DNA of 37,168 nt, from contig DWZK01000083.1 in assembly GCA_019117605.1 (NCBI GenBank), forward strand, positions 1 to 37,168. The letters are read 5' to 3'. Positions 1 through 37,168 of this stretch are shown one piece after another. Each line of letters opens with the position of its first letter. Position 1 is the stretch's first letter. Both the position numbers and the translations under genes were made by a program. Under the pieces are notes generated by a model. The model was not told where the DNA came from and ran no database searches. It worked only from the letters and a program-made list of their open reading frames with translations. This DNA is from Candidatus Intestinimonas stercoravium. GTDB lineage: Bacteria > Bacillota > Clostridia > Oscillospirales > Oscillospiraceae.

Positions 1-1
1 G

Positions 2-124
2 GCCATGGGCTGGGCCGTGTCCAACGGCATCCTGTCCGGCAACGAGGCCGGCCAGCTGAGCCCCGGCGGGGCCGCCACCCGCGCCGAGGTGGCCCAGATG
101 CTGCTCAACTACAGCAGGATCTGA
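2..124 (+). CDS. C-terminal end of an S-layer homology (SLH) domain protein, truncated by the window edge
   Basis: Frame 2 reads AMGWAVSNGILSGNEAGQLSPGGAATRAEVAQMLLNYSRI*, typical of the end of an SLH repeat (W..GI..G......P...ATRAEVA.ML). Confidence 0.85.
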   Translation, partial: AMGWAVSNGILSGNEAGQLSPGGAATRAEVAQMLLNYSRI

Positions 125-152
125 GCCGGAAAACAGCACAGCGGGAGCAAAC

Positions 153-184
153 GAGGGCCCGGCGGCATCAGCCGCCGGGCCCTC
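153..184. terminator. Intrinsic terminator-like hairpin after the SLH gene
   Basis: GAGGGCCCGGCGGC-ATCA-GCCGCCGGGCCCTC, perfect 14-bp stem followed by a pyrimidine/T-rich tract. Confidence 0.8.
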
Positions 185-329
185 TCTCTGTTTCTCGGCA
201 GGGATATAAGTGGGGGTGAAAGAGTCCTATACTTTCAGCGGATAACGCGGGGCATCCTTCTCAACAGGCCGTATCGGTCCTTGCCGGCGGGTCGGAGCCC
301 TTCCCCTCCTTCAGGTCCATGCCCGGCCT

Positions 330-542
330 TCACGTCTGCCGCTCTTCCGGTGTGAACAGGCCGTCCACCGTGGTCCCAAGCTCCTGGGCCAGCCGGAATG
401 CCAGGGCCAGGGTGGGGTCGTATTTGTCGTTCTCGATGGCGTTCACCGTCTGTCGGGACACGCCGCACCGCTTGGCCAGCTCCTCCTGGGAGATGCCCCT
501 CTCTTTCCTCCGGCTCCGTATGGTGTTCTCCACGTCAATCAC
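330..542 (-). CDS. Small XRE-family HTH transcriptional regulator
   Basis: 70 aa; RSRRKERGISQEELAKRCGVSRQTVNAIENDKYDPTLALAFRLAQELGTTVDGLF is a canonical HTH_3; GTG start. Confidence 0.93.
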   Translation of the reverse strand: MIDVENTIRSRRKERGISQEELAKRCGVSRQTVNAIENDKYDPTLALAFRLAQELGTTVDGLFTPEERQT

Positions 543-843
543 CGTACTTCCGCTTGAAATAGAAGAGCTGTGCAGCGTAGATCATGGCGATGACCACCAG
601 GGTCACGAAGGGATCCAGGTCCTCCGCAGGGGCCCCGCTCCGCACCGACACCACCACGCCCTCCACCACGCAGAAGAACAGGTAGGCCACCACCACGCAC
701 AGAGTATTGAGCCCCGCCTTCGCCACGATCATCCGCCGCCGCTCATCCCCCTGCCGGGCCAGGGAGACCACCATGGCCACGATAGCGGCCAACATCCCCA
801 TCAGACACAAAAGCCCCAGGAACAGCCAGATCCCATCCGACAT
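535..843 (-). CDS. Small integral membrane protein, co-transcribed with the XRE regulator
   Basis: Start at MSDGIWLFLGLLCLMGMLAAIVAMVV; three hydrophobic segments; stop overlaps the GTG start of the downstream HTH gene (GTGATTGA). Confidence 0.75.
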   Translation of the reverse strand: MSDGIWLFLGLLCLMGMLAAIVAMVVSLARQGDERRRMIVAKAGLNTLCVVVAYLFFCVVEGVVVSVRSGAPAEDLDPFVTLVVIAMIYAAQLFYFKRKYGD

Positions 844-868
844 GCTCAGACACCTCCATCTCGTATAG

Positions 869-888
869 ATGTCAAATCTTTTTGACAT
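869..888. promoter_or_regulatory. Inverted-repeat operator candidate 1
   Basis: ATGTCAAATCTTTTTGACAT, with ATGTCA/TGACAT arms; upstream of the membrane protein/HTH pair. Confidence 0.7.
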
Positions 889-914
889 CTATAGCGTAAC
901 AGAGCAGCATCAAA

Positions 915-934
915 ATGTCAAGAATTTTTGACAT
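915..934. promoter_or_regulatory. Inverted-repeat operator candidate 2
   Basis: ATGTCAAGAATTTTTGACAT; same arms and length as the 869-888 site, 46 bp apart. Confidence 0.7.
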
Positions 935-951
935 ATCTTTTTTCTCCCGCC

Positions 952-980
952 TTGCCTCTTGTGTCTGGCAGTGGTATGAT
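952..980 (+). promoter_or_regulatory. Sigma-A-like promoter for the MATE gene
   Basis: TTGCCT - 17 nt - TATGAT, 40 nt upstream of the ATG at 1020. Confidence 0.6.
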
Positions 981-1019
981 AGTAGAAAATGTTGTGGTAC
1001 AAGGTGGTGTCACGTTCCC

Positions 1020-2381
1020 ATGGAAGAAACCAGCCAGCGATCGCTCACCGAGGGCAGCGTCCCCAAAAAGATGCTGCTCTTCGCCCTCCCCATCTTCTTC
1101 AGCAACCTTTTCCAGCAGCTCTATAATGCGGCGGACTCCCTTATCGTGGGCACGTTCATCGGCGGAGAGGCGCTGGCTGCTGTCAGCTCTTCCGGGAGCC
1201 TCATCCTACTTCTCATCGGCTTCATCAACGGCGTGTCTCTGGGCGCCGGGGTGCTGATCGCCCGGCTCTACGGCGCCAACGACCGGGAAGATCTGGAGCG
1301 GGCCATCCACACCACGGTGGCCCTGGGGCTGGTGGCCGGAGCAGTGCTGACGGTGGCGGGGGTGCTCCTCACCCCTCAGATCCTCCGGCTGATGGGCACC
1401 CCTTCTGATGTGATCGACGACTCTGTCGCCTATTTCCGGGTCTATTTCCTGGGTTCCAGCGCGGTGGTCCTCTATAACATGGGGGCCAGCATCCTCCAGT
1501 CGGTAGGCGACAGCCGCAGTCCCATGAAGTACCTCATCCTCTCCTCTCTGATCAACGTGGTCCTGGACCTGTTCTTCGTGGCGGGGCTGGGCTATGGGGT
1601 AGCCAGCGCCGCCTTGGCCACGGTCATCAGCCAGGTGGTCAGCGCCTTCCTGGCCTTCCGCAAGCTCTCCCGTACCGCCGCACCCTACCGGGTATGCTGG
1701 CGGCGGGTGCGCTTCGACCTGCCCATGCTCCGGCAGGTGGTCACCCTGGGCATCCCCTCGGGGGTGCAGAGCTCAGTGGTCTCCTTGGCCAACGTGATCG
1801 TCCAGTCCAACATCAACTCTTTCGGTTCCGCCGCCATGGCCGGCTGTGGGGCATACAGCAAGATCGAAGGCTTCGCCTTCCTCCCGGTCACCTGCTTCTC
1901 CCTGGCCCTCTCCACCTTCGTGAGCCAGAACATCGGCGCGGGACGCCCGGAGCGGGTGCGTGCGGGGATGCGGTTCGGCCTGTTGTGCAGCCCGGTGCTG
2001 GCCGAGTGCATCGGCGTGGCCATCTTCACCCTCTCCCCGCTCCTCATCTCCGCCTTCAACAGCGACCCGGAGGTGATCGCCTACGGGGTCGCGGACGCCC
2101 GGACCGTGTCCCTGTTCTACTGCCTGCTCTCCTTCTCCCACTGCTGCGCGGGGATCCTCCGCGGCTTTGGCAAGCCGGTGGTCCCCATGGCCATCATGCT
2201 CTCGGTGTGGTGCGCCCTGCGCATCACTTACATCACTGTGATCCTCCGCCTCATCCCCGATATCCACATGCTCTACTGGGCCTATCCCCTCACCTGGTCC
2301 ATCAGCTCCGTCATCTTCGCCTTCTGCATCCTGCGGCTGTACAGGAGGCAGGTGGACGCCATCTCACTGCGGCATGGATGA
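1020..2381 (+). CDS. MATE family efflux transporter
   Basis: MEETSQRSLTEGSVPKKMLLFALPIFFSNLFQQLYNAADSLIVGTFIGGEALAAV; about 12 TM segments; typical MatE N-terminus. Confidence 0.95.
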   Translation: MEETSQRSLTEGSVPKKMLLFALPIFFSNLFQQLYNAADSLIVGTFIGGEALAAVSSSGSLILLLIGFINGVSLGAGVLIARLYGANDREDLERAIHTTVALGLVAGAVLTVAGVLLTPQILRLMGTPSDVIDDSVAYFRVYFLGSSAVVLYNMGASILQSVGDSRSPMKYLILSSLINVVLDLFFVAGLGYGVASAALATVISQVVSAFLAFRKLSRTAAPYRVCWRRVRFDLPMLRQVVTLGIPSGVQSSVVSLANVIVQSNINSFGSAAMAGCGAYSKIEGFAFLPVTCFSLALSTFVSQNIGAGRPERVRAGMRFGLLCSPVLAECIGVAIFTLSPLLISAFNSDPEVIAYGVADARTVSLFYCLLSFSHCCAGILRGFGKPVVPMAIMLSVWCALRITYITVILRLIPDIHMLYWAYPLTWSISSVIFAFCILRLYRRQVDAISLRHG

Positions 2382-2384
2382 GCA

Positions 2385-2422
2385 GACGCCCGGGGACCCT
2401 ATCCGACGGGTCCCCGGGCGTC
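2385..2422. terminator. Bidirectional terminator between the MATE and ZIP genes
   Basis: GACGCCCGGGGACCC ... GGGTCCCCGGGCGTC, 15-bp perfect stem between convergent genes. Confidence 0.8.
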
Positions 2423-2436
2423 CTATATCCTATATC

Positions 2437-3228
2437 CTATCCCAATGCCACATCCAATATCATCATGACCAGGAACCCGGACATGACCCCCAGGGTCCCC
2501 ACATTGGAGTGCTCTCCCAGATGGGCTTCCGGGATGAGCTCTTCCACCACCACATAGATCATAGCCCCCGCGGCGGCAGAGAGCAGCCAGGGCATCAGGG
2601 GCTCCAGCCGTCCGGCCAAGAGCACTGCCATGACGCCGAAAAGAGGCTCCACCGCTCCCGAAGCCGCACCGGAGAGGAAGGCTCTCCAGCGGCTCATCCC
2701 CTCCTGCCGCAGGGGCAGGGCCACCGCCGCGCCCTCCGGGAAGTTCTGTATCCCGATGCCGGCGGCCAGGGCCAGGGCGGCGGCGTAGGCGCCCGGGTCA
2801 TCCCCGTGCTGGGCGGCCAGGGCGAAGCTCAGCCCCACCGCCATGCCCTCCGGGATATTGTGGAGGGTCACGGCGAAGACCATCAGGGTGGTACGCTTGA
2901 AGGGCGAGGGCGCGCCCTCCGGGTCCCTGGCCCCCGGGTGCAGGTGGGGAAGGAGGCCGTCCAGCAGCAGCAGGAGAGCCGCCCCCAGAACGAAGCCCCC
3001 TGCAGCCGGGATCCACCCCGGCCACCCGGCTGCCTCCGCCTCTTCGATGGCGGGGATGAGCAGGGACCACACCGAAGCGGCGGTCATGACCCCCGCGGCA
3101 AAGCCCAGGCAGATCTTCTGGGCCCAGGCGCCTATCCCCTGGCGGAAAAAGAATACCAGCGCCGCCCCCAAGGCAGTCATCATGAACGTGAAGCCCGTGC
3201 CACCCAGAGCCCAGGCAACAGCGCGCAT
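2437..3228 (-). CDS. ZIP family metal transporter (ZupT-like)
   Basis: HNIPEGMAVGLSFAL and GIGIQNFPEGAAVALPLR are the ZIP TM4/TM5 metal-binding signatures. Confidence 0.93.
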   Translation of the reverse strand: MRAVAWALGGTGFTFMMTALGAALVFFFRQGIGAWAQKICLGFAAGVMTAASVWSLLIPAIEEAEAAGWPGWIPAAGGFVLGAALLLLLDGLLPHLHPGARDPEGAPSPFKRTTLMVFAVTLHNIPEGMAVGLSFALAAQHGDDPGAYAAALALAAGIGIQNFPEGAAVALPLRQEGMSRWRAFLSGAASGAVEPLFGVMAVLLAGRLEPLMPWLLSAAAGAMIYVVVEELIPEAHLGEHSNVGTLGVMSGFLVMMILDVALG

Positions 3229-3283
3229 ATGCGTTCCCTCCTTCCCGGCCCGGGCCCTGCTCCGGGCCGACGGCCTGTAAAAG

Positions 3284-3315
3284 CGCCGGAGATCGGGCGC
3301 GCCCGATCTCCGGCG
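3284..3315. terminator. Perfect 32-bp palindrome, probable terminator for the 3340-3747 gene or regulatory palindrome
   Basis: CGCCGGAGATCGGGCG|CGCCCGATCTCCGGCG, no spacer. Confidence 0.55.
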
Positions 3316-3339
3316 TTCACATGCGGGCCGACTGGTCTA

Positions 3340-3747
3340 TTATTCTCCAGCCACCCGCAGGATATCCCGCTCCGCCAGCGTCCGTTCCAGTACGCGGCAG
3401 ATCACCCGCTCGATGCTCTCCTCAGAGAGGCTGCACAGGCAGGCCACAGCGTCCTGCCGGGCGGTCTCCCGGCTCACATCCAGCTCCTGGAGCAGGAAGG
3501 ACTCCAGGATGGTGCACTTGGTGTAGAGCTGGTTGGAGGCCCGGATCCCCTCGGCGGTGAGCTGGACCTGGCCGTAGTGCCGCTTCAGGACCAGTCCCTC
3601 CCCGGCCAGGACGCCCATCATGTGGACCACGCTGGCCGGCGAGACTTCCAGCGCCCGGGCGATATCTACCGAGCGGACCGGCTTTCCCCCGTCGCTGAGC
3701 TCGTAGATGACCAGCAGGTATCGCATAGCAGCAGATGAGAGCCCCAC
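3340..3747 (-). CDS. DtxR/MntR-family metal-dependent regulator (first copy)
   Basis: MRYLLVIYELSDGGKPVRSVDIARALEVSPASVVHMMGVLAGEGLVLKRHYGQVQLTAEG; start uncertain (GTG near 3747 or ATG at 3726). Confidence 0.8.
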   Translation of the reverse strand: MGLSSAAMRYLLVIYELSDGGKPVRSVDIARALEVSPASVVHMMGVLAGEGLVLKRHYGQVQLTAEGIRASNQLYTKCTILESFLLQELDVSRETARQDAVACLCSLSEESIERVICRVLERTLAERDILRVAGE

Positions 3748-3760
3748 GATCTCCGCCTCC

Positions 3761-4192
3761 TCAAAACGCCGCGAAGCCCTTGCCGAAGGCACGGCACTGC
3801 TCCAGGCCGCTGTCATCGGGGGTCTCGTTGATCATGAGCCCCTCGCCGCCGTAGAGCTTGGCGCCGTCCTTCTCGGTCCGCTCCCACCAGTCCCGCATCC
3901 ACTGGCCGTCCCCCCAGCCATAGGAGCCGAACAGGGCCACTTTCTTCCCGGAGAGGCTGCCCTCTACAGTGGCGAAGAAGGGGTCGAACTCGCTCTCCTC
4001 CAGCACCTCCATGCCCATGGCGGGGCAGCCGAACGCCACCAGGTCGCTGCCGATCACATCGGCGGCGCCGGCCTGAGAGACCTCGAGCAGGCTCACCTCG
4101 GCGCCGGCGGACTGGGCCCCCTCGGCGATGGCCTGGGCCATGGCGGCCGTATTCCCGGTCTGGGACCAATAGATGATAGACATTTTGCTCAT
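3761..4192 (-). CDS. Flavodoxin
   Basis: MSIIYWSQTGNTAAMAQAIAEGA (FMN phosphate loop) and ALFGSYGWGDGQWMRDW. Confidence 0.95.
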   Translation of the reverse strand: MSKMSIIYWSQTGNTAAMAQAIAEGAQSAGAEVSLLEVSQAGAADVIGSDLVAFGCPAMGMEVLEESEFDPFFATVEGSLSGKKVALFGSYGWGDGQWMRDWWERTEKDGAKLYGGEGLMINETPDDSGLEQCRAFGKGFAAF

Positions 4193-4260
4193 TGTCGATT
4201 CCCTCCAAAAATAAAGATCGAATAGTGGATAGGCTGTGATATGTGCTCTCGCTTCGGGCG

Positions 4261-4821
4261 TCATGCCGCCCGGAGGATCTCTCCCAGCGTCATGCCTTCC
4301 GCCAGGCGGCTGCATAGCGCCTCCCGGCAGCGGTCGAACCGCTGGAACATGGCTCTGGCCCGCTCCACATTGGAGTAGACCTTCCAGTAGCCGCAGAGCT
4401 TGCAGTCCCTGCCGCCGCAGCGCTGGAAGCCCAGTACGTCCTCCACCGGATAGCCCAGGAAGAGGCCGATCTCGTGGGGGAAGTCCTCTGAGGCCCCCAG
4501 GCGGATGCTGAGGAAGGAGAGCATCTCCTCTATCCCTCCACCCACCGGATAGCCGTCCCGCCGCAGCAGGGCCGTCACCGATGGGGCGCGGAGCTGCTCT
4601 TCCAGCCTTTCACTGTGATAGACCAGGAGGAGCACGCCCCGCCTGCACTCAGAGAGCTGTCGGAGCCGCACGCCCCGGTCGCGGAACTGCCTGTCATAGG
4701 CCTCCAGTTGCTCCTCTAGGTCAGGATACTGCACTCTGGAGAGCGAGATCAGGTTAGCCGGCTTCATCCCCACCAGGGCTGGGCCGCAGTGGAACGCCAG
4801 TGCATGCTCGATACTCGGCAT
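4261..4821 (-). CDS. DUF3793 family protein
   Basis: LAFHCGPALVGMKPANLISL N-terminus and LGYPVEDVLGFQRCGGRDCKLCGYWKVYSN Cys motif. Confidence 0.85.
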   Translation of the reverse strand: MPSIEHALAFHCGPALVGMKPANLISLSRVQYPDLEEQLEAYDRQFRDRGVRLRQLSECRRGVLLLVYHSERLEEQLRAPSVTALLRRDGYPVGGGIEEMLSFLSIRLGASEDFPHEIGLFLGYPVEDVLGFQRCGGRDCKLCGYWKVYSNVERARAMFQRFDRCREALCSRLAEGMTLGEILRAA

Positions 4822-4849
4822 GGGACACCCCTCTTTCCTTCCACGATAA

Positions 4850-4867
4850 GGTTAGCTTTAACTAACC
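4850..4867. promoter_or_regulatory. DtxR/IdeR-like metalloregulator box A
   Basis: GGTTAGCTTTAACTAACC; TTAG-N6-CTAA dyad upstream of DUF3793. Confidence 0.72.
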
Positions 4868-4904
4868 ACCTGGGAAGAAAAAACGCGGGATCGCCGCGGC
4901 GGCT

Positions 4905-4922
4905 GGTTAGCTCTAGCTAACT
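4905..4922. promoter_or_regulatory. DtxR/IdeR-like metalloregulator box B
   Basis: GGTTAGCTCTAGCTAACT; sits at the predicted transcription start of the minus-strand promoter at 4929-4957. Confidence 0.75.
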
Positions 4923-4928
4923 GAGTGC

Positions 4929-4957
4929 AGTTTACCACACCCTTCCCCTGCTGTCAA
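4929..4957 (-). promoter_or_regulatory. Promoter of the DUF3793-flavodoxin-DtxR operon
   Basis: Minus strand TTGACA - 17 nt - TAAACT. Confidence 0.75.
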
Positions 4958-5126
4958 GTACGATCTTTCTCCCGCAGAAAAGACCGGGGATGTGGAGCAG
5001 GTGCAAAGCACTGCGCCGCATCCCCGGCAGCATGAAGATATCTCTAAATGAGCAGATACACAGCCTCCCGGCGGCATCCGCCGGAAGAGATGCCCCGGGC
5101 GCCGTCTGCGCCCATCCTCCCTCTGC

Positions 5127-5513
5127 TCACTGGGCGCCCTGCGCCTCTTGGTTGGAACGGATATGGTCCTTGAGCTTCTGGAACGTCTCCTCGCTGATGT
5201 CATGCTCGATGCGGCAGGCGTCCTTAGCCGCTACCTCCGGCGTGACCCCCAGCAGGACCAGCCACTGATCCAGCATCCGATGCCGCTCGTAGATGCGAGA
5301 GGCGATCGCCATCCCCGCATCGGTCAGCGTGATGAAGCCGTCCTTGTCCATGACGATATATCCGTTCTCCCGCAGCAGGCTCATGGCCCGGCTGACACTG
5401 GGCTTGGAATATTCCATATAGTGGGCGATGTCGATGGACCGCACCACTCCCTTTTGTTCCTTCAAGACCAGGATGGATTCCAGATAATCCTCCGCTGACT
5501 CTTGGATCTTCAC
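5127..5513 (-). CDS. DtxR/MntR-family metal-dependent regulator (second copy)
   Basis: MKIQESAEDYLESILVLKEQKGVVRSIDIAHYMEYSKPSVSRAMSLLRENGYI...LTDAGMAIASRIYERHRMLDQWLVLLGV. Confidence 0.95.
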   Translation of the reverse strand: MKIQESAEDYLESILVLKEQKGVVRSIDIAHYMEYSKPSVSRAMSLLRENGYIVMDKDGFITLTDAGMAIASRIYERHRMLDQWLVLLGVTPEVAAKDACRIEHDISEETFQKLKDHIRSNQEAQGAQ

Positions 5514-5693
5514 AGCGCTCTTCCCTCCAGATCAAAGAAATGCCTCTCGCCCCGGATGGACCAAGGAGCGCGGGGAGGCGTCATCAGAATAAAGTCTGTC
5601 TGATTTTTGTACAAAAAATGCACAGCTTACTTTTGTATTTTAGCATAAAATGGTCAGGAACACAAGACCTGCTTTTTTTCTTCGGAGAGCCTA

Positions 5694-5722
5694 TTGACAA
5701 CGCCGGTTAGCAGTGGTAAACT
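5694..5722 (+). promoter_or_regulatory. Promoter of the feo operon
   Basis: TTGACA - 17 nt - TAAACT, the same hexamers and spacing as the 4929-4957 promoter. Confidence 0.78.
5704..5721. promoter_or_regulatory. Degenerate metalloregulator box C inside the feo promoter
   Basis: GGTTAGCAGTGGTAAACT overlaps the spacer and -10. Confidence 0.5.
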
Positions 5723-5735
5723 AACTCCGTTCCAA

Positions 5736-5755
5736 GGGTTAGATTTTGCTAACCC
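5736..5755. promoter_or_regulatory. Metalloregulator box D downstream of the feo promoter
   Basis: GGGTTAGATTTTGCTAACCC; arms GGGTTAG/CTAACCC. Confidence 0.75.
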
Positions 5756-5828
5756 TTCCCTTTGGGAGGTCGGGCCAGTTCCTTCTGTCCCGACGGACTG
5801 AACTATCTGAAGAGAGGTGGTCGTTATC

Positions 5829-6038
5829 ATGCCGCTGTCTATGGCTCCTTCCGGCTCTGAGAATACCGTCAAGAAGATCACTGGCAAAGACGAGACCCGG
5901 CGTTTCCTGGAGACCCTGGGTTTCGTGGAGGGCGGGAGAGTCACTGTCGTGTCCGAAATGGGCGGGAACCTCATCGTCAACGTCAAGGACGCGCGTATCG
6001 CTTTGAGCAAAAGCATGGCCAGCCGGATCATGGTGTGA
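5829..6038 (+). CDS. feoA: FeoA-family protein (first copy)
   Basis: ETRRFLETLGFVEGGRVTVVSEMGGNLIVNVKDARIALSKSMASRIMV; SH3-like FeoA fold motif. Confidence 0.88.
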   Translation: MPLSMAPSGSENTVKKITGKDETRRFLETLGFVEGGRVTVVSEMGGNLIVNVKDARIALSKSMASRIMV

Positions 6039-6066
6039 TGCCGGCCTGGGAAGGAGGAGAAAGAAG

Positions 6067-6285
6067 ATGACATTGAAGGACGCAAAGGTCGGACAGACCG
6101 TCACCGTCTCCAAGTTGGTGGGCGAGGGCGCTCTGCGCCGCCGCATCATGGACATGGGGATCACGAAGGGCACCCAGATCTATATCCGTAAGGTCGCCCC
6201 CCTGGGGGACCCCGTGGAGATCACCGTCCGGGGATATGAGCTGTCCATCCGGAAAGGCGATGCCGAGTGCGTCGAGATCCAGTGA
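6067..6285 (+). CDS. feoA: FeoA-family protein (second copy)
   Basis: LRRRIMDMGITKGTQIYIRKVAPLGDPVEITVRGYELSIRKGDAECVEI. Confidence 0.95.
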   Translation: MTLKDAKVGQTVTVSKLVGEGALRRRIMDMGITKGTQIYIRKVAPLGDPVEITVRGYELSIRKGDAECVEIQ

Positions 6286-6307
6286 GGCCGCATTTTCCAG
6301 CGCATAT

Positions 6308-6325
6308 AGTTAGCTTTAGACAACC
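6308..6325. promoter_or_regulatory. Degenerate metalloregulator box E upstream of feoB
   Basis: AGTTAGCTTTAGACAACC, 14/18 identical to box A. Confidence 0.4.
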
Positions 6326-6386
6326 AGCCTTCAAAGACTGATCATGTCAGCGGGGATCCTGCCCCGCAGAGGAGGAATCGAGAAAA

Positions 6387-8564
6387 ATGTCGATCACGAT
6401 CGCACTTGCCGGCAACCCGAACTGCGGCAAGACCACCATGTTCAACGCCCTCACCGGCGCGGTCCAGTTCGTGGGCAACTGGCCCGGCGTCACAGTGGAA
6501 AAGAAAGAGGGCAAGCTGAAAGGGCACAAGGACATCAATGTCATGGACCTGCCCGGTATCTACTCCCTGTCCCCGTATACGCTGGAAGAGGTGGTGGCCC
6601 GGAACTACCTCATCAATGAGAAGCCCGATGTCATCCTGAACCTGGTGGACGCGTCCAACATCGAGCGCAACCTGTATCTCACCACCCAGCTGCTGGAGCT
6701 GGGCATCCCTGTCGTAGTGGCCCTGAACATGATCGACGTCGCCAAGAAGAACGGCGACAAGATCGATACAGCCAAGCTCTCCGAGGCGCTGGGCTGCCCC
6801 GTGGTGGAGACCTCCGCCGTGAAGGGGGAGGGCTGCGTGGCCGCTGCTGAGCGGGCCGCCGCCCTCGTGGCTGCCAAGCAGGCCACTGTCCCCCAGCACA
6901 CCTTCGCCCAGCCCGTTGAGGACGCCCTGTCCGCCATCGCCGATCTGGTGCGTGACGTCGTCCCCCCCGAGAACCAGCGCTGGTTCGCCATCAAGCTCTT
7001 CGAGCGGGACGAAAAGGTGATGGAGAACTTCACCCTCTCCCCCGATACCGCCCGCCGTCTGGAAGATGCCATCACCGCCTGTGAGAGCGCCATGGATGAC
7101 GACAGCGAGTCCATCATCACCAACGAGCGCTATTCGTACATCGCCAAGGTCACCGGCCGCTGCGTCAAGAAGGGCCGCACCGGCATGTCCACTTCCGACC
7201 GCATCGACCGTATCGTCACCAACCGGGTCCTGGCTCTGCCCATCTTCGCCCTGGTGATGCTGGTGGTGTACTCCATCTCCATGGGCAGCTGGCCCGTCTC
7301 CATCGGCACCATGGCCACCGACTGGGCCAACGACGTGCTCTTTGGTGAGATCGTGCCCGGCTTCTTCGACAGCTTCCTCCTGGATGCCAGCGGCGCTCCT
7401 GTCGTGGCCGGCTGGCTCTATGGCCTGATCCAGGACGGCATCGTGGCCGGCGTGGGCGCGGTGCTGGGCTTCGTGCCCCAGATGCTGGTGCTCTTCCTCC
7501 TGCTGTGCATCCTGGAGGACATCGGCTATATGGCCCGTATCGCTTTCATCATGGACCGTATCTTCCGCCGCTTCGGCCTGTCCGGCAAGAGCTTCATCCC
7601 CATGCTGGTGGCCACCGGCTGCGGCGTGCCCGGCATCATGGCCTCCCGTACCATCGAGCAGGACCGGGACCGTAAGATGACCGTCATGACCACCGGCTTC
7701 ATCCCCTGCGGCGCCAAGATGCCCATCATCGGCCTCTTCGCCGGCGCCCTCTTCGGCGGCTCTTCCTGGGTGGCCGTCTCCGCCTACTTCATCGGCGTGG
7801 CCGCCGTCATCGTCTCCGGCATCATCCTGAAGAAGACCAAGATGTTCGCCGGCGATCCCGCTCCCTTCGTCATGGAGCTGCCCGCCTACCACATCCCCAA
7901 GCCCATCAACATCCTCCGGGGCACCTGGGAGCGCGGCTGGTCCTTCATCAAGCGGGCCGGTACCGTCATCCTCCTCTCCTCCGTGATCCTGTGGTTCCTC
8001 CAGGGCTTCGGCTTCGTGGACGGCACCTTCCAGATGGTGGAGGACAACAACACCTCCCTCCTGGCTTCTATCGGCAACGCCATCGCCTTCATCTTCGCGC
8101 CCCTGGGCTTCGGCACCTGGAAGCCCGCCGTGGCCACCTTCACCGGCCTCATCGCCAAGGAGAACGTGGTGGGCACCTTCGGCGTCCTCTACGGCTTTGC
8201 CGAGGTGGCTGAGAACGGCGACGAGATCTGGGGCAATATCGCCACCGATTTCACCGCTATCACCGCCTACAGCTACATGATCTTCAACCTGCTCTGCGCC
8301 CCCTGCTTCGCCGCCATGGGCGCCATCAAGCGGGAGATGAACAACTGGAAGTGGACCCTGGGCGCCATCGCCTATATGTGCGGCTTCGCCTATGTGGTAT
8401 CCCTGATGGTCTACCAGTTCGGCGAGCTGATCGTCAACGGCGTGTTCGGCATGGGCACTGTGGCCGCCATCGTCTGCCTGGCCGCCATCATCTATCTGCT
8501 CTTCCGGAAGGGCTATCGCGGCGAGACCACCCGACTGCGGGCGGTGGACGCTGTCCGGGCCTGA
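6387..8564 (+). CDS. feoB: Ferrous iron transport protein B
   Basis: ALAGNPNCGKTTMFNALTGAVQFVGNWPGVTVEKKEG (G1/G2), DLPGIYSL (G3), NMID (G4); Gate domains follow; 725 aa. Confidence 0.98.
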   Translation: MSITIALAGNPNCGKTTMFNALTGAVQFVGNWPGVTVEKKEGKLKGHKDINVMDLPGIYSLSPYTLEEVVARNYLINEKPDVILNLVDASNIERNLYLTTQLLELGIPVVVALNMIDVAKKNGDKIDTAKLSEALGCPVVETSAVKGEGCVAAAERAAALVAAKQATVPQHTFAQPVEDALSAIADLVRDVVPPENQRWFAIKLFERDEKVMENFTLSPDTARRLEDAITACESAMDDDSESIITNERYSYIAKVTGRCVKKGRTGMSTSDRIDRIVTNRVLALPIFALVMLVVYSISMGSWPVSIGTMATDWANDVLFGEIVPGFFDSFLLDASGAPVVAGWLYGLIQDGIVAGVGAVLGFVPQMLVLFLLLCILEDIGYMARIAFIMDRIFRRFGLSGKSFIPMLVATGCGVPGIMASRTIEQDRDRKMTVMTTGFIPCGAKMPIIGLFAGALFGGSSWVAVSAYFIGVAAVIVSGIILKKTKMFAGDPAPFVMELPAYHIPKPINILRGTWERGWSFIKRAGTVILLSSVILWFLQGFGFVDGTFQMVEDNNTSLLASIGNAIAFIFAPLGFGTWKPAVATFTGLIAKENVVGTFGVLYGFAEVAENGDEIWGNIATDFTAITAYSYMIFNLLCAPCFAAMGAIKREMNNWKWTLGAIAYMCGFAYVVSLMVYQFGELIVNGVFGMGTVAAIVCLAAIIYLLFRKGYRGETTRLRAVDAVRA

Positions 8565-8586
8565 CCTTGGATAAGGAGGCTTTCTT

Positions 8587-8733
8587 ATGGCAAACATCAT
8601 CGTCGGGGGCATCCTCGTTCTGGTCCTGGCTCTGGTCATCCGCACCATGATCAGGGACCACAAGAAGGGCGGATGCGCCTCCTGCGGCGGCGGCTGTGGC
8701 TGCGGCTGCGACCACTGCAGCGGCTGTCATTGA
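8587..8733 (+). CDS. FeoB-associated Cys-rich membrane peptide, 48 aa (absent from the supplied ORF track)
   Basis: MANIIVGGILVLVLALVIRTMIRDHKKGGCASCGGGCGCGCDHCSGCH*; one TM plus Cys-rich tail, 22 nt after the feoB stop, RBS aaggagg. Confidence 0.92.
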   Translation: MANIIVGGILVLVLALVIRTMIRDHKKGGCASCGGGCGCGCDHCSGCH

Positions 8734-8762
8734 CCCTGCTGCACACGCTCCCTCCGGTCCGA

Positions 8763-8803
8763 AGCGGGCCCCGTTCCCAAAAAGGAACGGGGCCCGCTTT
8801 TTG
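8763..8803 (+). terminator. Intrinsic terminator of the feo operon
   Basis: AGCGGGCCCCGTTCC-CAAAAA-GGAACGGGGCCCGCTTTTTG. Confidence 0.9.
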
Positions 8804-8849
8804 TAGACCGACCCCCCCGGCTATGCCGGGGGGGTCGGTCTACAAAAAG
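8797..8849. repeat. Long perfect hairpin (25-bp arms, 3-nt loop)
   Basis: CTTTTTGTAGACCGACCCCCCCGGC-TAT-GCCGGGGGGGTCGGTCTACAAAAAG. Confidence 0.9.
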
Positions 8850-8852
8850 GCC

Positions 8853-8882
8853 GCGCCTCCCACTGGGATCGCGGGAGGCGCG
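8853..8882 (-). terminator. Terminator-like hairpin for the ABC exporter operon
   Basis: CGCGCCTCCC...GGGAGGCGCG just downstream of the 8895 stop on the minus strand. Confidence 0.6.
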
Positions 8883-8894
8883 GGCTGAGGTTTT

Positions 8895-10805
8895 TTACTC
8901 CAGCTCGAAGGCGCCGGTGTACAGCTGATAATACTGTCCGCGCTGCTGGATGAGCTGATCATGTGTGCCGCGCTCGATGATGCGGCCGTGGTCCAGGACC
9001 ATGATCACATCGGAATTGCGTACGGTGGAGAGCCGGTGGGCGATGACGAACACTGTCCGCCCTTCCATCAGGGCGTCCATGCCCCGCTGGACGATGGCCT
9101 CGGTGCGGGTGTCGATGGAGGAGGTGGCCTCGTCCATGATCATCACCGGGGGATCTGCCACAGCGGCCCGGGCGATGGAGAGGAGCTGCCGCTGGCCCTG
9201 GGAGAGGTTCTCTCCGGTACCGGAGATCATGGTGTCATACCCCTCCGGCAGCCGGGTGATGAAGTCGTGGGCCCCCGCCAGCTCGGCGGCGGCGATGCAC
9301 TCCTCGTCGGTGGCGTCCAGCCGCCCATAGCGGATGTTCTCCATGACGGTGCCGGTGAAGAGGTTCGTGTCCTGGAGCACGATGCCCAGGCTCCGGCGGA
9401 GGTCCGCCTTCTTGATCTTGTTGATGTTGATGCCGTCGTAGCGGATCTTGCCGTCGGCGATGTCGTAGAACCGGTTGATGAGGTTGGTGATCGTGGTCTT
9501 TCCCGCGCCGGTGGCGCCCACGAAGGCTACCTTCTGTCCCGGCTCGGCGTAGAGGGTGATGTCGTGGAGCACGGTCTTCCCCGGCTCGTAGCCGAAGTCC
9601 ACCCCGAACAGCCGCACATCGCCGGCCAGCTTGGTATAGGTGACGGTGCCGTCTGCCTTGTGGGGGTGCTTCCAGGCCCAAAGATCGGTGCGCTCGCTGG
9701 TCTCGTGGAGCTGGCCGTCCGCGTCTTCGGTGGCGTTGACCAGCTCCACATAGCCGTCGTCCTTCTCCGGCTCCTCGTCCAGGAGGTCGAAGATACGCCC
9801 GGCGCCCGCCAAGCCCATGATCACCGCGTTGAGCTGATTGGACACCTGGCTCACGTTGCCGGCGAACTGCTTGGTCATGTTGAGGAAGGGCACCGCGATG
9901 CTGATGCTCATGGCCGCGCCGGAGATGCTCACATTGGGGGCCCCGGTGAACAGGAGGATGCCCCCTACCAGAGCCACCACCACATAGAGCACGTTGCCCA
10001 CATTGTTGAGGATGGGCATGAGCATATTGGCGAAGCGGTTGGCCTGCTCGGAATTCCGGAAGAGCTCATCGTTGAGCGCATCGAAATCGGCCTCGCTGGC
10101 CCGCTCATGGCAGAAGACCTTGATGACCTTCTGGCCGCTCATCATCTCCTCCACGAAGCCCTCCACCTTGCCGAGGGCGCTCTGCTGGCGGACGAAGTAT
10201 TTGGAGGAGTTTCCTCCCACCTTCTTGGTGATGAGGGTCATGCTCACCACCCCGGCCAGCACCACCAGTGTGAGCCACAGGCTGTAGTAGAGCATGATAC
10301 ACAGCACCGAGAGCACGATGATGCCGGACACCATGAGCTGGGGGATGCTCTGGGAGACCATCTGGCGCAGGGTATCGATGTCGTTGGTGTAGTGGCTCAT
10401 GATATCGCCGTGGTTATTGGTGTCAAAGTATTTGATGGGCAGGTCCTGCATACCGTTGAACATCTTCTCCCGGAGCTTTTTCAGGGTGCCCTGGGTGATG
10501 ACCGCCATCATCTGGGTGTAGGCCACCGAGGCCACCAGAGAGAGGACATAGAACGTGACCAGAAGGGCCACCATCCCCAGGATATGGCCTCCTACCGCGT
10601 CCCAGTCGCCGGACTGCCAGCTCTGCTCCACAGTGGCGATGACCTGCTGCATGAAGATAGAGGGGATGGAGCTGACCACCGCGTTGAAGATGATGCACAC
10701 CACCACGGTGGGCATGAGGACCGGGTAGAATTGGAAGAGGGTCTTGATGATACGCCCCATGACCCCCGTCCTCCGCTGCCCGGGAAGATCGCTGTTATGC
10801 CTCAT
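8895..10805 (-). CDS. ABC exporter half-transporter, canonical NBD (permease + ATPase)
   Basis: Walker A GATGAGKTT, signature LSQGQ, Walker B VMIMDEATSSID, H-loop IAHRLST; MRHNSDLPGQRRTGVMGRIIK start. Confidence 0.95.
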   Translation of the reverse strand: MRHNSDLPGQRRTGVMGRIIKTLFQFYPVLMPTVVVCIIFNAVVSSIPSIFMQQVIATVEQSWQSGDWDAVGGHILGMVALLVTFYVLSLVASVAYTQMMAVITQGTLKKLREKMFNGMQDLPIKYFDTNNHGDIMSHYTNDIDTLRQMVSQSIPQLMVSGIIVLSVLCIMLYYSLWLTLVVLAGVVSMTLITKKVGGNSSKYFVRQQSALGKVEGFVEEMMSGQKVIKVFCHERASEADFDALNDELFRNSEQANRFANMLMPILNNVGNVLYVVVALVGGILLFTGAPNVSISGAAMSISIAVPFLNMTKQFAGNVSQVSNQLNAVIMGLAGAGRIFDLLDEEPEKDDGYVELVNATEDADGQLHETSERTDLWAWKHPHKADGTVTYTKLAGDVRLFGVDFGYEPGKTVLHDITLYAEPGQKVAFVGATGAGKTTITNLINRFYDIADGKIRYDGININKIKKADLRRSLGIVLQDTNLFTGTVMENIRYGRLDATDEECIAAAELAGAHDFITRLPEGYDTMISGTGENLSQGQRQLLSIARAAVADPPVMIMDEATSSIDTRTEAIVQRGMDALMEGRTVFVIAHRLSTVRNSDVIMVLDHGRIIERGTHDQLIQQRGQYYQLYTGAFELE

Positions 10806-12540
10806 CCTGATCGCCTCCCTTGTTCTGAGACAGATAGGTCTCGCGGTAGATCTCGTTGCCCGCCAGGAGCTCCTCATGGGTGCCCACGGCCTGGATGGCG
10901 CCGCCCTCCATGACCAGGATCCGGTCGGCGTCCTGGACGGAGGAGATCCGCTGGGCGATGATGATCTTGGTGGTGTCCGGGATATACTCCCGGAATGCCT
11001 TGCGGATCATGGCGTCGGTCTTGGTGTCCACGGCGCTGGTGGAGTCGTCCAGGATCAGGATCTTGGGCTTTTTCAGCAGGGCCCGGGCGATGCACAGCCG
11101 CTGCTTCTGACCGCCGGAGACATTGGTGCCCCCCTGCTCGATGTAGGTGTCGTAGCCCTTGGGGAACTGGGTGATGAACTCGTCCGCCTGGGCCAGCTTG
11201 CATGCCTCCACCAGCTGCTCGTCGGTGGCGTCGGGGTCGCCCCAGCGCAGGTTCTCTTTGATCGTACCGGAGAAGAGGACGTTCTTCTGGAGCACCATGG
11301 CCACCTGATCCCGCAGGGCGTCCAGGTCGTAATCCCGCACGTCCCTGCCGCCCACCCGCACCGTGCCCTCGGTGACGTCATAGAGCCGGGGGATGAGCTG
11401 TACCAGGGTAGACTTAGAGGTCCCGGTGCCGCCGATGATGCCGATGGTCTCGCCGGACTTGATGTGGAGGTCCACATTGGAGAGGGCCATCCGCTGTGCC
11501 TTGGCGGAGTAGCGGAAGCTGACGTTCTCGAAGTCGATGGATCCGTCGGCCACCTCTTCCACCGGATCGGCGGGAGCCGTGATGGTGCTCTCTTCCCTGA
11601 GCACCTCCACGATACGCTGGGCCGACTCCTCCGCCATGGTGATCATGACGAAGACCATGGAGAACATCATCAGGCTGCTGAGGATCTGGAAGCTGTAGGT
11701 GAGCAGGGCGGACATCTGTCCCACGTCCAGATCCAGTCCCTGGCTGGTGATGATGGTATAGGAGCCGAAGGACAGTGTGAACGCCATGACGCTGTACAGG
11801 CTGAACTGCATCAGGGGCGTGTTGAAGGCCAGGATGCGCTCGGCCCGGGTGAAGTCCCGGCACACGTCCTCCGCCGCCCGGCCGAACTTCTCCTTCTCAT
11901 AGTCCTCCCGGACGAAGGCCTTCACCACGCGGATGCCCTTGATGTTCTCCAGCACCGACTCGTTCAGGGCGTCGTATTTCTTGAAGACCCGCTTGAAGAG
12001 CGGCATCACCTTGTGGATGATGGTGAAGAGGCCGATGCCCAGGATAGGGGCCACCACCAGGAAGATGAGCGCCATCTTTCCCCCCATGACCGCCGCCATG
12101 GAGAAAGAGAACACCAGCATCAAAGGCGAGCGGATGGCCACCCGGATGAGCATCATATAGGCCATCTGCACGTTGGTGATGTCCGTGGTCAGACGGGTGA
12201 CCAGAGACGAGGTGGAGAACCGGTCGATGTTCTCGAAAGAATAAGTCTGGATGCGGTAGAACATGTCCTTCCGCACGTTGCGGGCGAATCCCGCGGAGGC
12301 CGTGGCGGAAGCGCTGCCCGCCGCGGCGCCGAAGGCCAGAGACAGCCCCGCCATCACCACCAGTAGGAGCCCGTATCTCCCTATCACATCCAGCCCGCAG
12401 CCCGCCTTGATCTCGTTGACCAGGTTGGCGATGACCAGCGGGATCAGGCACTCCATCACTACCTCCAGGCTCACCAGCACCGGCGAGAGGATGGAAGGCC
12501 GCTTGAATTCCCGTATGCACTTCATCAGTTCCCGTATCAT
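10795..12540 (-). CDS. ABC exporter half-transporter, degenerate NBD
   Basis: Walker A GGTGTSKST, signature VSGGQ, Walker B ILILDDSTSAVD, H-loop position IAQRISS; MIRELMKCIREFKRPSI start; stop overlaps the next gene's ATG (ATGAGGCATAA). Confidence 0.95.
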   Translation of the reverse strand: MIRELMKCIREFKRPSILSPVLVSLEVVMECLIPLVIANLVNEIKAGCGLDVIGRYGLLLVVMAGLSLAFGAAAGSASATASAGFARNVRKDMFYRIQTYSFENIDRFSTSSLVTRLTTDITNVQMAYMMLIRVAIRSPLMLVFSFSMAAVMGGKMALIFLVVAPILGIGLFTIIHKVMPLFKRVFKKYDALNESVLENIKGIRVVKAFVREDYEKEKFGRAAEDVCRDFTRAERILAFNTPLMQFSLYSVMAFTLSFGSYTIITSQGLDLDVGQMSALLTYSFQILSSLMMFSMVFVMITMAEESAQRIVEVLREESTITAPADPVEEVADGSIDFENVSFRYSAKAQRMALSNVDLHIKSGETIGIIGGTGTSKSTLVQLIPRLYDVTEGTVRVGGRDVRDYDLDALRDQVAMVLQKNVLFSGTIKENLRWGDPDATDEQLVEACKLAQADEFITQFPKGYDTYIEQGGTNVSGGQKQRLCIARALLKKPKILILDDSTSAVDTKTDAMIRKAFREYIPDTTKIIIAQRISSVQDADRILVMEGGAIQAVGTHEELLAGNEIYRETYLSQNKGGDQDEA

Positions 12541-12771
12541 GGCGACTCTGTGCTCCTCCTTCTTCTTTTGATCTCTTGGCGCCGCGCCCCGCCCTGCCGC
12601 CCGTCTCCGCTCTCCCACCGGGCGGACCGGGCGCTGCCGCCCAAGACAATACTTATCATTTTAGCATGATCCGCCCGCCCACACAATCCGCCATTTCTTC
12701 TGATCAGATGATTCGCATCTTAACGAATTTTGTAGGTTTTGGGCACAGGACCTCCCCCGCTTTTGCAAGAC

Positions 12772-12800
12772 TTGCGGCCCCGCCCGGTACGCATTATAAT
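12772..12800 (+). promoter_or_regulatory. Promoter of the LRR/VWA/MoxR/GTPase-NYN block
   Basis: TTGCGG - 17 nt - TATAAT, followed by AAAGGAGGG RBS and ATG at 12826. Confidence 0.65.
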
Positions 12801-12825
12801 AAGGAGAACGAAAGGAGGGACGGAC

Positions 12826-13800
12826 ATGGAGCTGTTGGAGGGCGGCGGCGAGCTGCTCTTGGCCTGCCGGGAAGAGGCGGACGGGATCTGCATCCTGCGC
12901 TGTGTCTCCTCCGGCGGGACGGTGGTCCTGCCGGAGCAGATCCGGGGCCTTCCGGTGACCTCCCTGGGCCCCTATGCCCTGTCGATCCGGGAGCCCCGGC
13001 TGGAGGCCGTGGACATCTTCTGGGTGCGGATGACCTGTGGTGGGCCGGAACCTGTCCACGACGCCGCCGCTGTCTCCCGCGCAGCGCTCCCCTCCACCCT
13101 CCGGCGTCTGGGAGACTATGCCTTCTACGGCTGCCGTGGCCTGCGCTCCCTCTCTCTCCCCGATGGGACCGCTCTGGGCAGCGAGCCCTTCATGAACTGC
13201 TCCGCCCTCGACCGGCTGGAGCTCACCTCCCGCCCCGGTGTGCGCACCTCCCTCCGTGCCCTCCTGGCCGAGTGCACGGGAGATGTGGAGGTGGCGCTCC
13301 GGCTGCCCGGCGGGGAGGAGGCCCGTCTCTTCTTCCCCGGCTATGCGGAGAGCCTGGAGCTCCTCGCCGCCCCCCACATCTTCCAGACCCGTATCCAGGG
13401 GGGCGGCTATGCCTTCCGGCAGTGCTTCCAGGACGGGGCGCTCCGCTTCGATCAGTATGATGGCTGCCTCTCCCGGCTGCTGGAGGCCCACGACTTCTCC
13501 GCCGCCTGCCGGGTGGCTCTGCGCCGCCTGCGCTGGCCGGTGTCCCTCTCCGCCCCGGCGGAGGAGCGATACCGCCAGGTCCTCTCTCTCCATGGAGAGC
13601 TGGCCGCCGGGCTGCTGCTGGAGGAGCGGGACGGAGAGGGGCTGGCCTTCCTCCTCTCCCTCCATATCCTCTCCCCCGCCGCCCTGACCGCCGCCTGCGA
13701 CCGGGCCCGCCAGCTGGGCGACGCCGGGGCCCTGGCCCCGCTGCTGGAGGCCCAGCGGTCCACCGGAGGCCGGGGGCTGGACAAGTCTTTCGACCTGTGA
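12826..13800 (+). CDS. BspA-type leucine-rich-repeat (LRR_5-like) protein
   Basis: GTVVLPEQIRGLPVTSLGPYAL, LPSTLRRLGDYAFYGCRGLRSLSLPDGT, GSEPFMNCSALDRLEL repeats. Confidence 0.8.
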   Translation: MELLEGGGELLLACREEADGICILRCVSSGGTVVLPEQIRGLPVTSLGPYALSIREPRLEAVDIFWVRMTCGGPEPVHDAAAVSRAALPSTLRRLGDYAFYGCRGLRSLSLPDGTALGSEPFMNCSALDRLELTSRPGVRTSLRALLAECTGDVEVALRLPGGEEARLFFPGYAESLELLAAPHIFQTRIQGGGYAFRQCFQDGALRFDQYDGCLSRLLEAHDFSAACRVALRRLRWPVSLSAPAEERYRQVLSLHGELAAGLLLEERDGEGLAFLLSLHILSPAALTAACDRARQLGDAGALAPLLEAQRSTGGRGLDKSFDL

Positions 13801-13805
13801 GGTGG

Positions 13806-15134
13806 ATGATGGCAGAAGATCAGAAGTGGCAGGACCTGGGAGAGAAGATCCTCTCCGCCGCCCGGACAGAGCTCTATCTGGAGCTCCCCTTCCTGGATGC
13901 CGCCCTCTGTGCCCTGCGCCCCGCCCGGGGCTTCGACACCCCTACCATGGCCACCGACGGGGCCCTCCTCTATTACAGCGGGGCGTGGCTGGCCTCCCGG
14001 TATGAGCGGAGCCGGGCCCTGGTGTGCCGGGCCTGGCTCCACCTCCTCTTCCACTGCATCCTCCGCCACCCGGCCAAGCGGCAGGGCCGGGACGGGGCCC
14101 TGTGGGACCTGTGCTGCGACATCGCGGTGGAGCACCTGCTGGACCGGCTCCACTACCCCTGTCTGGCCGCCCCGGAGGCGGTGAGCAAGCGGGAGGCCCT
14201 CTATGCCCGGCTGGGCGGGGACCGGCGGCCCCTCACCGCCGAAGCGGTATACCGCCAGTTCCGCCGGGAGCGGCTGCCCGCCTATGAGCAGGCCGGTCTG
14301 GTCCGGGAGTTCTATCGGGACGACCACTCCCTCTGGGAGCGCACCCGCTCCCAGGGGGATGAGGAGACTTGGCGCCGGGCCGCAGAGCGGGTGCAGACCA
14401 ATATGGAGACCCTCTTCCACGAGAGCGCCGCCGGCGGGGAGGCGGTGCTGGAGCAGCTCCGGGTGGAGGGCCGGGAGAGGCACGACTACCGGGCCTTCCT
14501 CCAGCGCTTCGCCTCCCTGGGCGAGGAGCTGGGCGTAGACCCGGACGCCTTCGACTACGGCTATTACGCCTACGGCCTGCGGCTGTACGGGGACCTGCCC
14601 CTGATCGAGCCTCTGGAGACCCGGGAGGTCCGGCGGATCCGGGATCTGGTGGTGGCGATCGATACCTCCATGTCCACCTCGGGGGAGCTGGTCCGCCGGT
14701 TCCTCTCCTACACCTATTCGATCTTGCAGGAGACGGAGAGCTTCTTCCGCTCCTTCCGCCTGCGCATCCTCCAGTGCGACGATCAGCTCCGCTCCGACCG
14801 GGCGATCGGCAGCGCGGAGGAGCTGCGGGCCTATATGGACCAGTTCCAGCTCATCGGGCAGAGCGCCACCGACTTCCGCCCCGTGTTCCGCCGGGTGGAG
14901 GAGCTCCAGCGGCAGGGCGAGCTCCGGGACCTGCGGGGCCTGCTCTACTTCACCGACGGCCTGGGGATCTATCCCAGCCGCCGCCCGCCCTTCGAGACCG
15001 CCTTCGTCATGCTCTCCGGCCAGGGCTTCCCCGAGCGGGTGCCCCCCTGGGCGATCCGGGTCCTGCTGGACGAGGACGAGCTCTCGGTCCTGGAGGCCGG
15101 TCCGGAAGACCTATCCGAGGAGGATATCCTATGA
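13806..15134 (+). CDS. VWA-like domain protein with DUF2201-type (putative metallopeptidase-like) N-terminus
   Basis: MIDAS-like VVAIDTSMSTSGELV and LLYFTDGLG; N-terminal ARSRALVCRAWLHLLFHCILRHPAKR...WDLCCDIAVEHLLD; GTG at 13797 is an alternative start. Confidence 0.85.
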   Translation: MMAEDQKWQDLGEKILSAARTELYLELPFLDAALCALRPARGFDTPTMATDGALLYYSGAWLASRYERSRALVCRAWLHLLFHCILRHPAKRQGRDGALWDLCCDIAVEHLLDRLHYPCLAAPEAVSKREALYARLGGDRRPLTAEAVYRQFRRERLPAYEQAGLVREFYRDDHSLWERTRSQGDEETWRRAAERVQTNMETLFHESAAGGEAVLEQLRVEGRERHDYRAFLQRFASLGEELGVDPDAFDYGYYAYGLRLYGDLPLIEPLETREVRRIRDLVVAIDTSMSTSGELVRRFLSYTYSILQETESFFRSFRLRILQCDDQLRSDRAIGSAEELRAYMDQFQLIGQSATDFRPVFRRVEELQRQGELRDLRGLLYFTDGLGIYPSRRPPFETAFVMLSGQGFPERVPPWAIRVLLDEDELSVLEAGPEDLSEEDIL

Positions 15135-16648
15135 ACATCAAGCGCGCGAAAGAAGAGATACAGAACACCGTCCGGGCCTATCTGGCGAAGGACGCGTACG
15201 GCTCTTACCGCATCCCCCAGCTGCGGCAGCGGCCCGTCCTCCTCATGGGCCCGCCCGGTATCGGCAAGACCCAGATCATGGAGCAGATCGCCGGGGAGCT
15301 GGGGGTGGGCCTGGTCTCCTACACCATCACCCACCACACCCGGCAATCCGCCCTGGGCCTGCCCTTCATCCGGGAAGAGACCTTCGGCGGCCGCTCCTTC
15401 TCGGTCACCGAGTACACCATGAGCGAGATCCTGGCGGCGGTGTGGCGGCAGATGGAGGCCACCGGGATCAAAGAGGGCATCCTCTTCCTGGACGAGATCA
15501 ACTGCATCTCCGAGACCCTGGCCCCCATGATGCTCCAGTTCCTCCAGTGCAAGACTTTCGGCAACCAGCGCCTCCCCGAGGGCTGGGTCCTGGCGGCCGC
15601 CGGGAACCCGCCGGAGTATAACAAGTCGGTGAGGGAGTTCGACGTGGTCACCCTGGACCGGGTCAAGCGGATGGACGTGACCGCCGACTACGGCGTGTGG
15701 AAGGAGTACGCCCGGCGGAAGGGGCTCCACGGGGCCATCCTCTCCTACCTGGAGCTGCACAAAGAGGACTTCTACCACGTGGAGCGCACCGCCGACGGCC
15801 TCCAGTTCGTCACCGCCCGGGGCTGGGAGGACCTCTCCGAGCTGCTCCAGGCCTATGAGGCCATGGATATCCCGGTGGATCGGGACGTGGTGGGCGCCTA
15901 CCTCCAGCTCCCCCGGATCGCCCGCTCCTTCGCCGACTACTGGGTCCTCTACCGCCGCTATAAAGAGGTCTACCATGTGGACGAGATCCTGAAGGGGCGC
16001 TGGCAGCCCGTCGTGGCCAGCGAGCTCGCCTCCGCCCCCTTCGACGAGCGGCTGAGCCTCCTGGGCCTCCTCCTCTCCCGCCTGAGCGAAGAGGCCCGCC
16101 AGACCTGGGAGCTGGACGCCCTGGCCGACGCCCTCCACGGCGACCTGCTGGCGGTGAAAGGGGCCCTGGACCAGACGCCCCCCGCCCAGGTCCTCCGGGA
16201 GCGGGCCGGGGCCCTGGAGGCCGGCCTCGCCCAAAAGGAGGCGGCCGGCTCCTCCGACCGGGACGCGCGGCGGCGGTCGCTGGCCCGGCTGGAGCGGTTG
16301 GGGGCCTATCAGGCCCTGCTGGAGCGGGAGGCTCCGGGGGACGGCGGCGGGGCCTTCGCCCTGCTCAAGGATGCCTTCCAGGAGGACGTGGCCCGCCGGG
16401 CCCAGGCCGCCGTGGAGACGGGCGCCCACCTGGAGCACGCCTTCGCGTTCCTGGAGGCCGCCCTGGGGGAGAGCCAGGAGATGGTCGTCTTCGCCACCGA
16501 GCTCACCGCGGGCTTCCACACCTCTTGGTTCATCCAAAGCTTCGGGTGCGAGGCCTATTACCGCCACAACCAGTCCCTCCTCTTCCACGATGTCCGGCAG
16601 CAGCTCCTCCAGGACATCGCCGGGCTCCGGCAGGCTCAGGAGAGCTGA
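15131..16648 (+). CDS. MoxR-like AAA+ ATPase
   Basis: Walker A VLLMGPPGIGKTQIM, Walker B GILFLDEINCI, sensor-like VLAAAGNPPEYN; ATGA overlap with the VWA gene. Confidence 0.92.
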   Translation: MNIKRAKEEIQNTVRAYLAKDAYGSYRIPQLRQRPVLLMGPPGIGKTQIMEQIAGELGVGLVSYTITHHTRQSALGLPFIREETFGGRSFSVTEYTMSEILAAVWRQMEATGIKEGILFLDEINCISETLAPMMLQFLQCKTFGNQRLPEGWVLAAAGNPPEYNKSVREFDVVTLDRVKRMDVTADYGVWKEYARRKGLHGAILSYLELHKEDFYHVERTADGLQFVTARGWEDLSELLQAYEAMDIPVDRDVVGAYLQLPRIARSFADYWVLYRRYKEVYHVDEILKGRWQPVVASELASAPFDERLSLLGLLLSRLSEEARQTWELDALADALHGDLLAVKGALDQTPPAQVLRERAGALEAGLAQKEAAGSSDRDARRRSLARLERLGAYQALLEREAPGDGGGAFALLKDAFQEDVARRAQAAVETGAHLEHAFAFLEAALGESQEMVVFATELTAGFHTSWFIQSFGCEAYYRHNQSLLFHDVRQQLLQDIAGLRQAQES

Positions 16649-16678
16649 GGCACTATCCCCTGACAAAGGAAGTCTGAT

Positions 16679-19315
16679 ATGAAACGATCGGTCATCGGTA
16701 TACTGGCCCATGTGGACGCGGGGAAGACCACCCTGTCCGAGGCCATGCTCTACCTGGGCGGCCAGCTCCGGAAGCTGGGCCGGGTAGACCACCAGGACGC
16801 CTTCCTGGACACGGACGCGCAGGAGCGGGAGCGGGGCATCACCATCTTCTCCAAGCAGGCCATCCTCCCCCTGCCGGAGATGGAGATCTCCCTGCTGGAC
16901 ACCCCCGGCCATGTGGACTTCTCCAGTGAGATGGAGCGCACCCTCCAGGTCCTGGACTGCGCCATCCTGGTCATCAGCGGCTCCGACGGGGTGCAGGGCC
17001 ATACCCACACCCTCTGGCGGCTCCTGGAGCGCTACCACGTCCCCACGTTCCTCTTCATCAACAAGATGGACCTCCACGGCGCGGACCGGGCGGCCCTGCT
17101 CTCCGAACTGCGCAGCCGCCTGGACGAGGGCTGTGTGGACTTCACCGCCGGGCAGGACCCAGCCGCTGTCTGGGAGCAGGCCGCCATGTGCGACGAGGCC
17201 GCCCTGGAGCGGTTCCTGGAGGAGGGCGAGCTGGACCGGGACACGGTGGCCCGGCTGATCCGGGAGCGGAAGCTCTTCCCCTGCTGGTTCGGCTCCGCCC
17301 TGAAGCTGGAGGGGGTGGGGGACTTCCTGGAGGGCCTCCAGCGCTACGCCGTCTCCCCGGCGTGGCCCGCCGCTTTCGGGGCGAAGGTATACAAGATCGC
17401 CCGGGACGCCCAGGGGGCCCGCCTCACCTATCTGAAGGTCACCGGCGGGGCTCTGAAGGTGAAGGCCCTCCTCACCGGCCCGGACTGGCAGGAGAAGGTG
17501 GATCAGATCCGCCTCTACTCCGGCGCCCGCTTCCAGACGGCGGAGGAGGTCCCCGCCGGGACCGTGTGCGCGGTCACCGGGCTCAGCCACACCCGGCCCG
17601 GTCAGGGCCTGGGCCGGGAGGCCGCCTCCGAGCCCCCCGCTCTGGAGCCGGTGCTCACCTATCAGCTCCTCCTCCCCGAGGGCTGCGACCCCCACACCGT
17701 CCTCCCCAAACTGCGGCAGCTGGAGGAGGAGGACCCCCAGCTCCATCTGACGTGGAGCGAGCACCTCCGGGAGCTCCACGTCCAGCTCATGGGAGAGGTC
17801 CAGCTGGAGGTCCTCCAGCGGCTGATCCGGGCCCGGTTCGGCCTGGAGGTGTCCTTCGGCCCGGGGAACATCCTCTACCGGGAGACCATCACCGACACGG
17901 TGGAGGGGATCGGCCACTTCGAGCCCCTGCGCCACTACGCTGAAGTGCACCTGCTGCTGGAGCCCGGAGAGCGGGGCAGCGGGCTCCAATTCGCCACCGC
18001 CTGCCCGGAGGATATGCTGGACCGGAACTGGCAGCGGCTGGTCCTCACCCATCTGGAGGAGCGCTCCCATCGGGGCGTCCTCACCGGCTCCCCCATCACC
18101 GATATGCGCATCACTCTCCTGGCCGGCCGGGCCCATGTGAAGCACACCGAGGGGGGCGACTTCCGTCAGGCCACCTACCGGGCGGTGCGGCAGGGGCTCA
18201 TGCAGGCCCACAGCCTCCTGCTGGAGCCCTGGTACGCCTTCCGGCTGGAGGTGCCCGCCGCCTCGGTGGGCCGGGCCATGTCGGATATCCAGCGGCTGGG
18301 CGGCTCCTTCCACCCCCCCGAGGCCCTGGGGGACAGCGCCCTCCTCACCGGCTCCGCCCCGGTGTCCACCTTCCGGGATTACGCCGCCGAGGTGGCGGCC
18401 TATACCAAGGGGCTGGGCCGCCTTTCGCTCTCCCTCCAGGGCTACGAGCCCTGCCACGACCAGGAGGCGGTGGTGGCCTCCCTGGGCTACGACCCGGAGC
18501 GGGACGTGGACGACCCGCCCGACTCCGTCTTCTGCTCCCATGGGGCGGGCGTAGTGGTGAAGTGGGACCAGGTACGGGAGCATATGCATGTGGACAGCGG
18601 CTTCCGCCCGGCGGGCGCCGCCCCTGCGGAGGATGCCCCCGCCTCTCCCCCGCCCCGGACCTCCTACGCCTCCTCCCTGGAGGCGGACAAGGAGCTCCAG
18701 GCCATCTTCGAGCGCACCTACGGCAAGGTGGAGCGCAATGCCTTCCAGCCGCCGCCCAAGCCCGCCCGCACCAGTCTGGACGACCGGAAGTATGACATCA
18801 AGGCCCGGGACCAGGGGCCGGAGTACCTGCTGGTGGACGGCTACAACATCATCTACGCCTGGGATGAGCTCAAGGCCGTGGCCCAGGAGAACATGGACGC
18901 CGCCCGGCAGCTCCTGATGGACCTGCTCTCCAACTACCAGGGCTTCAAGAAGTGCGTGGTCATCCTGGTCTTCGACGCCTACAAGGTCCCCCGGAACGTG
19001 GGCGAGGTGGTCCACTACCACAACATCCATGTGGTGTACACCAAGGAGGCGGAGACCGCCGACGCCTATATCGAGAAGGCCACCTACGAGATCGCCAAGC
19101 ACCACCGGGTGCGGGTGGCCACCTCCGACGGAGCCGAACAGCTCATCATCCTGGGGCACGGGGCCCTTCGGATCTCCGCCCGCACCTTCCGGGCGGAGGT
19201 GGAGGCGGTGGAGGGGCAGATCTCCGCCATCCTGGCCGCCAGCCGCCGGCAGAACAAGTCCAAGCCGGTCCAGGCCGCCTTCGAGGCTGCCCAGAGGGGC
19301 CGGAAGGAGGGCTGA
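16679..19315 (+). CDS. TetM/EF-G-like translational GTPase fused to a C-terminal YacP/Rae1-like NYN domain
   Basis: G1 AHVDAGKTT, G2 RERGITI, G3 DTPGHVDF, G4 NKMD; EF-G-like C-terminus TKGLGRLSLSLQGYEPCHD; then NYN EYLLVDGYNIIYAW...VILVFDAYKVP...KEAETADAYIE...VATSDGAEQ from about aa 715. Confidence 0.93.
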   Translation: MKRSVIGILAHVDAGKTTLSEAMLYLGGQLRKLGRVDHQDAFLDTDAQERERGITIFSKQAILPLPEMEISLLDTPGHVDFSSEMERTLQVLDCAILVISGSDGVQGHTHTLWRLLERYHVPTFLFINKMDLHGADRAALLSELRSRLDEGCVDFTAGQDPAAVWEQAAMCDEAALERFLEEGELDRDTVARLIRERKLFPCWFGSALKLEGVGDFLEGLQRYAVSPAWPAAFGAKVYKIARDAQGARLTYLKVTGGALKVKALLTGPDWQEKVDQIRLYSGARFQTAEEVPAGTVCAVTGLSHTRPGQGLGREAASEPPALEPVLTYQLLLPEGCDPHTVLPKLRQLEEEDPQLHLTWSEHLRELHVQLMGEVQLEVLQRLIRARFGLEVSFGPGNILYRETITDTVEGIGHFEPLRHYAEVHLLLEPGERGSGLQFATACPEDMLDRNWQRLVLTHLEERSHRGVLTGSPITDMRITLLAGRAHVKHTEGGDFRQATYRAVRQGLMQAHSLLLEPWYAFRLEVPAASVGRAMSDIQRLGGSFHPPEALGDSALLTGSAPVSTFRDYAAEVAAYTKGLGRLSLSLQGYEPCHDQEAVVASLGYDPERDVDDPPDSVFCSHGAGVVVKWDQVREHMHVDSGFRPAGAAPAEDAPASPPPRTSYASSLEADKELQAIFERTYGKVERNAFQPPPKPARTSLDDRKYDIKARDQGPEYLLVDGYNIIYAWDELKAVAQENMDAARQLLMDLLSNYQGFKKCVVILVFDAYKVPRNVGEVVHYHNIHVVYTKEAETADAYIEKATYEIAKHHRVRVATSDGAEQLIILGHGALRISARTFRAEVEAVEGQISAILAASRRQNKSKPVQAAFEAAQRGRKEG

Positions 19316-19388
19316 CAGAAAAGCGCAGACCGCGCCTCAAAAATGCCCGCATGTTCGAGGCGCGCGCCGGATCTCTCCTACACGCTGA

Positions 19389-19430
19389 AAAAGACCCGTG
19401 AGGCAAGTCCAGATGCCTCACGGGTCTTTT
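19389..19430. terminator. Bidirectional terminator between the GTPase-NYN gene and gltD
   Basis: AAAGACCCGTGAGGCA...TGCCTCACGGGTCTTTT between convergent genes. Confidence 0.9.
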
Positions 19431-19445
19431 CATCGCTATGGCCGA

Positions 19446-20906
19446 TCAATAGAGGTCGGTGTACCCCATCAGGAACTCGTCCACCTCCCGGGCGGCAGCG
19501 CGGCCCTCCTGGATGGCCCACACCACCAGGGACTGGCCCCGGCGCATGTCGCCGGCGGCGAACACCTTGGGCACGCTGGTGGCATAGCGCCCCACCGGGG
19601 TCTGGACGCAGGACCGGGGGGTCCGCTCCAGGCCCAGGGCCTCGGGCAGGTAGTCCTGGGGGCCCAGGAAGCCCGCGGCGATGAGGAGCAGCCCACAGGG
19701 CAGGATCTCCTCGCTGCCCTCCACCTGCTGGAGAGAGGGGGTCAGCTTCACGGTCTTGACTCCGGTGAGGGCCCCCGACTCGTCCCGTAGGACCTCGGTG
19801 AGGGTGGTCTGATAGATGCGGGGGTCGTGGCCGAAGCGGGCGATGGCCTCCTCCTGGCCGTAGTCGGTCTTGCAGACCCTGGGCCACTCGGGCCAGGGAT
19901 CGTCCTCGGACCGGCTGTCCGGGGCCTTGGGCATCATCTCCAGCTGCACCACCGAGCGGCAGCCCTGGCGGATCGCCGTGCCCACGCAGTCGTTCCCCGT
20001 GTCGCCGCCGCCCACGATCACCACGTCCTTATCCCTGGCGGAGAGGTAGCGGCCGTCCTTCAGGCCGGAGTCCAGGAGGCTCCTGGTGGTGGCCCCCAGG
20101 AAGTCCACCGCGAAGGCCACCCCCTCTCCCTCGCGCCCCGGGACCTGCAGGTCCCGGGGCTTGGCCGCGCCGCAGCAGAGGACCACCGCGTCATGCTCCT
20201 CCACCAGGGCCCTGGGGTCCAGGTCCCGGCCCACGTCCACGCCGGTGCGGAACACCACGCCCTCGGCGGCCATGAGCTCGGTGCGCCGCTGGACGATGGT
20301 CTTCTCCAGCTTCATGTTGGGGATGCCGTACATCAGCAGGCCGCCGGGCCGGTCGGCCCGCTCGAACACGGTGACCGAGTGGCCCCGGCTGTTGAGCTGG
20401 GCCGCGCAGGCCAGCCCAGAGGGGCCGGAGCCCACCACCGCCACCCGCATCCCTGTGCGGACCTCCGGGGGCCGGGGAGCCATGAGCCCCTGCTCCCAGG
20501 CGTCCTCGATGATGCCCAGCTCGTTCTCCTTGATGGTCACTGCTTCCCCGTTGAGGCCGCAGGTGCAGGCCGCCTCGCAGAGGGCGGGGCACACCCGGCC
20601 GGTGAACTCCGGGAAGTTGTTGGTCTTGAGCAGGCGGCCCAGGGCCCGCTTGAAGTTCCCCTGGTAGATCAGGTCGTTCCACTCGGGGATCAGGTTGTGG
20701 AGCGGGCAGCCGGAGACCATCCCGTTGAGGACCGCCCCCGACTGGCAGAAGGGCACCCCGCACTCCATGCACCGCGCGCCCTGACGGCGGCGGGCCTCCC
20801 GGTCCAGACGGACGTGGAACTCCCGGTAGTGGGCCGTGCGCTCCAGGGGCCCCTCCCCCGCGTTCGTCTGCCGCTGGTACTCCAAAAATCCGGTGGGCTT
20901 TCCCAT
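19446..20906 (-). CDS. gltD: Glutamate synthase small subunit
   Basis: [13 protein letters not shown]..., [46 protein letters not shown]. Confidence 0.97.
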
Positions 20907-23900
20907 CACCGCTCCCCTCCTCTTGTGTTGAGATAAAAGGCCTCGATCTCCGCCTGCTCCCGGTCCATGCCCTTCTCCTCCATCTGGGCGATGGTGCGGA
21001 GCATCCGGTCGTAGTCCCGGGGCAGGACCTTCTTGAACAGAGGCAGATAGTGCTGGAAGTCGGCCAGGATCCCGGCCCCCTTCTCCGAGCCGGTGGCCTC
21101 CACATGGGCCTGGATGAGGCCCCGGAGCTCCTGCACATCGTGCTTCTCCGTCACCTGGTCCATGGACACCATGCCCTTGTTGAGCCGCATATAGAGGTCC
21201 CGGCCCTCGTCCAGGACGTAGGCCACGCCGCCCGACATGCCGGCGGCGAAGTTCTTCCCCGTGGGGCCAAGGACCACCACCCGGCCGCCGGTCATATACT
21301 CGCAGCCGTGGTCGCCCACGCCCTCCACCACCGCCACGGCGCCGGAGTTGCGCACGCAGAAGCGCTCGCCGGCCACGCCGCGGACATAGGCCTGTCCGGA
21401 GGTGGCCCCATAGAGGGCCACGTTGCCGATGATGATGTTCTCCTCCGCCCGGAAGGGGCTGCCCTTGGGGGGATAGACGATCAGCCTGCCGCCGGAGAGG
21501 CCCTTGCCGAAGTAGTCGTTGGCGTCGCCCTCCAGCTCCAGGGTCAGGCCCTTGGGGATGAAGGCGCCGAAGGACTGGCCGCCGCCGCCGGTGCACCTGA
21601 TCCGGATGGTGTCCTCGGGGAGGGCGCTGCCGTGGAGCCGGGTGATGTCCGAGCCCAGGATGGCGCCCAGGGCCCGGTCGGTGGAGGAGACCTCCAGGCT
21701 GACCTGGGCCTTCTCGCCCTTCTTGAGGGCCCGGTCCAGCCGGGGCTCCAGCACCCGCAGATCCACCGTGTCCTCCAGGTGGAAGTCATAGACGTCGGCG
21801 GGGTCGAAGTGGCGCTTGGCGCCCTTTCCCTCCGCACAGGCACGGCTGAGGAGGGCGGACAGGTCCACCGACGCGGCCCGGGACCCCTCCGGGTAGTCCC
21901 GCATCTTCAAAAGGTCGGTGCGGCCCACCAGTTCATCCACTGTGCGCACGCCCAGCCGGGCCATGTGCTCCCGGAGCTCCTGGGCGATGAAGGTCATGAA
22001 ATTCACCACATGCTCCGGCTTGCCGCGGAAGCGCTTGCGCAGCTCGGGGTTCTGGGTGGCCACGCCCACGGGGCAGGTGTCCCGGTCGCACACCCGCATC
22101 ATGACGCAGCCCATGGTCACCAGGGGCGCGGTGGCGAAGCCGAACTCCTCGGCGCCCAGCATACAGGCGATGGCCACGTCCCGGCCGGACATGAGCTTGC
22201 CGTCGGTCTCCACCATGACCCGGGAGCGCAGGCCGTTGGCGATCAGGGTCTGATGGGTCTCGGCCAGGCCCAGCTCCCAGGGCAGGCCCGCGTTGTGGAT
22301 AGAGGTCCGGGGGGCCGCGCCGGTGCCGCCGTCATAACCGGAGATCAGCACCACCTGGGCCCCCGCCTTGGCCACGCCGGCGGCGATGGTGCCCACCCCC
22401 GCCTCGCTCACCAGCTTCACCGAGATCCGGGCCTGCCGGTTGGCGTTCTTCAGGTCGTAGATGAGTTGGGCCAGGTCCTCGATGGAGTAGATGTCGTGGT
22501 GGGGCGGTGGAGAGATCAGGGTGACGCCGGGGGTGGAGTGGCGGCACTTGGCGATCCAGGGGTACACCTTCCCGCCGGGCAGATGTCCCCCCTCGCCGGG
22601 CTTGGCCCCCTGGGCCAGCTTGATCTGGAGCTCCACGGCGGAGACCAGGTACTCGCTGGTGACGCCGAAGCGGCCGGAGGCCACCTGCTTGATGGCGGAG
22701 TTCCTGTCCGTGCCCAGGCGCTCGGGCCGCTCGCCGCCCTCGCCGGAGTTGGACTTGCCCCCCAGCCGGTTCATGGCCTGGGCCAGGCACTCGTGGGCCT
22801 CCTGGGAGATGGAGCCGTAGCTCATGGCGCCGGTCTTGAACCGCTTGACGATAGACTCCACCGGCTCCACCTCGTCCAGAGGCACCGGCTCGTCGGCCCA
22901 GCAGAAGTCCAGCAGGCCCCGCAGCGTGTGGGGACGGGTCTCGTCGTCCACCAGGGCGGTGTACTGCTGGAAGAGGCCGTAGTCTCCCCGGCGGGTGGCC
23001 TCCTGGAGCAGATGGATGGTGCGGGGGTCGTAGAGGTGGTCCTCGCCGCCGGCGCGGGCCTTGTGGACGCCCAGAGAGTCCAGCTCCAGGTCCACCCGCA
23101 ATCCCAGGGGGTCGAAGGCCCGGGTATGGTTCCGCTCCACCAGCTCCCCGATCTCCTTGAGGCCCACGCCGCCTACCCGGGAGACGGTGTTGGTGAAGTA
23201 CTTGTCGATGACCTCCCTGCTGATGCCCACCGCCTCGAAGATCTGGGCGGACTGGTAGGACTGGATGGTGGAGATGCCCATCTTGGAGGCGATCTTCACG
23301 ATCCCGTGGAGCACCGCGGCGTTATAGTCGTCCACCGCCGCGTGGAAGTCCTTGTCCAGCAGGCCGTCCTCGATGAGGGAGCCGATGGTCTCCTGGGCCA
23401 GGTAGGGATTGATGGCCCGGGCGCCGTAGCCCAGGAGGGTGGCGAAGTGGTGGACCTCGCGGGGCTCAGCGGACTCCAGGATGATGGATACCGCCGTGCG
23501 CTTCTTGGTGCGCACCAAGTACTGCTCGATGGCGGACACGGCCAGGAGGGAGGGGATGGCCACATGGTTCTCGTCCACCCCCCGGTCGGAGAGGATGATG
23601 ATATTGGCCCCCGCCCGGTAGGCCCGGTCCACCGCCACGAAGAGCCGGTCCAGGGCCCGCTCCAGAGGCGTGTTCTTGTAGTGCAGGAGGGACACCGTCT
23701 CCACATGGAAGCCCTCCCGCTTCATGCAGCGGATCTTCATGAGGTCGGTGGAGGTGAGGATCGGGTCGTGGATCTGGAGGACCCGGCAGTTCTCCTCCCG
23801 CTCCTGGAGCAGGTTGCCGTCATCGCCCACATAGACGGTGGTGTCGGTGACCACTTCCTCCCGGATGGCGTCGATGGGCGGGTTGGTGACCTGGGCGAAG

Positions 23901-25462
23901 AGCTGCTTGAAGTAGTTGAAGAGGGGCTGCCCCTTCTCGTCCAGCACCGCCAGGGGGATGTCGATGCCCATGGCGGAGGTGGGCTCGGCTCCGTTGCGGG
24001 CCATGGGGAGGATCGTGTCCCGCACGTCCTCGTAGGTGTAGCCGAAGGCCTTCTGGAGCCTGGCCAGGTCCTCCCTGCTCCGGGTCTCCACCCGCTGGTT
24101 GGGGATGGGCAGGTCGGCGAGGTGCAGCAGCTCCTTGTCCAGCCACTCCCCATAGGGGGCCTTGGCGGCGTAGTGCTCCTTGAGCTCCCCGTCGCCGATG
24201 ATGCGGCCCTGCCGGGTGTCCACCAGCAGCATCCGCCCGGGCTGGAGGCGGGACTTCTCCACCACCTGCTCCGGCGGGATATCCAGCACCCCCACCTCGG
24301 AGGAGAGGATCAGCCGGCCGTCGGCGGTGATATAGTACCGGGAGGGGCGCAGGCCGTTCCGGTCCAGCACCGCCCCCACCACGTCGCCGTCGGAGAAGAG
24401 GATGGACGCCGGGCCATCCCATGCCTCCATGAGCACCGCGTAGTACTGGTAGAGGTCCCGTTTCCGCCGGGAGATGGTCTTGTCCCCCTGCCAGGGCTCG
24501 GGGATGGTGACCATCACCGCCAGGGGCAGGTCCATGCCGGCCATCATCATGAACTCCAGGGTGTTGTCCAGCATGGCCGAGTCGGAGCCCTCCCCGTTGA
24601 TGACGGGGTACACCTTGTCCAGCTCCCCGTCCAGCAGGGGGGTGGACATGGTCTCTTCCCGGGCCAGCATCCGGTCGGCGTTGCCCCGGATGGTGTTGAT
24701 CTCCCCGTTGTGGGCCAGCAGGCGGTTGGGGTGGGCCCGCTCCCAGGAGGGATCGGTATTGGTGGAGAAGCGGGAGTGGACGATGGCGATGGCGGAGGCG
24801 CAGGCCTCGTCCTGGAGGTCCGGGTAGAAGCGGCGGAGCTGCCCCACCAGGAACATGCCCTTATAGACGATGGTGCGGCTGGAGAGAGAGCAGACATAGG
24901 TGGCGTCCGCAGACTGCTCGAACACCCGGCGGGCCACATAGAGCTTCCGGTCGAAGTCGATCCCCCGGGCCGTCCCCTCGGGCCGCTTGATGAATGCCTG
25001 CTCGATCTTGGGCATCTTGGAGAGGGCCTTGGCCCCCAGGATCTCCGGCTCCACGGGCACATCCCGCCAGCCCAGGAAGTCCATGCCCTCCTTGGCCACG
25101 ATGACCTCGAACATCTTCTTGGCCTGGCTGCGGGCCAGCCGGTCCTGGGGGAAGAAGAACATCCCCACGCCGTAATCCCGCTCCTCCCCCAGGGAGAAGG
25201 GCAGCGTCCCTTCGATCTGCTTGAAGAACCCGTGGGGGATCTGGATCAGGATGCCCACGCCGTCGCCGGTCTTCCCCTCGGCGTCCTTTCCGGCCCGGTG
25301 CTCCAGCTTCTCTACGATCTTCAGGGCGTCGTCCACCGTCCGGTGGCTCTTCCGGCCCTTGATGTCCACTACGGCGCCGATGCCGCAGGCATCGTGCTCG
25401 AAGGCCGGGTCGTAGAGCCCCGCTCTGGCATATCCCTCTTGCCTGGTCGTTTTCATCTGCAT
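20906..25462 (-). CDS. gltB: Glutamate synthase large subunit
   Basis: GLYDPAFEHDACGIGAVVDIKG (Cys nucleophile), full FMN/Fe-S and GXGXG domains, about 1518 aa; TGATG overlap with gltD; start ATG at 25462 or 25456. Confidence 0.97.
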   Translation of the reverse strand: MQMKTTRQEGYARAGLYDPAFEHDACGIGAVVDIKGRKSHRTVDDALKIVEKLEHRAGKDAEGKTGDGVGILIQIPHGFFKQIEGTLPFSLGEERDYGVGMFFFPQDRLARSQAKKMFEVIVAKEGMDFLGWRDVPVEPEILGAKALSKMPKIEQAFIKRPEGTARGIDFDRKLYVARRVFEQSADATYVCSLSSRTIVYKGMFLVGQLRRFYPDLQDEACASAIAIVHSRFSTNTDPSWERAHPNRLLAHNGEINTIRGNADRMLAREETMSTPLLDGELDKVYPVINGEGSDSAMLDNTLEFMMMAGMDLPLAVMVTIPEPWQGDKTISRRKRDLYQYYAVLMEAWDGPASILFSDGDVVGAVLDRNGLRPSRYYITADGRLILSSEVGVLDIPPEQVVEKSRLQPGRMLLVDTRQGRIIGDGELKEHYAAKAPYGEWLDKELLHLADLPIPNQRVETRSREDLARLQKAFGYTYEDVRDTILPMARNGAEPTSAMGIDIPLAVLDEKGQPLFNYFKQLFAQVTNPPIDAIREEVVTDTTVYVGDDGNLLQEREENCRVLQIHDPILTSTDLMKIRCMKREGFHVETVSLLHYKNTPLERALDRLFVAVDRAYRAGANIIILSDRGVDENHVAIPSLLAVSAIEQYLVRTKKRTAVSIILESAEPREVHHFATLLGYGARAINPYLAQETIGSLIEDGLLDKDFHAAVDDYNAAVLHGIVKIASKMGISTIQSYQSAQIFEAVGISREVIDKYFTNTVSRVGGVGLKEIGELVERNHTRAFDPLGLRVDLELDSLGVHKARAGGEDHLYDPRTIHLLQEATRRGDYGLFQQYTALVDDETRPHTLRGLLDFCWADEPVPLDEVEPVESIVKRFKTGAMSYGSISQEAHECLAQAMNRLGGKSNSGEGGERPERLGTDRNSAIKQVASGRFGVTSEYLVSAVELQIKLAQGAKPGEGGHLPGGKVYPWIAKCRHSTPGVTLISPPPHHDIYSIEDLAQLIYDLKNANRQARISVKLVSEAGVGTIAAGVAKAGAQVVLISGYDGGTGAAPRTSIHNAGLPWELGLAETHQTLIANGLRSRVMVETDGKLMSGRDVAIACMLGAEEFGFATAPLVTMGCVMMRVCDRDTCPVGVATQNPELRKRFRGKPEHVVNFMTFIAQELREHMARLGVRTVDELVGRTDLLKMRDYPEGSRAASVDLSALLSRACAEGKGAKRHFDPADVYDFHLEDTVDLRVLEPRLDRALKKGEKAQVSLEVSSTDRALGAILGSDITRLHGSALPEDTIRIRCTGGGGQSFGAFIPKGLTLELEGDANDYFGKGLSGGRLIVYPPKGSPFRAEENIIIGNVALYGATSGQAYVRGVAGERFCVRNSGAVAVVEGVGDHGCEYMTGGRVVVLGPTGKNFAAGMSGGVAYVLDEGRDLYMRLNKGMVSMDQVTEKHDVQELRGLIQAHVEATGSEKGAGILADFQHYLPLFKKVLPRDYDRMLRTIAQMEEKGMDREQAEIEAFYLNTRGGER

Positions 25463-25506
25463 ATCCCCTTTCCGGGTAGAATTAGGATCTCCTGCTTTGG
25501 ATAGCA

Positions 25507-25545
25507 AAAGGCGCGGCCCGTCCTCTGCCCGCGGACCGCGCCTTC
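25507..25545 (-). terminator. Terminator after dapL, upstream of gltB
   Basis: Minus strand AAGGCGCGG...CCGCGCCTTTTG. Confidence 0.65.
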
Positions 25546-25572
25546 TCTCTGATCTTGTAGATGCGCCCCGGG

Positions 25573-26805
25573 TCAGAGCCGTCTCAGCCGCTCCACCGCG
25601 GCTCGGACCGTCTCCTCTCCGCCGAAGGCGCTGAACCGGATATAGCCCTCGCCTCCCGGGCCGAAGCCGCTGCCGGGGGTAGCCACTACCCCGGCCTCCC
25701 GGAGCAGGAGGTCGAAGAAGGACCAGGAGGTCATCCCCGCCGGGACCCTCGCCCAGACGTAGGGCGCGCAGGTCCCGCCGTATGCGGTCAGCCCCGCCGC
25801 CTCTGCCCCCTCCAGGAGGAGCCGGGCAGCCCTTCGGCAGGCGGCGACGTTCGCCCGGACCTGCCGGCGGCCCTCTGGCGTATAGGCCGCCGCAGCCCCC
25901 CGCTGGGCGATATAGGAGTTCCCGTTATAGCGGACGCTCTGCCGCCGCCGCCACAGGGAGAGCAGGCTCTGCCCCTCCCGGACCAGCTCCGACGGGATCG
26001 CCACCGCGCCGCAGCGGACCCCGGTGAAGCCGGCCGTCTTGGAGAAGGACCGGAACTCGATGGCGCAGCGCCGGGCGCCCGGCACTTCGAAGATGGACCG
26101 GGGCCGGTCTGTGCCGTCGAGGAACGCCTCATACGCCGCGTCGAAAAGGAGCACCGCCCCGCAGTCATTGGCGTAGTCCACCCACGCCTGGAGCTGTCCC
26201 CGGGTGGCCGCCCCGCCGGTGGGATTGTTGGGAGAGCAGAGCCAGACCAGGTCCACCGGCTCCTCCGGCGGCCGGGGCATGAAGCCATCTTCCGGGCGGC
26301 AGGGCAGGTAGACCAGCCCGCTCCACCGGCCGGTGGCGGGGTCGTAGGTCCCCGCCCGGCCCGCCAGGACGGCGGCGTCCACATAGGCGGGGTAGACCGG
26401 GTCGCACACCGCCACCCGGCTCTCCGGGGCGAACAGGTCCCCGATGTTCCCGCAGTCGCTCTTGGCCCCGTCGCTGACGCAGATCTCCTCCGGGCCGATC
26501 TCCGCCCCCCGGGCCTGGAAGTCCTCCCGGGCCATGGCCTCCCGCAGGAAGAGATAGCCCTGCTCCGGGCCGTACCCCCGGAAGGTCTCCGCCCGCCCCA
26601 GCTCTGCCACCGCCGCCGCCATGGCCTCCACCACGGCCGGGGCCAGCGGGCCCTTCACATCGCCTACCCCCAGGCGGAGGAGCCGGACGTCCGGATGCTC
26701 TCTCTGGTATGCCGCGGCCCTGCGGGCCACCTCGGAGAAGAGGTAGTCCCCAGGGAGTTCTCGGAAGTGCGGGTCGGGCCTCAGCCCGCCCCCTCCTCCG
26801 GCCAC
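25573..26805 (-). CDS. dapL: LL-diaminopimelate aminotransferase
   Basis: FRELPGDYLFSEVARR, GVGDVKGPLAPAV, ICVSDGAKSDCGNI, WLCSPNNPTG, RSFSKTAGFTGVRCG; start is probably GTG at 26805, overlapping dapF. Confidence 0.93.
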   Translation of the reverse strand: MAGGGGGLRPDPHFRELPGDYLFSEVARRAAAYQREHPDVRLLRLGVGDVKGPLAPAVVEAMAAAVAELGRAETFRGYGPEQGYLFLREAMAREDFQARGAEIGPEEICVSDGAKSDCGNIGDLFAPESRVAVCDPVYPAYVDAAVLAGRAGTYDPATGRWSGLVYLPCRPEDGFMPRPPEEPVDLVWLCSPNNPTGGAATRGQLQAWVDYANDCGAVLLFDAAYEAFLDGTDRPRSIFEVPGARRCAIEFRSFSKTAGFTGVRCGAVAIPSELVREGQSLLSLWRRRQSVRYNGNSYIAQRGAAAAYTPEGRRQVRANVAACRRAARLLLEGAEAAGLTAYGGTCAPYVWARVPAGMTSWSFFDLLLREAGVVATPGSGFGPGGEGYIRFSAFGGEETVRAAVERLRRL

Positions 26806-27587
26806 TCCCCGTGGTACACGGTGACGGCCGGTCCGGTGAGATAGATGTGACCGTCCGCCTCCCAGCGGACCTCCAGCAGGCCGCCGGGCATCCGCACGCG
26901 GGCCCGCCGTTCCGCCAGGCCGGCGGAGGCGGCTGCGGCCAGAGAGGCGCAGGCCCCCGTGCCGCAGGCCATGGTCTCTCCGCTGCCCCGCTCCCACACC
27001 CGGACCTCCAGCTGCTCCGGCGTACGCAGCAGAGCGAACTCGGTGTTCCCTCCGTCCTCGGTATAGACCCCGGATCTCTCGAAGGCCGGGCCCAGGACAT
27101 GCAGGTCCAGCTCCGCGATGCTGTCCAGGAACACCACCCCGTGGGGGTTGCCCATGGACACCGGGATCACCTGATAGCTCCGCCCCAGGACCTGGACCTG
27201 CCGGGGCGCCCCTACCGCCGGGACGCCCATGTCCGCGGTGACCGAGACCGCCCGGCCGTCCGCCGCCTCCAGCTCCAGATAGCGGAGCCCCGCCAAAGTC
27301 TCTACCGAGAGCCGGGTCTTCTCCGTCATGCCCTGGTCATATACATACTTCCCAAAGCATCGGATCCCATTCCCGCACATCTTCCCCTCAGAGCCGTCGG
27401 CATTGAACATCCGCATCCGAAAGTCCGCCTTGTCAGAGGGGCAGACGCAGATGATCCCGTCCGATCCCGCCCCGAAGTGCCGGTCGCTCATGCGCCGTGA
27501 GAGCTCCGGAAGGTCCTCCGGCAGCCCCCGCCGTCCATCGATGAACAGATAGTCGTTGCCCAGGCCCTGCATCTTGGTGAATCTCAC
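26781..27587 (-). CDS. dapF: Diaminopimelate epimerase
   Basis: MRFTKMQGLGNDYLFID, MFNADGSEGKMCGNGIRC, VWERGSGETMACGTGACAS. Confidence 0.98.
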   Translation of the reverse strand: MRFTKMQGLGNDYLFIDGRRGLPEDLPELSRRMSDRHFGAGSDGIICVCPSDKADFRMRMFNADGSEGKMCGNGIRCFGKYVYDQGMTEKTRLSVETLAGLRYLELEAADGRAVSVTADMGVPAVGAPRQVQVLGRSYQVIPVSMGNPHGVVFLDSIAELDLHVLGPAFERSGVYTEDGGNTEFALLRTPEQLEVRVWERGSGETMACGTGACASLAAAASAGLAERRARVRMPGGLLEVRWEADGHIYLTGPAVTVYHGEWPEEGAG

Positions 27588-27633
27588 CTACATGCCTCCT
27601 TCCGACGTCCCGTCCCCACTGGGATAGGCGAAT

Positions 27634-27665
27634 GGCGGCAGTCGAGCTTCTGCCGGACTGCCGCC
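27634..27665. repeat. Intergenic hairpin between dapF and the ANTAR gene
   Basis: GGCGGCAGTC-12 nt-GACTGCCGCC, no T-tract. Confidence 0.7.
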
Positions 27666-27707
27666 AAGGGGAGGGACATCATCGTCTTGATATATAAGAT
27701 ATGCGCC

Positions 27708-28247
27708 TCACTGCCCGCCTAATACCAGTCTCGCGGTCTGGGCCAGCTTCGCCCCCGAGTCCATGCTCTTTTTTTGCAGGAAGCGGTGGGCCTGCTCCTC
27801 GGTCATGCCGTGCCGGTCCATCAGCAGCTCCTTCGCCCGGAGGATGACCGCCTGCTCCTCCTCGGTGCGCCGGGGCCGGACGAACTTCTCCAGCCGGTGT
27901 CCCATCTGGATGAGCATCTTGACGGAGGCGATCAGGTCGCTCCTGCGCACGGGAGAAGCCAGACGGAAGATGTCCTCGTTCTGGCACAGATCCAGCAGGC
28001 TCTGCACCGCCACGATCAGCATGGAGCAGGTAGGGGGCAGGTCCTCGAAGAGGGACTCCGCCGTCTCGTCCGTCAGCTTGAAGCCGCAGACCACAGTGGC
28101 GATCCCCTGCTTGCTGACGATCCGTTTCACCTCGGCGGCGGAGTGACAGATGATACAGGCGGCCACGCCGCCTCCCTCCAGGATATCCCGGATGCGCTCG
28201 CAGTTCTTGGGGCTCTCGAAAGCCACCACCACAGGCTCCATCTCCAT
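27708..28247 (-). CDS. ANTAR-domain response-regulator-like protein
   Basis: RRTEEEQAVILRAKELLMDRHGMTEEQAHRFLQKKSMDSGAKLAQTARLVL is a canonical ANTAR three-helix domain; downstream of glnA. Confidence 0.93.
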   Translation of the reverse strand: MEMEPVVVAFESPKNCERIRDILEGGGVAACIICHSAAEVKRIVSKQGIATVVCGFKLTDETAESLFEDLPPTCSMLIVAVQSLLDLCQNEDIFRLASPVRRSDLIASVKMLIQMGHRLEKFVRPRRTEEEQAVILRAKELLMDRHGMTEEQAHRFLQKKSMDSGAKLAQTARLVLGGQ

Positions 28248-28363
28248 CTTGACTCATCTCCCTTTTCCCGGGATATGGCCGGAGGAGCCCGTGGAGCGGG
28301 CTCTTCGGCCCAGAGGGCGCAGAGGGCGGCATCCCGCCGGCCCCGTCTGCCGCTCTCTCCGTC

Positions 28364-29695
28364 TTAGTAGTTGATGATATACTTCTCCCGCTCCCAGGAG
28401 GAGACGCGGGTGCGGTACTCGTCCCACTCCTTGCGCTTGCCCTCGAGGAAGTTGGTGGCCACATGCTCCCCCAAGGTGTCCAGGATGAGCTGGTCGGCCT
28501 CCAGGGCGTTGAGGGCCTCCTCCAGGGAGCCGGGCAGGCTCTCGATGCCGTGGGTGGCGCGGGCGGCGGCATCCATGGCGTAGATGTTCTCGGTGATCTC
28601 GGGGGGCGGGGTCATGCCCTTCTCGATACCGTCCAGACCGGCGGCCAGGCACACGGCGAGAGCCAGATAGGGGTTGCAGGAGGGGTCGGGAGAGCGGAGC
28701 TCCACCCGAGTGGACTGGCCTCTGGCCGCAGGGATACGGATCAGGGCGGAGCGGTTGGAGGCGGACCAGGCCAGGTAGCAGGGGGCCTCATAGCCGGGCA
28801 CCAGCCGCTTATAGGAGTTCACCAGCGGATTGGTGATGGCGGCGAAGCCCTTCACATGGTGGAGCAGGCCGGCGATGAAGCTGTACGCCTCCTTGGACAG
28901 GCCCCGGGGGTCGCTGGGATCGTAGAAGGCGTTCTTCCCGTCCCGGAAGAGGGACATGTTGGTATGCATGCCGGAGCCGTTGATGCCGAAGATGGGCTTG
29001 GGCATGAAGGTGGCGTGGAGCCCGTTCTTCTGGGCCAGGGTCTTCACAGCCAGCTTGAAGGTCATGATGTTGTCGGCGGCGTGGAGGGCCTCTTCATACT
29101 TGAAGTCGATCTCGTGCTGGCCCTCTGCCACCTCATGGTGGCTGGCCTCGATCTCGAACTTCATGGCCTCCAGAGCCAGGCAGATCTCCCGGCGGGTGGA
29201 CTCGCCGTGGTCCAGAGGGCCCAGGTCGAAGTAGCCGGCCTCGTCGTTGGTCTTGGTGGTGGGCTTGCCCTCCTCGTCGGTCTGGAAGAGGAAGAACTCG
29301 GCCTCGGGGCCCACGTTGAAGGCGTCGTAGCCCATGTCATGGGCCTTCTGGATGGCGCGCTTGAGCACATAGCGGGGGTCGCCCTCGAAGGGGGAGCCGT
29401 CGGTATTGTGCACGTCGCAGATCAGCCGGGCCACCTTGCCCTGGCTGGGCCGCCAGGGGAACACCCGGAAAGACTTCAGGTCGGGATAGAGGTACTGGTC
29501 GGACTCGTCGATGCGGACGAAGCCCTCGATGGAGGAGCCGTCGAACATGCACTGGTTGTTCACGGCCTTCTCGATCTGAGAGGCGGTGATGGCCACGTTC
29601 TTCAGCTGGCCGAAGATGTCGGTGAACTGGAGGCGGATGAACTCGATATCTTCTTCTTTGACGCGGCGGATGATGTCTTCCTTGGTGTGCGGCAT
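28364..29695 (-). CDS. glnA: Type I glutamine synthetase
   Basis: [77 protein letters not shown]. Confidence 0.98.
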
Positions 29696-29793
29696 GACAG
29701 GTTTCCCCTTTCCGTTTTTCATTTCGCCAGGATATAGAAAGAGGCGCTCCGCCCTCTCAGGGTGGAACGCCTTCGTTCTCAACTGATAGTCCG

Positions 29794-29822
29794 AGTATAC
29801 CGGTCCCGGCCCGTTCTGTCAA
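29794..29822 (-). promoter_or_regulatory. Promoter of glnA
   Basis: Minus strand TTGACA - 17 nt - TATACT. Confidence 0.85.
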
Positions 29823-29901
29823 GATTTAGAGGGAAAGTTTTTTTCTTTTGGCTGTTCCGGCAGAGATCTCCCGCCGTCCTCCTCCGGAGTTTATGCAACT
29901 T

Positions 29902-30615
29902 TCAGCGCTCCTCTTCCCCTTCCGGATCCCGGGCCGTCCCCTCCCGGCAGGTCTCCAGCAGCGCCTCCAAAGCCTGGTCGTGCTCGGCGAACTCGTTCCG
30001 CACCTGCTCCAACGCTTTCTCCACCCGGCCGATCTCTCCTCCGGCGTGAGAGATAGTGGCATCCACATCCCCCCGGAGGCGGGCATAGCCCGCCTGCACC
30101 CGGTCCAGGAGCCGCTCCGCCGCCGCCCGGACCCGGGCGGCCCGCTCCTCCGCCTCCCGCTCGATGGTCCGGGCCCGCTGGTGCGCCTCCAGCTCGATCG
30201 TGGCCGTGCGGTCTTTCAGCTCGTCATATGCCTTGGCCCCCAGCTCCCAGCGGTCCGCGCGCCCCCGCAGCTCCTGGAGGCTCTCCTCCAGGGCGGCGCG
30301 CTCCCGGCGCTCCCGTTCCAGCTCTCCCCGGACCTGCTCCAGTTCCCCCCGGAGCCGGGCGGCCTCCGCCCCCTGGTCTCCCGCACGCTGTTTCGTGCCG
30401 GACAGCTCCTCCTCTAGCGCTCCGATTCGTTCCCGGCCGGCGGAGGCCTCTGCCTCGGCGGTCTCCCGGCGGCGGCGCTCTTCGTCCACCGTCTTCTGGA
30501 GGGCCGCACACCGCTCCCGGTGTTCTCTCGCCCTGGCCTCTATATAATCGAGCACATCCTGCCGGTTGAAGCCCCCCACCACTGCGGTGCGGAACGTATT
30601 TTCTACAGGACCCAT
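29902..30615 (-). CDS. DivIVA-like coiled-coil protein
   Basis: VENTFRTAVVGGFNRQDVLDYIEARARE N-terminus, then a long Glu/Arg coiled coil. Confidence 0.7.
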   Translation of the reverse strand: MGPVENTFRTAVVGGFNRQDVLDYIEARAREHRERCAALQKTVDEERRRRETAEAEASAGRERIGALEEELSGTKQRAGDQGAEAARLRGELEQVRGELERERRERAALEESLQELRGRADRWELGAKAYDELKDRTATIELEAHQRARTIEREAEERAARVRAAAERLLDRVQAGYARLRGDVDATISHAGGEIGRVEKALEQVRNEFAEHDQALEALLETCREGTARDPEGEEER

Positions 30616-30696
30616 CTCTAGACACCTCATCCTTCCCGGCAGGCCAGCCTGTCCGGCCCCTCTGCCCTCGGTCTCCAAACGCCGCGCGTTTTATCT

Positions 30697-30725
30697 ATTT
30701 TACCACATCTTTTCCCACGACTCAA
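30697..30725 (-). promoter_or_regulatory. Promoter of the DivIVA-like gene
   Basis: Minus strand TTGAGT - 17 nt - TAAAAT. Confidence 0.6.
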
Positions 30726-30760
30726 TGATTTTCGCCGGGATCCTTCCCGTCTCTTACCGA

Positions 30761-30789
30761 TTGACCCCTTCCATCTTTTGTGATATAAT
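30761..30789 (+). promoter_or_regulatory. Promoter of the methyltransferase and perhaps the ecf operon
   Basis: TTGACC - 17 nt - TATAAT. Confidence 0.75.
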
Positions 30790-30826
30790 CAGGCGATTTG
30801 TATCAGGGTGCTAAGGAGGACGGCCT

Positions 30827-31693
30827 ATGTGGCTAGCGGACAAATGGCGTGACTATGAGCTCATCGACTGCGGCGGCGGAGAGAAGCTGGAGCGGTGGGG
30901 GGACAGGATCCTGATCCGCCCCGACCCCCAGGCCATCTGGGACACGCCCCGGGAGGACCCCCGCTGGCGCCGGCCCGACGCCCGCTACGCCCGCTCCTCC
31001 TCCGGCGGCGGACATTGGGACAAGCGCGATGTGCCCCAGCAGTGGAAGATCGCCTACCGGGACCTGACCTTCCAGGTCAAGCCCATGAACTTCAAGCACA
31101 CCGGCATCTTTCCCGAGCAGGCCGCCAACTGGGACTTCTGCGCCGACCTCATCCGAAAGGCGGGGCGGCCCGTATCGGTGCTCAACCTCTTCGCCTATAC
31201 CGGCGGCGCCACGGTGGCCTGCGCCGCGGCAGGGGCCTCGGTCTGTCATGTGGACGCGGCCCGGGGGATGGTGAGCTGGGCCCGGGAGAACGCCAAGCTC
31301 TCCGGCCTGGAGGACGCCCCCATCCGCTGGATCGTGGACGACTGCGGCAAGTTCGTCGAGCGGGAGATCCGCCGGGGCCGGCGGTACGACGCCGTCATCA
31401 TGGATCCCCCCTCTTACGGCCGGGGGCCCTCCGGCGAGGTGTGGAAGCTGGAGGAGAGCCTATGGCCCTTCGTAGAGCTGGTGGCCCAGGTCCTCTCCCC
31501 CCAGCCCCTGTTCTTCCTCATCAACTCTTACACCACGGGGCTCGCCCCCTCGGTGCTCACCTATATCTTAGAGTCTGTGGTCACCCGGCAGCACGGCGGC
31601 CATACCGTCAGCGGCGAGCTGGGCCTCCCCGTCTCCCATACCGGCCTGGCCCTTCCCGCCGGCTCCACCGGCCGGTGGGTGGCGGATCTCTGA
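30827..31693 (+). CDS. Class I SAM-dependent (rRNA-type) methyltransferase
   Basis: [44 protein letters not shown] and [25 protein letters not shown]. Confidence 0.93.
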
Positions 31694-31722
31694 CCCGGCT
31701 CGGAAAGGCGGCTATACCTATC

Positions 31723-32565
31723 ATGAGCAGCATCATCAGAACGGACGAGCTCCGCTTCTCCTACACCACCGCCGAGGGCGTGGCCCCGGTGGTGCTGGAT
31801 GGGGTGAGCCTGGAGATCGAAGAGGGCTCCTTCGTGGCCGTGCTGGGGCACAACGGCTCCGGCAAGTCCACCCTGGCCAAACATATGAACGCCATCCTCC
31901 TCCCCAGCGGGGGCGCCGTCTATGTGGATGGGATCGACACCCGGGACGAGGCGCGGCTGCTGGACATCCGGCGGACCGTGGGCATGGTGTTCCAGAACCC
32001 GGACAACCAGATCGTGGCCAACGTGGTGGAAGAGGACGTGGCCTTCGCCCCTGAGAACCTGGGCGTCCCCCCGGCGGAGATCCGCCAGCGGGTGGACGAG
32101 GCCCTCAAGGCCGTGGGCATGTACGAGTTTCGGGAACACGCCCCCCACCTCCTCTCCGGCGGCCAGAAGCAGCGGGTGGCCATCGCCGGCGTCATCGCCA
32201 TGCAGCCCCGCTGTATCGTGCTGGACGAGCCCACCGCCATGCTGGACCCGGTGGGCCGCCGGGAGGTCATGGAGACCGTCAAACGGCTCAACCGCACCTC
32301 CGGGGTCACTGTGGTCCTCATCACCCACCACATGGACGAGGCGGCCCAGGCCGACCGGCTGATCGTCATGACCGGCGGCCGCGTGGCCGCCGACGGCTCT
32401 CCCAAAGAGGTCTTCGCCGACGTGGAGGGGCTCAAGGCCATCGGCCTCACCGTCCCCGAGACGGTGGAGCTCTGCTGGGAGCTGCGCAAGGATGGGCTGG
32501 ACCTCCCTCTGGATGCCCTCAGCGACGAGGCGTGTGCCCAGGCCCTCTACGAAGTCCTGACCTGA
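31723..32565 (+). CDS. ecfA1: Energy-coupling factor transporter ATPase 1
   Basis: [83 protein letters not shown]. Confidence 0.95.
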
Positions 32566-32643
32566 CCCAGCTGTCCCAAGGCGGCGCGGCCCTCTGCCGC
32601 CGCGCCCGGGCGTCATCCTGTCTTCAGGAGATGCACCTTTTGA

Positions 32644-33528
32644 ATGTTAGGAATGATCCCTTTGAACGCCATCATACAGACAGAAAAGCTCTCTCACGTC
32701 TACTCGGTGGGCACCCCCTTCGAGCACAGCGCCCTGGCGGATGTGGACTTCACCGCCTACCGGGGCGAGTACCTGGGCATCATCGGCCGGACGGGCTCGG
32801 GGAAATCCACTCTGATCCAGCACCTCAACGGCCTGCTCAAGCCCACCTCCGGCCGGGTGCTCTATGAGGGGCAGGACATCTGGGAGAGCAAGGAGCGCAC
32901 CCGCCAGACCCGGTTCAACGTGGGCCTGGTGTTCCAGTATCCGGAGTACCAGCTCTTCGAGGAGACGGTGTACAAGGATATCTCCTTCGGCCCCAAGAAC
33001 ATGGGCCTGGACGAGAAGGAGGTGGACCGCCGGGTCCGGGATGCCGCCGCCTTCGTGGGCCTGTCCGACCAGGTGCTCCAGCAGTCCCCCTTCGAGCTCT
33101 CCGGCGGCCAGAAGCGCCGGGTGGCCATCGCCGGCGTCATCGCCATGGAGCCCTCTGTCCTCGTGCTGGACGAGCCCACTGCCGGTCTGGACCCGGTGGG
33201 CGTGGAGTCCATCCTCTCCAATATCCGGGACTACCATGAGGCCAAGAACGCCACCATCATCCTGGTCTCTCACTCCATGGAGGAGGTGGCCCGGACCGTG
33301 GATCGACTGGTAGTGGTCAGCAAGGGGAAGATCCCCTTCACCGGGACGCCCCGGGAGGTCTTCGCCCACGGGGACGAGCTGGAGGCCATGGGCCTGGGGG
33401 TGCCCCAGGTGACCCGGGTGTTCCACCGGCTCAAGGCCCTTGGCGTGGACATCGACCCCTCCGTCTACACCATCGAACAGGCCAGGGCAGCCGTGCGCGG
33501 CTACCTGGCCCGAAAGGGGGCGAAGTGA
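32644..33528 (+). CDS. ecfA2: Energy-coupling factor transporter ATPase 2
   Basis: [71 protein letters not shown]. Confidence 0.95.
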   Translation: MLGMIPLNAIIQTEKLSHVYSVGTPFEHSALADVDFTAYRGEYLGIIGRTGSGKSTLIQHLNGLLKPTSGRVLYEGQDIWESKERTRQTRFNVGLVFQYPEYQLFEETVYKDISFGPKNMGLDEKEVDRRVRDAAAFVGLSDQVLQQSPFELSGGQKRRVAIAGVIAMEPSVLVLDEPTAGLDPVGVESILSNIRDYHEAKNATIILVSHSMEEVARTVDRLVVVSKGKIPFTGTPREVFAHGDELEAMGLGVPQVTRVFHRLKALGVDIDPSVYTIEQARAAVRGYLARKGAK

Positions 33529-34338
33529 ATGGCGCTCAAGGACATCACCCTGGGACAGTATTTCCCCGGCTCCAGCCCCATCCACAAGATGGATCCCCGG
33601 AGCAAGATCCTCTTCACCGTCCTCTATATCGTCGCCCTCTTCACCGCCAAGGGCCCCCTGGCCTATGTAGTCCTCATCGCGGCCCTGGGGGTGTGCGTGG
33701 CCGTGTCCAAGGTGCGGCTCCAGAGCCTGGTGCGGGGCATGAAGCCGGTGATGATCATCATCCTCATCACCGCTGTGCTCAACATCTTCTACACCCCCGG
33801 CGACCCCATCTGGCAGTGGGGCTTCCTGAAGATCACCGCGGAGGGCATCTGGGCGGCCATCTACATGGTCCTCCGGATCACTCTGCTCATCAACTGCACC
33901 TTCCTGCTCACCTATACCACCTCCCCCATCATGCTCACTGACGGGCTGGAGAAGCTGCTGGGCCCCCTGAAGAAGATCCATGTGCCTGTCCACGAGCTGG
34001 CCATGATGATGTCCATCGCCCTGCGGTTCATCCCCACCCTCATCGAGGAGACGGACAAGATCATGTCCGCCCAAAAGGCCCGGGGCGCGGACTTCGACTC
34101 AGGGAACCTCTTCCAGAAGGCCAAGGCCCTGGTGCCCCTGCTGGTGCCCCTCTTTATCTCCGCCTTCCGCCGGGCCGACGAACTGGCGGTGGCCATGGAG
34201 TGCCGCTGCTACCACGGAGGCGAGGGCCGCACCCGGATGCGGCAGCTGAAGTTCGAGAGGCGGGACATCGCAGCCCTCCTCTTTGGCGCCGCCCTGGTGG
34301 CCCTGGCCCTGCTCTGCCGGCAGCTCTGGCCGGCGTGA
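33529..34338 (+). CDS. ecfT: Energy-coupling factor transporter transmembrane protein EcfT
   Basis: GQYFPGSSPIHKMDPRSKIL, ALRFIPTLIEETDKIMSAQKARGADF (Ala-Arg-Gly coupling motif). Confidence 0.95.
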   Translation: MALKDITLGQYFPGSSPIHKMDPRSKILFTVLYIVALFTAKGPLAYVVLIAALGVCVAVSKVRLQSLVRGMKPVMIIILITAVLNIFYTPGDPIWQWGFLKITAEGIWAAIYMVLRITLLINCTFLLTYTTSPIMLTDGLEKLLGPLKKIHVPVHELAMMMSIALRFIPTLIEETDKIMSAQKARGADFDSGNLFQKAKALVPLLVPLFISAFRRADELAVAMECRCYHGGEGRTRMRQLKFERRDIAALLFGAALVALALLCRQLWPA

Positions 34339-34369
34339 ACCATCCTTGCATAGAAAGAAGGCGTCCACC

Positions 34370-35119
34370 ATCCGCAACATCGCCCTGAAGCTCATGTATG
34401 TAGGCACGGCCTATCACGGCTGGCAGGCCCAGAAGAACGCCGCCACCGTCCAGGAGGCCCTGGAAAAGGCCCTCTCCACGGTGGTGTGCCACCCGGTGAA
34501 GTGTACCGGGGCGGGCCGCACCGATGCCGGCGTCCACGCCGAGACCTATATCGCCAACTTCCGCACCACCTCCTCCATCCCCTGCGACCGGATCCCTCTG
34601 GCGGTGAACACCCGTCTGCCCGACGACATCGTGGTGGTCAAGGCGACTGAAGTGCCCGATGCGTTCAACGCCATCGGCTCCTGCCTGAAGAAGGAGTACA
34701 CCTACCGCATCTACAACTCCCGTCTGGGCAATGCCTTCTATGTAGACCGGGCTTGGTTCTATCCCAAGCACCTGGACGAGGGACTGATGCAGCGGGCGGC
34801 AGACTGCTTCGTTGGCACCCACGATTTCTCCGCCGTCCGCGCGGTGGGCACCGAGGTGCGCTCTCCGGTCCGCACAGTCTACTATTTCCAGATCTCCCGG
34901 ACGGGCGATCTGATCGAGTGCCGGGTGTGCGCCAACGGCTTCCTCTATAACATGGTCCGCGCCATGGTGGGCACCTGTGTCTATGCCGCCGAGGGGAAGT
35001 TCGCCCCCGAGGACGTCTCCGCCATCCTGGAGAGCAGGGACCGTACCGCCGCCGGCCCTACCGTGCCCCCCGGAGGGCTGTACATGACCAAGCTCTGGTA
35101 CGAGGAGGACGTGCTCTGA
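34370..35119 (+). CDS. truA: tRNA pseudouridine(38-40) synthase
   Basis: IRNIALKLMYVGTAYHGWQAQ..., GAGRTDAGVHAETYIANF, FLYNMVRAMVGT; start codon atypical (see findings). Confidence 0.93.
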   Translation: MRNIALKLMYVGTAYHGWQAQKNAATVQEALEKALSTVVCHPVKCTGAGRTDAGVHAETYIANFRTTSSIPCDRIPLAVNTRLPDDIVVVKATEVPDAFNAIGSCLKKEYTYRIYNSRLGNAFYVDRAWFYPKHLDEGLMQRAADCFVGTHDFSAVRAVGTEVRSPVRTVYYFQISRTGDLIECRVCANGFLYNMVRAMVGTCVYAAEGKFAPEDVSAILESRDRTAAGPTVPPGGLYMTKLWYEEDVL

Positions 35120-35176
35120 CCCCGGCTCTGTCCCCCGTCATCTTCGTGTGCTATTTTCAGGAGGACCACCATATCT

Positions 35177-36352
35177 ATGGAAGAACTCAGGCCGCTGGAG
35201 CCCAAGCCCCAGAAAAAACCAAATATCTGGAAGCGGGTCCTGGCCTTCCTGGTCACACTGTGCCTTTTGCTGGGGGCGGTGGCCGCGGTGGCCTACCGAG
35301 ACCGGCTGAACCTGGATTTCATCCGCCGCTGGTTCACCTACCGCTCTCTGGAGAAAAGCGACAGCGGGCAGGCGGCGGCCTTTCAGTTCGACGATTCGGG
35401 GAGCGGCGGCTCCTGTCCCCTGGGGGACGACCTGCTGGTGTGGTCCAACACCGGCGCCCGTATCTACTCCGTGAGCGGCGTGGAATACCTCAACGACGGC
35501 TTCACCCTCGCCTCTCCCATGGCCGACTTCAACGGCAGCTCCGCCGTGGTCTACGACGCGGGCGGGAACACCCTTCGGGTGTATGCCGACCGGGCCATGG
35601 TCTTTTCTTTGGACGTGCGATCTGGCCATGAGATCCTCTCCGCCCGCATGGGGCCGGGGGGGCAGCTGGCGGTCACCACCCAGGAGCCCGGCTATAAGGG
35701 CGTGGTCACCATCTATGACGCCGGCTTCCAGCCCGTGATGGCCGTGCGCATCTCCACCCGCTTCGTCACCGACGGCATGCTCGCCTCTGACGGGAACACG
35801 GTGGCCGTGCTCACCGCCGGGCAGCAGGACAACACCTTCGAGAGCCGCCTGGACCTCTATCCTCTGGATGGAGACGCCCCCTTCGCCCAGTGTTCCCTGG
35901 GCAACGAGGCCATCCTGGACCTGTACTGCGGCTCCGGCACCTTCTGGGCCCTGGGGGACGGCGCCCTCTCCACCGTTCCGCTGGACGGCTCCGCCGTCCA
36001 TGTCTACGACTACGGCGGGCGCTATCTCAAGGACTATGCCCTCAAGGGGGACGGCTTCGCCGCCCTGCTCCTGGGCAAATACCGGGCGGGCAGCAGCGCC
36101 TCCCTGGTCACAGTGGACCGGGAGGGACGAGAGGTGGCCTCCCTGGACATGGAAGAGCAGGTGCTGGACATGGATGCTGCGGGCCGGTATACCGCCGTGC
36201 TCACTGCTGCCGCCCTCACGCTCTACACCGACGACCTCCGGGTCTATCAGGCTCTGGAGAACACGATGGGGGCCCAGAGCGTGGTCCTCCGCTCCGACGG
36301 CACCGCCTATCTCATCGGCGGCGAGACCGCCAGGCTCTATATCCCCGACTAG
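35177..36352 (+). CDS. DUF5711 family membrane-anchored beta-propeller-like protein
   Basis: N-terminal TM (KRVLAFLVTLCLLLGAVAAVAY), then SNTGARIYSVSGVEYLNDGFTLASPMADFNGSSAVVYDAGGNTLRVY repeats. Confidence 0.78.
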   Translation: MEELRPLEPKPQKKPNIWKRVLAFLVTLCLLLGAVAAVAYRDRLNLDFIRRWFTYRSLEKSDSGQAAAFQFDDSGSGGSCPLGDDLLVWSNTGARIYSVSGVEYLNDGFTLASPMADFNGSSAVVYDAGGNTLRVYADRAMVFSLDVRSGHEILSARMGPGGQLAVTTQEPGYKGVVTIYDAGFQPVMAVRISTRFVTDGMLASDGNTVAVLTAGQQDNTFESRLDLYPLDGDAPFAQCSLGNEAILDLYCGSGTFWALGDGALSTVPLDGSAVHVYDYGGRYLKDYALKGDGFAALLLGKYRAGSSASLVTVDREGREVASLDMEEQVLDMDAAGRYTAVLTAAALTLYTDDLRVYQALENTMGAQSVVLRSDGTAYLIGGETARLYIPD

Positions 36353-36386
36353 TCCCCCTTTCTCACATGGATCGAGGTATTCTTCT

Positions 36387-37094
36387 ATGGCTTCTTCTGC
36401 ACTGATCTTGGACATCGCCGTAGCGGCGGTCCTCCTCATCTTCATCCTCCACGGCGCCTCCCGGGGGCTCCTCCTCTCCCTGTGCGGTCTGGTGGCCGTA
36501 CTGGTGGCCTTCGTAGGCGCCAGCCTCTTCTCCGATCTGCTGGCCCCCCAGGTGTCCGCCTATCTGGAGCCTCACTTCGCCTCCGCCATCCAGAGCGGCC
36601 TGGAGCAGCAGATGCAGGGCGCGCTCCAGAGCGGAGCCGCCCAGGCCGGGGAGGACATCCCACTCACCGACGTGCTGAACGTCCTCAAGGATATGGGCTT
36701 CTATCAGAGCGCCGTGGACGCGGTCAACGAGGCGGTGGAGAACGGTCTGACCTCCGTGGCCGCTGGCACCGCGGCGGCCGTGGCCGCTTCCATCGCCGGG
36801 AGCGTGGCCCGTACCGTGCTCTTCGCCCTCTCCTTCGGGGCGATCCTGGTCCTGTGGACCATCCTGAGCCATGTCCTGGACCTGGTGGCCCGTCTGCCGG
36901 GGCTCCACTTCCTCAACAAGACCGGCGGCGCGCTCCTGGGCCTCCTCAAGGGCTGTCTCATCCTCTTCCTCTGCGCCGGTGTGGTCCGATACCTTGGGAA
37001 CATCCTCCCCGAGGAGATGGTGGAGCAGAGCCATCTGGCCCGCATCTTTTTCACTGTGGATCCCCTCTCCCTCCTCTTCTCTCTGGGGACCTGA
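36387..37094 (+). CDS. CvpA family protein
   Basis: ILDIAVAAVLLIFILHGASRGLLLSLCGLVAVLVAFVGASLFSDLLAP and LPGLHFLNKTGGALLGLLKG. Confidence 0.87.
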   Translation: MASSALILDIAVAAVLLIFILHGASRGLLLSLCGLVAVLVAFVGASLFSDLLAPQVSAYLEPHFASAIQSGLEQQMQGALQSGAAQAGEDIPLTDVLNVLKDMGFYQSAVDAVNEAVENGLTSVAAGTAAAVAASIAGSVARTVLFALSFGAILVLWTILSHVLDLVARLPGLHFLNKTGGALLGLLKGCLILFLCAGVVRYLGNILPEEMVEQSHLARIFFTVDPLSLLFSLGT

Positions 37095-37168
37095 GCGCAA
37101 GGGAAATGTTTTCACACGAAATTCATGACCTGTTCATATTTGCGTGTTACATTTACACTTCCGGGAGA

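Follow-up and report, generated by a model that had tools for sequence, protein, structure and literature searches.

A translational GTPase fused to a Rae1-like nuclease domain in Candidatus Intestinimonas stercoravium, and its replacement of stand-alone Rae1 in Clostridia

The window analysed here is a stretch of 37,168 nucleotides from Candidatus Intestinimonas stercoravium. It contains, at positions 16679..19315 of the plus strand, a complete gene coding for a translational GTPase fused to a Rae1-like nuclease, which was identified from its open frame, its translation and full-length orthologs. A single open frame runs from an ATG start at 16679 to the stop at 19315 and encodes 878 amino acids, bearing out the uninterrupted reading frame described in the first-pass annotation. 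Seven nucleotides 5' of the ATG, the sequence AAGGAAG (16666..16672, plus strand) was read as the likely ribosome-binding site. The gene is preceded by a DUF2201 (metallopeptidase/VWA-like) gene and an AAA ATPase gene, a MoxR-VWA-like arrangement at 13797-16648 which ends 30 bases before the fusion gene, and is followed on the opposite strand by a gene similar to the small subunit of glutamate synthase. Further upstream, two adjacent ABC exporter genes of an ordinary kind were identified on the minus strand (8895-12618).

When the flanks of 110 oriented loci carrying the fusion were clustered, no gene family was present in more than ten loci, and therefore no conserved neighbour or operon partner was identified; the families that did recur look generic, and the fusion protein looks self-contained. 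A search for defence systems with PADLOC gave no match. In a crude scan for a possible drug-inducible attenuator upstream of the gene, terminator-like hairpins were found near the start of 19 of 104 fusion genes versus 7 of 98 control genes; in the window none was found.

The N-terminal part of the protein consists of a GTPase domain (aa 5-224; 16691..17350, plus strand; Pfam GTP_EFTU, E 5.7e-48) with the motifs AHVDAGKTT, RGITI, DTPGH and NKMD, followed by EF-G-like domains II to V (aa 235-595; 17381..18463, plus strand), which were assigned by Pfam and by Foldseek matches to EF-G. Pfam identified EFG_III, EFG_IV (397-510) and EFG_C (514-595). The EF-G_D2 match for domain II is weak and sub-threshold, yet the fold of this domain matches EF-G. 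In domain IV, the tip loop (aa 484-498, RAHVKHTEGGDFRQA; 18128..18172, plus strand) was located by alignment with Tet(M), Tet(O) and EF-G and by its conservation. The GTPase part ends with a conserved C-terminal extension (aa 604-637; 18488..18589, plus strand) of the pattern Y604 ... D609 ... SVFCSHGAG ... W629 ... H637, which is common to unfused relatives.

A linker (aa 640-715; 18596..18823, plus strand), mostly disordered as judged from AlphaFold2 pLDDT, connects this part to an NYN_YacP (Rae1) nuclease domain (aa 717-864; 18827..19270, plus strand). The AlphaFold2 model was built from an alignment of 61 sequences and has a mean pLDDT of 88, with both halves modelled confidently and values below 50 at residues 647-668 and 689-708 of the linker. 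Between these segments a helix was modelled (667-681), which corresponds to the conserved motif ELQAIFERTYG (ELxAIFERTYG; aa about 667-682, window 18677-18724) in an otherwise variable, disordered linker of 61-144 residues among the 110 orthologs. This helix is a possible docking element. The nuclease domain had been placed from about aa 715 (nt 18821) onwards in the first-pass annotation, and this was correct, with the Pfam match starting at 717 and the first modelled strand at 716. A separate translation of the nuclease from an internal start is not a general feature of the family, since an ATG preceded by a Shine-Dalgarno-like sequence was found in only 23 of the 110 orthologs.

Proteins with the same full-length architecture and 49-74% identity were identified in the genus, the family and the order. 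Of 11 genomes sampled from the genus, ten hold relatives, in one case only as a piece at a contig end. In one sample the architecture was found in 18 families of the class Clostridia, and it occurs in 80 named contigs, among them those of Intestinimonas, Flavonifractor, Anaerovorax, Fusibacter, Ruminococcus flavefaciens and many Lachnospiraceae. Because the architecture recurs from the genus up to these families and named loci, and altogether in more than 100 genomes, a chance open reading frame, a chimeric contig or another assembly artefact was ruled out. The architecture itself is not a discovery, since Tet proteins of ten clostridial species with a YacP-like NYN RNase domain were reported by Atkinson 2015 (PMC4342817), where a role in resistance was suggested. 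The protein of the window is almost certainly a member of this group. No functional work on the GTPase-NYN fusion was found in a literature search in which the primary Rae1 papers were partly covered.

For the GTPase part, A10, V12, D13, G15-T17, T55, D74-G77, K129 and D131 are invariant in 110 fusions, and the catalytic His78 is retained in 109 of them. The GTPase motifs listed in the first-pass annotation are thus all present, with a core that is invariant or nearly so, and their retention including His78 suggests that GTP hydrolysis is under selection. With these motifs and domains II to V, the protein belongs to the translational GTPase superfamily; a sequence search of the PDB matched the GTPase part to EF-G, Tet(O) and Tet(M), and Foldseek matched it to EF-G with an E-value of about 1e-52. 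It scored 268 bits against the EF-G equivalog model TIGR00484, below the cut-off of 659. Separate EF-G-like genes are present in the genome of the window, and EF-G forms a separate clade in the GTPase tree.

The 2015 proposal of an RNase-based resistance mechanism (PMC4342817) and the automatic name both imply that the fusion is a Tet-family protein conferring resistance to tetracycline or another A-site drug, with the RNase gained as an extra mechanism. The nearest curated model is indeed tet_protect (NF012153), the overall architecture is that of EF-G and Tet, with about 640 residues and domains G to V as in Tet(M) and Tet(O), and the gene moves between genomes and sits on some large plasmids. 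However, the fusion reaches 386 bits in this model, about half of the cut-off of 775, while Tet(M) and Tet(O) reach 877 and 852 bits, and its identity to these proteins is about 27%. In the tree, the fusion and its unfused relatives form their own clade (support 100, stem 0.87), outside the clade formed by Tet(M), Tet(O) and an OtrA-like protein (support 99). The tip loop differs as well, with KHTEGGDFR in fused members and most unfused ones versus YYSPVSTPADFR in Tet(M), and the SPVST loop of Tet is absent from all members. Pro509 of Tet(M), which occupies the tetracycline site (PMC8161019), aligns with Lys488 of the fusion, a lysine in 109 of 110 members, whereas His486 (107 of 110) corresponds in the alignment to a histidine at the tip of EF-G that Tet proteins do not have. 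Genuine Tet genes are present alongside the fusion in three genomes (G004, G008 and G062). On score, tree and tip loop, an identity as Tet(M)-type resistance protein was rejected, and with it the TetM-type label of the first-pass annotation; resistance as the function of the fusion is considered quite unlikely. The group classed as Tet in 2015 is here found to lack the Tet tip loop and to form a clade of its own, and drug-arrested complexes, named earlier as a target, become just one of several possible triggers, since the GTPase is not of the TetM type.

A fused member from Agathobacter rectalis (L153:4971-7772) carries the automatic name of a TetM/TetW/TetO/TetS resistance protein, which is probably wrong for the whole family. 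Another subfamily of Tet-like GTPases (L126:1381-3417 and L165:5924-7873) shares 35-37% identity with the protein of the window. With the tip loops HTIHTHPLDF and HVVHTKAPDF, it belongs neither to Tet nor to the fused family.

The assignment of the C-terminal region to NYN/YacP was confirmed by a profile match to PF05991 (E 1.9e-48) with 165 bits versus a curated cut-off of 24.6. In a sequence search of the PDB, this part matched only B. subtilis YacP/Rae1, aligning with the solved structures 5MQ8 and 5MQ9 with an E-value of 1e-24. The acidic positions, described as intact in the first-pass annotation, proved to be conserved throughout: the aspartates D720, D766, D795 and D817 are invariant in 110 of 110 orthologs and occupy the same positions in free Rae1, E799 is likewise invariant across the 110 aligned fusions, and every catalytic-core position of free Rae1 is retained in the fused domain. 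B. subtilis Rae1 and the fusion thus share the same nuclease domain, with the four aspartates and the surrounding motifs; B. subtilis Rae1, however, is a free protein of about 170 amino acids, while in the fusion the nuclease is tethered to a GTPase. In addition, about half of the fused domains have lost a C-terminal tail which free Rae1 proteins conserve, and this suggests a dependence on the GTPase. Among the suppressors of efp that inactivate rae1, one carries the substitution R166P close to the C-terminus of the B. subtilis protein (PMC6613710); together with the loss of the tail, this would fit a GTPase that has taken over docking.

For Rae1, mRNA cleavage in the A site of the ribosome is reported (PMC6613710, PMC12320835), and an entry into stalled ribosomes was proposed (PMC10100781). 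A different substrate for the fused domain, rRNA or tRNA, cut for maturation or for a shut-off of translation, is highly improbable. NYN_YacP proteins were first proposed to act in rRNA or tRNA maturation (Anantharaman and Aravind 2006, as cited in PMC4342817), and free rae1 adjoins the rRNA methylase gene rlmB; but the characterised relative acts on A-site mRNA, and neither an antitoxin or conserved partner gene at the 110 loci nor a PADLOC match was identified.

The distribution of the fused and the stand-alone nuclease was analysed in 128 Clostridia genomes, comprising that of the window and others which are at least 90% complete. The nuclease is fused in 47 of these genomes, stand-alone (about 170-215 amino acids) in 38 and absent in 43; none contains both forms, while about 14 would be expected to do so under independence (hypergeometric P 4e-10, uncorrected for kinship). 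One of the 47 fused genes, that of G083, is split by a frameshift. Among the matches listed from 392 genomes, only G308 clearly holds both forms intact, with its free rae1 copy between rlmB and sigH. The fused domain is the only PF05991 match in the genome of the window (82% complete), and the same was found for the near-complete genomes G004 and G008 of the same genus.

Stand-alone rae1 is located between rlmB and sigH in G144, G133 and G090, and the fusion gene sits elsewhere. In the fusion genomes in which this locus is readable, it is either empty or contains a broken rae1. In G158 and G057, rlmB and sigH are adjacent with no rae1 between them. Broken copies were detected in the gap with a profile of stand-alone proteins in three fusion genomes from three families, G061 (E 5e-12), G376 (E 1.6e-13) and G445 (E 1.1e-9), and a weak trace was detected in G154 (E 0.01). 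G090, which belongs to the same genus as G061, has an intact rae1 at the locus and no fusion. The mutual exclusion of the two forms and the remnants of rae1 at its old locus show, at the level of genome sequences, that the fusion has replaced stand-alone rae1 in much of the Clostridia, and since the genomes with a broken rae1 belong to different families, this replacement occurred repeatedly. In a tree of NYN domains, the fused and stand-alone forms separate with few exceptions and modest deep support, a pattern more in line with a single ancient fusion and its later spread. Small open reading frames of 163-165 amino acids in G243, G214 and G158 (L295, L296 and L297), which match NYN_YacP weakly at positions 3-49, lie away from the rlmB-sigH locus and code for a different small protein.

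Replacement of Rae1 stands out as the new finding of this analysis and the one with the best support. Mutual exclusion with rae1 would not be expected of a resistance gene, and where a resistance role was given to the group in 2015, the fusion is here found to take the place of stand-alone rae1. The replacement also makes the link to Rae1 stronger than could be known from the window alone at first pass. The replacement shows a shared nuclease function, but not delivery of the nuclease by the GTPase.

The GTPase also occurs without the nuclease domain. In four genomes (G064, G067, G093 and G107) it is present with no PF05991 match anywhere in the genome, so that the GTPase has its own role apart from the nuclease, and in two others (G099 and G144) it is found beside a separate rae1. 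Unfused GTPases were identified on Ligilactobacillus salivarius megaplasmids as well; one of them (L152:4529-6920), with 50% identity over the GTPase part, adjoins rpsN (S14) and a gene for a 'putative metal homeostasis protein', which may point to a remodelling of ribosomes when metals are limiting. A first tree had hinted that the L. salivarius GTPase is a fusion which lost its NYN domain; the clade test gave a p-AU of 0.52, and this idea was dropped.

From the occurrence of the GTPase alone or beside a free rae1, and from the long and disordered linker, it might be argued that one polypeptide simply carries two independent activities, a GTPase with its own ribosomal task, such as back-up translocation or release, and an NYN domain working unaided as an ordinary Rae1. 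Yet the fusion is old and was kept across many families, both halves and the linker helix are strongly conserved, splitting is rare in the sample, and the many fused domains without the tail of free Rae1 suggest reliance on the GTPase, so that independence of the two halves is unlikely.

The reading favoured here, to which a probability of about 0.6 is given, is that of a GTPase-coupled Rae1, in which the EF-G-like module would engage ribosomes, probably stalled ones, and the nuclease would cut their mRNA. EF-G-type factors put domain IV in the ribosomal A site. Domain IV and Rae1 target this same site and would be mutually exclusive there, and therefore a sequential action in two steps is proposed. 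The EF-G-like module in its GTP form would dock on the factor-binding site of a ribosome with an empty or blocked A site, candidate targets being stalled, paused or drug-arrested ribosomes. The tip of domain IV (KHTEGGDFR) would be placed at the decoding centre, followed by GTP hydrolysis and release, so that binding of the GTPase may select and reset the ribosome. By this, the NYN domain would be held beside the A site on its flexible linker, which at 61-144 residues is long enough for sequential action, and would cut the A-site mRNA once domain IV has moved out. The cleaved complex would then be open to tmRNA or another rescue pathway and to mRNA decay.

That the competition for the A site forces a two-step model counts against the GTPase-coupled reading, and the GTPases without an NYN domain and the retention of both forms in G308 also point against it. 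The earlier idea of a factor which brings an RNase to ribosomes nevertheless fits everything found and is plausible; its nuclease part stood, with the PF05991 and Rae1 matches, while its Tet identity did not, given the score, the tree and the tip loop.

A functional analogy is provided by MutS2 of B. subtilis, a ribosome-rescue protein which combines an NTPase and a nuclease-type domain and splits ribosomes without mRNA cleavage, and by SmrB of E. coli, which cleaves mRNA at collided ribosomes (PMC10897456). The domains of these proteins (ABC ATPase and SMR) are unrelated to those of the fusion. More tentatively, and at somewhat less than even odds, the fusion may represent a new class of bacterial ribosome-rescue factors, in which a dedicated translational GTPase would check or empty the A site before an mRNA-cutting Rae1 takes over the ribosome in cis, and which arose by an old fusion, spread through the Clostridia and displaced the free nuclease. 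If this is true, the fusion would in effect be a one-protein no-go-decay machine.

Few bacterial nucleases are known to cleave mRNA within the ribosome, Rae1 among them, and for its choice of ribosomes the widely conserved natural fusion to a translational GTPase names a candidate delivery step, which can be tested on a single protein. For gut bacteria such as Agathobacter, a gene labelled TetM/TetW/TetO/TetS is more likely to serve translation quality control, and since it also lacks the key Tet residue, resistome counts which include the fusion may be inflated. A gene that is present in many gut Clostridia and often filed under 'tetracycline resistance' is thereby recast as one that probably serves ribosome rescue or mRNA decay.
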